Positions 1 to 64,000 of a stretch of DNA of 64,000 nt are shown here, piece by piece. Position numbers and translations under genes: made by a program. The stretch covers positions 1-64,000 of the forward strand of contig QFXE01000008.1 in NCBI GenBank assembly GCA_003349915.1. Direction: 5' to 3'. The notes under the pieces were generated by a model that saw only the letters and a list, made by a program, of their open reading frames with translations, searched no databases and was not told where the DNA came from. This DNA is from an endosymbiont of Escarpia spicata (GTDB lineage: Bacteria; Pseudomonadota; Gammaproteobacteria; Chromatiales; Chromatiaceae). Each line of letters opens with the position of its first letter. Position 1 is the first letter of the stretch.

Positions 1-59
1 TGTGCAAAATCGGGGGAGATTCCCTTTGCTTTTAACTGCCAGTTACGCATGCGTTATGA
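1..59 (+). other. Possible 3' part of an attC site
   Basis: The stretch just before the first cassette gene ends in GCGTTATGAG, the same GTTATG core that closes the complete attC at 696-759. The 5' half lies outside the window, so pairing with an R'' box cannot be tested. It is called because a short AT-rich gene follows directly and complete attC-like sites follow the next two gene borders. Confidence 0.35.
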
Positions 60-84
60 GTCAAAGTTACATAAGGAAAAATGA

Positions 85-669
85 ATGGAAGTAAGAAAGT
101 ATATAGTGATTCTTTTCTTATTTATGAGTCAATTCTCTTACGCAGCAGATGAAAGGCAAAAAGATAAGAGTCTCGTAGATGAAGCACTAAAGTCAGCATT
201 AGCAGATCAGTATATTTCTGATGAAGAGTACGCTAATTTAGAGGGCAAATATAATGGATTAATTAATAAGTACCCTAACTGGTATGCGGGATATGATGGT
301 TTAACAACACTCTCAATGTTTAAAGGAGATTGTAATTCAGCTATTCAGCGCGCAAAAAATGCTAATAGCAAACAGCCGAACTTGCCTTCTTTTTACGCAT
401 TGACCGTCTGTTATACAAAGCTTGAGCAGTATCAATACGCAATTGAAGCAGCCAATTCGGCATTGTCTTTAGATGATAGTATTCTCAATAATACACAGTT
501 CTTGATATTCAGCGCATTGTCTTACACTGAGGTAGGGAAATACGAAGTAGCAATGAATTTATTGGGAATGGCCTTAAAAGCTAATCCAGAGATCAAGTCA
601 AATACCCAATTTCTATCAGTTGGAAAAAATCTGGCGACGCGTATGCAAGAGAAATCAGGCGCTCAGTAA
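85..669 (+). CDS. Secreted/periplasmic TPR-like cassette protein
   Basis: The 194-residue product has a short N-terminal hydrophobic signal (residues 5-20, ending in SYAA) and then helical repeats that read as tetratricopeptide-like units, for example the stretch around YALTVCYTKLEQYQYAIEAA. This implies a periplasmic or exported protein-binding scaffold, but no specific function is recognised. The ATG lies 8 bases after an AAGGAAAA ribosome-binding stretch. The gene is much more AT-rich than the chromosome downstream and is flanked by attC-like sites, so it is read as an integron gene cassette and probably acquired by transfer. TPR assignment is by pattern only. Confidence 0.7.
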   Translation: MEVRKYIVILFLFMSQFSYAADERQKDKSLVDEALKSALADQYISDEEYANLEGKYNGLINKYPNWYAGYDGLTTLSMFKGDCNSAIQRAKNANSKQPNLPSFYALTVCYTKLEQYQYAIEAANSALSLDDSILNNTQFLIFSALSYTEVGKYEVAMNLLGMALKANPEIKSNTQFLSVGKNLATRMQEKSGAQ

Positions 670-695
670 TTATGGGTGCTTCCATGAAACACACT

Positions 696-759
696 CATAA
701 CAAAGTGCTCAAGTTCGTTCGCTATCGCTCACTGGGACGCCCCTTAGCACAACGTTATG
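696..759 (+). other. attC recombination site (integron cassette)
   Basis: CATAAC (696-701) is the exact reverse complement of GTTATG (754-759), forming the R''/R' simple sites. Inside them GTGCT (705-709) pairs with AGCAC (746-750) as the L''/L' boxes. The segment GGGACGCCCCTTAGCAC before the R' box resembles the 3' half of Vibrio-type attC repeats. It lies between two short orphan genes in the same direction, as expected for cassettes. Confidence 0.75.
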
Positions 760-772
760 CGTTCTTGTACTT

Positions 773-1156
773 ATGAGTGAAATTCTTATTTGGACCGGAT
801 TAACTGTTTTTGTCTTCGTGTTTATAGCGTGGATAGTCTGGAATATTCAGCCTGAGAGGGTTGCCTGCACTAGCCAGACATTGATAAAGAAGTATAAAGG
901 AAAGACAGAGTCAATAGAGTTAGTAGATATAGATGAAATTAAATATCACTATCATGCAGCAGCCGGCTTTTTGAGTGAATGGGAATTTATTGATAGGAAT
1001 GGAGGCTCACTTAAGATAGATGGGGAATCGAAAGGTATTGAACAGGTTCTTTCTCAGCTGGAGAGTATCTTGCCAAGTTTCTCTCTTGACGATTTCAAAA
1101 TAATGTTTAAAGCAGGAGATGTTGAGGATTCACTCAATGTGTGGAAAAACGCATAA
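773..1156 (+). CDS. Small membrane-anchored cassette protein
   Basis: The 127-residue product has one N-terminal transmembrane segment (about residues 5-24, rich in F, V, I and W) followed by a soluble part. The alternation around residues 30-95 (VACTSQTLIKKY, ELVDIDEIKYHY, GGSLKIDG) suggests a bacterial PH-like beta fold, which is inference. The ATG lies 14 bases after the R' box of the upstream attC, with no clear Shine-Dalgarno, as is common for cassette genes. The gene is AT-rich, ends a few bases before the next attC, and fits an integron cassette of unknown function. Confidence 0.65.
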   Translation: MSEILIWTGLTVFVFVFIAWIVWNIQPERVACTSQTLIKKYKGKTESIELVDIDEIKYHYHAAAGFLSEWEFIDRNGGSLKIDGESKGIEQVLSQLESILPSFSLDDFKIMFKAGDVEDSLNVWKNA

Positions 1157-1225
1157 CGAATTATTCGAGTACGCCCCTTCGGGGCCGGACGCGCTGACGC
1201 GCGCCGCTCAATTCAAACGTTAGCG
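1152..1225 (+). other. attC recombination site (integron cassette)
   Basis: It begins GCATAACGAATT at the stop codon of the preceding gene and ends AATTCAAACGTTAGC. AACG (1155-1158) pairs with CGTT (1218-1221), AATT recurs in both arms, and CGAG (1165-1168) faces CTC (1208-1210). The centre folds on itself through GCCCCTTCGGGGC. This is the usual attC plan of weakly conserved centre and conserved ends. A group II intron begins about 14 bases downstream. Confidence 0.75.
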
Positions 1226-1238
1226 CGCCGCGCAAAGC

Positions 1239-1884
1239 GTGGCGCATCTGGTCGGGTGAAAGTCCCGACATGGAAAGGGTTAACCACCCACCATTACCGA
1301 GTGTTGCGCCTCTGGCGGAACGGTGTTTTGGTCAGGAAGACTGGAGCATTCGTGAACAAGAAAGGTGAAGCGTACACAGGGTATGTTGCAGGCCGTTTGG
1401 AGACGTAGGACCTTAGAGATGGTATCGCTTCGAAATGAACAGTTCCGGTTGGCCAGCGCTGTAACGTATGCGAAGCCCACACAAATCAGGCGCCCTGGTA
1501 AGCCTGTAGAGAATCGGCGGAGTTCTCAAGCTACGGCATGTAACAAGAGATGCGTCATGAACGCGGGAGATCCCACTGACTCCAAAGGAAGGGTAAAGCA
1601 GGCCGAACTGCTACAAACGGGAAAGCGGCTAGAAGGCGCCTGGGAAGTCGGATCACTTCATAGTACTCGGAGACGGTAGGGCCAATCACATGGGGAAGGG
1701 GGTGGCAGTTATATGCATTCGTCAAAGGCAACTCGTGCCGGACATTGTAGGGCCGGGTATCGACGAGCCAACCTTCTTGACGGAAACATCCATGGGGTAT
1801 TCTGTACCCTCTACGAGAGTGAATATAACTGAGGAGCCCGGTGCGGGAATACCGCACGCCGGGTAACCGGTGTCCCTACTGCGA
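1239..1884 (+). mobile_element. ORF-less group II intron
   Basis: The 3' end contains a well-formed domain V at 1835-1864: the AGC triad (1835-1837), stem CCCGG/CCGGG, a CG bulge (1857-1858), stem TGCGG/CCGCA and a GAATA loop. A short domain VI-like tail ends in AC near 1884. The 5' end GTGGCGCATCTGGTCGGGTG with the pair GTCGGG...CCCGAC is typical of domain I. No reverse transcriptase is encoded; only a CATGGGGAAGGGG stretch (about 1689-1701), like the sequence that precedes the RT in related introns, is left. Its place right after an attC hairpin fits group IIC target choice. Exact ends are approximate. Confidence 0.8.
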
Positions 1885-1911
1885 CGGCGATAAAATAGAT
1901 CCAGGATAATT

Positions 1912-2469
1912 ATGAATCACATATTGTTTATAATCTCATTTATATTAATGTTTAGTGGGGTCGGCGTATTTGGATATATGGAGAATACGGTTGCCTTATC
2001 CGCATCAATTATTGCAGGCGCTATAGGGATGGCCTTTGCTAATATAGACAAAATAGAACACTTTAAAGGCGCTGGCTTTGAAGCTCATATGAAAAAAGCA
2101 GTGGAAGAAGCTTATGCCACAACAAAGAGCTTAAGAGAGTTTGGGGTCAGAGTAAAAACTCTTATTCGTGCCTGGAGTTTTTACTCTGACCCCAAACGCC
2201 TTGGGATAAAAACAAAAGACTCGAATTTATTATCGAGCCAGGAATCACCTATACAATTGTCATAGATGCGGACTCTGCAAACCCCATGTATGTACGCTCT
2301 TGGACACCACGACTAAAGATCAAAAAGCAAAAACCACCAATATATTTGAACAGGTTTCTGCGCTATCGAAATGAAGGGCGTTGCACCAACTAATTCTGAA
2401 AGCATAAAAGAGCTAATAAATTCATCATTGTTTTATCTGCCTGGCATCAGGCATTTGAAAACAGGATAA
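1912..2469 (+). pseudogene. Broken cassette membrane-protein gene
   Basis: An ATG after AGGATAA opens a frame with an N-terminal membrane region (residues about 4-44) and a helix with KKAVEEAYATTKSL. The frame then runs into a 57-bp palindrome (2140-2196) and stops at 2265. Another frame gives a protein-like stretch from about 2196 to 2393 (DKNKRLEFIIEPGITYTIVI and onward), and the first frame again is protein-like from 2371 to 2469 (MKGVAPTNSESIKELINSS). The simplest reading is one gene disrupted by at least two frame changes, one near the palindrome. Alternatively three unrelated short frames are present. No family is recognised. Confidence 0.5.
2140..2196. repeat. REP-like hairpin with perfect 22-bp arms
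   Basis: TTTGGGGTCAGAGTAAAAAC (2140 onward, arm to 2161) is matched exactly by its reverse complement at 2175-2196, separated by a 13-base loop. The GGGGTCAGAGTAAAA core is a sequence I associate with REP-type palindromes next to REP-associated tyrosine transposases in gammaproteobacteria; that link is from memory. No transposase is nearby. It sits inside the cassette gene and coincides with a frame change. Confidence 0.75.
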
Positions 2470-2758
2470 ATTCTTAAGTTGAAATAGAAATAAAAGTAAT
2501 TTTCAATGCAAGCTCAAAGAGAGACAAAATTAAAATAGGTACCTTAGTATCAAGTTTAAAGTGCGACAAGAATAACTATTAAGCCTAGTAGCGAGACTGA
2601 ATTAAGTATACTGTCCCTAGAATTAAAACTCCTTTTCCATGCAACTGCGAAGGGCCTGGGAGATTGCCAGAACCCTCTGGTTACCAGGGTCTGCAAACTC
2701 CGCGAATCATGTTTTTCTGCTATAAATATAGTAGAGGAGATGTCGCTAGATTAACAAT
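2470..2758. other. AT-rich non-coding stretch
   Basis: No convincing open frame is seen on either strand between the broken cassette gene and the HMA-like gene. A short interrupted dyad occurs at about 2673-2699 (CAGAACCCT ... AGGGTCTG). No attC could be recognised after the third cassette gene, so the right border of the array is not fixed; it lies somewhere in this stretch. Confidence 0.4.
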
Positions 2759-2775
2759 TGATTACTGTGTAATCA
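2759..2775. promoter_or_regulatory. Operator-like dyad upstream of the HMA/dsrE2 genes
   Basis: TGATTAC TGT GTAATCA is a perfect 7-bp dyad with a 3-base centre, 55 bases before the start of the HMA-like gene. It has the size of a dimeric repressor or activator site. It does not have FNR spacing. The regulator is unknown. Confidence 0.35.
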
Positions 2776-2829
2776 CGAAAGAATGATGAAAATATTCTAT
2801 CGTGAGAAATGTGATAAGGAGGTTTGATA

Positions 2830-3063
2830 ATGGATATTCAACTTGCTGATGTCACCATCCATGTCGATAAAAATATAGGCTCAGAAGAGCGTTCCGGTAT
2901 AGAAGAAGTTTTGCGGGATATCGACGGTGTTGTAAGCGTACATAATCCAATCGAGGCGGGTCATTTGTTTCTCGTGGAATATAGTCCCGAAAAGACCAAT
3001 TCGCATGATTTGCTGAATGCCGTAACCGGAAAATATGGACATGGAGAATTAGTCGGTCTCTGA
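2830..3063 (+). CDS. Small HMA-fold protein lacking the CXXC motif
   Basis: The 77-residue product has the beta-alpha-beta pattern of heavy-metal-associated domains (IQLADVTIHVD, a helix with GIEEVLRDIDGVVSVH, then LFLVEYSP). The metal-binding CXXC of that family is absent; there is no cysteine at all, so copper binding is not expected. The ATG at 2830 was chosen because an AAGGAGG (2816-2822) lies 7 bases before it; a TTG two codons earlier is too close. The gene precedes the dsrE2-like gene by 112 bases in the same direction and may be co-transcribed. A protein-partner role in sulfur handling is inference. Confidence 0.65.
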   Translation: MDIQLADVTIHVDKNIGSEERSGIEEVLRDIDGVVSVHNPIEAGHLFLVEYSPEKTNSHDLLNAVTGKYGHGELVGL

Positions 3064-3175
3064 TGTATGGTGTGTAATCCGTAAAAAAATACACATCAAG
3101 ATGGGAGAATGAATTCAATACGGTATTCACTACGGGGAAGAAGATTTATCTGCTTTGCAGAAGAGAGGTTTTGTT

Positions 3176-3796
3176 ATGTCGTTAGCGCCACAAACTGAAA
3201 AACCTAGCTTCCTTGAAAATGACGCCAAACTATTCAATGCGTTATTTGATGCGCGCTTCGAAGAGAAGATGGCAGCCAGGGAATCTGATAACCCCCCTTC
3301 TATTTGCATCATGGTTACAAAAGGAACCCTGGACTGGGCCTATCCCCCATTTATAATTGCTTCTACGGCATGCGCACTTGGTTGGAATGTCACCATGTTT
3401 TTTACCTTCTACGGCATGGGCCTACTTAAAAAACGATTGGATCTGCAGCTCAGTGGACTGGGCAATCCAGCCATGCCGATGAAAATGCCATACGGACCGG
3501 AGTGGTTTCGTGAAATAGAGTGGAAGATACCGAACCTGGTTATGGCCAATGTCCCAGGATTCGAGAACATGGCCACAACCATGATGAGTAAGACTCTGGC
3601 AGACAAGGGTGTCGCACCGATTAGCGAGTTGCGGGAAATTTGTATTGAAGAGGGCGTCAGGCTTATCGCCTGCCAGATGACGTTTGATCTTTTCGGTTGG
3701 CCAAAAAATGAGTTTATCGAAGAGATTTCCGAATGGGCTGGTGCAGCCACTTATCTGGCCATCGCGCAGAATTCAAAGGTGAATCTGTTCATGTAG
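3176..3796 (+). CDS. dsrE2: DsrE2-like sulfurtransferase-family protein
   Basis: The 206-residue product matches the DsrE/DsrF/DrsH-like fold of the DsrE2 type: an N-terminal strand ICIMVTKGTL, a hydrophobic helix around STACALGW (Cys66) and the motif LIACQMTFDLFGW with the candidate persulfide-carrying Cys166. In sulfur oxidisers such proteins pass sulfane sulfur between rhodanese, TusA and the oxidation machinery; the sulfur-oxidation genes elsewhere in this window agree with that. No rhodanese or tusA is adjacent, so its partners are elsewhere. The start ATG follows GAGAGG by 7 bases; an upstream TTG has less support. The stop is TAG. Confidence 0.75.
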   Translation: MSLAPQTEKPSFLENDAKLFNALFDARFEEKMAARESDNPPSICIMVTKGTLDWAYPPFIIASTACALGWNVTMFFTFYGMGLLKKRLDLQLSGLGNPAMPMKMPYGPEWFREIEWKIPNLVMANVPGFENMATTMMSKTLADKGVAPISELREICIEEGVRLIACQMTFDLFGWPKNEFIEEISEWAGAATYLAIAQNSKVNLFM

Positions 3797-3815
3797 ATCT
3801 AGAGAAAAAGGGGAG

Positions 3816-3983
3816 TCAGGGCTTTTGTGCGTTTCCAGGAAAACAAGCAAACTCCACCACAAACCCGATCAGTGCTAGCAGAATCAGGCCCTCGTAGAGA
3901 CTGAACCAGAGTAAGGGCAGTCCAAGGCTGAAATAGAGTCCATAGCGAAACAGTCGGCTGCGTTTCCAAATAGGATCAGTCAT
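3816..3983 (-). CDS. Small membrane protein coupled to polA
   Basis: A 55-codon frame starts three bases after the polA stop codon (TAA-ACC-ATG), so it is probably translated by coupling. The product begins MTDPIWKRSRLFRYG, has a hydrophobic stretch (about residues 15-45, with two short segments around LGLPLLWFSL and LILLALIGFVVEF) and a short polar tail. No family is recognised. The basic residues before the first segment suggest the N-terminus stays in the cytoplasm. It is below usual length cut-offs, but the spacing and membrane character support a real gene. Confidence 0.5.
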   Translation of the reverse strand: MTDPIWKRSRLFRYGLYFSLGLPLLWFSLYEGLILLALIGFVVEFACFPGNAQKP

Positions 3984-3986
3984 GGT

Positions 3987-6683
3987 TTAGTGGGCTTCGT
4001 CCCAATTGTTACCAATGCCGACATCAACCACTAGCGGAACAGCCAGCTCTGCGGCGGACTCCATCTTTTCTTGCAACATAATGCTGGCGGTTTCGACAGA
4101 GTCCTCCCTTACCTCCACAACCAGTTCATCATGGACCTGCATCAGCAGTCTCACCGGGGGTTGCTCGGACTCTATCCAGCCATCGACAGCGAGCATGGCG
4201 CGTTTGATGATATCGGCGGCTGTGCCCTGCATCGGGGCATTGATTGCGGTGCGCTCCGCGGCTGCCTTGCGCGGTCCACGGGCGTTGATCTCCGGCAGGT
4301 AGAGGCGGCGTCCGAAGAGGGTCTCGACGTATCCCAATTCATGAGCCGACTCACGGGTGCGATCCATGAACGTTTGTACGCCAGGATAGCGGGTGAAATA
4401 GAGGTCGATATACTCCTGCGCCGCACTGCGTTCGACTCCCAGCTGTTTTGCCAGTCCGAAGGCGGACATTCCATAGATCAGACCAAAGTTGATCGCCTTT
4501 GCGGAACGTCGTTGATCCGGGGTCACCGCTTCCAGTGTTTCGCTGAACACCTCGGCGGCGGTGGCCCGATGGATATCCTTGCCTTCGGCAAAGGCCTGCA
4601 ACAGCCCTGCGTCGCCGGAGAGGTGGGCCATGATGCGCAGTTCGATTTGGGAGTAGTCTGCGGCAACCATCTTCCAGTCGGGCTGGGGCACGAAAGCCTG
4701 ACGAATGCGGCGGCCAGCCTCGCTGCGAACTGGGATGTTCTGCAGATTGGGGTCGGAGGATGAGAGTCGGCCGGTTGCGGCAACCGCCTGGTGGTAGGAG
4801 GTGTGAACCCGCCCGGTGACTGGATTGACCATCTCAGGAAGCTTGTCAGTGTAGGTCGATTTGAGTTTCGACATGCCGCGATGCTCCAGGATCAGGGCCG
4901 GAAGTTGATGGCCCTGCTCTGCAAGTTCCACAAGCACGGATTCCGCGGTTGAGGGGGCGCCTTTGGGTGTCTTGGAGATGATCGGCAGTTGCAGCTCTTC
5001 AAAAAAGATCTGTCCAATCTGCTTTGGGGAGGCCATGTTGAAGGGGCGCCCCGCGACCTCATAGGCCTGCTGCTCTAGGTTGTGCATGCCCTCCGCCAGC
5101 TCCCGGCTTTGGGCTGTAAGCATCTCCCTGTCGATCAGAACCCCGTTGCGTTCGATGCGGGAGAGCACCGGTACCAAAGGAATCTCAATCGACTGCAGTA
5201 CGCGTGTTAGTGAAGACTTACTTTCAATCTTTGGCCAGAGTCTCTGGTGCAGTCGAAGCGTGATGTCTGCATCTTCCGCGGCGTATGGGGCCGCCTGTTC
5301 AAGAGGGATCTGGTCGAAAGTCAGCTGTTTTTTTCCCTTTCCGGCGACATCCTCAAAATGGATCGTCTCATGCCCCAGGTACTTTTTTGCCAGCGAGTCC
5401 ATGTCGTGGCGGGTGGCGGTGGAGTCCCAGACGTAGGATTCGAGCATGGTGTCGAAGGCGATGCCGCGCAGTTCGATGTTGTAGCGAGCCAGCACGCTCA
5501 TGTCATATTTCAGGTTTTGTCCCACCTTTGCGTGTTCTGAGTCTTCCAACAGCGGTTTCAGCTGAGTGAGTACCCACTCACGGTCTAGCTGTTGCGGTGT
5601 GCCGGGACAGCTATGGGCAACCGGGACATAAGCGGCCCGGCCAGGTTCGATGGAAAAGGAGACGCCGACGATCTCCGCCTGCATGTAGTCGAGACTGGTG
5701 GTTTCGGTATCGAAAGCAAAAAGATCCGCTTGTCGAAGCTGTTTCAGCCAATCGTTGAAATCGGCCTCTGTCAGAATAGTCTCGTAGTGCTGTTCGAAGG
5801 CGGCCGGTTTCTCCTCTGCAGGGGTTTCGCTACCAATCAGGGTGGAGAGCAGCCGGGAGGATTCCATGCGGCTGTAGTGTTCGCGCAGCCGCTCTATATC
5901 CGATGAGGTCGGCAGATACTGCTTCGGTCCAAGTTCCAGCGGCACATCCAGCTTGATGGTGGTGAGGGTGCGCGAGAGGGGCAGGAAGTCGAGGCTGTTG
6001 CGCAGGTTTTCGCCGATCTTGCCTTTGATCTCGTCGGCGTGGCCCATGAGATTGTCGAGATCGCCGTAGGCGGCAAGCCATTTGGCGGCGGTTTTGGGAC
6101 CGCACTTCGGGACGCCAGGGATATTGTCCGCGCTGTCCCCCACCAGTGCCAGATAGTCGATGATCTGTTCCGGCGTGACGCCAAATTTGTCAAATACGCC
6201 CTGACGGTCGGAGAAGGTCTCAGACATGGTATTGACCAGGCTGACATGCGCGTTGACCAGCTGGGCCATGTCCTTGTCGCCGGTGGATATCAGCGTCTCC
6301 AGGCCGAGATCAGTAGCTTGTTGCGCCAGGGTGCCGATGACATCGTCCGCCTCCACGCCTTTGATCATCAGTAGCGGTAGCCCCATGGCCCGGATGATGT
6401 CGTGCAGAGGTTCGATCTGCACCCGCAGCTCTTCCGGCATTGGGGGGCGGTGTGCCTTGTATTCACTGTAGAGCTGGTTGCGAAAACTGCCGCCGGGGGC
6501 GTCGAAGATCACGGCAATGTATTCCGGGCTGTAGTCGTCGATAAGGCGACGCAGCATATTGAGCACGCCGACGATTGCCCCGGTGGGTTCACCTTTCGAA
6601 TTGGCTAATGGCGGCAGTGCGTGAAATGCACGAAACAGATAGGAGGAGCCGTCGATCAGGATGAAAGGTTTGCTGGATGCCAT
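3987..6683 (-). CDS. polA: DNA polymerase I
   Basis: The 898-residue protein is full length for the family. It has an N-terminal 5'-3' exonuclease (residues 5-270; ILIDGSSYLFRAFHALPP, GDKDMAQLV, VGDSADNIPG), a 3'-5' exonuclease with FAFDTETTSLDY (Asp325, Glu327) and a polymerase domain with motif A AADYSQIELRIMAHLSGD, motif B RSAKAINFGLIYGMSAFG and motif C QVHDELVVEV (849-858). It acts in Okazaki fragment maturation and excision repair. Both nuclease sites and the polymerase site appear intact. A small membrane-protein gene follows at its 3' end. The promoter should lie in the 240 bases shared with the divergent diguanylate cyclase gene. Confidence 0.97.
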   Translation of the reverse strand: MASSKPFILIDGSSYLFRAFHALPPLANSKGEPTGAIVGVLNMLRRLIDDYSPEYIAVIFDAPGGSFRNQLYSEYKAHRPPMPEELRVQIEPLHDIIRAMGLPLLMIKGVEADDVIGTLAQQATDLGLETLISTGDKDMAQLVNAHVSLVNTMSETFSDRQGVFDKFGVTPEQIIDYLALVGDSADNIPGVPKCGPKTAAKWLAAYGDLDNLMGHADEIKGKIGENLRNSLDFLPLSRTLTTIKLDVPLELGPKQYLPTSSDIERLREHYSRMESSRLLSTLIGSETPAEEKPAAFEQHYETILTEADFNDWLKQLRQADLFAFDTETTSLDYMQAEIVGVSFSIEPGRAAYVPVAHSCPGTPQQLDREWVLTQLKPLLEDSEHAKVGQNLKYDMSVLARYNIELRGIAFDTMLESYVWDSTATRHDMDSLAKKYLGHETIHFEDVAGKGKKQLTFDQIPLEQAAPYAAEDADITLRLHQRLWPKIESKSSLTRVLQSIEIPLVPVLSRIERNGVLIDREMLTAQSRELAEGMHNLEQQAYEVAGRPFNMASPKQIGQIFFEELQLPIISKTPKGAPSTAESVLVELAEQGHQLPALILEHRGMSKLKSTYTDKLPEMVNPVTGRVHTSYHQAVAATGRLSSSDPNLQNIPVRSEAGRRIRQAFVPQPDWKMVAADYSQIELRIMAHLSGDAGLLQAFAEGKDIHRATAAEVFSETLEAVTPDQRRSAKAINFGLIYGMSAFGLAKQLGVERSAAQEYIDLYFTRYPGVQTFMDRTRESAHELGYVETLFGRRLYLPEINARGPRKAAAERTAINAPMQGTAADIIKRAMLAVDGWIESEQPPVRLLMQVHDELVVEVREDSVETASIMLQEKMESAAELAVPLVVDVGIGNNWDEAH

Positions 6684-6924
6684 GTTCTGTCGTCGTGGTG
6701 GGGAAGAGAGGGGATGTTAGCCGATCTGCCGCCTGTTTGTCGCCGGGCCTTTGCAAAGAGAGCGGAACAGGGATTTATGATCGAAATAGGATTTTTTTGA
6801 TTTTTTGCTAAAGATACCAACAACCCTGCCGATGCCATGTTTGATCGCGGGATATTACCCTCCCCCTGTTGCCTGCGTTTCGCCGTATACCTTCATCACT
6901 ATTAAAAAAATATTAGGTAACACT

Positions 6925-7980
6925 ATGTCTGAATTCATGCCCTGCTTTCACATTGATCTGCCGGACAAAGCGCAACAGCATCATGCTGCAGCGCTTGATT
7001 TTCTCGAGCGACATGGAATTTCGCCAAATCCAATCTGTTACGCGATTGCCTATGAGTATGATGCCGGCCGCAAGCCGGAGTTGAATCTGGAGATCGAATC
7101 GCATCTGGATAGAGGCAGGGAGCTTGATGCGCACTACCTTAGGGAGTTTTTTGATACCCATTTTATGGGGCAGTCGGATGAGAAGGTGGGCGAGCATATC
7201 GCCGATCTGCACAATCTGCTCTATAAGGTGCTGGAGGGCGTCTCCGGCGCCTGCTCAGGCGCAGCCGATTTTGGCAAGGTGCTTGAGGCTCAGACAGAAG
7301 AGTTGAAAGGGGATGTCGACATGGCCGGATTGAAGGAGATCGCCGGAAATTTGCTGACAGCCACAAACAAGGCCATGACATCCAATCAAGCGATGCGTGA
7401 TCAACTTGAATCGGTTGAGAAGGATGCCTCGGAACTCAAGAGCCAGGTCAAACAGCTGCAGGATCAGGCGAGCAGGGATTCTCTGACTGGGCTTTACAAT
7501 CGTAACGCTCTGTCGCAGCAGCTCGACTCTATGATCGAACGAGGTGCCAGCGAGGATGCCCCACTCAGCCTGTTGATGGTGGATATCGACCATTTTAAGC
7601 GTTTTAACGACAACTTCGGCCATTTGATCGGTGACGAGGTTATCCGGCGGGTGAGCATGGCCCTGCAACAGGGCGTGCGGGACATGGATGTCGCGGCGCG
7701 TTTTGGTGGAGAGGAGTTTACCGTAGTACTGCCGGGTACAGATCTGGATAAGGCGATGGAGGTGGCGCAAAAGCTCCATGAGGCCATTAGTAAGTTGGTG
7801 TTGGTCAGACGTAGTACGAAGGAGAAGTTACCCGGCATTACGGTCTCGATGGGTGCCTCCTGTCTGCATCCGGGGGATTCGCGGGAGTCACTTATTGAGC
7901 GGTCCGATCAGGCCCTCTATCACGCCAAGGAGAGTGGCCGAAATTGTATTGTCAGCGAGGCCGAGACCCTGGTTCATTGA
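6925..7980 (+). CDS. GGDEF diguanylate cyclase
   Basis: The 351-residue soluble protein has a helical N-terminal region (1-180, with a coiled-coil stretch around SVEKDASELKSQVKQLQ) and a C-terminal GGDEF domain. The signature GGEEF is at 261-265, and RDMD (252-255) five residues upstream is an intact c-di-GMP inhibitory I-site. It therefore should make c-di-GMP from GTP with product inhibition. There is no membrane segment and no known sensor domain, so the input is probably through the helical region. The ATG at 6925 was chosen over an upstream in-frame start at 6805 because the intervening residues are low-complexity and proline-rich and the region is promoter-like. Confidence 0.88.
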   Translation: MSEFMPCFHIDLPDKAQQHHAAALDFLERHGISPNPICYAIAYEYDAGRKPELNLEIESHLDRGRELDAHYLREFFDTHFMGQSDEKVGEHIADLHNLLYKVLEGVSGACSGAADFGKVLEAQTEELKGDVDMAGLKEIAGNLLTATNKAMTSNQAMRDQLESVEKDASELKSQVKQLQDQASRDSLTGLYNRNALSQQLDSMIERGASEDAPLSLLMVDIDHFKRFNDNFGHLIGDEVIRRVSMALQQGVRDMDVAARFGGEEFTVVLPGTDLDKAMEVAQKLHEAISKLVLVRRSTKEKLPGITVSMGASCLHPGDSRESLIERSDQALYHAKESGRNCIVSEAETLVH

Positions 7981-8005
7981 GTCAGTTTGGGGGGGCGGAT
8001 GGTGG

Positions 8006-8467
8006 TTACTTCCTGCACCACTGCGCCACATCAGCCTTTAACTGATCAATGAATTGGTCTCTCTCCTCATAACTGAAATAGCGCCGTCCATGCTCTTCGC
8101 TGTAATCGTAAATGCTGCCGGCGGTTGTGTAGCTCTCCAGCCGTGAACGGGCCTCTTTGCAGCGAGCCTTGCGTTCGGCTTTTTTCTGCTGTGCTTTCTT
8201 CTTCGCCTCTTTGCGTGCCGCCCGCTCTTCACGATAGATGTCGAGCATGCGCTGCCGGGTCGCCTTCCTGTCGTTGCGGATCGGAGGTGGGGTGCCGTTA
8301 CCGGGTGAAGTACGTAACTCTATCTCCTGCCTGTTTTCGGCTACTGGGCGGTCGCTGTAGTGAGTTCGTCCCGCCTCATCCACCCATTTATAGATGCCAG
8401 CCTGGGTGCAGGGGATGATCAGCAGGCCGACAATAAAGCCGACTGTCCATTGAGAGAGATGTCCCAT
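8006..8467 (-). CDS. DUF4124 domain protein
   Basis: The 153-residue product starts with a hydrophobic signal or anchor (residues 8-22) followed at once by YKWVDEAGRTHYSDRP, the hallmark of DUF4124. The middle is strongly basic and helical (KEAKKKAQQKKAERKARCKE), and the end contains EERDQFIDQLKADVAQWC. It is probably periplasmic or membrane tethered. The biochemical role of the family is unknown. It is convergent with the diguanylate cyclase, with 25 bases between the stops. Confidence 0.8.
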   Translation of the reverse strand: MGHLSQWTVGFIVGLLIIPCTQAGIYKWVDEAGRTHYSDRPVAENRQEIELRTSPGNGTPPPIRNDRKATRQRMLDIYREERAARKEAKKKAQQKKAERKARCKEARSRLESYTTAGSIYDYSEEHGRRYFSYEERDQFIDQLKADVAQWCRK

Positions 8468-8528
8468 TTGCCTATTTCCCTATCTGCCTGATATTCAAGA
8501 TTAGCACGCCTATATTTTTTTCGGGGCA

Positions 8529-8553
8529 CAAAAAAAGGGCGCCAGAGGCGCCC
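8529..8553 (-). terminator. Rho-independent terminator of the glnK-amtB operon
   Basis: On the minus strand GGGCGCC TCT GGCGCCC is followed by seven or eight T residues. It lies about 30 bases after the amtB stop, between amtB and the DUF4124 gene. Confidence 0.85.
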
Positions 8554-8582
8554 TGAAATAGAGGGATAATCGTTATTATTCG

Positions 8583-9881
8583 TTACATACCTGAGCCGCG
8601 GGAGCCGGTGAACTCGGGATAGGCTTCCATACCGCACTCGCCGATATCCACGCCTTCATACTCCTCTTCCTCGCTGACCCGGATACCCATTACGATCTTG
8701 ATGATCATCCAAACCACAAAACTCGCACCGAATACCCAGATAAAGATCGTCAACAGGCCGACGAGCTGACCTATAAAGGTCGCGCCATCATTGGTCAGCG
8801 GCACAGCCAGCAGGCCCCACATGCCCACAGCACCGTGGACGGAGATTGCACCCACCGGGTCATCGATCTTCAGCTTGTCCAGGGTAATGATGGAGAAGAC
8901 CACCAATGCGCCACCTACTGCACCAATCAGTGTTGCCACCAACGGAGTCGGCGTGGAGGGCTCTGCGGTAATCGCAACCAGTCCAGCCAAGGCGCCATTC
9001 AGAATCATCGAGAGATCCGCCTTGCCAAACAGCATGCGTGCCACGAGCATCGCAGCAATAACACCACCGGCAGCTGCCGCATTGGTATTGAGGAAGACCA
9101 TGGCAACAGAGTTGGCGCTGGCAACATCACCCAGCTTGAGCACTGAACCACCGTTGAAACCGAATCAGCCCATCCAGAGGATGAAGGTGCCCAGGGTTGC
9201 CATCGGCATGTTGGCGCCAGGGATCGGATTCACCTTGCCGTCTGCGGAGTATTTGCCTTTTCGAGCGCCCAGCAAAAGTACACCTGCCAGGGCTGCAGAG
9301 GCACCGGCCAGGTGCACGATGCCGGAGCCGGCAAAGTCAGAGAAGCCGAAGTCATCGCCCAGGCTGAAGAGGCCAAAGACCGACTGACCACCCCAGGTCC
9401 ATGCGCCTTCCATCGGATAGATGACCGAGGTCATCACGACGGCGAAGAGCAGGAAGGCCCACAATTTCATCCGTTCAGCCACCGCGCCTGAGACGATAGA
9501 CATAGCCGTCGCCACGAACACTACCTGAAAGAAGAAATCGGAGGCATTTGAATAGACCGAATCACCAGCAAAACCGGCTTCGGCTGACTCTTTCAGCACG
9601 GTTGCGGTCAACGCATCAGCACTCTCCGCCCCATCCAGCGCAATGGCGTTCAGGAAGAGACCGCCGTCATACATGAGGTCGTAACCGACAACCAGGTAGG
9701 CGGTACAAGCGATGGCGAAAAGCGCCACGTTTTTGGTCAAAATTTCGGTGGTATTCTTGGCCCGAACCAGGCCTGCTTCAAGCATGGCAAAACCTGCCGC
9801 CATCCACATCACCAGTGCACCCATTACCAGAAAGTAGAAGGTATCGAGAGCGTACTGTAGTTCAAAAATCTGATTTTCCAT
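8583..9881 (-). pseudogene. amtB: Ammonium transporter interrupted by an in-frame TGA
   Basis: The 432-codon frame encodes a full-length Amt-family ammonium channel (GALVMWMAAGFAMLEAGLVR near the start, ASAALAGVLLLGARKGKYS in the middle, SVHGAVGMWGLLAVPL near the end). Codon 239 (9167-9165) is TGA where the conserved motif LWMG-W-FGFNGGS needs Trp; the frame is otherwise open and well conserved on both sides. This is one G-to-A change (TGG to TGA). As read, only the first 238 residues would be made, too short for a channel. It is third in the torF-like/glnK/amtB operon, 21 bases after glnK. A sequencing error is possible. Confidence 0.85.
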
Positions 9882-9902
9882 CTGCTTAACCTCTCATTTG
9901 AC

Positions 9903-10253
<351 letters not shown>

Positions 10254-10307
10254 TTAATTCGTCCGGCCCGCCAGCGGCGGGCCGTGGGTTTATGATGCAG
10301 GCCTGAA

Positions 10308-11012
10308 TTAGAAGGACTTGCTCCAGGAGACAAAGAATTTAATGTCGGAGCCATCCATGTCTGTATCCGCAAGGCTCAGGCTGACATCACCGTAGTCACC
10401 GGCGGTCTTGCTCACGTCGACCTGGTAGTGGGTGTAGTCATCATCGCTGCTGTTGGTGAAGTCATACTTGCCGACAGTACCGCCGATGCTGAAATCCTGG
10501 GGCAGGTCGAAGCTTACGCCGGCGTAGTAGTACATGTCGCCACTGACGTAGAGGCCGGTGTCGTCATCGGCTTGGCCGCTGAGGGTGTAGTTCAGACCTG
10601 CAGAGAGGAATTTCCAGCTACCGCTCAAACCGAGTTCGAGGAAATTGGAGTCTGCAGAGTCATCATAGGTGTAGTAGATCAGGCCGGCGTCGTAGCCGAA
10701 GTCGCCGATCTCTCCGGCATAACCGCCATAGAGGTCGAGTTCATAACTGACTGGGCTGGGAGTCGTTGCACCGGCGCCGTCAACAGTGCTCCAGTCGACG
10801 TTGGAAGCCCATGCGCCAGCGTAGAAACCGCTGCCGTGAGCGTAGTCCACGCCACCGGAAACAGCTGCGCCGTCATCTGTCTGAGTCACGCCGCGCCAGA
10901 TATAGTTACTTGTGACGCCAATGTTCATGCTGAACTCATTGTCCGCAACGGACAGTCCGGACATACCAAGCATTGCTGCACCGCAGGCCAAGGCGATTTT
11001 ATTCATCTTCAT
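10308..11012 (-). CDS. TorF-family putative porin
   Basis: The 234-residue protein has a signal peptide (residues 1-23, ending SVADNEFS) and then the beta-barrel pattern of the TorF putative porin family: the opening strand NIGVTSNYIWRGVTQTDDG, repeated short amphipathic strands (GFYAGAWASNVDW, YELDLYGGYAGEIGDFGYD) and the terminal strand IKFFVSWSKSF ending in Phe, typical of outer-membrane barrels. As first gene of an operon with glnK and amtB it is likely an outer-membrane route for small nitrogen compounds, which is inference from context. Codon choice suggests good expression. Confidence 0.85.
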   Translation of the reverse strand: MKMNKIALACGAAMLGMSGLSVADNEFSMNIGVTSNYIWRGVTQTDDGAAVSGGVDYAHGSGFYAGAWASNVDWSTVDGAGATTPSPVSYELDLYGGYAGEIGDFGYDAGLIYYTYDDSADSNFLELGLSGSWKFLSAGLNYTLSGQADDDTGLYVSGDMYYYAGVSFDLPQDFSIGGTVGKYDFTNSSDDDYTHYQVDVSKTAGDYGDVSLSLADTDMDGSDIKFFVSWSKSF

Positions 11013-11106
11013 ATTCGTTTCCCCACTACCTATTAAGGTTCATAAAATTAAATCAATTCAGTGCAGTGACATATGCGCTGCAACAATGGATCTCAGGCCT
11101 AGTTAG

Positions 11107-11121
11107 GCAGAAGTCGTGCCA
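11107..11121 (-). promoter_or_regulatory. Sigma54 (-24/-12) promoter
   Basis: The minus strand reads TGGCACGACTTCTGC, matching the RpoN consensus TGGCACG-N4-TTGC at all but one base, with the required GG-GC spacing. It lies 95 bases before the torF-like start codon. The product of transcription would be the torF-like/glnK/amtB operon, a classic nitrogen-controlled set. Confidence 0.75.
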
Positions 11122-11195
11122 ATCTATTATTTATAATATTTTTCAGTATGTTATGAGGTTTTATAGGATTGATTGAGTCCTGTGGAAAATCTACC

Positions 11196-11257
11196 TTGCA
11201 CCAAGATGAAGTGTGATTTGGTGTGGGGTACTACCGTGGTGCGCTGTTTTGGTGCGC
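11196..11257 (-). promoter_or_regulatory. Probable NtrC enhancer sites
   Basis: TTGCACCAAGATGAAGTGT (11196-11214) resembles the NtrC site of enteric glnA (TTGCACCAACATGGTGC) with one good half-site. GTGGTGCGCTGTTTTGGTGC (11236-11255) carries two GGTGC half-sites. They lie about 75 to 150 bases upstream of the sigma54 promoter, the usual distance for an enhancer-binding protein. Confidence 0.5.
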
Positions 11258-11463
11258 GGCTTGGTGGCGCGTGAGCTTTTGGAGTAACAGACGAGGTGGT
11301 ATATCAATATGATTCGACATTCGAATCAGCCACTTACGTCTGACCAATTAGGTCTGTTTTTTCTACAGTTCCACCCCGCCTGGCCGATTAACTGTTCCAA
11401 GCCTCTCGATCCCTGAGCGCATTTTCAGGTTTTTCGGGGAATTTGTTGTTACCGGAGAGTCGG

Positions 11464-13485
11464 ATGAATATGCGCCAGCCCTTGTACTACCTTATTGCCC
11501 TGATGGTCTCCGGACTCTCTTTCACCGGCCAGGTGATTGCAGAGACGGAATTTGCAGATCTGGAGTCGTCACTGGATGATGAGGAGCTGCTGTTTGGAGA
11601 GATTCCCTCTGTCTTCAGTGCCTCAAAATACGAACAGAAGGTGACCGAGGCACCAGCCAGGATCAGCATCGTGACCGCTGACGAGATCCAGCGCTATGCC
11701 CATCGTACGCTGATTGATGTTCTGAACACCCTGCCCGGATTCCAAACCAGCTATGACCGCACCTACAGTTATATAGGGGCCCGCGGTTTTGGCGTGCCCG
11801 GCGATTTCAATACTCGCATTCTCATGCTGGTGGATGGCCACCGTATCAACGAAAACATCTATGACGGAGTGTTGGCAGACCGGGGATTTGTCGTGGATAT
11901 CGATCTTATCGATCGGGTGGAGGTGGTGCGGGGGCCCGCCTCTTCACTCTACGGCAGCAGCGCCTTCTTTGGTGTGATCAATGTGATAACAAAACGGGGA
12001 CGCGATCTCCAGGGGGCAGAAATCTCTGCCGCTGCGGGCAGTCAGAGCAGTTACCGGGGACGTATTAGCTACGGAGAGCGGTTTGATAATGGTTTCGAGC
12101 TGTTGCTCTCGGCAAGTGGCTACGATAGTGATGGCAACGATCAGCTCTACTATGCTGAATTTGATGGTCCTGCCAGCAACAACGGCATCGCCGAGAATGC
12201 TGACGATGCCAACAACCGGAATCTCTACGCCAAGTTGTCCTACGGCGATTTCACCCTGTCCGGTGTGTATGAAGAGTATGAGAAGGGGATCCCCACGGCT
12301 TCCTACGAGACAATTTTCAATGATTCACGCACGCGGACCTGGGAAGGTCACGCCTATCTCGACCTGAAGTACCAGCACCTGATGGGGAACGGGGCCGACG
12401 TCACTGCCCGGCTGTTCTATGACGACTCCTGGTATAACGGTGATTGGACCTATGACTATGCCGATCCAGGTGATCCACCGGATGAGGTCGTGTTCAAAGA
12501 GGAAGCCGATGGCGATTGGTGGGGCGCCGAAGCCCAGGTGACTCAGGAGTTGTTCGAAAATCATCGATTGACGCTCGGAACCGAGTACCGCAACAATCTG
12601 CGTGAGAAACAGTATAACTATGATATATATGATGTCTATCAGGATCTTGATACAGACAGCTACACCTGGGCCGCCTACCTGCAGGATGAATTCCGGATCC
12701 GGGACGGCCTGATCCTCAATCTGGGTCTGCGCTACGACTATTTCTCCACCGTCGGCAGCACCATCAATCCCCGTGCTGCGGTCATCTGGACACCCTATGA
12801 GCCGACTACCCTGAAGCTGCTCTATGGTACGGCTTTCCGCGCGCCCAACTCCTATGAGCTCCATTTCCATGATGGTGGAATCGCACAGAAAGCCCCGGAC
12901 GGACTTGATCCCGAGACCATCGAGACCTATGAACTCATCCTGGAGCAGCGGTTGAATGTGAGTCTGAACCTGGTGGCCTCGGTCTATCACAACAATATTG
13001 AAGACCTGCTCGCCCTGACCACCGACCCGGCGGACGATCTGCTGGTATTCGAAAACAGTGGGGATGCCACGGCTATGGGTAGTGAACTGGAGCTGCAAGG
13101 GCAGTGGGAAAACGGTTGGTCAGGATCGGTCAGTTACTCTTATCAGCAGGCAGAAAACGCCTCGGGTGAGCGGCTGGTCAACTCCCCAAGTAATATGGCG
13201 AAACTCAATCTCATTGCCCCCCTGGCGGGTGATGATTTCAGCGCCGGTCTGGAGTTGCAGTATGAGAGCGGGCGAAAAACCCTCAGCGGTGATGAGACTG
13301 ACGGGCGCGTTATCACCAACACGACACTGTTCAGCAGGAACTGGATTCAAGGGCTGAAGGTCTCTGCCAGTATCTATAACCTGTTTGATGAGAACTATGC
13401 CAATCCGGGCTTCGAAGAGCATGCACAGGATCAGATCGAGCAGGATGGTCGCACCTTCCGCCTCAAGTTCGATTATGCACTTTAA
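11464..13485 (+). CDS. TonB-dependent outer-membrane receptor
   Basis: The 673-residue protein has a signal peptide (about residues 1-26), a plug domain (VTEAPARISIVTADEIQRYA, TLIDVLNTLPGF, MLVDGHRINENIYDG, DLIDRVEVVRGPASSLYG) and a long beta-barrel ending in GRTFRLKFDYAL. Such receptors take up large substrates with TonB energy. The plug resembles receptors of the BtuB/FepA/colicin type; the ligand cannot be told. The ATG at 11464 lies 6 bases after GGAG. The next gene starts 33 bases after the stop and encodes a periplasmic binding protein, followed by a hybrid kinase, so the receptor may serve both uptake and sensing. Confidence 0.9.
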   Translation: MNMRQPLYYLIALMVSGLSFTGQVIAETEFADLESSLDDEELLFGEIPSVFSASKYEQKVTEAPARISIVTADEIQRYAHRTLIDVLNTLPGFQTSYDRTYSYIGARGFGVPGDFNTRILMLVDGHRINENIYDGVLADRGFVVDIDLIDRVEVVRGPASSLYGSSAFFGVINVITKRGRDLQGAEISAAAGSQSSYRGRISYGERFDNGFELLLSASGYDSDGNDQLYYAEFDGPASNNGIAENADDANNRNLYAKLSYGDFTLSGVYEEYEKGIPTASYETIFNDSRTRTWEGHAYLDLKYQHLMGNGADVTARLFYDDSWYNGDWTYDYADPGDPPDEVVFKEEADGDWWGAEAQVTQELFENHRLTLGTEYRNNLREKQYNYDIYDVYQDLDTDSYTWAAYLQDEFRIRDGLILNLGLRYDYFSTVGSTINPRAAVIWTPYEPTTLKLLYGTAFRAPNSYELHFHDGGIAQKAPDGLDPETIETYELILEQRLNVSLNLVASVYHNNIEDLLALTTDPADDLLVFENSGDATAMGSELELQGQWENGWSGSVSYSYQQAENASGERLVNSPSNMAKLNLIAPLAGDDFSAGLELQYESGRKTLSGDETDGRVITNTTLFSRNWIQGLKVSASIYNLFDENYANPGFEEHAQDQIEQDGRTFRLKFDYAL

Positions 13486-13518
13486 TTGATTCCAGGCTAT
13501 CTGGTACAACCACCCGAC

Positions 13519-14424
13519 ATGGGACGTCTACGCATACTCAAGGCATTATTGCTGCTGTTGATGATGACGGCTGTTCCCGCCTTGGGAACAGAGACGCCGG
13601 TTATCGCCATCATGAGTGGCCAGGCGGTAAAACCCTACCAACAGACGGTGGAGAGTTTTAAAGCATCGCTCAAGCGGTCCCGCCCGGGAGTTGAGTTTGT
13701 CCGGCCTGATTCAGGGGGCAGTAAAAATGTGCAGCAACCGTCGGTACTGGTCTTTGCCCTCGGCACCAAAGCGGTGCGTGAGTCACTTGCGAACCTGGGT
13801 GACCGGGAGTTAGTGGCCACCATGATTCTCAGCAACAAATCGCTGAATGATTCATCCCATGCCACTGCTGTACTGCTCAAAACTTCACCCCTGAAGCAGC
13901 TGGAATGGCATCGCCGATTTCTGCCAAATGCCAGGCGAGTCGGGGTTCTCTATGACCCCAAGCGCAATCAGGACTGGGTGGATGCAGCCAAGATTGCTGC
14001 GGCCAAATTGGATCTTGAGATCGTTGCGGTTCCGGTAGAGTCGGCCAAAGAGCTGCCATCGGCATTAAAGCAATTGGGGCGCAATGCCGATAGCATTCTG
14101 GGGATAGCGGATAAAACGGTCTATTCCGGCAAAACGGCTAAAGCAGTGTTGCTCTTCTCGTTTCGCAACCGTATCCCGTTTATTGGGCTTTCGGGCGCCT
14201 GGGTCAAAGCTGGAGCACTCTACGCGCTCGATTGGGACTACCCTGAACTGGGTCGGCAATGTGCCGCTATCGCGTTGAAGATTCTCGATGGGACAAAGGC
14301 CAAAATGATCAAACCACAGTTGCCTGACAAGCGACTCTACCTGCTCAATCTGAAGACGGCAAAGCATATGAAACTGGAGATCAGCCAGGCATTGATTGAT
14401 GGGGCTTCCAAGGTTTACAAATAA
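13519..14424 (+). CDS. ABC_sub_bind-family periplasmic protein
   Basis: The 301-residue protein has a signal peptide ([18 protein letters not shown]) and the two-lobe pattern of ABC transporter substrate-binding proteins of the ABC_sub_bind family: [62 protein letters not shown] and [20 protein letters not shown]. No ABC permease or ATPase is nearby. The ATG chosen gives a proper signal peptide; a TTG upstream adds unlikely residues. Its TAA stop overlaps the ATG of the hybrid kinase by one base, so the two are translationally coupled and it probably acts as the ligand sensor for the kinase. That role is inference. Confidence 0.82.
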
Positions 14425-17279
14425 TGGGTGTATCGGCGATGCAGTCTAAAGGCTTTGGTCTGACAACAAAATTCAACCTGCTCTCGATCCTGCTGGTACT
14501 GCTTACCGCTGTGGCAGTCACAATCTATGAGATCGAGCGAGAGCGGGACAGCCGTTTCGAAGCACTGGTGGCGCATGGCATGGAGACGGCGGAACTGATC
14601 GCCCAATCCAGCGAATACGCCCTGTTTGCTGAAGATGAAGAGACCCTCAAAACCATCCTTACCAGCGTAAGTGATGAAGAGACAACCTACCTGGGACTGT
14701 TGCGCCCTGATAAGACGGCACTGGCAGAAAAATGGTTGGATCCGTCCCTTGAGGTACCCCCTGATTGGCAGATTGGCGGTCAGAGCGCCAATGATACGAC
14801 CGTATCCAGCACTGATGGAAGGTATATCAAGTTCCTTTTACCGGTGATGAGTACACAGAACGCAGAACTGGATGCATTTCCAACGGAGGATGAAGCCGAG
14901 TCCCCCAAACGGGAACTCCTGGGCTATGTACGCTTGGTAGTCAATACTGATCTGATGCGGCAACAGGCAACGGAGGCACTCTGGTCAGCGATCTGGGTGA
15001 CTATGCTGATTGTCGGCGTGGCAATCCTCCTGACGTTGCTGCTTACCCGAAGAATTACCCGTCCTGTCGATCAGCTGGTACAGGGCACCCAGAAGATCGC
15101 CGAGGGACATTTGGATGAACTGGTGGTAGTAACGGCAGGTGGTGAGTTGAGCCACTTGGCGGACAACTTCAATCACATGGTTAAACAGCTGCATCACTCC
15201 CGAAAGGAGGTCGAAGCGTACCAGCAGACACTTGAAAAGCGGGTAGAGGAACGCACTGAAGATCTGTTGATCGCAAAAGAGGCTGCCGAAGCCTCCAGCC
15301 GGGCCAAGAGCGAGTTCCTTGCCACCATGAGCCATGAGATCCGCACACCGATGAACGGCGTGCTGGGCATGGCGGAACTGCTGCTGGGAGGAGAGCTGAA
15401 CGACCGTCAGCGCCATTTTGCCGAGACCATCCGGCGATCGGGTGATTCGCTGCTGATGATTATTAACGACATCCTCGACTTCTCCAAGATCGAAGCCGGA
15501 AAGCTGGAACTGGAGTGCCGTGATTTCGATTTGCGTAACCTGCTGGAGGATACTGCCGAATTGCTGGCGGAACGCGCCCACAATAAGGGCCTGGATCTGA
15601 CCCCGGTGCTACCCCTCGATCCCGTGCTCATGGTGCAAGGCGATGAGAACCGGTTACGTCAGGTGTTGGTAAACCTGATCGGAAATGCCATCAAATTCAC
15701 TGAGGTGGGTGAAGTGGTGGTTCGCATGGCTAAAATCTCCCAGACAGAAGACAAGATGGCATTCTGTCTTGAGGTGACGGATACCGGCATCGGTATGACA
15801 AACGAACAACAGGCAGGCATCTTTGACTCCTTCTCCCAGGCGGATAGTTCCACCACCCGGCGCTATGGCGGTACAGGTCTGGGGCTCGCCATCTCACACC
15901 AGTTAGTGCGGCTGTTAGGTGGCACACTGGAGGTTGAGAGTGAACTGGGTAAAGGCTCCACTTTTCGTTTTACTCTGACCCTGACGCGTTCTGAATTGGT
16001 GGATGAGGGTCCGCGATTTACCCAGGAACTGCGCGGCAAACGGGTGTTGATTGTGGACGACAATGCCACCAACCGGGAGATCCTGCACAATCAGATCATC
16101 AACTGGGGGATGCTCAACGGCAGTGCGGATAATGGGGTAAAGGCCCTGGAGATGCTGCATCAGGCGGCGGAAAGAGATGAAAGCTACGATATGATCCTGC
16201 TGGACTGGCATATGCCGAATATGGATGGCATCGAGCTGGCGCGCCGCATAAACGCGGATCCGACGATTCCGGCACTTCACATGGTTATGCTCAGCTCGGC
16301 CGCTTTTGATGAAGAGGCCGCCAGGGCAGTGGGTGTGGGCATTCACCGCTATCTGAACAAACCCGTCAGACAGGAAGCGCTGTTCAATTGCCTGACTGCA
16401 GTCATGAACGCTCCGGCGCGCCCGACCGACGCTGCGGAGTCCGGCAACACCCAACAGGTGGATACAAGCCTGTTTAACGCCCGAATCCTGTTGGCCGAGG
16501 ACAACCTGGTCAACCAGGAGGTGGCCCGGGGCATGCTGGAGCTGATGGGCTGCCAGGTAACAGTGGCATCGAATGGGCAGGAGGCAGCGGAGGCAGCGCT
16601 GAATGCTGATTTTGACTTGGTTCTGATGGACTGTCATATGCCGGTCAAGGATGGTTTTAGTGCAGCAACCGAGATACGTCATCAGGAAAAGCCAGGTACA
16701 GGAAAGAGGCGTATGCCCATTATTGCACTGACAGCCAATGTGCAGAAAGGGATAGAGGATCAGTGCCGGGTCGCCGGGATGGACGATTACATGAGTAAAC
16801 CCTTCGATCAGCAGCAGTTACGGGCCGTCCTGACATGCTGGCTGGATATCGACCCGGAAAACCCCGTAGCGGATACCCAATCAGTTCCCTGTAACACGGT
16901 TGCGCCCGATGAGGATGAAGCTGTATTGCAGAGAAAGCCGTTGGATAATCTCCGGGCCAGGCAACAACCCGGAGCACCCGGCATCCTGAGCAAGGTGATC
17001 AATATTTATCTGAAGAGTTCGCCTGGCCTGCTGGAATCGATCCACAAGGCGGTCACCCAAGGTGATGGCACTGCCTTGCTGGAGGCCGCCCACAGCCTAA
17101 AGTCGAGTAGCGCCAACCTGGGTGCAGCACAATTGGCTAAAGTCTGCCGGGAACTGGAAACACTGGGTAGAGAGGGACGCACAGAAACCGCCAGCTTTTT
17201 ATTGAAACGGCTCGATACAGAATTTGAGGCCGTCTGTTCAGCATTGGCCAGCGAGTTGCTGGAGCTGGCTGGTGCCTGA
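14424..17279 (+). CDS. BarA-like hybrid sensor histidine kinase
   Basis: The 951-residue protein has TM1 (about 17-36), a periplasmic sensor region (40-185), TM2 (187-208), HAMP (209-262), a coiled coil, a HisKA domain with [15 protein letters not shown] (His304), a HATPase domain ([20 protein letters not shown]), receiver 1 with Asp594 ([12 protein letters not shown]), receiver 2 with Asp736 ([12 protein letters not shown]) and a C-terminal Hpt domain with [14 protein letters not shown] (His890). All phosphotransfer residues are present. The order is that of BarA/ArcB-type phosphorelays. Its coupling to a periplasmic binding protein and a TonB receptor suggests a ligand-sensing pathway; the response regulator target is not in this cluster. 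Confidence 0.92.
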
Positions 17280-17370
17280 TAAGACTCCACATTTCCATAA
17301 TGACTCAACTTTTCAATATGATGAACCAAGCTGGACAAGCGCCTGACTGCCCGTTAAGGTGCTTTTTTTT

Positions 17371-17616
17371 ATGCTTGACCCGAAACTCATTGATGACTTG
17401 GCCGACCGGCTTGCTGGAAGCGTGCCGGGCGGTATCCAGATCCTGCAGGATGATCTGAAGAAGAATCTGCGTGCCACTCTGGAGGCCGGACTCGCCAAAC
17501 TCGACCTGGTGACCAGGGAGGAGTTTGATGTGCAGAGCGCTGTGCTGATCCGCACCAGAGAGAAACTCGATCGGCTGGAGACAGTTGTCCGGGAGCTGGA
17601 AGCAAAGGACGCCTAA
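17371..17616 (+). CDS. ubiK: Ubiquinone biosynthesis accessory factor UbiK
   Basis: The 81-residue protein matches the UbiK/YqiC (BMFP) family: N-terminal amphipathic helix LDPKLIDDLADRLAGSVPGG and C-terminal coiled coil VLIRTREKLDRLETVVRELE. UbiK helps assemble the Ubi complex for aerobic ubiquinone synthesis. The start MLDPKLIDD was chosen because AAGGTG lies 9 bases before this ATG; an upstream GTG adds MLFF. It stands alone between the hybrid kinase and yifB. In many gammaproteobacteria ubiK is beside yifB, as here. Confidence 0.88.
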   Translation: MLDPKLIDDLADRLAGSVPGGIQILQDDLKKNLRATLEAGLAKLDLVTREEFDVQSAVLIRTREKLDRLETVVRELEAKDA

Positions 17617-17680
17617 AATAGCCCCTGCGCGGAAACCCACCAAAGCGTAGGCACGATCAAGCGTGGTTGTCGGTTCCGCC

Positions 17681-17754
17681 AGGATGTAGGGTGTGCCGTG
17701 CGCACCATGATTGCGGTTTGTTTTGGTGCGCATGGCGCACCCTTTACACATCCT
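17681..17754. repeat. Palindromic repeat, GTAGGGTGCGCC family
   Basis: AGGATGT and ACACATCCT bound an imperfect palindrome whose arms are GTAGGGTGTGCCGTGCGCACC and GGTGCGCATGGCGCACCCT. Related copies lie at 24661, 27659, 37928 (half) and 43522. A degraded sequence of the GGATCAAGCG family precedes it (about 17647-17680). Confidence 0.85.
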
Positions 17755-17789
17755 AATTAAATTAAACCGGTATGCCAGGGAAGGTATCC

Positions 17790-19229
17790 ATGTCACTCGC
17801 AATCCTCTATTGCCGCGCCCGTGAGGGCATCAAGGCGCCGCTCGTCACCGTCGAGGTGCATCTTGCCAACGGTCTACCCAGCCTCTCCATCGTAGGCCTG
17901 CCTGAACTGGCGGTCCGGGAGAGCAAGGACCGTGTGCGCGGGGCGCTGCTCAACAGCCATTTCGAGTTTCCGGCCCGGCGTATCATTATCAATCTCGCCC
18001 CTGCTGATCTGCCCAAAGAGGGCGGGCGTTTCGATCTGCCCATTGCGCTGGGGATCCTGGCAGCCTCGGGCCAGTTGCGACTGGAAGGACTCGATAATTA
18101 CGAGTTTGTCGGTGAATTGGCACTTTCCGGGGCGCTAAGACCGATAAAAGGGGTGTTGCCGGTGGCGCTGGTCGCCAGGGATGCCGGACGCAGCCTGATC
18201 CTGCCCCAGGAGAATATTGCTGAGGCGGCATTGGTGGAGAGTGGGCAGGCACTCCCTGCAACCCACCTGCTGGAGGTCTGCGCCCATCTGGACGGGCGGG
18301 AGAAGATTCCGGACTGGGAGGGCGGCAATGAAGCGCCAATAGAGGACAGCCTGCCTGACCTTGCGGATGTTCAGGGCCAACACCAGGCTCGCCGAGCCCT
18401 GGAGATCGCAGCGGCAGGCGCCCATTCGCTGCTCTATCTTGGTCCACCGGGAACCGGCAAATCGATGTTGGCGACCCGTCTGCCTGGCATCTTGCCGGAG
18501 ATGACAGAGAGCGAGGCGCTGGAGAGTGCGGCCATTCGATCCGTGGCAGGCCGAACGCTGGAGGTGGCACGGTGGCGGCAGCGCCCGTTTCGCGCACCTC
18601 ATCACACGGCATCTGCGGTGGCTCTGGTGGGGGGCGGAGGCAATCCCAAGCCGGGGGAGATCTCCCTGGCCCATCACGGTGTGCTCTTTCTGGATGAGCT
18701 GCCGGAGTTTGAGCGGCGGGTGCTGGAGGTGCTGCGGGAGCCGATGGAGACGGGACAGATCACCATCTCGCGGGCCAGTCGCCAAGCGGAGTATCCTGCC
18801 CATTTCCAACTGATTGCGGCGATGAACCCCTGCCCCTGCGGCCATCTTGGCGATGGTACCAGCCGCTGCCGCTGCACCAGTGAACAGATCGCCCGTTACC
18901 GTGGGCGTATCTCCGGTCCACTGCTCGACCGCATCGATATGCATGTGGAGGTGCCCCGGCAGGATATTCAACTGATCTCCCGACCGCAGTCGCCTGCGGT
19001 GGAATCGAGTGCCCAAGTGCGGTGCAGAGTGGTGGCGGCGCGGCGGCAGCTGTTGCAGCGAGCAATGGAGCGATTGGGGCTCTCCATGCGGGCCTACCAC
19101 CGGATTTTGAAAGTGGCCCGCACCATCGCAGATCTGGAGGGTGAGGCGCAGATCCAGTCGGTTCACCTGAGCGAAGCGATTGGATTACGGCGTTTTGACC
19201 GCGTTCTGCCCGGCACCACACCGATATAG
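17790..19229 (+). CDS. comM: YifB/ComM family Mg-chelatase-like AAA+ ATPase
   Basis: The 479-residue protein aligns by eye with E. coli YifB: the N-terminal LonC-like domain ([40 protein letters not shown]), Walker [29 protein letters not shown], Walker [12 protein letters not shown] and a Cys cluster [15 protein letters not shown]. ComM is a hexameric helicase that promotes branch migration during natural transformation. The start [10 protein letters not shown] was preferred to an ATG six codons upstream because it matches the family start and has GGGAAGG before it. The gene is near pilU but not in operon with it. Confidence 0.9.
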
Positions 19230-19251
19230 GTTATGGAAAGCGGACAAAATA

Positions 19252-19281
19252 TAGGTTGGGTTAGCGATAGCGTAACCCAAC
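19252..19281. repeat. Short palindrome, GTAGGTCGGGTTAG family
   Basis: TAGGTTGGGTTAGCG pairs with CGTAACCCAACA in a compact hairpin. It is a minimal member of the family whose longer copies lie at 21265, 61998 and 63367. Confidence 0.7.
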
Positions 19282-19324
19282 AAAACCAGGCGCGCTTTCC
19301 TCTGCGCTGGTAAACTCCGCATCC

Positions 19325-21232
19325 ATGTTGCGCTTTGAAAAACTGAGTCTGCGTCGCGGTATCAAACTGTTGTTTGAGAATGCTTCGTTTACGCTACACA
19401 CTGGATGGAAAACCGGCATCACGGGCGGTAACGGTACGGGTAAATCGAGCCTGTTCAGCCTGATCCTGGGTCAACTGCAGGCGGATGAGGGTGAATTGCA
19501 TCTGCCGCCCAAGCTGGAGATCGCGCACGTTGCCCAGGAGACGCCCTCTTTGGCACGGCCTGCCATCGAATATGTCATCGACGGAGACAGTGAGCTGCGC
19601 AAATGTGAGCAGGCATTGGCAGAGGCTGAATCAGCAGGCGATGGTGGTGCCCAGGCCTGGCTGCATGAACTGCTGCATACGATAGGCGGATATACCGCCC
19701 GTAGCCGCGCCGGTCAGTTGATGCACGGACTCGGTTTCACCGCAGCCGAGGAGGAGCGGCCGGTCAACAGCTTCTCCGGTGGATGGCGGATGCGCCTCAA
19801 TCTGGCGCAGGCGTTGATGTGCCGCTCGGATCTGCTGCTGTTGGACGAGCCGACCAACCATCTGGATCTGGATGCGGTGATCTGGTTGGAGGAGTGGCTG
19901 CGCAGCTATCCCGGCACCTTGCTGCTGATCTCCCATGACCGGGATTTTCTCGACCGGGTGGCGGATCACATCGCCCACATTGAACAGCAACGGGCAGAAC
20001 TCTATACAGGCAACTACGCTACCTTTGAGCAGACCCGGGCCGCCCGGCTGGCAAACCAGCAGGTGGAGTACGAAAAGCAGCAGCGGGAGGTGGCTCATAT
20101 CCGCAGTTATGTGGACCGGTTCCGGGCAAAGGCGACCAAGGCCCGCCAGGCCCAGAGTCGGCTGAAGGCGCTGGAGCGGATGGAACTGATCGCGCCGGCC
20201 CATGTGGATTCACAGTTCCATTTCAGCTTTCTTGAGCCGGAGAAGAATCCGCACCCGCTGCTGCAGCTGGAGCAGGTGGATGGGGGTTATGATGAGTTGC
20301 CGGTATTCAGCAATGCCACCGTGTTGATAGAGCCCGGCGACCGAATCGGTCTGCTGGGCCCCAATGGGGCAGGCAAGTCCACCCTGATCAAACTGCTCGC
20401 CGGGTCACTCGAACCGCTGGCCGGGCTCAGGCATCCGGCCCAGGATTTGCGCATCGGCTATTTCGCCCAGCACCAGATCGAACAGCTCGACCCTGAGGCG
20501 AGTCCACTGTTGCACCTGGAGCGGCTCGACCCCCTGGCATCTGAGCAGCGTCTGCGGGATTTTGTTGGCGGATTCGGTTTTCAGGGAGATCGCGCCAAGG
20601 AGAAGGTGGCGCCCTTTTCCGGCGGCGAGAAGGCGCGGCTGGTGCTGGCATTGCTGGTCTATCAGCGTCCCAACCTGCTGCTGCTCGATGAGCCGACCAA
20701 CCATCTCGATCTGGAGATGCGTCATGCCCTGGGTTCGGCGCTGCAGGAGTTTGCCGGGGCGATGTTGATCGTCTCCCATGACCGCCATCTGTTGCGCATC
20801 ACCACCGACCAGCTCTGGCTGGTGCATGGTGGACGGGTGGAGGAGTTTGCCGGTGATCTGGATGACTACCCGGCCTGGCTGGTGGAACAGCGACGCCAGA
20901 CCAACGGCGGTGAAAATCAGTTGGCGGATGGTGAGCATACCGCCAAAACACGCCGGGACCGCAAGCGGCAGGAGGCGGAGTTACGCAGGCAGCTAAAGCC
21001 CTTGCGCAACAGGCTGAAAAAACTCGAAACGGAGATGGAACGTTGCCAGCAACAACAACAGGATTTGGAAGAGATTCTGGCCGATACGGGACTCTATCAG
21101 GATGATCGCAAGGACGAGATGCGCAGACGGCTGGCGGAGAAGGCGGAGATTGATGCGTTGTTATCAGACACCGAAGAGGCATGGCTGGAGGCGGGAGAGG
21201 CGTTCGAAACTGCGCAGTCTGAAATCGGCTGA
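19325..21232 (+). CDS. yheS: ABC-F family ATPase, YheS type
   Basis: The 635-residue soluble protein has two ABC domains joined by the ABC-F linker. Domain 1: GGNGTGKSS, FSGGWRMRLNLAQAL, LLLLDEPTNHLDLDAV. Linker: basic helix RSYVDRFRAKATKARQAQSR. Domain 2: GPNGAGKST, FSGGEKARLVLAL, LLLDEPTNHLDLEM. A C-terminal coiled coil follows (about 560-630). It resembles E. coli YheS over its whole length, including ERMELIAPAHVD. ABC-F proteins bind the ribosomal E site; the YheS role is not well defined. No transmembrane domain is present. The ATG follows the stop of yifB by 95 bases and a short repeat. Confidence 0.9.
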   Translation: MLRFEKLSLRRGIKLLFENASFTLHTGWKTGITGGNGTGKSSLFSLILGQLQADEGELHLPPKLEIAHVAQETPSLARPAIEYVIDGDSELRKCEQALAEAESAGDGGAQAWLHELLHTIGGYTARSRAGQLMHGLGFTAAEEERPVNSFSGGWRMRLNLAQALMCRSDLLLLDEPTNHLDLDAVIWLEEWLRSYPGTLLLISHDRDFLDRVADHIAHIEQQRAELYTGNYATFEQTRAARLANQQVEYEKQQREVAHIRSYVDRFRAKATKARQAQSRLKALERMELIAPAHVDSQFHFSFLEPEKNPHPLLQLEQVDGGYDELPVFSNATVLIEPGDRIGLLGPNGAGKSTLIKLLAGSLEPLAGLRHPAQDLRIGYFAQHQIEQLDPEASPLLHLERLDPLASEQRLRDFVGGFGFQGDRAKEKVAPFSGGEKARLVLALLVYQRPNLLLLDEPTNHLDLEMRHALGSALQEFAGAMLIVSHDRHLLRITTDQLWLVHGGRVEEFAGDLDDYPAWLVEQRRQTNGGENQLADGEHTAKTRRDRKRQEAELRRQLKPLRNRLKKLETEMERCQQQQQDLEEILADTGLYQDDRKDEMRRRLAEKAEIDALLSDTEEAWLEAGEAFETAQSEIG

Positions 21233-21264
21233 ATCTACCAGTCGAAAAGATTGATATTAACAAC

Positions 21265-21418
21265 GTAGGTCGGGTTAGTTGCACAACAGTATGAAATCTG
21301 TATTTGCCACCGTATTTCGTGTGCGACGTAACCCGACAAATCGCCGTCGGGTTACGATGCGCGTTAAGTGGAGTGATAAAATCGAAGCTCGAAGAGATGC
21401 GCATCTAACCCGACCTAC
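21265..21418. repeat. MITE-like element, about 154 bp, GTAGGTCGGGTTAG ends
   Basis: The ends GTAGGTCGGGTTAG and CTAACCCGACCTAC are perfect inverted repeats. The centre holds another palindrome (CGTAACCCGAC ... GTCGGGTTACG). A second copy at 61998-62152 is similar along its whole length, including the inner AAGTG-GA-TGA-AAA segment, so this is a mobile or formerly mobile unit rather than a chance hairpin. No open frame is inside. Confidence 0.85.
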
Positions 21419-21457
21419 AGATCACATTAATAACTATTTTTTTCTGGTATCCCCGAT

Positions 21458-21928
21458 ATGAAAAGTCTGCTGTTTTTCCTGTTTCTGCTGCTTGCCGCTT
21501 ACGTCGTCTGGCCTTATACGACGGTCTATCAGTTGGATCGGACGATGCAGGAGAGTGATCGTGAGGCATTTGCCGGCCTGGTGGATATCCGCTCCATCCG
21601 CGAGCAGATAAAGCGCAAGATGAACAAAGATCTGGAGAGTGGCGTTGGGGACGTTTCCAATGAATTTGTCGACTGGCTGCAAAACGGTATCCAGACGCTT
21701 GGCAGCAATGCGGTGGAACATCTGGTCGATCTTGACTGGGCGGTATTGCAATTACGCGCCCACAATCCGGACAAGCGTAAAGGCGGTTTTCTGAGGCAGC
21801 TCGACTATGCTTTCTTCGATGCGCCGGATAGCCTGTTGCTTCGCATCGGCGATTTGGGCGACGACCCGGTGCACGCCCGTCTCACCCTGGAGAATTGGAA
21901 CTGGCGGGTAACGGCGATCTATAACTAG
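21458..21928 (+). CDS. DUF2939 domain protein
   Basis: The 156-residue product starts with a membrane segment or uncleaved signal (SLLFFLFLLLAAYVVWPY) followed by the DUF2939 pattern: YQLDRTMQESDREAFAGLVD, IREQIKRKM, and near the end AFFDAPDSLLLRIGD and LTLENWNWRVTAIYN. The body is probably periplasmic and anchored. The role of the family is unknown. The ATG is 39 bases after the MITE-like repeat, which may contribute to its leader. Confidence 0.8.
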   Translation: MKSLLFFLFLLLAAYVVWPYTTVYQLDRTMQESDREAFAGLVDIRSIREQIKRKMNKDLESGVGDVSNEFVDWLQNGIQTLGSNAVEHLVDLDWAVLQLRAHNPDKRKGGFLRQLDYAFFDAPDSLLLRIGDLGDDPVHARLTLENWNWRVTAIYN

Positions 21929-21943
21929 CGATCGAAAAGACCC

Positions 21944-22031
21944 GTAGGCCTGATCAAGCGTAGCGGATCAGGCAAAAGCGTCGTGATAACCAACGGTGCT
22001 TGCCGGTTCCGCTGCGCTTGAACCGGCCTAC
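21944..22031. repeat. Palindromic repeat, GGATCAAGCG family (composite)
   Basis: GTAGGCCTGATCAAGCGTAGCGGATCAGGC forms one hairpin and GCCGGTTCCGCTGCGCTTGAACCGGCCTAC another; together the outer ends GTAGGCC and GGCCTAC are inverted. It is the fullest member of the family also seen at 36244, 47575 and 60761. Its last bases supply the stop codon of the DUF1415 gene on the minus strand. Confidence 0.85.
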
Positions 22032-22582
22032 CTGTTCTCCCGGCAACGCTGCAACTGATCCCGCACCTTATCCAGTCCCAGTTCACGCATCTTCTCTACG
22101 TTACGCTTTGGGATCTGCTCTGGGTTGGGGTAGTGCTTTAACGCGCGGGCCATCGGCTCTTCACGGATCAGGTGGAACATGGGGAAGGGTGAACGATTGG
22201 TATAGTTGGCCGGATCGTCTTCCTCTGCTTTATCGAAGCGGTAGTTTGGATGGAAGCTGGCCAGTTGCAGGACGCCGCCAAGACCTGCTTCCGCTATGGC
22301 TTCATCGGCCGAATAGAGCAGCTCCAGGTAGTCGTCGAAAGCGTCCAGCCCCTCCGGCGCGATGAAGAGTCCTGTCTCGACTTCTGTCTCGGGCAGGTTT
22401 ACCAGCGTATCCATCTCTGACAGCAGGGGGCGGTAGATCTCCTCAGGGGTTTGCCCGATGCAGACGCTGAAGCGGATGAGTCCAGCCTGTAACGGCGCAG
22501 ATGCAAAGGGGCAGAGGTTGAGTCCCACCACTACGTCACGAACCCAGTTTTCCGTGATGCGAATGACAGCTGTGCTATCCAT
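22028..22582 (-). CDS. DUF1415 family protein
   Basis: The 184-residue soluble protein fits DUF1415: WVRDVVVGLNLCPFASAPL near the start, TGLFIAPEGLDAFDDYLELL in the middle and FHPNYRFDKAEEDDPANYTN followed by RSPFPMFHLIREEPMARAL. The conserved Cys in LNLCPFA and the acidic/His-rich central part hint at a metal or redox role, but none is known. The ATG at 22582 overlaps the end of the MOSC gene by 8 bases, so the two are translationally coupled; longer upstream starts would run deep into that gene. The TAG stop lies in a dispersed repeat. Confidence 0.82.
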   Translation of the reverse strand: MDSTAVIRITENWVRDVVVGLNLCPFASAPLQAGLIRFSVCIGQTPEEIYRPLLSEMDTLVNLPETEVETGLFIAPEGLDAFDDYLELLYSADEAIAEAGLGGVLQLASFHPNYRFDKAEEDDPANYTNRSPFPMFHLIREEPMARALKHYPNPEQIPKRNVEKMRELGLDKVRDQLQRCRENR

Positions 22583-23396
22583 CTGTTTTATCCAGAATCT
22601 CGACGCGCATGCCTGCCTCCAGGAAACCTGGCCCATTGTGCAGCAGGTTCTGGCCAAAGAAGACCTTGTTTCCCTGCCTGCGATAGGTGGCCAATGTTTT
22701 TAGGGGTTCAGGCCCCCGTTGCCCCGTCTCCGGATCCACCGTGGTGATGGTGCAGCGGGAGCAGGGTTTGACCACCCGGCAATCGAGTTCGCCGATGCGG
22801 ATCCGGTGCCAGTTGTCCTCAGCATAGGCGTTGCAGCCACGGACGATTAGATTGGGCCGAAAGCGGGACATCGGCAGTTTCCGTTCGAGGCGTGCATTGA
22901 GGTCCTCCAGCGATGCCTCAGATATCAGCAGCAGAGGAAAGCCATCGGAGAATGCGGTGCGATCCTGGGAATCGGCGTATTCAGGATCGACCGGGCGCTC
23001 CTCCCCGTGCGGGAAAAAGACCAGTCGGCAGTGCTGCCCCAGCACCTCGCTGAGCCAGTTGTCGGCCTTTGAGCCGCAGGGGATGGCGTGACAGTGGTCA
23101 TGCCAGACCTCCACCTCTATCCGATTTGTCTCCCGGGGAGTGAGTGGCAGCTGCAGGTCGGGTTTGCCGTCGGTGGAGAGCGTCAATCCATCAGCAGTTA
23201 GGGTTTGCCGGATCAAGGCCATTCGGGGCAGTTCCCGCTGGCTCAGGAATTTTCCGGCAGCGTTTACCACCATCCAGCGCCTGTCGTGCCGGAGCCCAAA
23301 ACGGTCGACCTCGCTCTGGTTCAATTCGATGCCTGCCAGTGATTTGACCGGATAGATCATCAACCCTGAAAGGATTGTTTCGTTCACAGTTTTCAT
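22575..23396 (-). CDS. MOSC domain protein, YcbX/mARC type
   Basis: The 273-residue protein has the MOSC N-terminal beta-barrel (LSGLMIYPVKSLAGIELNQS, FGLRHDRRWMVVN) and the MOSC core (RFRPNLIVRGCNAYAEDNW, ELDCRVVKPCSRCTITTVD, RGPEPLKTLATYR). The Cys in VKPCSRC is the expected molybdenum ligand. Proteins of this type reduce N-hydroxylated compounds with a ferredoxin-like domain; here no fused 2Fe-2S domain is present, so a separate electron donor is needed. The ATG of MKTVNE was chosen over a TTG four codons earlier. The gene overlaps the DUF1415 gene. Confidence 0.85.
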   Translation of the reverse strand: MKTVNETILSGLMIYPVKSLAGIELNQSEVDRFGLRHDRRWMVVNAAGKFLSQRELPRMALIRQTLTADGLTLSTDGKPDLQLPLTPRETNRIEVEVWHDHCHAIPCGSKADNWLSEVLGQHCRLVFFPHGEERPVDPEYADSQDRTAFSDGFPLLLISEASLEDLNARLERKLPMSRFRPNLIVRGCNAYAEDNWHRIRIGELDCRVVKPCSRCTITTVDPETGQRGPEPLKTLATYRRQGNKVFFGQNLLHNGPGFLEAGMRVEILDKTDG

Positions 23397-23533
23397 CGCA
23401 AAGAACAAAATTCCTCTGTTTTTAACATTACCGCCCTTAATTACCGGCGGCAGCTGCCGCTAACCGGTTAGATCAACTATATCAAGGCGCACCGGCAAAT
23501 TGCCAAATGGTCCGCTGCAATGAGGAAAACTCC

Positions 23534-24643
23534 ATGGATATTGTGCCCTATCTAAAATTGATGGTGCAGAAAAATGCATCCGATCTCTTTTTCAGTACTG
23601 GTGCACCACCCAATCTCAAGGCCGAGGGTGAAACCCGTCCGGTCGGCTCATCGGCGCTTCAACAGGGGCAGGTGCGCAAGCTGGCTTACGCAATCATGAG
23701 TGACGACCAGATAAAGGAGTTCGAGGCAACCTACGAGTGCAACCGGGCAATCTCCATCGCCAAGCTGGGGCGATTTCGCGTCAACGTGTTCAGGCAGCGT
23801 GGTGATGCAGCAATGGTGATTCGCTATATCAAGGGCGTGATCCCGCCGGTGGAAAAACTCAATCTGCCGCCTATTTTGAAGGATCTGATCATGGAACCCC
23901 GGGGGTTGATCCTGGTGGTGGGATCAACCGGGTCGGGCAAGTCCACCTCGCTGGCTTCGATGATAGAGTATCGCAATCAGACCAAGACCGGCCATATACT
24001 CACCATTGAAGATCCCATTGAGTATCTCTATACCCACAAAAAGTCGGTGGTGGATCAGCGGGAGGTGGGGATCGATACCCTCTCCTACGAAAATGCCCTG
24101 AAGAATGCCATGCGCGAGGCGCCGGATGTCATCCTCATCGGCGAGATCCGGGAGATGTCCACCATGCAGCATGCCATTGCCTATGCTGAAACCGGCCATC
24201 TCTGCCTTTCCACGCTGCATGCCAACAACGCCAATCAGGCTTTGGACCGCATCATCAATTTCTTTCCCGATACTGCGCAGCGACAGCTCTATATGGATCT
24301 CTCCCTCAATCTCAGGGCGGTCATTTCACAGCGCTTGGTGAAAGGTAAAAACGGCCAACGACTGCCCGCGGTGGAGATTCTGCTGTTGACCACCTATATC
24401 TCGGAATTGATCAAGAAAGGGGATGTCCATGCCATCAAGGAGGTGATGGAACAGGGCACGGAGCGTGGCATGCAGACCTTCGATCAGTCACTCTACAAGC
24501 TCTATCAGGAAGGCAAGATCACCCTGGAAGAGGCGTTGAGCCACGCCGATTCCCGAAATAATCTCTCGTTGAAGATCCGTTTGGCGGATACCGGTCATGT
24601 CGATGTGCCGGGGGCGATGGGGATGAGTGATGATGTTTTCTGA
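23534..24643 (+). CDS. pilU: Twitching motility ATPase PilU
   Basis: The 369-residue protein is a PilT/PilU-type retraction ATPase: N-terminal DIVPYLKLMVQKNASDLFFS, Walker A VVGSTGSGKSTS, the Asp box HILTIEDPIEYLY, Walker B APDVILIGEIREMSTM, and the His box TGHLCLSTLHANNANQALDR. PYLKLMVQKNASDLF and the extended acidic C-terminus (MGMSDDVF) are features of PilU rather than PilT. It acts at the cytoplasmic base of type IV pili with PilT. The ATG at 23534 follows GAGGA by 7 bases. No other pilus gene is adjacent. Confidence 0.92.
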   Translation: MDIVPYLKLMVQKNASDLFFSTGAPPNLKAEGETRPVGSSALQQGQVRKLAYAIMSDDQIKEFEATYECNRAISIAKLGRFRVNVFRQRGDAAMVIRYIKGVIPPVEKLNLPPILKDLIMEPRGLILVVGSTGSGKSTSLASMIEYRNQTKTGHILTIEDPIEYLYTHKKSVVDQREVGIDTLSYENALKNAMREAPDVILIGEIREMSTMQHAIAYAETGHLCLSTLHANNANQALDRIINFFPDTAQRQLYMDLSLNLRAVISQRLVKGKNGQRLPAVEILLLTTYISELIKKGDVHAIKEVMEQGTERGMQTFDQSLYKLYQEGKITLEEALSHADSRNNLSLKIRLADTGHVDVPGAMGMSDDVF

Positions 24644-24660
24644 TTATTAACAATAAAATT

Positions 24661-24749
24661 AGGATGTAGGGTGCGCTGTGCGCACCATGATTAGCGTACT
24701 TACCATGATTACGGCTTGTTTTGGTGCGCATGGCGCACCCTACACCTCC
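24661..24749. repeat. Palindromic repeat, GTAGGGTGCGCC family
   Basis: GTAGGGTGCGCTGTGCGCACC faces GGTGCGCATGGCGCACCCTAC across a spacer in which CCATGATTA occurs twice. Outer sequences AGGATGT and ACACCTCC are near inverted copies. Located 18 bases after pilU. Confidence 0.85.
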
Positions 24750-24833
24750 ATATTGAAGGAGCACTAGCATTGCCTGGCCATGAGGCGGCATAATGGGGGT
24801 TTTTACCTAATTAGAATCGGGTGAGCCAGATCC

Positions 24834-27365
24834 ATGACTGCCAAGAGAAACGAGCAGCAAGCTACTAAAAATAATTGCGATCCAGAAAATAGAAAGCTGG
24901 TTGAATTGCCTCCGTTGGGAATGGATCAAGCATCGATCTCCGACGATTTCAGGCGCTATTTCGCCCACACCCTTGGGCGTGACGATCACTGCACATCAAG
25001 CCACTATCCCTACAAGGCGCTGGCCTTTGCCATGCGTGACCGCCTCATTGAGCGCTGGAAAAATACACGTCGTGTCTATGAGGATACCGACTGCAGGCGT
25101 ACTTTCTATCTCTCCCTGGAGTTTCTTATGGGACGGGCTCTGAGCAATACCATGCTCAATCTGGGGGTCGAAGATGAAGTCAGTGCAGCAATCTACGACC
25201 TGGGCCTGAGACTCGAGGATATTCGGGAGAGTGAGCCGGATGCCGGTCTCGGTAATGGCGGTCTGGGTCGTTTGGCGGCCTGTTTCCTCGACAGCTGTGC
25301 CACCCTGCAACTGCCGGTGCGAGGTTATGGCCTCCGTTATGAATACGGTATGTTTCGTCAGCATATTTCCAATGGGCAGCAGGTTGAGGACCCGGACCAC
25401 TGGCTGCGGGACGGCAACCCCTGGGAGCTGGAGCGTCCCGAGTATTTTCAACGGGTCCAGTTCGGTGGGCGTACGGAGCATCACACGGATGCGAATGGCC
25501 ACGTACGGGTCAGCTGGGTCGATACCCACGATGTGCTGGCGGTGCCCTGCGACATCCCGATACCCGGTTTTCGCAATGGCACGGTCAATACCCTGCGCCT
25601 CTGGAAGTCGGCGGCCACCGATGAGTTCGATCTGGAGGAGTTCAATGCCGGAGGTTACACGGAAGCCGTGGCGGCTAAGAACTCTGCCGAAAACATCACC
25701 ATGGTGCTCTATCCCAACGATGCGAGCGAAAATGGCAAGGAGTTGCGTCTGAGACAGCAGTATTTCCTCGCCTCGGCGAGCATCAAGGACGTGATGCGAG
25801 AGTGGCGTGAGAGCCATGAGGATTTCTCCAGCTTTGCCGAGAAGAACTGTTTCCAGCTCAATGACACCCATCCCAGTATCTCGGTTGCCGAATTGATGCG
25901 TCAGCTGATGGACGAACATGGGATGTTGTGGGATGAGGCCTGGACGATTGTCTCGTCCACCATGGCCTATACCAACCATACTTTGTTGCCGGAGGCTCTG
26001 GAGCGGTGGCCGGTGCGGCTCTTCGACCAGCTTGTGCCCCGGCTTCTGGAGATCATCTACGAGATCAACGCCCGGTTTCTTACCCAGGTGGCCCAGCACT
26101 GGCCCGGAGATACCGACCGTCTGCGCCGTATGTCGATCATCGAGGAGGGGCATGAGCCGATGGTGCGCATGGCCTATCTGGCGCTGGTGGGCAGTTTTTC
26201 GGTAAATGGCGTGGCTGCACTCCACACGCAATTGCTCAAAGAGGGGCTGTTTCTTGATTTTTATGAAATGTGGCCTGAGCGTTTCAATAACAAGACTAAC
26301 GGTGTGACCCCCCGCCGCTGGCTGGCGGCCTGTAATCCGGGTCTGCGTGATCTGATTGATGTAACCATCGGTAATGGCTGGATCTCTCACCTGCCAAACC
26401 TGGAGCAGTTGGCGGAAAAGGCTGAGAGCCGCACCTTTCGGCGTCTCTGGCGCAACATCAAGCAGGAGAACAAGGCGCGGTTGGCCAAGATGGTGAAGGC
26501 CGATTGCGATGTGGAGTTCAACACCGAAGCCATGTTCGACGTGCAAGTCAAGCGTATTCACGAATACAAGCGTCAGCTGCTCAATATTCTGCATGTCATC
26601 CACCTCTACAATCGCATCAAGGCGGGCGATACGGAGAACTGGACCAATCGCTGTGTGTTGATCGGTGGCAAAGCCGCGCCCGGTTACCAAGTGGCGAAAT
26701 TGATCATCAAACTGGCCAGCAGTGTCGCTCGGGTGGTCAACAGCGACCCTGATGTGGGTGATCGGTTGAAGCTTGCGTTTCTGCCCAACTACCGGGTCTC
26801 GGCGATGGAGGTCATAGCGCCAGCTGCCGATCTGTCGGAGCAGATCTCGACAGCAGGTAAGGAGGCCTCGGGTACCGGCAACATGAAATTCATGATGAAC
26901 GGTGCCGTGACCATCGGCACCCTGGATGGCGCCAATATCGAGATCCTCGAAGAGGTGGGTATCGATAATTTCTTCCTCTTCGGTCTGACCACCGTCGATG
27001 TGGAGGCGAAGCGGCGTCACTACGATCCCAATGCCATCATCGACAGGGATCCTGCATTTCTGAAGGTGATGAAGCTGTTGGAGAGCAGCTATTTCAATCA
27101 GTTTGAACTGGGACTATTCGACACTATCATCGAGTCGATTCGCAGTCCCTATGATCCCTGGATGACTGCTGCGGATTTCCGCAGTTATATCGATGCTCAG
27201 GAGCAGGCGGCCCTGGCCTATCAGGATCAGGATGAGTGGGTGCGCATGAGCATCATCAATACCGCGAAAAGCGGCCACTTCTCCACCGACAGGACCATGG
27301 AAGAGTACAACCGGGATATATGGCGGCTGGAGCCCGTGACGGCGCCGCCGGTTGCCCCGGCGTAA
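24834..27365 (+). CDS. glgP: Glycogen/maltodextrin phosphorylase
   Basis: The 843-residue protein is full length for glycosyltransferase family 35. Visible landmarks are TFYLSLEFLMGRALSNTMLN, DAGLGNGGLGRLAACFLDS, QLNDTHPSISVAELMRQLMD, KTNGVTPRRWLA, DVQVKRIHEYKRQLLN, and the PLP site EASGTGNMKFMMNGAVTIGT whose Lys binds the cofactor. It releases glucose-1-phosphate from alpha-1,4-glucan, so the organism probably stores glycogen. No other glycogen gene is near. A YcgL-type gene starts three bases after the stop. Confidence 0.95.
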   Translation: MTAKRNEQQATKNNCDPENRKLVELPPLGMDQASISDDFRRYFAHTLGRDDHCTSSHYPYKALAFAMRDRLIERWKNTRRVYEDTDCRRTFYLSLEFLMGRALSNTMLNLGVEDEVSAAIYDLGLRLEDIRESEPDAGLGNGGLGRLAACFLDSCATLQLPVRGYGLRYEYGMFRQHISNGQQVEDPDHWLRDGNPWELERPEYFQRVQFGGRTEHHTDANGHVRVSWVDTHDVLAVPCDIPIPGFRNGTVNTLRLWKSAATDEFDLEEFNAGGYTEAVAAKNSAENITMVLYPNDASENGKELRLRQQYFLASASIKDVMREWRESHEDFSSFAEKNCFQLNDTHPSISVAELMRQLMDEHGMLWDEAWTIVSSTMAYTNHTLLPEALERWPVRLFDQLVPRLLEIIYEINARFLTQVAQHWPGDTDRLRRMSIIEEGHEPMVRMAYLALVGSFSVNGVAALHTQLLKEGLFLDFYEMWPERFNNKTNGVTPRRWLAACNPGLRDLIDVTIGNGWISHLPNLEQLAEKAESRTFRRLWRNIKQENKARLAKMVKADCDVEFNTEAMFDVQVKRIHEYKRQLLNILHVIHLYNRIKAGDTENWTNRCVLIGGKAAPGYQVAKLIIKLASSVARVVNSDPDVGDRLKLAFLPNYRVSAMEVIAPAADLSEQISTAGKEASGTGNMKFMMNGAVTIGTLDGANIEILEEVGIDNFFLFGLTTVDVEAKRRHYDPNAIIDRDPAFLKVMKLLESSYFNQFELGLFDTIIESIRSPYDPWMTAADFRSYIDAQEQAALAYQDQDEWVRMSIINTAKSGHFSTDRTMEEYNRDIWRLEPVTAPPVAPA

Positions 27366-27367
27366 CC

Positions 27368-27640
27368 GTGGCCGAAGGCAAGCTGAATTGCTGGGTCTAT
27401 CGCAGCCCGCGTAACGAGCAGATGTACCTCTATCTAAGGGAGGAAGAGTGCTTCGAGCTGGTTCCTGCGCCACTGCTGGAGCGTTTCGGCGCGCCAGCAC
27501 TGGTGATGGAACTGGAGTTGCATGCCGGCCGAGTCCTGGCTCGGGAGGATGTGTCAAAGGTAATGGCAAACCTGTCCGAGTTGGGATTTCATCTGCAGAT
27601 GCCGCCGGAGATCAAACCCAAGCTCTATTTTGGTGAGTAA
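27368..27640 (+). CDS. YcgL domain protein
   Basis: The 90-residue protein matches the YcgL family: CWVYRSPRNEQMYLYL at the start, then FELVPAPLLERFGAPALVM and the end LSELGFHLQMPPEIKPKL. The GTG at 27368, two bases after the glgP stop, gives the family's normal length; longer in-frame starts lie inside glgP. It is probably translated by coupling. The function of YcgL proteins is unclear. Confidence 0.8.
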   Translation: MAEGKLNCWVYRSPRNEQMYLYLREEECFELVPAPLLERFGAPALVMELELHAGRVLAREDVSKVMANLSELGFHLQMPPEIKPKLYFGE

Positions 27641-27658
27641 TATCTCATAGAAGACCAC

Positions 27659-27718
27659 GTAGGGTGCGCCGTGCGCACCGTGATTGGTGCTTATTCTGGT
27701 GCGCACGGCGCACCCTAC
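27659..27718. repeat. Palindromic repeat, GTAGGGTGCGCC family
   Basis: GTAGGGTGCGCCGTGCGCAC and GTGCGCACGGCGCACCCTAC are perfect inverted arms around a spacer of about 20 bases. It is the most regular copy of the family in the window and lies between the convergent YcgL-type gene and znuA. Confidence 0.9.
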
Positions 27719-27752
27719 AGTTGCTCATGTTCAGAATGACTTGAACCCTGAG

Positions 27753-28634
27753 TTACTTATTTGCCAGGCACTGCACCAACTGGTTCGCAACCCTTCTCAT
27801 CAGTTGGAAATAGGCATCCGGGCCGGCTGGCAGATCACTCCCCAATGGATCGAGTTCCGCATTGCGTGTAGCCGTGTCCTCAATGAGTGATTCCACCAGC
27901 CGGGGTTCAAATTGGGGTTCGGTGAAAATGCAGCCCACCCCGGTGTGGCGGATCTTCTGCTGGAGATCGCGAATATGCCGGGCGCCACTCAGGCGTTCAG
28001 GGTCGAGGATGACCGTGCCGACTGAATTGAGCCGGTAGCGCGCTTCCAGATAGCCATAGGCGTCATGAAAAGCGATGTAGGGGGTAGTGCGCACAGGCGC
28101 CAGGCGTGACTCCAACTCTTGATGTAGCCGGTCCAGGCGCTGCTGCAGGGTCAGTGCATTCTTTTCAAATGACCCGCGGTGTTTTGGATCCAGCAGGCTG
28201 AGACGATCGGCAATCAGCTGCACGACCCGTTTTGCCAGCAAAGGATCCAGCCAGAGATGGGGGTCGCGTCCGGCATGGTCTTCATGGTCGTGATTGTGGC
28301 TTGCCTTGTTTTCACTCTTGAGCAGATCCAGCAGTGCGATATTGGGCCGTTCTGATGCGGTCAGAATTCTCGGTAGAAAAGACTCCATTTCCGGCCCTAT
28401 CCAGATGATCAGATCCGCCTGCTGGATGTTTCGTGCATCTGAGGGTTTAAGTGTGTAGCGGTGCGGTGATTGGCCGCCGGATAACAGCAGTTGCGGATCC
28501 TCTACCCCCTGCATGATGCCCGCCACCAGCGAATGGATCGGTTTGATGCTCACCAGTACGGCGGCATGGGTCCAGGAAGAGCAGCAAAAAAGCAGCAAAA
28601 GAACGAGATGCAGGGAAATTCTAGCGTGAGTCAT
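27753..28634 (-). CDS. znuA: Zinc ABC transporter substrate-binding protein
   Basis: The 293-residue protein has a signal peptide (LVLLLLFCCSSWTHAA) and the cluster A-I metal-binding fold: SIKPIHSLVAGIMQGV, GGQSPHRYTLKPSDARNI, ADLIIWIGPEMESFL, a His/Asp-rich loop (HNHDHEDHAGRDPHLW), YIAFHDAYGYLEARY and FTEPQFEPRL. The loop and three His ligands mark it as zinc specific. It delivers zinc to ZnuB in the inner membrane. It is divergent from znuCB with 141 bases between the starts, a common zinc-uptake layout under Zur. Confidence 0.92.
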   Translation of the reverse strand: MTHARISLHLVLLLLFCCSSWTHAAVLVSIKPIHSLVAGIMQGVEDPQLLLSGGQSPHRYTLKPSDARNIQQADLIIWIGPEMESFLPRILTASERPNIALLDLLKSENKASHNHDHEDHAGRDPHLWLDPLLAKRVVQLIADRLSLLDPKHRGSFEKNALTLQQRLDRLHQELESRLAPVRTTPYIAFHDAYGYLEARYRLNSVGTVILDPERLSGARHIRDLQQKIRHTGVGCIFTEPQFEPRLVESLIEDTATRNAELDPLGSDLPAGPDAYFQLMRRVANQLVQCLANK

Positions 28635-28674
28635 TATCGGTTGTGGTTTGGCGGAGGGAGGAAATTGACCGGCT

Positions 28675-28694
28675 GTGGCGCTATATTATCACTC
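28675..28694. promoter_or_regulatory. Possible Zur operator between znuA and znuCB
   Basis: GTGGCGCTATATTATCACTC lies in the divergent znuA/znuC intergenic region and shares the central TATATTAT with Zur boxes, with GTG and CAC as outer matches. The match is weak and rests mainly on position. Confidence 0.3.
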
Positions 28695-28775
28695 CTCTAT
28701 ACGGAGAGTGCGGAATTTGGACAGTGATTGAGTTGATGCCAAAGTGGGGAGCGGGAGTAGCGCGGGAGATGATGG

Positions 28776-29549
28776 ATGGTTGAGCGCGATCTGCTACTGG
28801 AGGCCGAGGGCGTCTGCATGGTATTTGGCGGCCGTGAGGTGCTGCGCCATGTGAACCTGGTTCTGCATCGGGGCGAGATTCTTACCCTGATCGGCCCTAA
28901 TGGCTCCGGCAAGAGCACCCTGGTGCGTCTGCTGCTGGGTCTGCTCACGCCAACGGCGGGTGCTTTGCGTCGTGCGGATGGACTCCGTATTGGTTATATG
29001 CCGCAGAAGCTGCAGGTCGATGAGGTCCTGCCCCTCTCCGTAGCCCGTTTTCTGACCCTCACCGGCCGCTATGCGAAGGAGAAGGTCGCAGCTGTTCTGC
29101 GAGAGGTGGGTGCCGGTCATGTGTCTGATCATCCCCTGCAGAGCGTGTCTGGAGGGGAGCTGCAGCGTGTCCTGCTGGCGCGGGCTCTGTTGCGGGAGCC
29201 GGACCTGCTGGTGCTGGATGAGCCGGTGCAGGGTGTCGATGTCAATGGTCAGGTCGCCCTCTACAATTTAATCGGCCGCATACGTGAGCAACGTGGCTGT
29301 GGAATACTGATGGTCTCCCACGACCTCCATCTGGTGATGGCTGCAACGGATCGGGTACTCTGTCTCAACCATCATGTCTGTTGTTCGGGCACCCCTGAGG
29401 TGGTGACGCGTCACCCTGCCTACCTGGATCTCTTCGGCGGCGCAGCCTTCGCTGTCTACTCTCACCATCACGATCATGCCCATGACCTGCATGGCAATGT
29501 GATTCCGGGGGACGAAGTGCATTGCGAAACAGGTGACTCCGATGGATGA
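28776..29549 (+). CDS. znuC: Zinc ABC transporter ATP-binding protein
   Basis: The 257-residue protein is an ABC ATPase with Walker [12 protein letters not shown]-loop YMPQKLQV, signature [16 protein letters not shown] and Walker [14 protein letters not shown]. The C-terminus has a His-rich stretch ([12 protein letters not shown]) that could bind zinc. It powers ZnuB. Its end overlaps znuB by 8 bases. The ATG at 28776 starts [19 protein letters not shown], matching the family. Confidence 0.93.
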
Positions 29550-30336
29550 TTTCCTGTTGCGGGCGCTGCTGGCCGGGCTGGGTGTCGCCTGTCTGGCGGG
29601 ACCGCTGGGGGCTTTTGTGGTCTGGCGGCGCATGGCCTACTTCGGCGAGGCGATGTCCCATACGGCCCTGTTGGGGGTGGGGCTTGGGCTGCTGTTGGGC
29701 GTGAGCACTCAGCTGTCGGTGATGCTGGTGTCGGTGACGCTGGCGGTATTTCTGGTGGCGATGCAGCAGCAGCGGCAGCTGGCAGGTGACACCCTGTTGG
29801 GTATCTTTGCGCATACTGCCCTCTCCCTGGGTTTGGTACTGCTGGCCTTCATGGAGACAGTGCGGGTCGATCTCATGGGTTACCTGTTCGGGGATATCCT
29901 TGCGGTTTCCACTCTCGATCTCTACTGGATCTATGGTGGCGGTCTGCTGGTGCTGATCGTGCTGGCGCTGATCTGGCGCCCACTACTGGCTTTGACCGTG
30001 CATGAAGAGCTGGCTCGGGTCGAGGGGGTGCCGGTTACCCTGGTGCGCCTGCTGTTCATGATATTGATCGCCCTTGTGATTGCAGTGTCCATGAAGATTG
30101 TGGGTATTCTGCTGATTACTTCCATGATGATCATACCGCCTGCTGCGGCCCGGCGATTTGCTGTGGGGCCAGAGCAGATGGCGCTGCTGGCGGCGGCTAT
30201 TGGGGCCGTTTCTGTTGCTGCAGGGCTCTGGGGATCATTGCAATGGGATACGCCGACCGGCCCGTCTATGGTGGTGGCTGCAGGATTGCTGTTTGTGCTG
30301 GTGCAGGTATCTGGCCTGTTTTTCCAGAGAAAATAA
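29542..30336 (+). CDS. znuB: Zinc ABC transporter permease
   Basis: The 264-residue membrane protein has about eight hydrophobic segments and the ABC-3 family pattern ([71 protein letters not shown]). The ATG at 29542 overlaps the znuC stop by 8 bases; a GTG three codons upstream is possible. It forms the inner-membrane channel for zinc uptake. Confidence 0.92.
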
Positions 30337-30651
30337 GCATTTACTAATCCTACTGTTTTGGTTGGTATTTCAATAAGCTAGCTCAATAAGCGGATTTTAT
30401 GATGCCAGATTGAAAATTGTTTGGCGTATCAGGTAGGAAAACCGTATTGTTTACCGCCCTGATGACCGCGTGTGCGTGATTTTTGGCCGAAAAGGCCGGC
30501 CACATGGGGGGATCAATCCATCTTCGTAGTCCAGTCTGCATTGCAGGTCTCGACCGCATAAGGATGGAGACTGGACTTAAAAAGTGCTTCTAAGCCGTGG
30601 CATTTTGCAGCGGCAGAAATCACTGCAGTGAAACCTAGGAGAAATAAAACC
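30337..30651 (+). promoter_or_regulatory. Leader and promoter region of aprBA with an inverted repeat
   Basis: This 315-base stretch has no gene. It holds the dyad GGCCGAAAAGGCC and, at 30528-30537 and 30568-30577, the inverted pair AGTCCAGTCT / AGACTGGACT with a 30-base loop, about 75 bases before aprB. The pair could form a stable hairpin in the 5' leader. An AGGAGAA ribosome-binding site precedes the aprB ATG. Confidence 0.45.
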
Positions 30652-31125
30652 ATGCCAACATTTGTGCGTACAGAGAAGTGCGATGGCTGCAAAGGCCAGG
30701 ACAAGACCGCTTGCATGTACATCTGCCCTCATGACCTGATGAAGCTGGATATGGACGGTTCTGAGACCGGTCATGCCATGAAATCCTTCAACCAGGAACC
30801 TGAGCAGTGCTGGGAGTGCTACTCTTGCATCAAGATCTGCCCTCAGCAGGCGATCGAAGCGCGTCCCTACGCCGACATCGTACCCATGGGCGCCTCTGTA
30901 CAGCCTCTGCGCGGTACCGATTCCATCATGTGGACCATCAAGTTCCGCAACGGCACCATGAAGCGTTTCAAGTTCCCGATCCGCACCACGCCTGAAGGCT
31001 CTATCGATCCCTATGGTGATACGCCTGATGCTGACTATGCGAAGATCGGCGACGTCGGTTTCTTCAACCATAATCAGCAGAACGGTTACCGCGCTGGCGA
31101 TCCCAGCGAGCTGATCTGCAAATAA
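30652..31125 (+). CDS. aprB: Adenylylsulfate reductase beta subunit
   Basis: The 157-residue iron-sulfur protein has two 4Fe-4S motifs, CDGCKGQDKTACMYICP and CWECYSCIKICP, and the AprB C-terminal tail (GDVGFFNHNQQNGYRAGD) that wraps around AprA. It carries electrons between the FAD of AprA and the membrane-side acceptor, here likely QmoAB-HdrCB encoded downstream. In sulfur oxidisers the enzyme runs from sulfite plus AMP to APS. A strong ribosome-binding site and codon choice dominated by GGT, CGT, ATC and CTG suggest very high expression. aprA follows after 51 bases. Confidence 0.97.
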   Translation: MPTFVRTEKCDGCKGQDKTACMYICPHDLMKLDMDGSETGHAMKSFNQEPEQCWECYSCIKICPQQAIEARPYADIVPMGASVQPLRGTDSIMWTIKFRNGTMKRFKFPIRTTPEGSIDPYGDTPDADYAKIGDVGFFNHNQQNGYRAGDPSELICK

Positions 31126-31176
31126 GTCGGATTCAGACAGAATCTACAGAACTTGAATTAACTGAGGTATTTAGAA

Positions 31177-33165
31177 ATGGCTGAATTCGGTAATCCTGAT
31201 GTCGTCGAAGAAGAGGTAGACATCCTCATCATCGGCGGTGGCATGGGTGCATGCGGCGCCGCTTATGAGCTTGGTCCCTGGATCAAGGCTTCCGGTGCAG
31301 ATATCAGCATAAAGCTGGTTGACAAGGCTGCTATGGATCGTTCCGGTGCTGTTGCACAGGGTCTCTCCGCTATCAACACCTACATCGGTCCCGAGCAGGA
31401 TCCTGCAGACTACGCCCGTATGGTTTCCAACGATCTGATGGGTATCACCCGCGACGATCTGGCTTACGACCTGGGTCGCCACGTTGACGAATCCGTACAT
31501 CTGTTCGAAGAGTGGGGCCTGCCCATTTGGAAGACCGATGAAAACGGCGAGCGTTTCGACGGCTCCAAAGGCATGACCTCCCTGAAAGACGGCGGCAAGC
31601 CTGTACGTTCCGGTAAGTGGCAGATCATGATCAACGGCGAATCCTATAAATGGATCGTTGCTGAGGCTGCCAAGAAAGCACTGGGCATGGACAACATTGA
31701 AGAGCGTATCTTCGTTGTCAAGCTGGTTAACGACAAGAACGACAAGAGCCGTGTTGCCGGTGCTGTTGGCTTCTCTGTTCGTGAAGACAAGGTTGTGGTC
31801 TACAAGTTCAAGGCCTGCCTGCTGGTTGCCGGTGGTTGTGTGAACATCTTCCGTCCCCGCTCCGTGGGTGAGGGTCAGGGCCGCGCCTGGTACCCCGTAT
31901 GGAATGCCGGTTCCACCTACACCATGGCTGCTGAGGCTGGTGCCGAGCTGACCCTGATGGAAAATCGCTTCGTACCTACCCGTTTCAAAGACGGTTACGG
32001 TCCTGTTGGCGCATGGTTCCTGCTGTTCAAATCACAGGCTACCAACGCCTTTGGTGAGACCTACATGACCCGCAACAAGGAGATGCTGAACGACTATCCT
32101 CCTTATGGCCAGGCTGCGGTTCCTGCATCCTGCCTGCGTAACCACCTGATGCTCAAGGAGATGAAGGAAGGTCGTGGTCCCATCTGGATGGACACCGTTA
32201 CCGCCCTTGGCAACCTGCGTGAGACTCTGTCTCCCCGTGAGGTTAAGCATCTGGAAGCCGAGGCATGGGAAGACTTCCTCGACATGTGTATCGGCCAGTG
32301 CGGTATCTGGGCTGGTGAGAACATCGAGCCTGAGAAGAAGAACTCCGAGCTGATGCCCACCGAACCCTACCTGCTGGGCTCTCACTCTGGTTGCTGCGGT
32401 ATCTGGGTTTCTGGTCCTGATGATGTTGGCGCGCCGACTGAAGAAGGTCTGGGCGAAGGTATTCCCGAGCATCTGCCTTCCGGCTGGAACTGGGGCTACC
32501 GTGGTATGACCACCGTAACCGGTCTGTTCACAGCGGCTGATGGTGTTGGCGCTTCTGGTCACAAGTTCTCCTCCGGCTCACACGCCGAGGGTCGCATGTG
32601 CGCCAAGTCCATGGTCAAGTTCGTCATGGACAACAAGGATTGGAAGCCTGAGCTGGATACTTCGGTTGATCAGTTGGTTGAAGATATCTATCGCCCTGTT
32701 CGTACCTACCTTGAGTTCAAGGATTACAGCACCGCGATCGATGTTAACCCCAACTACATCACTCCCAAGATGCTGCAGTTCCGTCTGCAGAAGCTGATGG
32801 ATGAGTATGTTGCCGGTGTTGCTACCTACTACACCACCAACGCCAACATGCTGGAAGTTGCTGAAGGCAAGCTGAACGACCTCAAAGAGGACGCTCTGAG
32901 AATGCGTGCCAAAGATCTCCACGAGCTGCTTCGTGCCTGGGAGAACTATCACCGCATCCTGACTGCTGAAGCTCACATGAAGCACATTCAGTTCCGCCAG
33001 GAGTCCCGTTACCCGGGCTTCTACTACCGCGCCGACAAGAACTTTGTTGACGAGGAGAACTGGCACTGCTTCGTGAACTCCATCTACAACAAAGAGACCA
33101 AAGAGTGGACCTGCTTCAAGCGCGCCCACGTTGATCTGGTCGACAAGTCCAAGCTGTTCAAGTAA
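31177..33165 (+). CDS. aprA: Adenylylsulfate reductase alpha subunit
   Basis: The 662-residue flavoprotein is full length for AprA. It has the FAD-binding start DILIIGGGMGACGAAYELG, KAAMDRSGAVAQGLSAINTY, FKACLLVAGGCVNIFRPRS and a C-terminal helical region ending ETKEWTCFKRAHVDLVDKS. It binds APS/sulfite and AMP beside FAD in the cytoplasm. It follows aprB and shares its high-expression codon use. A strong terminator sits 27 bases after its stop. The sulfate adenylyltransferase that would complete the pathway is not in the window. Confidence 0.97.
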   Translation: MAEFGNPDVVEEEVDILIIGGGMGACGAAYELGPWIKASGADISIKLVDKAAMDRSGAVAQGLSAINTYIGPEQDPADYARMVSNDLMGITRDDLAYDLGRHVDESVHLFEEWGLPIWKTDENGERFDGSKGMTSLKDGGKPVRSGKWQIMINGESYKWIVAEAAKKALGMDNIEERIFVVKLVNDKNDKSRVAGAVGFSVREDKVVVYKFKACLLVAGGCVNIFRPRSVGEGQGRAWYPVWNAGSTYTMAAEAGAELTLMENRFVPTRFKDGYGPVGAWFLLFKSQATNAFGETYMTRNKEMLNDYPPYGQAAVPASCLRNHLMLKEMKEGRGPIWMDTVTALGNLRETLSPREVKHLEAEAWEDFLDMCIGQCGIWAGENIEPEKKNSELMPTEPYLLGSHSGCCGIWVSGPDDVGAPTEEGLGEGIPEHLPSGWNWGYRGMTTVTGLFTAADGVGASGHKFSSGSHAEGRMCAKSMVKFVMDNKDWKPELDTSVDQLVEDIYRPVRTYLEFKDYSTAIDVNPNYITPKMLQFRLQKLMDEYVAGVATYYTTNANMLEVAEGKLNDLKEDALRMRAKDLHELLRAWENYHRILTAEAHMKHIQFRQESRYPGFYYRADKNFVDEENWHCFVNSIYNKETKEWTCFKRAHVDLVDKSKLFK

Positions 33166-33191
33166 GTCTTACTTGATAGCCTGATGGCGTG

Positions 33192-33224
33192 AAAAGTCCG
33201 GGTGTCGCAAGGCATCCGGACTTT
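33192..33224 (+). terminator. Rho-independent terminator of aprBA
   Basis: AAAAGTCCGGGTGTC and GGCATCCGGACTTTT form a long stem (with G-U pairs) closed by a GCAA loop and ending in a T run. It ends the aprBA transcript. Confidence 0.9.
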
Positions 33225-33412
33225 TTTGCCTCTAGCGAGTCTGTAAATGAATGGCAGCAGCCCTGAATTTGTAAGTCGTGGCTTAACGTCTATAAATTGT
33301 AGGGTAGTCGGTATTCTTTTACGGATTATGATGATCCGATAGTCAATCAATATAGTCTGGCTGATGAGTGTTCGGCAGGCTCCTTTGCCGAATAGATCCA
33401 GCGGAGAGTAAA

Positions 33413-34303
33413 ATGAGTGAAGAATTTGATATCCCGTTCAAAAGTGACCTGGTGCCAAATATTCTGGATCCGAATACTGAGATCCAGTTTCAGTGCTCCA
33501 AGGGCATATCCTGTTTCAACGAGTGCTGCCGTCGTGCCGATATTCAGCTGACGCCCTACGACATCATTCGGCTGAAGGATAATCTTGGGGTCAGTGGAAC
33601 CGAGTTATTGAAGAATCACACGGTGCCGTTCGAGATGGATAAGGATGGCATACCTGGGGTTAAGCTGCGCACCGATGATGAGGGTGCCTGTCTCTTTGTC
33701 ACCGATGAGGGGTGCAGTGTCTATGCCGACCGCCCCACCGCCTGCCGTTACTATCCGCTTGGCCATATGGCGATGCATGAGGCGGGAGCGACTGAGGATG
33801 AAACCCGGTACTTCATGATCAAAGAAGATCACTGTATGGGGCATAACGAGGATCGAAAGATCTCTATCGATGCCTACCGGCGTGAGCAGGGCGTGGAACA
33901 ATACGACCAGATCAACCGTGAGTGGTTGCAGTTGATGCTGAAAAAGCGTTCGGCGGGTCCCAGTATCGGTCGCCCTTCGGACACCAGTCTGCAGTTTTTC
34001 TTCATGTGTTCCTACGATGTGGATCGGCTGCGCCGCTATGTAATGACTGACTCTTTCCGGGTTACCTACGACCTTGAGGATACTTTCTACGAGACTGTCG
34101 AGAAAGAAGATGTTGCCTTGATGCTGTTTGGTGCGCGTCTGCTCAAACAGGTACTGTTTGGCGACAAAACCATCCCGGAGAAAGAAGGTGCTTATGAGAA
34201 GCGCATGGAAGAGCGGGAGGAGATCCTGAAGATGCGCCAGGAGGCCGAGGCGGAGATTCATCGCCAGAGGGAAGCGGAGAAGATGAAAGACGCGATATCC
34301 TGA
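33413..34303 (+). CDS. YkgJ-type cysteine-cluster protein
   Basis: The 296-residue soluble protein has the zinc/iron-chelating cysteine-cluster pattern: FQCSKGISCFNECCRRADIQ, then LTPYDIIRLKDNLGVSG, ACLFVTDEGCSVYADRPTAC with RYYP, and a later Cys in EDHCMGHN. The C-terminus (250-296) is a charged helix likely to form a coiled coil. The ATG follows GGAGAG. It is the first gene after the aprBA terminator, has its own promoter space, and ends in another terminator, so it is monocistronic. A part in metal-cluster assembly of Apr is only suggested by proximity. Confidence 0.75.
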   Translation: MSEEFDIPFKSDLVPNILDPNTEIQFQCSKGISCFNECCRRADIQLTPYDIIRLKDNLGVSGTELLKNHTVPFEMDKDGIPGVKLRTDDEGACLFVTDEGCSVYADRPTACRYYPLGHMAMHEAGATEDETRYFMIKEDHCMGHNEDRKISIDAYRREQGVEQYDQINREWLQLMLKKRSAGPSIGRPSDTSLQFFFMCSYDVDRLRRYVMTDSFRVTYDLEDTFYETVEKEDVALMLFGARLLKQVLFGDKTIPEKEGAYEKRMEEREEILKMRQEAEAEIHRQREAEKMKDAIS

Positions 34304-34320
34304 GCTCGTCCCTCGAATCC

Positions 34321-34350
34321 AAAAAAGCCGCGCACCTGTGCGGCTTTTTT
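34321..34350. terminator. Bidirectional Rho-independent terminator
   Basis: AAAAAAGCCGC and GCGGCTTTTTT are perfect inverted arms around an 8-base loop, with an A run and a T run. It serves the cysteine-cluster gene on the plus strand and phhB on the minus strand, which converge here. Confidence 0.9.
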
Positions 34351-34354
34351 GTTT

Positions 34355-34702
34355 CTAGGAAGCTGCGATCTGGTCGGTCCTTGCAGACATGATGAAATCG
34401 TTGCGGTGCAGCCCTTTGATTTTGTGAGACCACCAGGTCACGGTTACTTTGCCCCACTCAGTCAGCAGTGCAGGGTGATGCCCTTCGGACTCCGCCAGTT
34501 CACCGACCTTGTTCGTGAAGGCGACTGCATCAACAAAGTTATTGAAGGAAAAAGATTTTTCCAGCTGCATGATGCCGTCTCTGATCTCTATATTCCAATC
34601 CGGAATATTTTTAATCAAACTAGCGAGTTCATCATCTGAAACCCTGGGTGCATCTGCCCTGCAGGCTTCGCAGTGGACGCTTGTCAGTTCATTCGTGGAC
34701 AT
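34355..34702 (-). CDS. phhB: 4a-hydroxytetrahydrobiopterin dehydratase
   Basis: The 115-residue protein matches pterin-4a-carbinolamine dehydratases: [40 protein letters not shown] and [20 protein letters not shown] with the conserved His-His pair of the active site. An N-terminal CEAC pair (about residues 11-14) is present. The enzyme recycles tetrahydrobiopterin after aromatic hydroxylase turnover, but no hydroxylase gene is adjacent; in many bacteria the protein is kept with a role in molybdopterin or other pterins. Monocistronic. Confidence 0.9.
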
Positions 34703-34813
34703 TTTACCGATCCTCTAATCTTGAGACTTCACAGGATGCGAATTATTCGATAGTTCTTGGAAGATAAATACTGTTATTGTTTATGGAATAGTCGAATTCA
34801 GATGGTAATCGAT

Positions 34814-36229
34814 ATGGCACGCAAACATGCGCTCATTGTTGATGACTCCAAAACTGCCAGAGAGGTGCTTGCGAAACGCCTGGTTGGCTACGATATCGAG
34901 GTCGATACCGTAGAATCAGCCGGTGATGCCATAGACTATCTCAGCGAGCATATTCCGGACGCGGTTTTCCTGGATTATGAGATGCCTGGTATGGACGGCT
35001 TTCAGGCCTTGAAAGCGATCAAGTCGAATCCCAATACGGCAGCGATCCCTGTGATGATGTATACCTCCAGAGCAGGAGGGTTGGCGATTGGCCAAGCTCG
35101 GGCACTAGGTGCGCTGGGTGTTCTGCCGAAGGAGTTGGAGACGCAGGATCTCGACGAAGTCATTCGAGCGCTACATCTCAACCCTGACCAGGATTCACTG
35201 GTCGCGCGTTATACACATGCAATAGTGGGAGCTGGGAATGGCGGTGATGAAGTCAGGGCCGATGCAGAATATATCGATCGATTTCAGGGCCTGGTTGAAC
35301 AGGCAGAACAATCGCTAAAACAGGGGAGCAGCCGCAAACAGATGGCGTTGCTGTTGGCCCAGCAGCATAAGCTGCTCTCAAAGAATATGGATGCGAATGC
35401 GGCAAGATCCTTGCGCTCCATAGAGCAGCAATTTTCCGAGGTGAATGAACGGCTGACTGATACCCAGCGATCGATTGCAGCAAGTCTTCCCAAAAAGAGG
35501 GGTGTCCCAAAGGGGTTGCTGTCGGTGTTCGCTGCCTGCCTGGCGATCTTTGCAACGGTATGGTTCTGGAATAACAACATCGACAGGACACAGAGGGGTG
35601 TGGCGGAAAATCTGCTGTTGCTGGAGTCGGGGCGTAACAATCTGACAGAAAAAGTCACCCAAGTGGATGCGCTGATACAGCAGCAGCAAACAGCTATTGA
35701 GACGCTGAGAAGTAGCTTGGAAGATATAGGTAAACAGGTTGGAACAGAAGCGGTACCGTTGCTTGAGTGGGCGGTTAACCGTGATTCGCGTTTCCCCTAT
35801 GGCGAAGGGCCGTTTAGTGATAAGCGGGTCATCTGGTTGTCCCAGATCATCGATCATCTGGCTGCAGCAGGTTTTACCGGAACCGTAAGGTTGACGGCCA
35901 ACTATGGTAATTATTGTCTGAGCAGAAACGATCAGAGCCGGTTTGTGCCTGCTTCCGCAGAGACGGCATTTGCAGATTGTGTATTGGCCCGTGATCTGGC
36001 AGAAATCGAGGGGAAAAAGCAGGCGGTTCCAACGATCGGTTTTTCCAACTATCTGAATAATGCCCCTTCATTGATCAATGGAGATATATTCGTCGAGTTG
36101 GAGGCGTCGGGGTTTGACGTGGCAAAGGTACCCTACCCGGAGCCCTATGCAGTGCAGGATGTCGGTGTCTGGAACCAGGTTGCCAGCCAGAACCAACGTA
36201 TCGATATCAAGCTATTTGTGGCTGAGTGA
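34814..36229 (+). CDS. Membrane-tethered response regulator with periplasmic domain
   Basis: The 471-residue protein has an N-terminal receiver domain (1-125; Asp10/Asp11, phosphoacceptor Asp54 in VFLDYEMPGMDG, Lys106 in GVLPKEL), a helical linker with coiled coil (150-225), one membrane segment (about 234-252, LLSVFAACLAIFATVWFW), another coiled coil (260-305) and a C-terminal domain of about 150 residues with GFTGTVRLTANYGNYCLS. By the basic residues KKRG before the segment, the receiver is cytoplasmic and the C-terminal domain periplasmic, an inverted plan for signal transduction. I do not recognise the periplasmic domain. The start MARKHALIVDDS parallels the gene at 58108; ATG codons 4 codons or more upstream are possible. 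Confidence 0.8.
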   Translation: MARKHALIVDDSKTAREVLAKRLVGYDIEVDTVESAGDAIDYLSEHIPDAVFLDYEMPGMDGFQALKAIKSNPNTAAIPVMMYTSRAGGLAIGQARALGALGVLPKELETQDLDEVIRALHLNPDQDSLVARYTHAIVGAGNGGDEVRADAEYIDRFQGLVEQAEQSLKQGSSRKQMALLLAQQHKLLSKNMDANAARSLRSIEQQFSEVNERLTDTQRSIAASLPKKRGVPKGLLSVFAACLAIFATVWFWNNNIDRTQRGVAENLLLLESGRNNLTEKVTQVDALIQQQQTAIETLRSSLEDIGKQVGTEAVPLLEWAVNRDSRFPYGEGPFSDKRVIWLSQIIDHLAAAGFTGTVRLTANYGNYCLSRNDQSRFVPASAETAFADCVLARDLAEIEGKKQAVPTIGFSNYLNNAPSLINGDIFVELEASGFDVAKVPYPEPYAVQDVGVWNQVASQNQRIDIKLFVAE

Positions 36230-36243
36230 TGCCTGAGGAAATT

Positions 36244-36273
36244 GCCGGTTCCGCTACGCTTGAACCGGCCTAC
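36244..36273. repeat. Short palindrome, GGATCAAGCG family
   Basis: GCCGGTTCCGCTACGCTTGA and onward to ACCGGCCTAC form one hairpin, the same as the right half of the composite copy at 21944. Its CTA is the TAG stop of the minus-strand gene ending at 36270. Confidence 0.8.
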
Positions 36274-36734
36274 TGCGGCATCTTCGGTGGCATGGCTGGC
36301 GGTATCTCATATTTGTAGACGCCCAGGTCAGTGAAGTGGCCACGCATGTCGATAACAATTTTTGTTTGGTGACGCTTGCCTTCACGGGCACGGACTGCAT
36401 CGAAGAAGCTCTTGCGCATCCGGGTGCCAGCGCGGGTGTCCGGGTCGATACTGAAGACGATGTGTATGGGTTCGCCGGGACGATTCAGGGGGTGGGCGAG
36501 GGCGTGAACACGGTCATTGTGAACCGTGTAGACGATAACCTCCATCTTTTCGTGCAGATAGGGTAGGCGGATGGAGAAGCCGGACCCCAGCGCTATGTAA
36601 GCGATGATAAGAAACACACAGGCACCCAGCAGAAATGCGGCGAAGCTGCGTTTGGTTGCTATGACAGCCAAGCTTCCCCAGATGGCGAAAACAGCCAGCA
36701 GCAGATATTTCAGCGTTAGCGGGTCGGTGAACAT
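36270..36734 (-). CDS. Two-TM protein of the motor operon
   Basis: The 154-residue product has two membrane segments (about 9-24 and 30-50, FAAFLLGACVFLIIAYIALG) and a soluble C-terminal part of about 100 residues rich in beta pattern (EKMEVIVYTVHNDRVHALAH, HIVFSIDPDTRAGTRM, TKIVIDMRGHFTDLGVYKYE) ending in a proline-rich tail. No family is recognised. Its ATG follows the stop of the ExbD-like gene with no gap, so the two are coupled. It is likely an accessory subunit of the ExbB/ExbD-like complex. The stop codon lies in a dispersed repeat, which may have replaced the native 3' end. Confidence 0.65.
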   Translation of the reverse strand: MFTDPLTLKYLLLAVFAIWGSLAVIATKRSFAAFLLGACVFLIIAYIALGSGFSIRLPYLHEKMEVIVYTVHNDRVHALAHPLNRPGEPIHIVFSIDPDTRAGTRMRKSFFDAVRAREGKRHQTKIVIDMRGHFTDLGVYKYEIPPAMPPKMPQ

Positions 36735-37352
36735 CTATTTGCTCTTTGTCTGGCTCTGCTTCAGTGTGCTGTGAAAAATATCAAATGGTTCAAATGATCT
36801 GCTATCCGGGACCAGTTTTTTATCTTCCATGGTGAAGGTTACGATGCCCTTCTCCTGTCCAGGATAGTCCAGCGTCATCACATCCTCGTATATCGGGATC
36901 ATGAGTTTTCCCTGACGGTGCCGGATAGAGATGCGCACATCCACCGGGGTTTCTCCCTGGCCGTTGTCTGTGTAGTAGACGATGGAGAAGCGATAGCGGC
37001 CATCGGGGATGCCGCGGGAGAAGGAAAACTCGTAGTTCAGGCCGGAATAGTCCACGTCGCGGCCGAGATCATCCCGTACCAGATTGAATATCTTGCCGAA
37101 GGGCATGGAGTAACCGACCTTCTCTTCGCCTGGTGCATCGGTCCACAGATCGATATCGGCAGGGCTGTCCGAGGTCCAGCTGATCTCGGCGATCATATCC
37201 CCTGCGGCCTTCTCTATCTCGGTCTGAGCGCTCTCCTGCTTGATCTCGATGAGAGGAATCAATAACACCACCAGGGTAAGCATCAGGAGCGCCAGCAGCA
37301 TCAGCAGGTCACGAAAAACGATGGACATGCTGTCTTCGCGCTGCCGGGTCAT
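36735..37352 (-). CDS. ExbD/MotB-like subunit with periplasmic beta-sandwich
   Basis: The 205-residue protein has a short basic N-terminus and one membrane helix starting FRDLLMLLALLMLTLVVLLI. The Asp at its start (Asp17) matches the proton-carrying Asp of ExbD, TolR and MotB helices. The rest is periplasmic: DIDLWTDAPGEEKVGYSM, RDVDYSGLNYEFSFSRGIPD and GRYRFSIVYY read like the DUF2135/YfaP beta-sandwich, not the usual ExbD or OmpA-like domain. It starts 3 bases after the ExbB-like gene and abuts the third gene. I infer a proton-driven stator or motor with an unusual periplasmic output. Confidence 0.7.
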   Translation of the reverse strand: MTRQREDSMSIVFRDLLMLLALLMLTLVVLLIPLIEIKQESAQTEIEKAAGDMIAEISWTSDSPADIDLWTDAPGEEKVGYSMPFGKIFNLVRDDLGRDVDYSGLNYEFSFSRGIPDGRYRFSIVYYTDNGQGETPVDVRISIRHRQGKLMIPIYEDVMTLDYPGQEKGIVTFTMEDKKLVPDSRSFEPFDIFHSTLKQSQTKSK

Positions 37353-37355
37353 GGC

Positions 37356-37847
37356 TTAGTCCCTCTCTGAGGTTACCGCATGCGCGTTTGATCCGGCACT
37401 TCTTTCGCCATACAGCATCTTGCGAACCTTGTTCATTGCTTCCATCGTCATGGCCGCGGACAAACCGATCATGGTGGTATCGATAGCGAATGAGACGGTT
37501 TTCAGGAATCGCCCGATCTCGGCCGACAGGGTGGCCGGGTCATGCAGGGCATCAACTTCAAGTCCGGCCAGCGCCATGGAAAACCCAAGAACTGTACCCA
37601 ACATGCCAAGCCCGGTCGTCAGCCAGGACCAGAAGTGGTCATCGGCATCGCGCCCGGCGAAGGCGAAGGATTCAACCAGCACGACGATGGTGAGAATGAT
37701 ACAAAAGAACCATAGGGTCAGGAGATTGCCGAGAATTCGATCCAGGTAGCCTTGGGTATAAAGCGTTACGAGCAGCGCCACGAGCGAAAACAGAAGGGCC
37801 AGTTCGATGAGTTTTGCCCAGGGAGCGGGGCTCTTTGGAGTGACCAT
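37356..37847 (-). CDS. ExbB/TolQ/MotA-like proton-channel subunit
   Basis: The 163-residue protein has four hydrophobic segments (about 13-30, 37-60, 73-95, 118-140). The third, TGLGMLGTVLGFSMALAG, matches TolQ/ExbB TM2 (GLFGTVWGI), and the fourth, FAIDTTMIGLSAAMTMEAMN, matches TM3 (AT-IGL-AAI) with the Thr residues of the ion path. The cytoplasmic part is much shorter than in TolQ. It is first in a tight three-gene operon with an ExbD-like protein and a two-TM protein. It does not resemble flagellar MotA over its length. The operon lies between the apr and qmo loci. Confidence 0.72.
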   Translation of the reverse strand: MVTPKSPAPWAKLIELALLFSLVALLVTLYTQGYLDRILGNLLTLWFFCIILTIVVLVESFAFAGRDADDHFWSWLTTGLGMLGTVLGFSMALAGLEVDALHDPATLSAEIGRFLKTVSFAIDTTMIGLSAAMTMEAMNKVRKMLYGERSAGSNAHAVTSERD

Positions 37848-37927
37848 AAAGAGACGCCTGTGAGAAGGTGGCGTTCACTATAGCATGGAGTGTAAATGTC
37901 CCTTCCTGATTACCCCCAAGTAATCAT

Positions 37928-37948
37928 GGTGCGCGCGGCACACCCTAC
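37928..37948. repeat. Half copy of the GTAGGGTGCGCC repeat
   Basis: GGTGCGCGCGGCACACCCTAC matches the right arm of the family. The left arm is missing, so this is a truncated copy. Confidence 0.7.
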
Positions 37949-37989
37949 ATTCCACGTTGTAATGGAGTGCGGAGTTTTGAGCATCAGGC

Positions 37990-38017
37990 AAAAAAAAGCC
38001 CGCAGAAGCGGGCTTTT
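37990..38017 (-). terminator. Rho-independent terminator of qmoAB-hdrCB
   Basis: On the minus strand AAAAGCCCGC TTCT GCGGGC is followed by eight T residues. It lies about 36 bases after the hdrB stop. Confidence 0.9.
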
Positions 38018-38053
38018 CGTCTGCCCCCACAGAAGGGCACTGGTGAAGACCGG

Positions 38054-38953
38054 TTATTTGCTCGCGATCTCTTCCAGCTTTTTGGCCTTGATGATGTGGC
38101 CGTTTAGTGCGGCGTCTTGGGCATTGCGGCCAAAGGCGACGCTCATCAGGGTGGAGTAGTAGACCACGGGCATGTCGAACTTGGTGCCGTAGGTCTCGTT
38201 GATCTGATCCTGATAGATCTCAACGTTGGCCTGACAGAGCGGGCAGGGGGTGACGATCATGTCTGCGCCGTTATCATAGGCCGCCTCGATGATGCCGTGG
38301 ATCATCTCCTGAGACTTTTCAGGCTCGGAGAATGCCAGGGCGCCACCGCAACATTGTACCTTCTTCTCGAAGGTTGGAATCGAATCAGCGCCTACAGCCT
38401 CGACGATCTTGTCGAGATATTGCGGGTTTTCAAAAGACTCACCGGCGATACCGAAGGGACGGTTGGTCTGACAGCCGACGTAACCGGCGATCTTAAGGCC
38501 TTCAAGAGGCTTTTTAACCTTATCCTTGATGGCATCGAAACCGATGTCTTCGACCAGCACTTCAACCATGTGACGGACATTGACTTCGCCCTTGAAGCGC
38601 AGGCCACCCTCAGCCAGGGCGGTATTTGCGTCCTGCATCATCTTTTCGTCTTCGTTCAGACGCTCCTTGGCCTCGCGGGTATTGAGCCAGCAGGCAGCAC
38701 AGGGAGAGACGATCTCCTGACCGGCATTGTGCTCTTCCGAGAGTGCAATGTTACGGGCAGAGAGGGTCAGACGAGGCAGCTCACCGCCGCCGCCGTAACC
38801 GATGGAAGCGCCACAGCAGTTCCAGTCGGGGATCTCGTTCAGTGTAATATCCAGCTCCTCACACATGGTCTGCGCAGAGACGAGGTAGTTGGATGAGGTT
38901 GCTCCTTTCTGGGAGGAGCAGCCCGGGTAGAATGAAAGTTCTATCTTAGCCAT
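38054..38953 (-). CDS. hdrB: HdrB-like heterodisulfide reductase subunit
   Basis: The 299-residue soluble protein has two CCG domains. The first has YPGCSSQKG, WNCCGAS and SPCAACW; the second YVGCQTNRP, VQCCGG and TPCPLCQ. These bind non-cubane 4Fe-4S clusters in HdrB. It is last of four genes qmoA-qmoB-hdrC-hdrB with gaps of 3, 11 and 16 bases, and takes, together with HdrC, the place of the fused membrane subunit QmoC of sulfate reducers. It probably accepts electrons from QmoB/HdrC on the route between AprBA and quinone or another carrier. No membrane segment is present. Confidence 0.9.
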   Translation of the reverse strand: MAKIELSFYPGCSSQKGATSSNYLVSAQTMCEELDITLNEIPDWNCCGASIGYGGGGELPRLTLSARNIALSEEHNAGQEIVSPCAACWLNTREAKERLNEDEKMMQDANTALAEGGLRFKGEVNVRHMVEVLVEDIGFDAIKDKVKKPLEGLKIAGYVGCQTNRPFGIAGESFENPQYLDKIVEAVGADSIPTFEKKVQCCGGALAFSEPEKSQEMIHGIIEAAYDNGADMIVTPCPLCQANVEIYQDQINETYGTKFDMPVVYYSTLMSVAFGRNAQDAALNGHIIKAKKLEEIASK

Positions 38954-38969
38954 TTGGGTATGTCCTCAC

Positions 38970-39581
38970 TCAGCTGAAGTCCTGGATGTTGCCATCCTCG
39001 ATTTCCTGGGCCTTCTTGATGATCTTTGCAAGATCCCCAGGACTCTTGACGCCGTGACCACCCATGATCTCCATGGCGTTCATGCGTTTTGCCTTCATCA
39101 TGTTCTGTCCCAGCTTCTGATTGGCCATGGCGTTCTTGATGCCTTGGGAGAAGCCGTCCTTGAAGTACATGGAGAGCCCCATCTTGAGCTCATTGACGCG
39201 ACCCTTCTTCATGAGGTTATCCCAGAAGATCTGGCCGAACTCAGCGGTTGGCTGATTGTCAGGCATCAGGCCGAGGCGTTTCGAGTAGACCGCCAGGCCA
39301 TGCATGATGTGGGTGATCGGCAGGCCGCGTGGGCAGCGTGCGATACAGTTGTAGCAGGAGGTACACATCCACATGGAGTCGGATGTCAGTACCTCATCAC
39401 GCTTGCCAGCACGGATCATCATGAAGATCTCCTGCGGCGGGTGATCCCAGTGCTTGCCCAAAGGACAGGAGCCTGCGCACACACCACACTGCATGCACAT
39501 CTTGACCCATTCGCCCTCTTCGACGTTCGCCTCAACTTCCTTCAGGAAGCTGTTGCGGTATTTTTGACTATTTGTGCTCAT
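38970..39581 (-). CDS. hdrC: HdrC-like iron-sulfur subunit
   Basis: The 203-residue protein has two 4Fe-4S motifs, CMQCGVCAGSCP and CTSCYNCIARCP followed by RGLPITHIMHGLA, as in HdrC. The C-terminal 100 residues are helical and Met-rich (LKMGLSMYFKDGFSQGIKNA). It lacks the cytochrome b part that QmoC carries. It lies between qmoB and hdrB and should wire QmoAB to HdrB. Confidence 0.9.
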   Translation of the reverse strand: MSTNSQKYRNSFLKEVEANVEEGEWVKMCMQCGVCAGSCPLGKHWDHPPQEIFMMIRAGKRDEVLTSDSMWMCTSCYNCIARCPRGLPITHIMHGLAVYSKRLGLMPDNQPTAEFGQIFWDNLMKKGRVNELKMGLSMYFKDGFSQGIKNAMANQKLGQNMMKAKRMNAMEIMGGHGVKSPGDLAKIIKKAQEIEDGNIQDFS

Positions 39582-39592
39582 TGAAGGCTCCC

Positions 39593-41842
39593 TTAGAACT
39601 TGAATGGGCTCATGCCGATCTTCTCCACGGTCTCAGCCATGTCGTTGATCAGCTTGGGCGCACGTTCGATATCGGTGATCGCAACCTCGTGGACCACAAC
39701 GCGCTCAGGCTCGAGATTCAGGGTCTGCAATGTATCGCCGACCTTGCTCATGCGCTCGTTCGCCATAGCGGAACCGCGTACGAAGTGGCACTGGTAGTCC
39801 TCTCCGCGCTGGCAGCCCATCAGAACGATGCCGTCGTAGCCGTTGTTGAGGGAGTCGGTGATCCAGGAGAGGCTCACAGAACCGAGGCAACGTACAGGGA
39901 TGACGCGTGCCCAGGGATTGATCTCAACGCCGTTCATGGCTGCCTGATCGAGCGCCGGGTAGGCGTCGTTCTCGCAGGCCAGTACCAGGATGCGGGGTTT
40001 CTCGTCCCACTCTTCAGGGATCTCGACGTTCTTGATCTGCTGGCCGACGGTGTCGATGCTGTAGTTTTCGAAGGAGATAACACGCACCGGGCAGGCGCCC
40101 ATGCAGGTACCGCAGCGACGGCAGCGGGCCTCGTTGAATAGCGGGTAACGCTTTTCGTCTTCGTTGATGGCACCGAAGGGGCACTCAACCGTACAGCGCT
40201 TACACTGGGTGCAGCCCTCCTTGCGGAAACTCGGGTAGGAGAGATCACCGGCACGGGGATGGGCAGCCATGCCCTTGCCTGCGTTCTCTGCCGCCTGGAT
40301 CGCCTTCATGGTGGCGCCGGCAGCGTCATCACGCGCCTGCTGTATATCCATGGGACGACGCACGGGGCCGGCAGCGTAGATGCCGGTACGACGGGTCTCA
40401 TAAGGGAAGCAGATGAAGTGGGAGTCGTTGAATCCGTACTTCAGCTGCGGCAGGTCGGTGCCCTGGCGGTAGTCGAGGTTGAGGATGGAGTCGACGCTGA
40501 TTTCAGGTACAGCGTTTGGGTTGGCCTCTTCGCCTGGTTCCGGCGCGCCTTCACCCTCGGTAGCGTAGTAGGGGTCAGGGCCGGAGTTGGGTTCCATGCC
40601 GACCGCCAGTACCACCAGATCGCAATCCATCTCGGTATCTTCGTTCAGGATCAGGTCCTTGAACTTGACCGTCAGGCTATCACCGGGAACCACTTCGGAG
40701 ACGATGCCCTTGGAGAAGAGAACCATCGCTTCCTGACCGGCGCGGTAGAAATCCTCACCGGCGGCACCTGGGGTGCGCAGGTTGTTGAACAGGACTGTGG
40801 TGTCACAGTCGCCGTTCAGCTCCTTGAAGTACATCGCCTGCTTGATGGAGACCAGATCGGTAACGCCGGAGAAGTAGGCCAGCTTGCCCTCTTCATCGGA
40901 ACACTGACCGGCGTTCTGTACAAAGGCAACGGACGTGATCTCTTTACCGTCGGAAGGGCGCTTGATCGGCCCGCCGTTGGCTGCCTTGGCAAGTGCTTCG
41001 AGTTCGTGGTTGGTAACCACGTCGGCGCTCTTGTCATAGCCGAACTCAGGCAGCTTGTTGGCATCGTAAGGGGTGAAGCCGGTAGCCTGAACGATTGCAC
41101 CGCAGGTGAAGTTGCTGGTGGAACCGGACTCGGTGGCGACATCCACGCTGAAACGTCCGGGGGCGCCGGAAGTCTGGGCGAGGGTGCTATTCAGGTGAAC
41201 AGCGATCTTGTCATCGGCCTCGATAGCGGCAGCCATCTCGGCGATGCTGCTCTCCTGAGGCGCCGCATAAGGGGAGCGGGTCGGCAGAACCTTATAATAT
41301 TCAGCGATCCGTCCACCCAGCGCGCCGCCCTTTTCCACCAGATGCACAGGATAGCCTGCAGCAGCGGCTTCCATCGCGGCGGTCATGCCGGTTATGCCGC
41401 CACCAACGACCATGATGGTCTTGTCCAGCTCCTGTTCGCCGGATTTAGTCGGCTTGGTGCTGAACTTGGCTTCGGCACAGGCCATGCGGATGTAATCGTC
41501 CGCCATCTCCTGGGTGGTTTCTTTGTTTTCGTCGGTGTCGGGGCGAACCCAGATGACGCCTTCGCGCAGATTGGCACGGGTCATGGCGACTTCGGGGAAG
41601 TGGAAAGCCTCAACCTTGGCGCGACGGGAGCATGCGGCGATCATGATATGGGTGGCGCCGTCGTTGTCGATGGTGTCACGGATCACTTGCACACCTTCCT
41701 TGCTGCACAGCATTTCGTGCTGTACACAGGTGTTCATCTTGCCGTCGCGGGTTGCGGTGGTTTCCAGCTGGCCTGCGTCGAGACGCTCGCCGATGCCGCA
41801 GCCGGTGCAGACAAAGCCTGCCATTTTCTTTTCTTCAGCCAC
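39593..41842 (-). CDS. qmoB: QmoB, flavin/iron-sulfur subunit
   Basis: The 749-residue protein has a partial HdrA-like start (GFVCTGCGIGERLDAGQLE), an FAD site TIMVVGGGITGMTAAMEAAA, a region with SVAFVQNAGQCSDEEGKLAY, two ferredoxin motifs CTQCKRCTVECP and CRRCGTCMGACP, and a C-terminal MvhD-like domain (ILVLACENDAYPALDQAA, LMGCQRGEDYQCHFVRG). This is the QmoB order of domains. QmoAB is proposed to transfer electrons between AprBA and the quinone pool, possibly with flavin-based confurcation. It starts 3 bases after qmoA. Confidence 0.94.
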   Translation of the reverse strand: MAEEKKMAGFVCTGCGIGERLDAGQLETTATRDGKMNTCVQHEMLCSKEGVQVIRDTIDNDGATHIMIAACSRRAKVEAFHFPEVAMTRANLREGVIWVRPDTDENKETTQEMADDYIRMACAEAKFSTKPTKSGEQELDKTIMVVGGGITGMTAAMEAAAAGYPVHLVEKGGALGGRIAEYYKVLPTRSPYAAPQESSIAEMAAAIEADDKIAVHLNSTLAQTSGAPGRFSVDVATESGSTSNFTCGAIVQATGFTPYDANKLPEFGYDKSADVVTNHELEALAKAANGGPIKRPSDGKEITSVAFVQNAGQCSDEEGKLAYFSGVTDLVSIKQAMYFKELNGDCDTTVLFNNLRTPGAAGEDFYRAGQEAMVLFSKGIVSEVVPGDSLTVKFKDLILNEDTEMDCDLVVLAVGMEPNSGPDPYYATEGEGAPEPGEEANPNAVPEISVDSILNLDYRQGTDLPQLKYGFNDSHFICFPYETRRTGIYAAGPVRRPMDIQQARDDAAGATMKAIQAAENAGKGMAAHPRAGDLSYPSFRKEGCTQCKRCTVECPFGAINEDEKRYPLFNEARCRRCGTCMGACPVRVISFENYSIDTVGQQIKNVEIPEEWDEKPRILVLACENDAYPALDQAAMNGVEINPWARVIPVRCLGSVSLSWITDSLNNGYDGIVLMGCQRGEDYQCHFVRGSAMANERMSKVGDTLQTLNLEPERVVVHEVAITDIERAPKLINDMAETVEKIGMSPFKF

Positions 41843-41845
41843 TGT

Positions 41846-43117
41846 TTAGCCCTCCGTTCCAGCTACGCGGTTAATGACCTGGACAGCGCGCAGTGCTGCG
41901 CCTGTGGCGTGTTGTACCGCCCGGTTTACGTCCAGTGCGTCGGATGAGCAGCCCGCTGCGAAGATGCCGCCATTCTCGGAAGCAGGCTCAATGAAGCCCT
42001 CCTCGTTGATGACGATATCCACCGGGAAGCTCTCTTTATCGACGCTGGGCTCCATGCCGACAGCCAGTACGACCAAGTCGTGCTGGTTGGCATAACGGTT
42101 GTAACCCTCGGTGTCCACACCGTGCAGTACGGGACTGTCGTCCTCGCCCTTGACGATGGAGGCAACCTTGGATTTGATGAAACTGACGTTCTCCTGCGCC
42201 TTGACCTTCTGATAAAAGTCCTCGAAACGGTCGATGGCGCGAATGTCGATGTAGTAGACAGAGATGTCCACGTCGTCAGCCGGGTAGGTGCACTGCTTCA
42301 AAGAAGCCATGCAGCAGATGCGCGAGCAGTGCAGCAGATGGTTCTTGTCACGGGAGCCGGCACACTGGATGAAGGCGACGTTCTTCACCTCTTTACCGTC
42401 GGAGGGGCGCAGGATCTTGCCGCCGGTGGGACCGGTGGGATCTGCCAGGCGCTCAAACTCGACGCTGGTGATGACGTTCTCGAAGCGATCGTAGCCGTAG
42501 GGCTGGATCTTGTTTGCATCATACGGCTGCCAGCCGGTGGCCCAGACTACGGCACCGGCGTTGAATTCGATGGTCTCTTCCTGCATATCCAGGTCGACTG
42601 CGTTCACTTTGCAGACGTCCTTTGCTTTCTGAGCATCGTCGGTGCCGATGATGGCAGGATCGATGACGTACTGCTGGGGCATAGCCATGCGATGCGGCAG
42701 GTAGGCGCCTTTGCGCTTGCCCATGCCGTAGTTGTATTCATCATCGAACTCGGCCTCGACAGCCTTGCCGCAATCGCCGCAACCGGTGCAGTTGTCATTG
42801 ATATAGCGGGGGGCGATCTTCACCGTGGCAGTGTAGTTGCCTGCCTCGCCCTTGATGTCCGTAACCTCAGCCATAGTAATAATGGTGAGATTGGGGTTCA
42901 TCTTGGCTCGGCGCTGGTTGATCTCCAGGCCACAGGTGGGATGGCAGAGCTTAGGGAAATACTTGTACAACTGGGTGACGCGACCGCCAACATAGGGGCG
43001 CTTTTCAACCAGTACGACCTTTTTTCCGGTTTCAGCAGCTTCAAGGGCAGCGGTCATGCCGCTGATCCCGCCGCCGACCACCAGAATGGTCTCGTTGGTT
43101 GCGATTACTTCCGTCAT
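41846..43117 (-). CDS. qmoA: QmoA, flavoprotein subunit
   Basis: The 423-residue protein has the HdrA-like FAD fold: ILVVGGGISGMTAALEAAE, KRPYVGGRVTQLYKYFPKLC, CHPTCGLEINQRRAKMNP, a 4Fe-4S-like CTGCGDCGKAVEAEF, NVAFIQCAGSRDKNHLLHCS and a closing HATGAALRAVQVINRV. It is shorter than QmoB and matches QmoA in length. It is first in the operon; the promoter must lie in the 540 bases shared with cbbQ. Confidence 0.94.
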   Translation of the reverse strand: MTEVIATNETILVVGGGISGMTAALEAAETGKKVVLVEKRPYVGGRVTQLYKYFPKLCHPTCGLEINQRRAKMNPNLTIITMAEVTDIKGEAGNYTATVKIAPRYINDNCTGCGDCGKAVEAEFDDEYNYGMGKRKGAYLPHRMAMPQQYVIDPAIIGTDDAQKAKDVCKVNAVDLDMQEETIEFNAGAVVWATGWQPYDANKIQPYGYDRFENVITSVEFERLADPTGPTGGKILRPSDGKEVKNVAFIQCAGSRDKNHLLHCSRICCMASLKQCTYPADDVDISVYYIDIRAIDRFEDFYQKVKAQENVSFIKSKVASIVKGEDDSPVLHGVDTEGYNRYANQHDLVVLAVGMEPSVDKESFPVDIVINEEGFIEPASENGGIFAAGCSSDALDVNRAVQHATGAALRAVQVINRVAGTEG

Positions 43118-43661
43118 GGAATCTCCTCCGTCGCGGAATGGCGTTTCAAAGTCCGAAATAACCGGCAGCGCAATAATACTTGATTTGTCTGCTAGGTTAT
43201 TCCATGATTGGCGGCAGCGTTACTGCGCCCAGATTCTGGACTCGCTACGATACCCGCCTTCGGGATTTCCCGCCATATAAAAGCCACTAATTCCCCATCG
43301 AATTTTCCAATGCTTTGATAGAAAGCAGTTATAGTTTATTAGCATTCGCTAATTAATACTTGACCTTCAGATGGGGTATTGCAGAAATATGGACTCGAAA
43401 AAGTGAGGTTCTGCCTCTCGGATTATCTGGGATTCAAGCTGGATAGTTCTCTTGTAAACTTGAGTTTCGGGGTTTGTGGTGATGGTTGTCATGGAGTACG
43501 GCTTCTCTAAATGTGACGTACGTAGGGTGCGCCGTGCGCACCAGAATCAGCAGTTACAGCAATCATGGTGCGCACAGCGCACCCTACCAGACTCAGTGCT
43601 CACTATGCGCTGAATTGATACACCAATACATACTTTGATTTTGTGGAAGAGGTTAGTCCAG
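43118..43661. promoter_or_regulatory. Divergent intergenic region of qmoA and cbbQ
   Basis: About 540 bases without a gene separate the two divergent operons. It contains one complete GTAGGGTGCGCC-family repeat (43522-43587) and an AT-rich stretch (43270-43400) suited to promoters. No specific operator was recognised. Confidence 0.5.
43522..43587. repeat. Palindromic repeat, GTAGGGTGCGCC family
   Basis: GTAGGGTGCGCCGTGCGCACC and GGTGCGCACAGCGCACCCTAC are nearly perfect inverted arms around a 24-base spacer. It lies upstream of cbbQ. Confidence 0.9.
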
Positions 43662-44474
43662 TTGGATGCACGTATCCTGAAACCTGAAGAATACTTCATA
43701 GATGAAGAGCCTTACTATCAGCCGGTAGGCGATGAGATAGAGGTCTTCGAGGCCGCATATCGCAATCAACTGCCGGTTCTGTTGAAGGGGCCGACGGGTT
43801 GCGGTAAGACCCGCTTCATGGAGCACATGGCGTGGCGGCTGAAACGGCCGCTGATAACCGTCTCCTGTCATGATGACTTGACCGCATCTGATCTGGTGGG
43901 GCGCTTCCTGGTCAAAAGTGGTGAGACGGTCTGGGTGGACGGCCCCCTGGCCGCCGCAGTGCGGGCCGGTGCTATCTGTTACCTGGACGAGGTGGTCGAG
44001 GCGCGCAAGGACACCACCGTGGTGATCCACCCCCTGGCGGATGACCGCCGGGTGCTGCCGATGGAGAAGATCGGGGAATTGCTGGAGGCAAACGCCGACT
44101 TCTGTCTTGCGATCTCCTATAACCCCGGTTACCAGAGCGTGTTGAAGGATCTCAAGCAGAGTACCCGGCAGCGTTTCGTCGCCCTGGAGTTCGACTGCCC
44201 AGACGCGGCGCTGGAGCAGAAGATCATCGAAAACGAGGCCGAAGTGGTCCCGGAGATGGCGAATCGGTTGGTGAAGTTCGCCCATATGACGCGCAACCTC
44301 AAAGGCAGCGGTCTGGACGAGGGTGCATCGACGCGTCTGCTGGTGCACGCAGCCAAGCTGATCCATGATGGCGTTGATCCGGTGGTTGCATGCCGGGCCT
44401 CTATCGCCCAGGCCCTGACCGATGATGCAGATATGCTGATGGCGGTGAATGAGCTTAGTGCTTCACTCTTTTAG
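43662..44474 (+). CDS. cbbQ: CbbQ/NorQ-type MoxR AAA+ ATPase
   Basis: The 270-residue protein has the family's start [20 protein letters not shown], Walker [20 protein letters not shown], Walker [21 protein letters not shown], sensor [20 protein letters not shown] and [19 protein letters not shown]. CbbQ forms hexamers that, with CbbO, remodel inhibited Rubisco. A TTG at 43662 is taken as start because AAGAGG lies 9 bases before it; the nearby ATG is out of frame. The choice of CbbQ over NorQ rests on overall resemblance and the cbbO partner; Rubisco itself is not in the window. The partner cbbO looks broken. Confidence 0.85.
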
Positions 44475-44529
44475 GTAAAAGGTAAAAGGTAAAAGGTGAA
44501 AGGTGAAAGGTGAAAGGTGAAAGGTAAAA
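44474..44529 (+). repeat. Tandem heptamer repeat after cbbQ
   Basis: Eight exact 7-base units follow one another: GGTAAAA three times, GGTGAAA four times, GGTAAAA once, starting at the last base of the cbbQ stop codon. An inverted and looser version (CCTTTGACCTTTCGCCTTTA, 44591-44610) lies before cbbO, with a degraded GGATCAAGCG-family palindrome in between, so the whole intergenic region can fold back. Confidence 0.9.
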
Positions 44530-44629
44530 GGGCCATAGGCTGGTTCAAGTACAGCAGCGACGGAGTTCGGCCCATCCATTGGTACGGCCTCCTTTGACCT
44601 TTCGCCTTTAACCTGTCTTTAATCCTCCC

Positions 44630-46754
44630 ATGGCGCACCCCACTCAACTAACCGCCGACCAAATCCTCCCCCTACTCGACGACTGGTTCGAGGTTGAGTT
44701 CACCTTCCGTAATACCGGAGTTCTCGCCGCTGCCCTCGCGCAGATGTCGGCGAGTGAGCAGGCTTTTGTGCTCGACTGGACACGGCGTATCGCCAGCACG
44801 CATGTCGAAATTGCCTTCCAGTTTGTCGAGCAGTCCACCCGTGCCTTGAGTCTGATGGATGAGCACATGATCGAGGCCTGGGTGCTGCACGCCATGGATA
44901 TCTACGACCGCTCAGGTCTCTATCCCGGTCTGAAGGTGATTCGGGAGATCGATCTATTCGTACGTCAGGGGCGGGAACGGGCATCCGGCTGTGTTTTCGA
45001 AGAGGAGGTGGGGGTATTGCTGCCCTTTGTCCAAGGCCTCTCCGGGCGCAAGATGAAGGTGGAGCAGGGCGACCACACTTTTACCAACAGCGAAGTGATC
45101 TTTCTACCGGCTGTGATGGCCCATCTGCCGGACAAGCAGGACAACTTCAAACTCTACAAGGCGGCAGTGGCGCACCTCTGGGCGCAGGCCCGTTTCGGCA
45201 CCTTCAGGGTCGATCTCGAACAGTACATCGCAGCACATCCTACGCCCGATCTGGCGTTACGCTGTTTTCATGCGCTGGAGTTGGTTCGCCTCGACGCCTG
45301 TATCGCCCGTGAACTGCCCGGACTGTATCGGGAGATGGGTGAACTGCGGAAGAAGCTTGAGGATGCGGATGTGCCGGAAGGCTGGTCCACTGTGACCGCC
45401 GAGCTGACTCGTCAGGTGGCCACCGCGGCGGATTCGCTGCGGCTGGTCGAAAAAGTCATCGGTAGCCGGTTGCCCTCGCTCAGCTGTTATTAGGGCCGCC
45501 TGAAACCCGCAGACGTGGCAGCTGTTTTGGAGAAGCGTCTGCAGCGTGAGTAGGTACAACTGCGGGTGGCCCTGAAGCTGATCGAGGATGAACTGAAGGA
45601 GGGGCGGGAAGATGAAGAGGCCCAGCCTGGAAAATTTGAGGTGGACAAGAAGCCTGATATGTCGGTGCCGGAGGGGTTTCAAATCGAACTCATGCTGGAC
45701 GGCAAGTCCATCCCTATTCCAGACGATGTGAAGGGCACCATGACCTCGATCCTGCAGGATCTTGGTGATGTCCCCGATGAGTATCTCGTCCCAGCGGGGG
45801 CCGGTGAATACGAGCTGAAGGATTATGAGGAGAAGCGGCTCGACCCTGAAGACGTCTGGGGCGGCACCTACCATGAGGAAGGCGCGTTCATCTATCAGGA
45901 GTGGGACTTTCGCCGTAAACACTATCGCAAGAATTGGTGTGTGGTGCGTGAGTTGCCGGGCAAGCCTTCCCGTGATGGATTTGCCGGCCGGGTTGTGACC
46001 AAGTATCGGCGATTGCTGGGCAGTCTGCGCAAGACCTTCGAGGCAATGCGGGACGAGGACCGGCTGTTGAAGCGTCAGGTCTATGGCGACGGGGTGGATA
46101 TCGATGCTTTTGTGGAGGCCTGGGCGGATGCGCATGTCGGACTGGAGATGAGTGACCGGCTGTTTACCCGCATGCACCGGGATGAGCGCAACATCGCAGT
46201 GATGTTCATGGTGGATATGTCGGGTTCCACCAAGGGTTGGGTCAACGAGGCGGAGCGTGAGGCATTGGTGCTGATGGCGGAGTCCCTGGAGACCCTCGGC
46301 GATCGCTATGCCATCTATGGTTTCACCGGTTCGAGCCGCAAGCGCTGTGAAATCTACCGGATCAAGACCTTCGACGAACCCTACGACGATGAGGTAAAGG
46401 CGAGGATCAGCGGTATAGAGGCGGGGGACTACACCCGCATGGGGGCGGCGATCCGCCACCTCAGCCAATTGCTGAGAGAGGTCGAGGCGCGCACCAAGCT
46501 GCTGATAACCCTGTCCGATGGAAAACCGGAGGACTATCCTGACCAGTATCGCGGCGAGTACGGCGTTGAGGATACGCGGCAGGCCCTCTACGAAGCCCAT
46601 CGTGACGGTATCCACGCCTTCTGCATTACCATCGATGAAGAGGGGCAGGACTATCTGCCCCATATGTTATGGTGCGGCAAACTATGCAGTTGTGAAGGAT
46701 GTGGAGAAGCTTCCTCTCAAAGTTTCAGATATTTATAAAAGAATAACGAGCTGA
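44630..46754 (+). pseudogene. cbbO: CbbO-type Rubisco activase partner, disrupted
   Basis: Read through, the locus gives a 707-residue CbbO/NorD-family protein: an N-terminal CbbO domain (codons 1-287) and a C-terminal VWA domain with the MIDAS motif VDMSGSTKGW and GDRYAIYGFTGSSRKR. It has three lesions: in-frame TAG codons at 45491 (codon 288, after SCY) and 45551 (codon 308, after KRLQRE), with the same frame open between and after them, and a one-base insertion at 46667-46668, after which NYAVVKDVEKLPLKVSDIYK continues in the next frame to 46754. Each TAG could be a CAG to TAG change. CbbQ-CbbO activation would be lost unless the stops are errors or read through. Confidence 0.85.
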
Positions 46755-46864
46755 TACTGCTTGATTTTCTCCAGGGGCATAGGCAACCTCCCTGCACACC
46801 CTTGAAAGAGCACAAACAATGGCCGCGAAGAGGGACGAAGTTATTTTGACCACTGGAGGATATT

Positions 46865-47476
46865 ATGAAGTTAAGACTGGTTGCAGTATGCGCATTGATG
46901 CTTTTTGCCGCAGCGCAGGCACACGCCATGCCGGGTTATGGTTATCCGCACGCCCAATCCCAACAACAGCAGGAAGTCGCTCCCGATACGATCGTGCGCG
47001 AGGGTTTGACCCAGTTGTTGAAGTTTCTGCGTACCAAGGAACAGCGCAACCCCATGCAGATCACCGCGTTTATTGAGACAGTGATCGCGCCCTATTTCGA
47101 TTTTGACTATATGGCGCAGTGGGCGGCCGGAGCGGCCTACCGCAACATGAGTGGGGGCCAGCGTCAGGCTATGAGCCAGCAGGTGAAAGAGATGCTGCTG
47201 GGCACACTGACAAAACGCCTCAGCAGCTACGAAGACCAGGATGTGCGCTTCTATCGTCCCCGCCGTGCGGGACGAAACGAGGTGAAGGTGAGTGTCGGTA
47301 TCCTCAATTCCGGCGGTTATCCGGCCAAGATAGACTTCCGTTTCTATCATGCAGATGATGGCTGGAAGGTGTTTGATGTCTCCGCCAACGGCACCAGCGC
47401 CCTCGCCTACTATCGGCAGCACTTTTCGAAGCAGATGCGGGATAATAAAGGTCAGAGGCGTGGTTATCGCGGCTGA
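46865..47476 (+). CDS. MlaC/Ttg2D-family periplasmic protein
   Basis: The 203-residue protein has a signal peptide (VAVCALMLFAAAQAHA) and the Tol_Tol_Ttg2/MlaC fold: FIETVIAPYFDFDYMAQWAA, MSQQVKEMLLGTLTKRLSSY and DGWKVFDVSANGTSALAYYR. MlaC proteins ferry phospholipids between outer and inner membrane. No other mla gene is adjacent, so it is an orphan paralogue or works with a remote system. GGAGGA lies 4 bases before the ATG. A terminator follows. Confidence 0.85.
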   Translation: MKLRLVAVCALMLFAAAQAHAMPGYGYPHAQSQQQQEVAPDTIVREGLTQLLKFLRTKEQRNPMQITAFIETVIAPYFDFDYMAQWAAGAAYRNMSGGQRQAMSQQVKEMLLGTLTKRLSSYEDQDVRFYRPRRAGRNEVKVSVGILNSGGYPAKIDFRFYHADDGWKVFDVSANGTSALAYYRQHFSKQMRDNKGQRRGYRG

Positions 47477-47489
47477 TTGAGCTGGGAAT

Positions 47490-47525
47490 AAAAGGGCCGG
47501 GGTCGGGTTCGGCTCCGGCTTTTTT
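47490..47525 (+). terminator. Rho-independent terminator
   Basis: GCCGGGGTC and GGCTCCGGC (two G-U pairs) around GGGTTC, followed by six T residues, 20 bases after the MlaC-like gene. Confidence 0.85.
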
Positions 47526-47574
47526 GTGTCCTAAGGAACTTGTAGTCAGGCAGGGCTTCAAAATCAGGAGCAGT

Positions 47575-47604
47575 GTAGGCCGGATCAAGCGCCGCGGATC
47601 CGGC
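47575..47604. repeat. Short palindrome, GGATCAAGCG family
   Basis: GTAGGCCGGATCAAGCG and onward to GCGGATCCGGC form one hairpin, a left-half copy of the composite at 21944. It lies 29 bases before the aspartic protease gene. Confidence 0.8.
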
Positions 47605-47633
47605 ATCGTATTTTTTGGAGAGTTTAACTGTTC

Positions 47634-48182
47634 ATGAAAAGACCAACCCTACAACCCGGCAGAGAGCAGAGGCGTCCAGGTGAAAAGATGGGCCGCTGGA
47701 TGATCTTTGCCGCCTGGGCACTGCTGCTTGGCTTGTTGGCTATGTTCTTCTCCAATCTGCTGGAGCAGCAGTACAATCCAAACCGGGATCTGGTGAACAC
47801 CTCAACAGAGACCGGCCCCAAAGAGATCGTCCTGTTGCGCAACCGGGCCGGACACTATGTCGCCCCCGGTTTCATCAACGGTACCCCCGTGATTTTCCTG
47901 CTTGATACTGGTGCGACCAATGTTGCGGTGCCCGCCTCGCTGGCAGAGCGACTCGCTCTCAAGCGTGGCGCCCAGTCGATCAGTTTGACCGCAAACGGCC
48001 GGGTCAAAACCTGGTTGACGCGGTTGGATCAGGTGCAGCTCGGTTCCATAATCCGACAGGATGTGCGTGCCACCATCATGCCCGGCATGGGTGGCGATGA
48101 AGTGCTGCTGGGGATGAGTTTTCTAAAACATCTCGAATTGGTGCAGAAAGGCAAAACCCTCATTCTGCGTCAGGTGGAATAG
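47634..48182 (+). CDS. Retropepsin-like membrane aspartic protease
   Basis: The 182-residue protein has one membrane segment (about 23-42, FAAWALLLGLLAMFFSNLL) and a clan AA domain: GHYVAPGFINGTPVIFLLDT carrying the catalytic DTGATN, then VAVPASLAERLALKRG and DEVLLGMSFLKHLELVQKG. It belongs to the TIGR02281-type single-domain family that works as a dimer, probably facing the periplasm. Substrates are unknown. Its 3' end overlaps the convergent zinc-ribbon gene by 23 bases. Confidence 0.87.
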   Translation: MKRPTLQPGREQRRPGEKMGRWMIFAAWALLLGLLAMFFSNLLEQQYNPNRDLVNTSTETGPKEIVLLRNRAGHYVAPGFINGTPVIFLLDTGATNVAVPASLAERLALKRGAQSISLTANGRVKTWLTRLDQVQLGSIIRQDVRATIMPGMGGDEVLLGMSFLKHLELVQKGKTLILRQVE

Positions 48183-49719
48183 TCTCATGGGGGTTGATCC
48201 AGGTTTGGTGCAACTGCTGTCGTTGCTTCTCGGTTGTTTTCCTATCCCATAGCGCTGCAGGCACGAGGATCTGCCGGGTGTTGATGCCGTGGCGATTGGC
48301 CTGAAATTCGATCGTCAGCAGCTTGCCTGATCGCAATGCCTCGATCGAAGCGGTTTTCGGGTCGCTGCCTCTTTCGGGAAGTAGCGATTGCGAGTGCAGG
48401 GGGGTTCCGTTAAAGAAAAGGATCAAGTCGCCATTCTCCAGTCCGGATGCCATGGCGCTGCCGTCGGGGTAACCGCCGTAGGAGACCAGGGCGGGTTTCA
48501 GGGGGATGTCCAGTCTCTTGGTCAGTGCCTCGAGCTGTGGGTTGATGAGGTTCTGCAGCGCCTTCTCCCCATAGCGGGTGCTGGTGAATTTGATCCGTTC
48601 GATGAACAGGCTCTGGGATTTCAAAAAGGCATCCAACGCCTGTTTGTGTTTGCCTAAAGCGGCAAGGACTTTTCCACGGCTGAAATAGAGCGCCTCTTTC
48701 CTCTGCTGGCTGGCATAGACGCCGCTCTCGTCCTCCAAATCAGGGTATTCCGCCAGCAACCACTCGGTGAAGATGAGCAGTTCCTGCAGTGAGAATTGTT
48801 GCGTGAGAGCTTCCCAACTGCGCTTGCGCGGATGAGCCTGGGATATCAGATCGACAAACGGCTGTGTGGGATAGGGTTGAAGTTCAGGAAACTCTCCCGC
48901 TTGGGACATCTCGTGACCGATGCGTAAAAGCTCAAGATCGTGCTTTTGGTAGGCAAGTATTTGCATTCTCCGCACATAGCGGCGTTGTTTGTTTTGCTGC
49001 AAAGCTCTGGCGAAATATTTGCGGGAGAGTGCTATTTTGTCCTCTGTATATTCAGCCGGGTTAAATCGCTTGGGTAGCCAGCTCGCCCACATGGCGTTCG
49101 CGTAGAGGTTGTTTGGATCGAGTTCCAGCGCCTTGCTGAAATGGAGGTCGATATTCAGTCCTTCGACTCCACTGCGGTGCCGGAGTATATCGAGCCAGCC
49201 GAGATGGGCCATGATGGTTGCCCGCCCTTCGTCCGTGGCGGAGACAGCCCCACGGTAGAGCACCAGGCCGAGTTGGTTCTCCTGGATGGACTGGTATTGT
49301 TCTATGGGTTTGTAACGCTCGTCGGCCGCCATGATCCTGCGCAGCTGCTCCATCGCCAGCTCAACCTCGAATTTGCGCGCCTCGCTGGATGAAGGATCGA
49401 GCTTCAGTGCCTGCTTCAACTGCTGGAATGCGCCGTTGAAGTCTCCGATCTCCCATTGCAGTTTTGCCCCCTCCACCCGCTCGTTGACGGTCTCCTGGGT
49501 GTTTTGCCACTGGCCGAGAAGTTCCTGAGTCTGGTTGGCCACGATCACCAGAGAGAGGATGGCGGTAAAACCACCGATCCACTTCAGGGAGAGCGTGAAA
49601 TAGTGCCATTTGCTCTGATGCTGTGGGGTGCCGCAGTGGGGGCAGAGAGAGGCATTTTCATGGATCGGTTCCTTGCATGCGATACAGAGTTTTTGATCTG
49701 GCTGGTCCTTGTGTTGCAT
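48160..49719 (-). CDS. Zinc-ribbon, TM, TPR and PDZ-like protein
   Basis: The 519-residue protein starts with a cytoplasmic zinc ribbon (LCIACKEPIHENASLCPHCG), then one membrane segment (about 47-62), then a large helical region with TPR-like units (FNGAFQQLKQALKLDPSS, KALELDPNNLYANAMWASWL, AALGKHKQALDAFLK) and a C-terminal PDZ-like stretch (YPDGSAMASGLENGDLILFF). The long part is probably periplasmic. The combination suggests a scaffold at the membrane; no family is recognised for the whole. It shares 23 bases with the convergent protease gene. Confidence 0.75.
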   Translation of the reverse strand: MQHKDQPDQKLCIACKEPIHENASLCPHCGTPQHQSKWHYFTLSLKWIGGFTAILSLVIVANQTQELLGQWQNTQETVNERVEGAKLQWEIGDFNGAFQQLKQALKLDPSSSEARKFEVELAMEQLRRIMAADERYKPIEQYQSIQENQLGLVLYRGAVSATDEGRATIMAHLGWLDILRHRSGVEGLNIDLHFSKALELDPNNLYANAMWASWLPKRFNPAEYTEDKIALSRKYFARALQQNKQRRYVRRMQILAYQKHDLELLRIGHEMSQAGEFPELQPYPTQPFVDLISQAHPRKRSWEALTQQFSLQELLIFTEWLLAEYPDLEDESGVYASQQRKEALYFSRGKVLAALGKHKQALDAFLKSQSLFIERIKFTSTRYGEKALQNLINPQLEALTKRLDIPLKPALVSYGGYPDGSAMASGLENGDLILFFNGTPLHSQSLLPERGSDPKTASIEALRSGKLLTIEFQANRHGINTRQILVPAALWDRKTTEKQRQQLHQTWINPHETIPPDAE

Positions 49720-49786
49720 GAAGCCCCTTCAATGCTTGCCCGGAAATATACGCACAGTATAGCCCCGGTATAGACGGCCGCACATG

Positions 49787-51001
49787 TCAGGGTGTGCGGG
49801 GGGCCGGGTCACTGAGAATCAGTTCTGGATTGGAGAAGGGTGCGAGGCGTTCTATGAAATCGATGAACTTCATAGTGGGTGTACTGCGGAAAAATTGCGT
49901 CGTTGGCCGGTCCATCCAGATACGGTCGGCGTAGAGATAGATATCGTGCGGCAGGTCTCCAATGTTGTTCCCATCCAGATCGAAACCTTCATAGTTATCC
50001 CAATAGTTGTTGCGCCAGTCGTTATAACGTGCGCTGATAGGGGCGCTTACAGCAACGGATGTCAGGTTACTGTCGAAGTGGTTATCGTGAATGATGTGAC
50101 CCCCCTTCTCGCCATAGAAATAGATGGCGATGTTGTTGTAGGTGAAGTGGTTGTCGCGTATGTAGAGGATGTTTTCCGGGTGAACCGGTGAGTTTGCCGT
50201 GAGTCCCACGGCATTGTGCACGATCTCATTGTTGACGATGGTGACTTGGGAGCTCTCCTTGATGGCAATCGCTGAGCTGCCGGTGTTGCGTATGTGTTCG
50301 ATGCGGTTGTTGCGGATGTCCAGTTCATCCGAATAGATGGCCACGATGCCGGTGTCGTTGTTACTGATATGGTTGTCCCGTATCTCATTCCCTGGTGAGA
50401 AGATGAACTCCATGCTGATGCGGTTTTTATGCAGCCTGTTGCCGGTGATGTGATTATCAGGGGAGTTGGTCAGAAGAAGGTCTCGCACGCCGATAATTTC
50501 GTTCTCTTCAATATGGTTGTTGCGGCTGTACCATAATCTTATCCCTTCACCACGCAGGCTGGATACGACGGGTTTGGAGGAGATTCGATTGTCTCGAATG
50601 GTGTTATCGTTTCCCTGATGGATGTTGATGCCGAACAGTACATTGTCGAGGGCATTATTTTCGAATACCACATTATTTGCTTTTAACTGCAGGCCCGCAT
50701 CGAGGGCATCGTGGGACTCCCCTGAGTTGGTGAGATGCAGGCCTCGGATAACCGTGTTATCGGCCTTTACGGTGAGGACTGTGCCCTTGCCGCCTCCATC
50801 GATGGTGACCTCTCCCTGACCGTCGAGGGTAATCTGGCGTGAAATGACGATAGGGCCGCTATAGGTACCTGCGGGCGGTCGCAGGGTGGTGCCGAGCGGT
50901 GTCAGGTCGATAAAAAGCTGCAGGGATGGCAGGCAATAGGCGGGGCTGGCGAGCAGGGTGCCGAGCAGTAACAAGAGAGTGAGCCGGAGAGTTCTTGTCA
51001 T
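49787..51001 (-). CDS. NosD-like parallel beta-helix protein
   Basis: The 404-residue protein has a signal peptide (LTLLLLLGTLLASPAYC) and a right-handed parallel beta-helix of about twelve coils (PPAGTYSGPIVISRQITLDG, then repeats such as NNHIEENEIIGVRDLLLTNS and NNRIEHIRNTGSSAIAIKES). It resembles NosD, the periplasmic protein that helps assemble the copper centre of nitrous oxide reductase, including the RYNDWRNNYWDNYEGFD end. No nosZ, nosF, nosY or nosL lies near, so the role in copper insertion is unproved. It could serve another periplasmic substrate. Confidence 0.75.
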   Translation of the reverse strand: MTRTLRLTLLLLLGTLLASPAYCLPSLQLFIDLTPLGTTLRPPAGTYSGPIVISRQITLDGQGEVTIDGGGKGTVLTVKADNTVIRGLHLTNSGESHDALDAGLQLKANNVVFENNALDNVLFGINIHQGNDNTIRDNRISSKPVVSSLRGEGIRLWYSRNNHIEENEIIGVRDLLLTNSPDNHITGNRLHKNRISMEFIFSPGNEIRDNHISNNDTGIVAIYSDELDIRNNRIEHIRNTGSSAIAIKESSQVTIVNNEIVHNAVGLTANSPVHPENILYIRDNHFTYNNIAIYFYGEKGGHIIHDNHFDSNLTSVAVSAPISARYNDWRNNYWDNYEGFDLDGNNIGDLPHDIYLYADRIWMDRPTTQFFRSTPTMKFIDFIERLAPFSNPELILSDPAPRTP

Positions 51002-51306
51002 GGAAAACCACTTCCAGGGTGGATGCGTTCTGTAGTTGTTTTGAAAAAAGCGATTACGTCATTTCAGTCAGGTAGAGCGTTCTCATCCTCCCCGTGAAGA
51101 TCGAAAAAACGGGTTCAAAGGGTTCCCATATATCGTCCCCAAAGATACTGGATGTTGGTATGATCTATATCACGCGAGGTGGGAGGCAAGCGTCGATTTT
51201 TTCATCGGGAACTGGTACAAATCGGTTATGAGGGCGAATGATGGCTTGATGGCCTGCCCTGGCTAATCCATGCAGGACACAAGAATAACGGCGAGGGGTC
51301 AGTGAT
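51002..51306. other. Intergenic region between NosD-like gene and lipoprotein gene
   Basis: This 305-base stretch holds the divergent promoters of the two genes. TATGAT (51158-51163) could be a -10 box for the lipoprotein gene, followed by the dyad TGATCTATATCA (51160-51171). No gene or repeat is seen. Confidence 0.35.
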
Positions 51307-51858
51307 ATGTTCAAAAAATATTCTATTCTTTTCTCAGCACTGCTGTTGCAGGGGTGTGGTAGTTCACTGATTATTTCGAATACTGACACGATACCGGTTC
51401 GCTCCGAGCCTTCAGGGGCAGCGGTTTATGTCATGGGTAAATCGATGGGCCATACGCCGGTCGATGTGAAGCAGCAGGATGTGTTTCCGGTGGTCTACGA
51501 TTCGGAAAAGATAGAACTCTACGGAATCATTCAACTGGAAATGGATGGATGCGAACCACTCTCTCAGCGTGTAAGCGGACGGGTTATCAGTCGCGGAGTT
51601 GATGCCAAGTTAAAATGTGACGAGTCCAAAGGCGCTGTTTCGGCCGCTGCTGCCGCGCCGGTTGCAACTCCAGTGGAAAAAGAAGTCCCGCCAGAGGCAG
51701 TCAAGGCGCCCCAGCCTCAAGCCGCGCAAGCTGTAGAGCAGGTTGCCCCGAAGACAAGTAAAGAGCGTCTTATCCGCTTGAACGACCTGTATGAAGAAGG
51801 TCTTGTTTCCGAGAAAGAGTATCAAACAATCCGTAATCGCATTCTGAATGAACTGTGA
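51307..51858 (+). CDS. PEGA/SHOCT-like lipoprotein
   Basis: The 183-residue protein has a lipoprotein signal with lipobox LLLQGC (Cys17). A PEGA-like segment follows (IPVRSEPSGAAVYVMGKSMG, HTPVDV), then an Ala/Pro/Glu-rich flexible linker (110-150) and a C-terminal SHOCT-like helix pair (RLIRLNDLYEEGLVSEKEYQ). It probably sits on the outer membrane, with the linker spanning toward the cell wall. The function is unknown. It converges with the cytochrome operon, which has a terminator just downstream. Confidence 0.78.
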   Translation: MFKKYSILFSALLLQGCGSSLIISNTDTIPVRSEPSGAAVYVMGKSMGHTPVDVKQQDVFPVVYDSEKIELYGIIQLEMDGCEPLSQRVSGRVISRGVDAKLKCDESKGAVSAAAAAPVATPVEKEVPPEAVKAPQPQAAQAVEQVAPKTSKERLIRLNDLYEEGLVSEKEYQTIRNRILNEL

Positions 51859-51871
51859 GAGCAATAAAAAA

Positions 51872-51904
51872 ACGTCCCGCTTACCAGTTTGGTAAACGGG
51901 ACGT
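51872..51904 (-). terminator. Rho-independent terminator of the cytochrome operon
   Basis: On the minus strand ACGTCCCGTTTACC AAACT GGTAAGCGGGACG, with one mismatch in the stem, is followed by seven T residues. It lies 25 bases after the cytochrome stop; on the plus strand it may also end the lipoprotein transcript. Confidence 0.9.
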
Positions 51905-51928
51905 GGCAATGTCTCCTAAAGTCGGAAG

Positions 51929-52588
51929 TTAATGGTTGGATAGTAGCCTGATGTAACTGATGAGCCCGTCAATCTCTGCATCAGATAACAAGCCTTCCCA
52001 GCCAGGCATCAAACCCTTTTCAGTGCTTCCAATGGTGATGTCTTTGCGCATATGTTCGTTACTGATTTGGTTCATCGTAACCCCATCAGTGTGGTCTGCG
52101 GGCGTCATTGTAATGACATTGGTCAAAGCGCCATCCCCTTTGCCGCCGCTCCCATGGCAGATTGCGCAATTCTTTTGATACACACGCTGCCCAAGCTCCG
52201 GGTCCCCGACAAGCGGGTGTTTTGATCGGTTAAGAAACCGAATATAGGCAACCAGAGAGTGTATCTGCGGTTCGGATATAGCCAAACCCCATCTTGGCAT
52301 GCTCTTGTTGACCGTTCCGTGGGCCATGGTTCCCTGAATGATTCGGAATAACTCCCTATCCGTCATTTGGGAGACGTGGCCGCCGTTGGTAAGATCCACG
52401 ACATGCGTGTCCAGTTTCCCTGCCAGTGGGCCATCCCCTTTGCCGCTTTTTCCGTGGCAAAGAAAACAGGTCGTGTTGAACAGTTTATTTCCTTCATACG
52501 CCTTGGATGATGCGGAAAAAACGGGTGAAGTGAAAAGTGCGCCGGCGAGTAGTGCCGATGCCAGTATTACGGTATGTCGTTTAATCAT
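51929..52588 (-). CDS. Dihaem cytochrome c
   Basis: The 219-residue protein has a signal peptide (1-26, SPVFSAS) and two class I cytochrome c domains with CFLCH (41-45) and CAICH (141-145), each followed by a GKGDG segment, and distal Met candidates in NKSMPRWGL and EKGLMPGWEG. It is periplasmic and should relay electrons. The ATG at 52588 was chosen because AGGAG lies 7 bases before it. It follows the haem-porin gene by 88 bases in the same direction, so it is a likely periplasmic partner of that protein. Confidence 0.88.
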   Translation of the reverse strand: MIKRHTVILASALLAGALFTSPVFSASSKAYEGNKLFNTTCFLCHGKSGKGDGPLAGKLDTHVVDLTNGGHVSQMTDRELFRIIQGTMAHGTVNKSMPRWGLAISEPQIHSLVAYIRFLNRSKHPLVGDPELGQRVYQKNCAICHGSGGKGDGALTNVITMTPADHTDGVTMNQISNEHMRKDITIGSTEKGLMPGWEGLLSDAEIDGLISYIRLLSNH

Positions 52589-52676
52589 CTCAAACTCCTG
52601 CAACATTATTTGCGACTAGCACGTGTGGTGGCTGGTCGAACAATTGATAGTTGTCCTGAACAAATGAGGTTAACCC

Positions 52677-53939
52677 TCAGAAACCCGCAAACAGTTGCAG
52701 AGTAAACTTGTTGTCGTGGCCATCGGCTCGCGCGTCCACACCGGAACCATCTTCAGTCACGTAGTAGAATTCAAGGCGGACATTCTGTGCGAACATGTAG
52801 TTTGCGCCGAGCGTAATCGAGTTGAATTCTGAAGCGGTAGCCTTTCCATCGTCCAGCATGCGGTAGGCGGCATAGATGTCAACCTTGTTAGGTATCACCC
52901 CGAGCTGTCCCAGAATAGCAAAGGAATCGGCGTCATTGGCATTGCTGCAATTACCGACAAAATGGTCAGCATCATGCGAGCACTCGCCGTAACTTGCGTA
53001 GATTCCCAACGGCATGCCGCCCACATTGCCCTGTGCCTGCCCGTCGATGACCCAGCCATCTGTAGCTATGATCTTGTCGACTGGTCCATCTGCCACTTCG
53101 GCATCGCCGGTCCAATATTGAATGCCAAAACCGGTGTCCCAACTTCCAATATAGGGCGTATAGGCAGCCCTGAAGTAGTGAGCGAATCCGGATGGTGCGA
53201 CCTCCATATCGGTACCACCCCATCCAGGAACCCAAGGCGAGTAGTTGAGAAAGTAGTTATTGCTGGAAGCCACCAAAGCGAGACCGGTGGCGGCCCCGCT
53301 TGCAAGCCCAAGTGCCTGAGCAGCACTGAATCCCTTGCGATCTTCAATGGGTCGCTGGGAGCGTTGAGCGCCGGTATTGAGAAGCTCGAAGCCATAACCA
53401 GAGCCAAGGCCGTCGGTGGAAAAGGGGATGGCGCTGAGTTGAGTGTTGCCTACTTGCGCAACATTGAAGTGAACCTTTGTCGAGAGGAAAGCGTTGGCGG
53501 TGTCGTCTTCAACGCCACTGACAAGGCCAAGTTCCATGAGAAATCCTGCCTTTTCTGCAAGCCGTCCGCCGATAAGCAGCGCGGCTTCATCAGGCCACTC
53601 AATTGCTCCCCGGTCTGTTCCCTGGTCTGAGTTTCCGTTGGTTTTGACATAACGGAGCTTTGCGATGACTGAAGCATTGAGTGTTGCAGGCATGGAGAGA
53701 TCGTCGCCCTCTATCAGCCCTTGACCGCCTGTCATTGTGTAACCGCCAGCACGGAAAGCCCGACCAAAAGTGTTGAGTGCAGGAAAATGTTGGAAGTGGC
53801 ATGCGTTACAGGGCATGCTTGTTTGCCGTGCGAAGGCCGGAACTGCCGAAGCTTCTTTTTGTATCGTGAAAACGCCGCCTAATAGTATTAAACCCGTTAG
53901 GGAAATGCGTTGAAGCATTTTACTTGTGCCTATGGTCAT
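52677..53939 (-). CDS. Monohaem cytochrome-porin fusion (Cyc2-like architecture)
   Basis: The 420-residue protein has a signal peptide (cleavage after about residue 32, KEASA), then VPAFARQTSMPCNACHFQHF with one c-haem site CNACH (44-48) and ALNTFGRAFRAGGYTM, followed by about 350 residues of alternating strands ending in FTLQLFAGF with terminal Phe, as in outer-membrane barrels. A small haem domain at the mouth of a barrel is the plan of Cyc2 iron oxidases and related proteins of unknown role. GGAGG lies just before the ATG. With the dihaem cytochrome downstream it could move electrons across the outer membrane. Iron oxidation is not shown by the sequence. Confidence 0.75.
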   Translation of the reverse strand: MTIGTSKMLQRISLTGLILLGGVFTIQKEASAVPAFARQTSMPCNACHFQHFPALNTFGRAFRAGGYTMTGGQGLIEGDDLSMPATLNASVIAKLRYVKTNGNSDQGTDRGAIEWPDEAALLIGGRLAEKAGFLMELGLVSGVEDDTANAFLSTKVHFNVAQVGNTQLSAIPFSTDGLGSGYGFELLNTGAQRSQRPIEDRKGFSAAQALGLASGAATGLALVASSNNYFLNYSPWVPGWGGTDMEVAPSGFAHYFRAAYTPYIGSWDTGFGIQYWTGDAEVADGPVDKIIATDGWVIDGQAQGNVGGMPLGIYASYGECSHDADHFVGNCSNANDADSFAILGQLGVIPNKVDIYAAYRMLDDGKATASEFNSITLGANYMFAQNVRLEFYYVTEDGSGVDARADGHDNKFTLQLFAGF

Positions 53940-54288
53940 GTTTCCTCCCCCAAAAAATTATTTAGTTATTTTGTGATAGCAGTCTTAAGTTTTCCTTAAG
54001 CCGGCAATCTACAACCAACCTTATAAAATCTATGAGATTTAACCTTGGGCAGAACTACTACCATAGTGAGAATAAAACCCTACCCTTGTTTTGTTAAATA
54101 TATTTACTGGAAGGCCAAAATATATGTAATGTGGTGGGAAGGTAAATGAAATAGATGTTTTCCAGGTAATGGAATAAAGGTGAGCTTGGGAACGCGAAAG
54201 GGTTCGATACTGAAAATATAAACAGATTGCCTATCCTTGGCATACATGAGTCTCACGGAGATGAGAAGCGGCTCCAGGACCTCTGTTT
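53940..54288. other. AT-rich intergenic region
   Basis: Upstream of the haem-porin gene and downstream of metH lie 349 bases with no open frame of note. The part at 53960-54170 is clearly AT-rich and is the likely promoter region for the minus-strand cytochrome operon. No clear terminator for metH was found. Confidence 0.45.
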
Positions 54289-57200
54289 TTACGCTCCCGG
54301 CTCATAGGCTAGATTGGGCGCCAGCCACTTTTCCGCTTCTTTCAGATCCATGCCTTTGCGCTCGGCATAGTCTGCTACCTGGTCTTTGTTGAGTTTGCCG
54401 ACGGCAAAGTAGCGGGCCTCCGGGTGGGCAAAATAGAGACCGCTGACTGCGGCGGTGGGCACCATCGCCTTGGATTCTGTGAGCCAGATGCCGGTGTTCT
54501 TCTCCGCATCCAACAGTGTCCAGAGAAGATCCTTCTCGGAGTGGTCCGGACTTGCCGGATAACCCATTGCCGGACGGATGCCGGTGTACTTCTCAGCGAT
54601 ACGCTCTGCGTTGCTGAGTTGCTCATCTGATGAATAACCCCAGAGCTCCCTACGTACCTTTTCGTGCAGCCATTCGGCCAGGGCTTCGGCCAAACGGTCA
54701 GCCAGTGCTTTCAGCATCAGGGATGAGTAGTCGTCGTGATCGGCTTCGAATTCGGCTGCTTTTTCGTCGATGCCGATACCGGCCGTGCAGGCAAAACCGC
54801 CGATGCCATCGAGTTTGCTGCTCTCCTTGGGCGCGACAAAATCTGCCAGTGACTCATTGTACTTGCCGGCGGGCTGTTTTCCCTGTTTACGCAGGTTGTG
54901 CAGCGTAGTGAGCGTTTGCCCACGAGATTCGTCTGAATAGACCTCTATGTCATCGCCCACGGCGTTGGCAGGGAAGATCCCAACAACTGCGTTGGCTTGC
55001 AGCCACTTCTCTTCGATGACCTTTGTCAGCATCGCCTCTGCATCTGCAAACAGCTTGCGTGCCTCTTCTCCTTTGACTGCATCCTCCAGGATCTGAGGAT
55101 AGCGCCCCTTCATCTGCCATGCGTGGAAGAAGAAGGTCCAGTCGATGTAGGGAATCAGTTGGTTCAGGTCGATGTCGCTGAGGGTTGTAATACCGTAATT
55201 GGCGGGAGCGACGGGCTCGAAGGCGGACCAATCGATAGGGGTCGCATTGGCGCGGGCCTGTTCGATGGGGATCAGGTTGCGCGCCTCGTTCTTGTTGGCC
55301 CGGCGCTGGCGAACTGCTTCGTATTCGGCGCGGATTTTGGCCAGATAGTCGTCCCGCTGTTCACTAGACAGCAGGTTGCTGGCGACGCCGACAGCGCGGC
55401 TGGCGTCCGGCACGTAGACCACCGGGTGGTCACAGGCCGGCTCGATCTTGACTGCGGTGTGGGCGACAGAGGTGGTGGCGCCGCCGATCAGCAGGGGTTG
55501 TGTCATGCCGAGTCGTTTCATCTCTTTGGCTACGTGGACCATCTCGTCGAGTGATGGGGTGATCAGGCCCGACAGACCGATGATGTCGACGTTCTGTTCC
55601 CGAGCCTCCTTGAGGATGGTGTCGGCGGGCACCATCACGCCGATGTCGATCACCTCGTAGTTATTGCACTGCAATACTACGCCGACGATGTTCTTGCCGA
55701 TGTCGTGTACGTCGCCCTTCACCGTGGCCATTAGGATCTTGCCCTGGGCCTGGACGCCGCACTCAGCTTTTTCCGCTTCGAGGAAAGGCTCCAGGTAGGC
55801 TACCGATTTCTTCATCACGCGGGCCGATTTCACAACCTGGGGCAGGAACATCTTGCCGGCGCCGAACAGGTCGCCGACCACGTTCATGCCGTCCATCAGC
55901 GGGCCTTCGATCACCTCCAGGGACTTATCGACTGCCTGGCGCGCCTCTTCCGTATCCGCGTCGATATACTCGGTGATGCCCTTTACCAGTGCGTGCTCCA
56001 GCCGCTTTCTGACAGTCCAGGAGCGCCACTCCAGGTCTTCTGCCTTGTTTCCGCCTACTGCGTCGCCCGCGTAGTTGGGCGCGATCTCCACCAGCCGGTC
56101 ACCGGCCTCTGGATCATTGTTGAGAACCACGTCTGCCACCGCGTCGCGCAACTCGGCGGGCAGATCATCATAGACCGCCAGCTGGGCGGCGTTGACTATG
56201 CCCATGTCCATGCCGGCCTGGATGGCATGGTAGAGGAAGACTGCGTGGATCGCCTCGCGTACCGGATTGTTGCCGCGAAAGGAGAAGGAGACGTTGGAGA
56301 CGCCGCCGGAGATCAGCGCATGGGGGCAGGCCGTTTTAATCTCGCTGGTTGCTTCGATGAAGTCGACGCCGTAGTTGTTGTGCTCTTCGATGCCGGTGGC
56401 GACGGCGAAGATATTGGGGTCGAAGATGATATCTTCCGCCGGAAAATCGACCTCTTCGGTCAGAATCTGATAGGCGCGGGTACAGATCTCCACCTTGCGC
56501 GCCTGGGTGTCGGCCTGACCCGTCTCGTCGAAGGCCATCAGGATAATCGCCGCGCCGTAGCGGCGGCAGAGTCTTGCCTGTTGTTTAAACTTTTCCACCC
56601 CCTCTTTCATGGAGATGGAGTTGACGATGGACTTGCCCTGCACACACTTCAGTCCCGCCTCGATGATCTCCCACTTGGAAGAGTCGATCATCACCGGCAC
56701 TTTTGAAATGTCCGGCTCGCTGGCGCAAAGATTGAGAAAACGCTGCATCGCGGCAATGCCGTCGAGCATCGCCTCGTCCATGTTGATGTCCACTACCTGG
56801 GCGCCGTTCTCTACCTGGGCGCGGCAGATGTCCAGCGCCTCTTCATACTCTTCGTTGAGGATCAGGCGCTTGAACTTGGCTGAACCGGTGACGTTTGCCC
56901 TTTCTCCAGCGTTGACGAAAAGCGAGTCGGGGCCGATGTTGAGCGGCTCCAGGCCGGACAGGCGGCACTCGGGTTGGATCTCCGGCCGTTGCCGCGGGGC
57001 CTTGTCGGCCACCGCATCGGCAATTGCGCGGATGTGCAACGGTGAAGTGCCGCAGCAGCCGCCGATGATATTGAGAAAACCGGCGTCGGCCCATTCGCTG
57101 AGATACTCCGCCATGTGGGCCGCGTCGAGGTCGTATTCGCCGAACTCGTTGGGCAGGCCCGCATTGGGGTGGGCGGAGACGAATGTCTCGGAGATGCGTG

Positions 57201-57993
57201 ACATCTCCTCCACATACTGGCGCATCAGTTCGGGGCCGAGGGCGCAGTTGAGGCCGATGGAGATCGGTCTGGCGTGGCGCAGGCTGTTGTAGAAGGCTTC
57301 AGTGGTCTGGCCGGATAGGGTACGGCCAGAGGCGTCGGTGATGGTGCCGGAGATCATGATCGGCAGCCGTATCCTGTCCTCATCGAAGACCTGCTCGCAG
57401 GCGACGATAGCCGCCTTGGCGTTGAGGGTATCGAAGATGGTCTCGATCAGCAGCAGATCCACGCCGCCCTCGATCAGGCCTCGTGCCGCCTCGGCATAGG
57501 CCTCCACCAGTTGGTCGAAGGTGATATTGCGCGCGCCGGGATCGTTGACGTCCGGTGACAGGGAGGCGGTGCGGTTGGTGGGGCCAAGTACCCCGGCGAC
57601 AAAACGGGGTTTGTTGTCGGTGGTATGCTTTTCTGCCGCGGCGCGGGCCAGCCGGGCAGCCGCCACGTTCATCTCGTAGGCCAACGCCTCCATGCCGTAA
57701 TCGGCCATGGAGATCCGGTTGGCGCCGAAAGTATTGGTCTCGAGTATATCTGCCCCCGCCTCCATGTACTCTTCATGGATGCCCTGGATCACCTCTGGTT
57801 GGGTCAGCACCAGCAGGTCGTTGTTTCCCTTCAGGTCGCTCGGCCAGTCGGCAAAACGCTCACCTCTGTAGTCGGCTTCGTCGAGCTTGTGGCGCTGAAT
57901 CATGGTGCCCATGGCACCGTCCAGAATGAGGATGCGCCGGCGTAGAATCGATTCGATTTCCGGGGTACTATTTTGTCTGTGCGGATCGGCCAT
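54289..57993 (-). CDS. metH: Cobalamin-dependent methionine synthase
   Basis: The 1234-residue protein is full length. Domains in order: homocysteine-binding ([15 protein letters not shown]; zinc ligands in GLNCALGP and GGCCGTSP), methyltetrahydrofolate-binding ([18 protein letters not shown]), B12-binding ([20 protein letters not shown] with the cobalt-ligand His) and the reactivation domain with the SAM motif ([20 protein letters not shown]). It makes methionine from homocysteine. No cobalamin riboswitch is visible in the short 5' region. Confidence 0.97.
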
Positions 57994-58107
57994 TCAGGGA
58001 ACTCAGAATTTGGTACGGAACCGACAATTATAAGGCGTTGCGTTGATGTAGGCGAATTCCATTATTTGTGCATCACGGCGCTTCCTTATCCACACGGAGA
58101 ATGAATT

Positions 58108-59119
58108 GTGGCGAGACAAGCCTTTCTGGTTGATGATTCCAAATCTGCGCGCATCGTGCTCAGTCGTTTGTTGAGCCGGCACGGCTTTGATGAGGTGGCG
58201 ATGGCTGAGTCGGGTGAGCAGGCCCTCGAACTGCTCAAGGATACGGTGCCGGATGCCATATTTGTCGACTATCAGATGGATGGCATGGATGGCTTGGAGA
58301 CGATCGCTGCGATCAAAAAGGATCAGCGGCTGGTCAAGGTGCCGGTCTTCATGTGTACCGCCAACGAGGGGGCCGACTACGCTGCTGCGGCGCAATCCTA
58401 CGGTGCGATGGGGATTCTTACCAAGCCACCGACCTCACAGCGTCTCAAGGAGATAATCGAACTCATCGATGAGAGTGGAGGCGCGGTTGCTCCGGCAGCG
58501 GCGTCCACCGAAGCGGGTGCCAAATCGGCTGCTCCGGCATTTGTCATTACGGCGGAAGAGGTGCGGACGATTGCCAGGGAGGCGGCGAAGCAGGCGGCCG
58601 AGGAGGCCATTGGACCGCTGGCGGAGGCTGCCGTGGAGAAGCGGCTGGCGGAACAGCCGCTGGAGATCGACGTCGACAAGTTGCGTGAAGAGATCGCCAC
58701 ACAGGTCAGCGGGGAGCTTGAAGGTATCGTCAGACAGGTTAACGACTCCATCGTGGCCGAGGTGATAGAGACCCATTTCCGTGAACAGTGGCAGCAGGTC
58801 TCCGGGCAGATAACTCAACAGCTTGAAGCGTTCCGCGGCGAGGTCTTGGGGCAGGTGCCGGAAAAGGATCGAACATATCCGTATGGTTACGGAGGGCTCC
58901 ATGGAGGCGCTGGCAACAGAAACGGCCACCCGGATCTCACAGGAAGTGGCGCACCATACGGCGATCGAAACTGCTGAAGCACTCATTGATCGGCGTTTCA
59001 GTGATGAGGCCGACAGCGCACAGAGCAAGGCCGGCAAACGGGGGCAGCGAACCCTGCTCTATCTGGGGATAACGGTGTTGTTGCTGGCGGTGGCCGCCGG
59101 GTTGGTCTTCTATAATTAA
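58108..59119 (+). pseudogene. Receiver-TM protein gene with one-base frameshift
   Basis: The gene opens with MARQAFLVDDSKSARIVLSR, a receiver domain (Asp54 in IFVDYQMDGMDG, Lys in GILTKPP), then an Ala/Pro linker and long helices (ITAEEVRTIAREAAKQAAEE). At AAAAGG (58862-58867) the reading frame shifts by one base: the old frame gives unnatural residues and stops at 58977, while the next frame gives EHIRMVTEGSMEALATETAT and a final membrane segment LLYLGITVLLLAVAAGLVFY to 59119. Removing one base yields a 336-residue protein. It shares receiver and membrane plan with the gene at 34814 but lacks its periplasmic domain. It may be a pseudogene or an assembly error. Confidence 0.75.
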
Positions 59120-59160
59120 ATCGACCTTCAGCCTCAACAGATCGACCCCGGGAGAACCCT

Positions 59161-59793
59161 ATGTTCGGATTGGGCAGAAAGAGAGAGATGCCGATGCCGT
59201 CGGAGGCCTTGCCCGGCAGAGATACACCTATGCCCGTGTTGTCGGAGCATTTTGTTAACGGCAATTCACTGGCAGGCCCATTTCCGGAGGGGATGGAATT
59301 TGCCATGTTCGGTTTGGGGTGTTTCTGGGGAGCTGAGCGGCGTTTCTGGGAGTTGCCGGGAGTCTACTCCACCGCTGTGGGTTATGCAGCGGGGTTCACG
59401 CCGAATCCGACCTATGACGAGGTCTGCACCGGCAAAACCGGCCACAACGAGGTGGTGCGGGTGGTTTTCGATCCGGCCCTGGTGAGCTACGAGACACTAT
59501 TGAAGCATTTCTGGGAGTCTCACGACCCGACCCAGGGTATGCGCCAGGGTAATGATGCAGGGACGCAGTATCGCTCCGGCATCTATACCTACAGCAAGAC
59601 CCAGTTGGCCGAGGCGGAAAAAACGCGGGCGCTGTTCCAGGCTGCGCTGACCGCCGCCGGGGGTGCGGAGATCACCACCGAGATCCAACCTGCCCCCGAG
59701 TTCTATTTTGCCGAGGATTACCACCAGCAGTACCTGGCCAAGAACCCGCGGGGTTACTGTGGTCTGGGTGGAACCGGCGTCTGCTTCCCGTAG
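59161..59793 (+). CDS. msrA: Peptide methionine sulfoxide reductase A
   Basis: The 210-residue protein has the MsrA core [20 protein letters not shown] with catalytic Cys54, [32 protein letters not shown] and [21 protein letters not shown]-terminal Cys200 and Cys208 ([13 protein letters not shown]) are resolving residues. It reduces methionine-S-sulfoxide in proteins using thioredoxin. There is no signal peptide. The next gene starts 11 bases after the stop and is likely co-transcribed. Confidence 0.95.
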
Positions 59794-59804
59794 CGCCTGT
59801 TCCC

Positions 59805-60752
59805 ATGTCTGACACCGTCATCTACGCAGGAGGGCAACTGGGGGAGTACAACTTCGGTGCCGATCACCCATTCGGTCCCTCCCGTCACGATGCCTTTTTC
59901 GACGAGTTCAGGCGGCGGGGACTCGAGGCGCGCTGCGATGTGGAAGCGCCGGTCCTGGCTGACCGGGAGGCGATCGCCAGATTTCATACGAGGGATTATA
60001 TCGACCGGGTGGAGCGGGCGTCAGTGGACGGCCAGGGTCTGCTGGATGCGGGCGATACCCCGGCCTTTCCCGGCGTGATGGAGGCTTCTGCCCGGGTCGT
60101 GGGCACGGTGCTCAAGGCGGTGGACGACATCGTTGCCGGTAATTGCGACCGGGCGTTTGTGCCCATTGCCGGTCTGCATCACGCACGCCGTGACAGTGCT
60201 GCCGGTTTCTGTGTCTTCAACGATTGCGGCGTCGCCATCGAGACCCTGCGCCGGGTTCATGGGATAAGGCGCGTGGCCTACGCGGACATAGATGCCCACC
60301 ATGGAGACGGGGTCTTCTATGCGTTCGAGGATGACCCTGATCTCATCTTCGTCGACCTGCATGAAGATGGCCGCTATCTCTATCCCGGTACCGGTTCGGT
60401 GACAGAGACAGGACGCGGTGAGGCGAAGGGGACCAAGCTCAATATCCCGATGCCGCCGAAGGCGGATGACATGGTGTTTTACAAGGCATGGGAGGTTGCC
60501 GAGTCATTCATAGATCGCGCACAGCCCGACTTCATCCTTTTCCAGTGCGGTGCCGACAGTCTGGCGGGCGACCCCATTACCGATCTGCGCTATTCAGGCG
60601 ATGCTCATCGCCATGCCGCATCACGCCTTCGCCGGTTGGCGCAGCGTCACTGTGACGGCAGGCTGCTGGCGTTGGGAGGCGGTGGCTACAATCTGCAAAA
60701 TCTGGCCGTCGCCTGGTGCGCGGTGGTCGAGGCGTTTATCGAGGCTGCATAG
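59805..60752 (+). CDS. Histone deacetylase/AcuC-family hydrolase
   Basis: The 315-residue protein has the arginase-deacetylase fold: GADHPFGPSRHDAFFDEFRR, HHARRDSAAGFCVFNDCGVA, the zinc-site stretch VAYADIDAHHGDGVFYAFED, FQCGADSLAGDP and LALGGGGYNLQNLAVAWC. It should hydrolyse acetyl-lysine, acetylpolyamine or a related amide; the substrate is not clear. It is probably in operon with msrA. The start ATG follows that gene's stop by 11 bases. Confidence 0.88.
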   Translation: MSDTVIYAGGQLGEYNFGADHPFGPSRHDAFFDEFRRRGLEARCDVEAPVLADREAIARFHTRDYIDRVERASVDGQGLLDAGDTPAFPGVMEASARVVGTVLKAVDDIVAGNCDRAFVPIAGLHHARRDSAAGFCVFNDCGVAIETLRRVHGIRRVAYADIDAHHGDGVFYAFEDDPDLIFVDLHEDGRYLYPGTGSVTETGRGEAKGTKLNIPMPPKADDMVFYKAWEVAESFIDRAQPDFILFQCGADSLAGDPITDLRYSGDAHRHAASRLRRLAQRHCDGRLLALGGGGYNLQNLAVAWCAVVEAFIEAA

Positions 60753-60760
60753 GGGATGCA

Positions 60761-60788
60761 CCGGATCCGCTGTGCTTGATCCGGCCTA
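60761..60788. repeat. Short palindrome, GGATCAAGCG family
   Basis: CCGGATCCGCTGTGCTTGAT and CCGGCCTA form a hairpin like the right half of the composite at 21944. It sits between the convergent deacetylase and osmC genes. Confidence 0.75.
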
Positions 60789-60808
60789 AGTTGACTCACA
60801 GCTACTCC

Positions 60809-61270
60809 CTACTCCGCCTGGTGCAGAAGCTGACCCGCCTTGTCCACCACTTGGACGCCTACCGGGATGTCCTCACGAATACTGGCGGTGACGATGCAGA
60901 AATCCTCAAACAGGTCCGTACAGCGTTTCAGTTTTGCGGATTCCGCCAGTTCGTCGTCGATGGTGATTTTGACCTCAATGCCGCCCACCCGCAGGCGTTT
61001 CTTGTCGTTGCGCACCATGGTGCAGGTAGCCTCGGCCTTGATGCTGTGTGCCGGAGCGTCATCTTTTACCAGGCAGAACATCAGGCTGGCGCTGAGGCAG
61101 TTGGCAGTAGCCGCAGCCAGCAGGCGGGATGCGTTGGGGCCGTTGCGCTCGCCCAGTGGTGGAGGTTCATCCAGCAGGATGTCCTCTGCTTTTTTGAGAT
61201 CGAATTTGACCTTGAAGGCGTAACCCTCCTCCTGCTCCAGGTGGATAGTAAAACGGCCGACTTCTGACAT
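60809..61270 (-). CDS. OsmC/Ohr-family protein
   Basis: The 153-residue protein has the OsmC fold with GPNASRLLAAATANCLSASL and LFEDFCIVTASIREDIP, each holding one of the two redox Cys residues. Such proteins reduce organic hydroperoxides or are used in sulfur transfer. It is of the YhfA-like length. It is monocistronic. Confidence 0.85.
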   Translation of the reverse strand: MSEVGRFTIHLEQEEGYAFKVKFDLKKAEDILLDEPPPLGERNGPNASRLLAAATANCLSASLMFCLVKDDAPAHSIKAEATCTMVRNDKKRLRVGGIEVKITIDDELAESAKLKRCTDLFEDFCIVTASIREDIPVGVQVVDKAGQLLHQAE

Positions 61271-61343
61271 AACGATCTCCCAGTTAGATCATTGCAAAGA
61301 TTACACGATACCCAAAGATGGTCGGCAGCATAAGCCGTTTCAA

Positions 61344-61955
61344 TTATTCATCGAGAATCGACTGCCAGGCTTGATGGGCCTCAATTTGAGACATGGCCAG
61401 CAGCAGCAGGGTCTTGCCGGGTTCGGTGCGGAACCAGGTGTTGAGGCCGGAGGGGTGGGGCAGGGGAATCACGTCCGTGGTTAGCCCATTGATTTCGATC
61501 TGATGGGTTTTGCCCACGATATCGACCAGTTTGTTTACCTTCATGAAACGAGCCATGGCCAGTTTGCCGACGGGGATCAGCAGCCGGGGTTTGAGCAGTC
61601 CGATCTCCGCCTCGATCCAGCGGCTGCAGTTCGTTATCTCAATCTTGCTTGGCACCCGGTCACCGCCTTTCGGGTTTTTTCCGGGAAAGCAGCGGCAGAC
61701 TGCAGTCATATAGACCCGGCTGCGAAACTGCGTTTCACCCAATCCAATGCCGTCGAACCATTTGAACAAGGTCTTTCCGGCGGTCCAGGCAAAGGGTTTT
61801 CCTGCGGGGCCTTCCCTGTCGCCCGGCGCCTGGCCGACCAGCATGATGGGAGAGACGACCGGCTGGCAGGTGACCACCGGCCCAGTCATGTCAGGACAGA
61901 GCCGACAGGCTCGCAGGTTCGATTGGTGCTGTTTGATGGCTTGAAGGGTGGTCAT
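61344..61955 (-). CDS. Uracil-DNA glycosylase family protein (4Fe-4S type)
   Basis: The 203-residue protein has the UDG fold: MLVGQAPGDREGPAGKPFAW (motif A region), VYMTAVCRCFPGKNPKGGDR, LLIPVGKLAMARFM and VIPLPHPSGLNTWFR (motif B with His). Cys residues in RACRLCPD, VCRCFPG and TNCSRW are placed to bind a 4Fe-4S cluster. It probably removes uracil from DNA. The QAPGDREG motif points to family 4/5 rather than Ung. Confidence 0.87.
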   Translation of the reverse strand: MTTLQAIKQHQSNLRACRLCPDMTGPVVTCQPVVSPIMLVGQAPGDREGPAGKPFAWTAGKTLFKWFDGIGLGETQFRSRVYMTAVCRCFPGKNPKGGDRVPSKIEITNCSRWIEAEIGLLKPRLLIPVGKLAMARFMKVNKLVDIVGKTHQIEINGLTTDVIPLPHPSGLNTWFRTEPGKTLLLLAMSQIEAHQAWQSILDE

Positions 61956-61997
61956 GAGGCGTTAAACTAACAGAAATTTTACCGTCGTATTGAGAAT

Positions 61998-62152
61998 GTA
62001 GGTCGGGTTAGTCGCACGACAGCACAACAGCTTGAATCTGACACCACACTTTGAGTGCGACGTAACCCGACAAATCAACGTCGGGTTACGTGGCGCGCAA
62101 AGCCAAGTGACAAAAATGATATTCGTAGCAATGCGCATCTAACCCGACCTAC
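61998..62152. repeat. MITE-like element, about 155 bp, GTAGGTCGGGTTAG ends
   Basis: The ends GTAGGTCGGGTTAG and CTAACCCGACCTAC are perfect inverted repeats, and the interior follows the copy at 21265-21418 base by base with scattered differences (TGTGA/GTGAC segments, GCGCATCTAACCC near the right end). No open frame is inside. Confidence 0.85.
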
Positions 62153-62172
62153 GTAACATTGGAGCTGAATTG

Positions 62173-62373
62173 ATGCAGATGATTTTGGGAATGGGGGTGG
62201 GCGCCATGCTGATCGCCCTGTTTATCTGGTTTTTACCTATTGTGCTGATCCTGCGCTCTGACAAAACCTCTGGTATGGAGAAGTTGTTCTGGCTGCTTGC
62301 GGTGCTGTTTGTCTCCTGGTTCGCCTGGATATTCTACGCGCTGTTGGCCCCCTTGGAGAAAAAGGCGTCATGA
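62173..62373 (+). CDS. Small two-TM membrane protein
   Basis: The 66-residue product has two membrane segments (about 7-27 and 38-58, FWLLAVLFVSWFAWIFYALL) joined by a short charged loop (RSDKTSGMEK). The pattern recalls the phospholipase D N-terminal-like or superinfection-immunity-type small proteins, without a firm match. ATG at 62173 follows GGAGC by 7 bases. Its stop overlaps the ATG of the next gene (ATGA), so translation is coupled. Confidence 0.7.
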   Translation: MQMILGMGVGAMLIALFIWFLPIVLILRSDKTSGMEKLFWLLAVLFVSWFAWIFYALLAPLEKKAS

Positions 62374-63365
62374 AAGCGGTTGTGATGAACGAACCCGGTG
62401 CGCCGGAGGTGCTCTCTTTGCAGGATCTGCCGGAACCTGAACGGATAACAGAGACTCAGCTCAAGGTGCGCATCGAGGCGGCGGGGGTGAATCCCATCGA
62501 TACCAAGCTGCGCAGCCGGGGTGTTTTTCTGCCTGCTGGACTACCGGCGGTATTGGGCTGTGATGGCGCTGGTGTGGTGGTGGAGACAGGCGCTGAGGCC
62601 GGTGAGTTCAGGACGGGTGATGCGGTCTGGTTTTGCAGTGGTGGTCTGGGTGGCGTGCAGGGCAACTATGCCGAGTTTGTGCTGGTTGATTCCTCCGCGG
62701 CGCGTAAAAAGCCCGCATCCATCGACTTTGCGACGGCAGCAGCAGGGCCGCTGGTGCTGATAACCGCCTGGGAGGCGCTGTTCGATCGCGCCCGCGTCAC
62801 TGCCGGGCAGACGGTATTGATCCACGCTGGGGCGGGTGGTGTGGGCCACGTGGCGATTCAGCTGGCAAAACAGGCCGGGGCGCGGGTATTGACCACGGTG
62901 AGTACGACCCAGAAAGCGGAGTTCGTTAAATCCATTGGCGCGGATGAGGTCATCCTCTATCCAGAGGTGGATTTCGTCGAGGCGGTAAACGATCTGACCG
63001 GTGGGCGGGGTGCCGACGTGGTGCTGGACACCGTTGGCCCTGCGGTCTTTCGCCGTTCTATTCCGGCAGTGGCTCACTACGGTGATCTGGTGACTCTGCT
63101 CGATCCAGGACAGGATGTGGAGTGGAAAGAGGCCTGCAATCGCAACATGCGGATCGGTTTTACGTTGATGCTGACGCCGATGTTGCGTGATCTGCCCGAG
63201 GCCCGCGCCCATCATGGAGAGATACTGGAGCGTTGTGGTGAGCTTGTGGACGCAGGCCGTCTGCGTATAGAAGTGGCCGGGCGTTTGCCGCTGGCAGAGG
63301 CGGCAGAGGCGCATCGCCAAATTGAAGCCGGGCACCTGCAGGGCAAACTGGTGCTGTTGCCTTAG
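62370..63365 (+). CDS. Zinc-independent quinone oxidoreductase-like MDR protein
   Basis: The 331-residue protein is a medium-chain dehydrogenase: MKAVVMNEPGAPEVLSLQDL, the GroES-like part with GVNPIDTKLRSRGVFLPAGL, VLGCDGAGVV and the Rossmann site VLIHAGAGGVGHVAIQLAKQ. The structural and catalytic zinc ligands of alcohol dehydrogenases are missing, which fits quinone oxidoreductases (NADPH-dependent). It is coupled to the upstream small membrane protein gene. A palindromic repeat follows. Confidence 0.88.
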   Translation: MKAVVMNEPGAPEVLSLQDLPEPERITETQLKVRIEAAGVNPIDTKLRSRGVFLPAGLPAVLGCDGAGVVVETGAEAGEFRTGDAVWFCSGGLGGVQGNYAEFVLVDSSAARKKPASIDFATAAAGPLVLITAWEALFDRARVTAGQTVLIHAGAGGVGHVAIQLAKQAGARVLTTVSTTQKAEFVKSIGADEVILYPEVDFVEAVNDLTGGRGADVVLDTVGPAVFRRSIPAVAHYGDLVTLLDPGQDVEWKEACNRNMRIGFTLMLTPMLRDLPEARAHHGEILERCGELVDAGRLRIEVAGRLPLAEAAEAHRQIEAGHLQGKLVLLP

Positions 63366-63366
63366 T

Positions 63367-63440
63367 GTAGGTTGGGTTAGCGCAGCGTAACCCAAAAACA
63401 TCAAAAACTTGTCGGGTTACGCTACGCTAACCCGACCTAC
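63367..63440. repeat. Palindromic repeat, GTAGGTCGGGTTAG family
   Basis: GTAGGTTGGGTTAGCG and CGCTAACCCGACCTAC bound a 74-base unit made of two hairpins (GGGTTAGCGCAGCGTAACCC and GTCGGGTTACGCTACGCTAA). It starts just after the oxidoreductase stop. Confidence 0.85.
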
Positions 63441-63467
63441 GCAGATCAGGCGCGCTGGTGGAGCTGA

Positions 63468-63914
63468 TCAGTCGGCAGGCCCAACCAGCAGCACCACCCC
63501 CTCAACGCCGATGACTTTTACCTGAGTGCCGGCAGGGCAGTCCGTTCCCCGGATCTTCCAGGTGCTGTCGTCGACATGGATCTTGCCTTCGCCGTTGACG
63601 ATGGGATGGTCCAGGGTGAAAACCCGATCTGTGTACTGTGCCCCCCGGCGGTTGAGATTGGGTTGGTCCGTCTTGATCGGCCGCCGCTGCAGGATGGTGC
63701 GGGCGATGAGGATGTTGATTACGCTGAATGCGGCGAATGCGAGCAGCTGGTATTGCCACTCCATCTCCGGTACGGCTAATAGCAGAAGCCCCACCAGACC
63801 GGCGGCGAAACCCAGCCAGATGAAAAAGACGCCGGGTGAGAAGATCTCCAGAATGATCAGGCCGACGCCCAGGATGAACCAGTGCCAATAGTCCAGTTGC
63901 GGTAGAAATTCCAT
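63468..63914 (-). CDS. NfeD-family membrane protein
   Basis: The 148-residue protein has membrane segments (about 10-30, 30-48, 55-72: HWFILGVGLIILEIFSPGVF, FFIWLGFAAGLVGLLLL) and a C-terminal OB-fold (KIHVDDSTWKIRGTDCPAGT, VKVIGVEGVVLLV). This is the short NfeD form that partners SPFH/stomatin proteins. Its ATG overlaps the stop of the upstream SPFH gene by one base. Confidence 0.9.
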   Translation of the reverse strand: MEFLPQLDYWHWFILGVGLIILEIFSPGVFFIWLGFAAGLVGLLLLAVPEMEWQYQLLAFAAFSVINILIARTILQRRPIKTDQPNLNRRGAQYTDRVFTLDHPIVNGEGKIHVDDSTWKIRGTDCPAGTQVKVIGVEGVVLLVGPAD

Positions 63915-64000
63915 TAGTCATCCTTCTTGGCGAAAGTCTCTTTGGCGATCTCGGCAATGCCGCCGATGGAACCGATCAGACTGGATGCCTCCAGCGGCAT
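63914..64000 (-). CDS. SPFH/stomatin-like protein, C-terminal end only
   Basis: The last 28 codons of a minus-strand gene cut by the window edge read PLEASSLIGSIGGIAEIAKE and end in TFAKKDD, as in the C-terminus of QmcA/YbbK-type SPFH proteins. The TAA stop shares one base with the nfeD start (TAATG). Most of the gene is outside the window. Confidence 0.7.
   Translation of the reverse strand: MPLEASSLIGSIGGIAEIAKETFAKKDD

Follow-up and report, generated by a model that had tools for sequence, protein, structure and literature searches.

Three short genes on the reverse strand of a 64,000-nucleotide stretch of DNA from an endosymbiont of Escarpia spicata (the window) raise the question of whether they encode a known proton-driven envelope machine or one that has escaped description, and what such a machine would drive. 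A function is known for few ion-driven 5:2 motors, and according to a survey of 2025 a diversity of trans-envelope systems powered by such motors still awaits discovery (PMC12204202).

A conserved three-gene locus

The original prediction placed three abutting genes at 36270-37847 (−), and all three open reading frames are present there. The first, B (37356-37847, −), encodes a 163-residue MotA/ExbB-like channel subunit; the second, D (36735-37352, −), a 205-residue subunit in the ExbD position, with a transmembrane (TM) helix and a DUF2135-like sandwich; and the third, T (36270-36734, −), a 154-residue subunit with two TM helices and a probable periplasmic domain. A gap of 3 nt separates B from D, while D and T abut directly. 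The proposed survey of genomic context refutes a chance cluster of reading frames, since the trio recurs in this order in about 40 of 45 bacterial loci and also in phages, with varied flanks. The trio was also predicted to lie between the apr and qmo loci. Its flanks do read as apr and qmo from their translations, but the setting is incidental, as the trio occurs in many contexts. A link to apr/qmo sulfur metabolism was rejected because the flanks differ in other genera, including Thiodiazotropha.

B belongs to the MotA/TolQ/ExbB superfamily

The B protein of the window scores 16.7 bits against PF01618 (MotA_ExbB), under the cut-off of 22.9. A match to this family was obtained for all six members of the first B alignment (best E 7.6e-11), and a profile of 30 B sequences searched against the PDB found solved motors at E values from 3e-7 to 2e-3. 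These included 8gqy (Motility protein A, which we take to be PomA; E 2.7e-6), MotA 8ucs (2.5e-4), TolQ 9kpz and 8odt (1.3e-3) and ZorA 8qyh (1.9e-3). A further match, at E 3e-7, was 8vvn, an entry named in the Zorya structure paper (PMC11890865). Because the profile reaches ZorA, PomA/MotA and TolQ structures alike, B is, as judged from sequence, a member of the superfamily that is about equally remote from all three and near no single branch.

Four TM helices are probable in the window protein, with about 10 residues separating TM2 and TM3. Together with the family and profile matches this agrees with the TolQ/ExbB-type channel with short loops that had been proposed. The proposal that the motor is ‘minimal’ holds for the short-B subfamily of the window, where no fourth gene is found at the locus, but not for the family as a whole: typical bacterial relatives of B have about 245 residues against 163 in the window, and many operons carry a fourth gene.

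Residue conservation was assessed over 82 B and 87 D sequences from bacteria and phages. Two threonines of B are candidates for a polar ring: Thr85 in TM3 (LGMLGT; 37593-37595, −), which is Thr in 62 of 82 homologues and otherwise Asn (14), Lys (4) or Ala (2), and Thr125 in TM4 (FAIDTT; 37473-37475, −), which is Thr in 80 of 82.

D carries an ion-path aspartate and a DUF2135-like sandwich

An AlphaFold2 model of D built with 25 sequences (mean pLDDT 81.6) comprises a long helix, residues 3-50, followed by strands between residues 53 and 176 that form an 8-strand beta-sandwich (36825-37196, −). The single TM helix contains Asp15 (SIVFRDLL; codon GAC, 37308-37310, −), the candidate ion-path residue, which is Asp in 79 of 87 homologues and invariant across 12 divergent D proteins of bacterial and phage origin. 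The ExbD-type helix with its expected Asp was thus correctly anticipated, and the Asp/Thr ion path is kept in homologues, with the exception of two clades that lack the canonical Asp.

In these two clades (L082/L086/L089/L092 and L124-L127; 8 of the 87 D proteins) the position is occupied by Ala or Val, and an Asp lies four residues upstream instead, in an FDP motif. It is possible that the ion-binding residue has shifted there. In the first of these clades the T gene is duplicated as well.

Eleven residues of the sandwich are identical in all 87 D proteins: W59, D66, D68, R93, D94, D95, G97, E108, R113, G118 and E167. Several fall in two motifs, DIDLW (residues 66-70; 37143-37157, −), in which W70 is kept in 77 of 87, and RDDLG (residues 93-97; 37062-37076, −). 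So many invariant charged residues suggest that the acidic/Arg site is probably a metal or ligand site rather than mere scaffold.

The sandwich had been likened to DUF2135, and the resemblance is real, if sub-threshold. Matches to PF09906 (DUF2135) at E ≤ 1 were seen in 11 of 45 family members (best 8.8e-4); none of the 45 scored above the curated cut-off, and neither the window D nor its near relatives gave a match. Alignment of the D family profile with E. coli YfaP by hhalign gave a probability of 80.6 and an E value of 1.3e-5 over 78 columns, and the two share the pattern W...DxDL.V..P.G...GxYxVxxxYY. YfaP differs in that it is not known to be fused to a motor helix, and D differs in falling below the Pfam cut-off. 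Homology between the D sandwich and DUF2135 is therefore likely but not proven. No paper on DUF2135 was found in the literature searched, which covered few subscription journals.

No other family accounted for D. ExbD (PF02472) was matched neither by the 45 members nor at the window locus, and there was no OmpA or TonB match above cut-off. A Foldseek search of the PDB found no solved structure at E < 0.001, DUF4425 beta-sandwiches being weak matches at E 0.014, and D alone against PDB sequences returned only a thioesterase (E 0.96). The D profile weakly matched a phage virion structural protein (11pb chain C, residues 274-335; E 0.11). Two very large proteins of about 900-1100 residues, at L104 (3083-6439) and L105 (1-2697), have only the D-type sandwich in common with the family, which indicates that this domain also exists outside the motor.

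T is a third membrane subunit

T was predicted to be a two-TM protein of no known family, and this is what we find: it has two TMs and matched no family in Pfam or the PDB. The loop joining the helices is short and positively charged, and by the positive-inside rule the remaining 100 or so residues would be periplasmic. In a 31-sequence alignment the C-terminal tail, which contains Pro and Lys, carries a P-x-K motif with the Pro at ≥90% and the Lys invariant. The AlphaFold2 model is too poor for interpretation (pLDDT 61.8). With profile A2, T was found adjoining D in nearly all loci.

The trio stands apart from known 5:2 motors

The proposed profile searches placed B in the superfamily and left D and T outside the Tol, Exb, Mot and Zor families, and no clear orthology to any of these systems emerged. 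The 359-kb contig that carries the trio contains no other PF01618 match and no ExbD, OmpA/Pal or TonB_C match, in keeping with the predicted absence of TonB and Pal nearby. The rest of the genome contains seven further above-cut-off matches to PF01618, five to ExbD, two to TonB_C and ten to OmpA, none of them on the trio contig, and Mot-like pairs lie elsewhere in the genome. One ExbB-type gene pair, with ExbD and TonB_C matches adjoining it (G000:C12:171519-173353), is likewise separate from the trio.

With MotA/MotB and PomA/PomB the trio shares the four-TM layout of B, an Asp near the N-terminus of the D helix and the PomA profile match. It differs in having no torque-generating cytoplasmic domain, no OmpA-type domain and no flagellar genes, and we rejected a flagellar stator since D carries a sandwich and the B loop has only about 10 residues. 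ExbB/ExbD and TolQ/TolR have the same channel core motifs and TM Asp, whereas the trio lacks an ExbD Pfam match and has neither TonB nor Pal, and its B has four probable TMs rather than three; the absence of PF02472 in D and of OmpA/Pal or TonB_C on the contig speaks against membership of ExbD/TolR and Tol-Pal/Ton. A condensed cytoplasmic domain like that of B is seen in the generic ion transporters of a survey of MotAB relatives, which describes the non-flagellar members as highly diverse and in which von Willebrand and FHA domains go unmentioned (mBio, PMC12505986).

Zorya is the system closest to B by profile (8vvn and 8qyh). ZorA/ZorB likewise belong to the 5:2 ion-driven superfamily, with a TM Asp in the B-type partner and a possible phage link (PMC11890865). 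The long cytoplasmic tail of ZorA and the peptidoglycan-binding domain of ZorB (PMC11890865) have no counterpart in the trio, which has a tailless B, a sandwich on D, a third membrane subunit and no Zorya effector genes. D and T match none of the PADLOC models, and the best NCBIfam/PADLOC matches of the 163-residue B are ZorA models, far below cut-off, so that Zorya membership was also rejected.

The nearest published idea is that of vWA force transducers of TolQ-like motors (PMC12204202), which share with the trio a vWA protein in the motor operon and, joined to a TM helix with an Asp, a periplasmic domain of non-canonical type. In those transducers the vWA domain itself sits on the transducer/pore helix and ExbD may be missing, whereas in the trio the pore helix carries the DUF2135-like sandwich and the VWA protein is separate, FHA-ended and optional. 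By the features tested here, the trio falls outside Tol, Ton, Mot and Zorya. The literature searched, in which few subscription journals were covered, yielded no description of a B-D-T trio, in line with the prediction of an undescribed system, and one may exist elsewhere. The trio forms a new family with clear limits, set apart by its output domain, by a third subunit and by genetic partners of its own.

The trio is inherited jointly

Of 370 gammaproteobacterial genomes, 42 gave a match to the D profile, two of them through large proteins of other architecture that have only the domain in common, and in nearly every gammaproteobacterial locus B is directly upstream and T directly downstream of D. 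A second survey matched 32 of 398 Proteobacteria, a count that includes several domain-only matches in large proteins and many genomes from one alphaproteobacterial genus; in that genus the trio is near-core (27 of 31 genomes). All six genomes of the window genus in the collection have the trio, as do only a minority of genera within the family. The D protein has counterparts of 95-99% identity in the symbiont genomes of Lamellibrachia and Escarpia, and of about 75% in Candidatus Thiodiazotropha. Over 75 loci the distance matrices of B, D and T correlate pairwise with r = 0.85-0.87, against a permutation maximum of about 0.1 (2000 permutations). As shared ancestry contributes to it, this correlation shows joint inheritance and not contact.

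Partner genes vary and no single one is universal across trio loci. In many Gammaproteobacteria the operon continues with a gene for a protein that has a signal peptide, a VWA domain and a single TM and ends in an FHA domain (12 loci, in some of which the VWA part is lacking). Genes for a YkuD L,D-transpeptidase and a DUF302 lipoprotein often come before it; these operons adjoin tilS, accA and dnaE, named from sequence. In another bacterial group the partner is a DUF3108-like lipoprotein (10 loci). An FHA partner was not found at the window locus or at phage loci. Four genomes of about 1 Mb keep the trio between fumarase-like and aconitase-like genes, also named from sequence. The tilS/accA/dnaE synteny speaks for a physiological role in bacteria, as do the near-core presence in one genus and the persistence of the trio in 1-Mb genomes.

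At least three phage groups carry the trio

By tblastn, D was found in 27 Rhizobium/Sinorhizobium phage records, some of them duplicate accessions, and in all five that were read closely it is flanked by B and T, which bear only a number or the label hypothetical protein. In IMG/VR, the phage 16-3 query retrieved 21 contigs and a T4-like query, from aquatic-type contigs, 27, with few in common; a virus scan with a gammaproteobacterial D matched no virus. No PHROG family was found for the phage B and D proteins tested or for two tested phage T proteins.

Many phage loci add a protease with an apparent signal peptide. All 17 close relatives of the 16-3 type (L136-L152) have a secreted, trypsin-like protease ahead of the trio. 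The T4-like contigs (L155, L165-L190) have the order B-D-T-protease in all of the approximately 21 that extend past T, and this four-gene operon lies close to gp32-like genes; its protease has Trypsin_2 and PDZ domains (HtrA-like) after a lipoprotein-like or TM start. A protease lies about 3 kb downstream of the trio in RHph_N3_19, and Pootjesviridae and RHph_I1_18 have the trio with no protease nearby. In 47 bacterial loci we found no secreted protease of the phage type.

With midpoint rooting the D tree divides into two deep subfamilies (support 100/99), one holding the window clade, Azospirillum and the 16-3-like phages, and the other the rest of the phages together with most bacteria. The phages fall into at least three separate groups on it, as read from the tree itself rather than from a count of label changes (L108 is phage 16-3; L129 and L130 are probable prophages). 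The classical temperate phage 16-3 and Azospirillum brasilense Sp7 are tractable members of the family.

A proposed motor with exchangeable effectors

We propose, with a probability of roughly 70%, that B, D and T make up an inner-membrane motor driven by the proton motive force and belonging to the ExbB/ExbD-TolQ/TolR-MotA/MotB-ZorA/ZorB superfamily. The earlier suggestion of a proton-driven machine with the sandwich as its output is well supported as to motor class by the conserved Asp and Thr, the AlphaFold2 fold and the order of the trio. The core would presumably be B5:D2, with T as a dedicated third subunit, and by homology five B subunits would surround the pair of D helices. Within the B pentamer, protons may move by way of the D-helix Asp and past a polar ring near Thr85 and Thr125, and this passage would turn or shift the D dimer relative to B. 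The moving output would then be the DUF2135-like sandwich, in place of a peptidoglycan-binding OmpA domain or an ExbD/TolR domain, acting on a periplasmic or outer-membrane partner, while T would probably sit at the motor rim or under the sandwich.

The varied partners all act in, or report on, the periplasm, and for this reason we favour, tentatively, a role in envelope surveillance or periplasmic proteostasis with exchangeable effectors. These would be VWA-TM-FHA proteins or DUF3108-like lipoproteins in bacteria and HtrA/trypsin-like proteases in phages; in the window type the effector would be encoded elsewhere by the host or absent. A more specific and more speculative version is that the 5:2 motor and its sandwich recognise or unfold periplasmic or outer-membrane targets for the exchangeable effector, and that phages captured the trio at least three times, two groups coupling it to an HtrA-type protease for control of the envelope or exclusion of rivals. 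If true, this would define a novel type of proton-driven envelope machine and, in phages, a virally encoded ion-driven motor, and the coupling of a proton-driven motor to a secreted protease would be an unexpected viral means of acting on the host envelope.

The main rival is defence against phages. Like Zorya, the motor would sense the envelope disturbance caused by an incoming phage and trigger an effector, which in phages and prophages would be the secreted protease, blocking competitors. Carriage by at least three phage groups, the protease adjoining the trio in the 17 close 16-3-type and all of the T4-like contigs that extend past T, and the ZorA models as best, though sub-threshold, matches of B are consistent with such superinfection exclusion. 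So is the position of the trio in 16-3, apparently just after the late region, which ends at a chitinase-like gene (PMC10460002), and hence in accessory DNA. The bacterial copies tell against it: they lie in conserved housekeeping synteny with no defence-island setting seen, are near-core in one genus, persist in 1-Mb genomes and, in the 47 loci examined, showed no protease of the phage type, and D and T have no PADLOC model. We consider exclusion as the general role unlikely, and both roles could be true in different hosts.

Surveillance by a working motor is also preferred to a gated proton channel that senses signals and produces no force, in which binding to the VWA domain or sandwich would gate the channel and FHA would relay to phosphothreonine signalling. 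The VWA-TM-FHA or TM-FHA partner of 12 loci could carry information across the membrane, and with such short cytoplasmic loops there is scant space for a cytoplasmic track. Such a sensor is nonetheless improbable, as the FHA partner was not found at the window and phage loci and the well-characterised members of the 5:2 superfamily perform mechanical work. Still less credible is a phage-type lysis module, in which motor and protease would help breach the outer membrane late in infection: the trio does lie just after an endolysin-like gene and small membrane proteins in 16-3-like phages, but among replication and middle genes (gp32-like, gyrase, late sigma factor, sliding clamp) in other phage groups, and it is common in bacteria with no phage context. 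Least of all do we expect a divergent orthologue of a known Tol, Exb, Mot or Zor system, given that B shares their superfamily while D lacks an ExbD, OmpA or TonB domain above cut-off, canonical loci stand separately elsewhere in the genome and T is found only in the trio family.

A further gene at the window locus (34757-36229, +) converges on T. Its product joins a response-regulator receiver domain to a TM helix, beyond which lie a coiled region weakly matching DUF3450 (E 0.0023, below cut-off) and, at the C-terminus, a domain without an assigned family. It is unusual to see a receiver domain on a protein that is anchored in the membrane and probably periplasmic.
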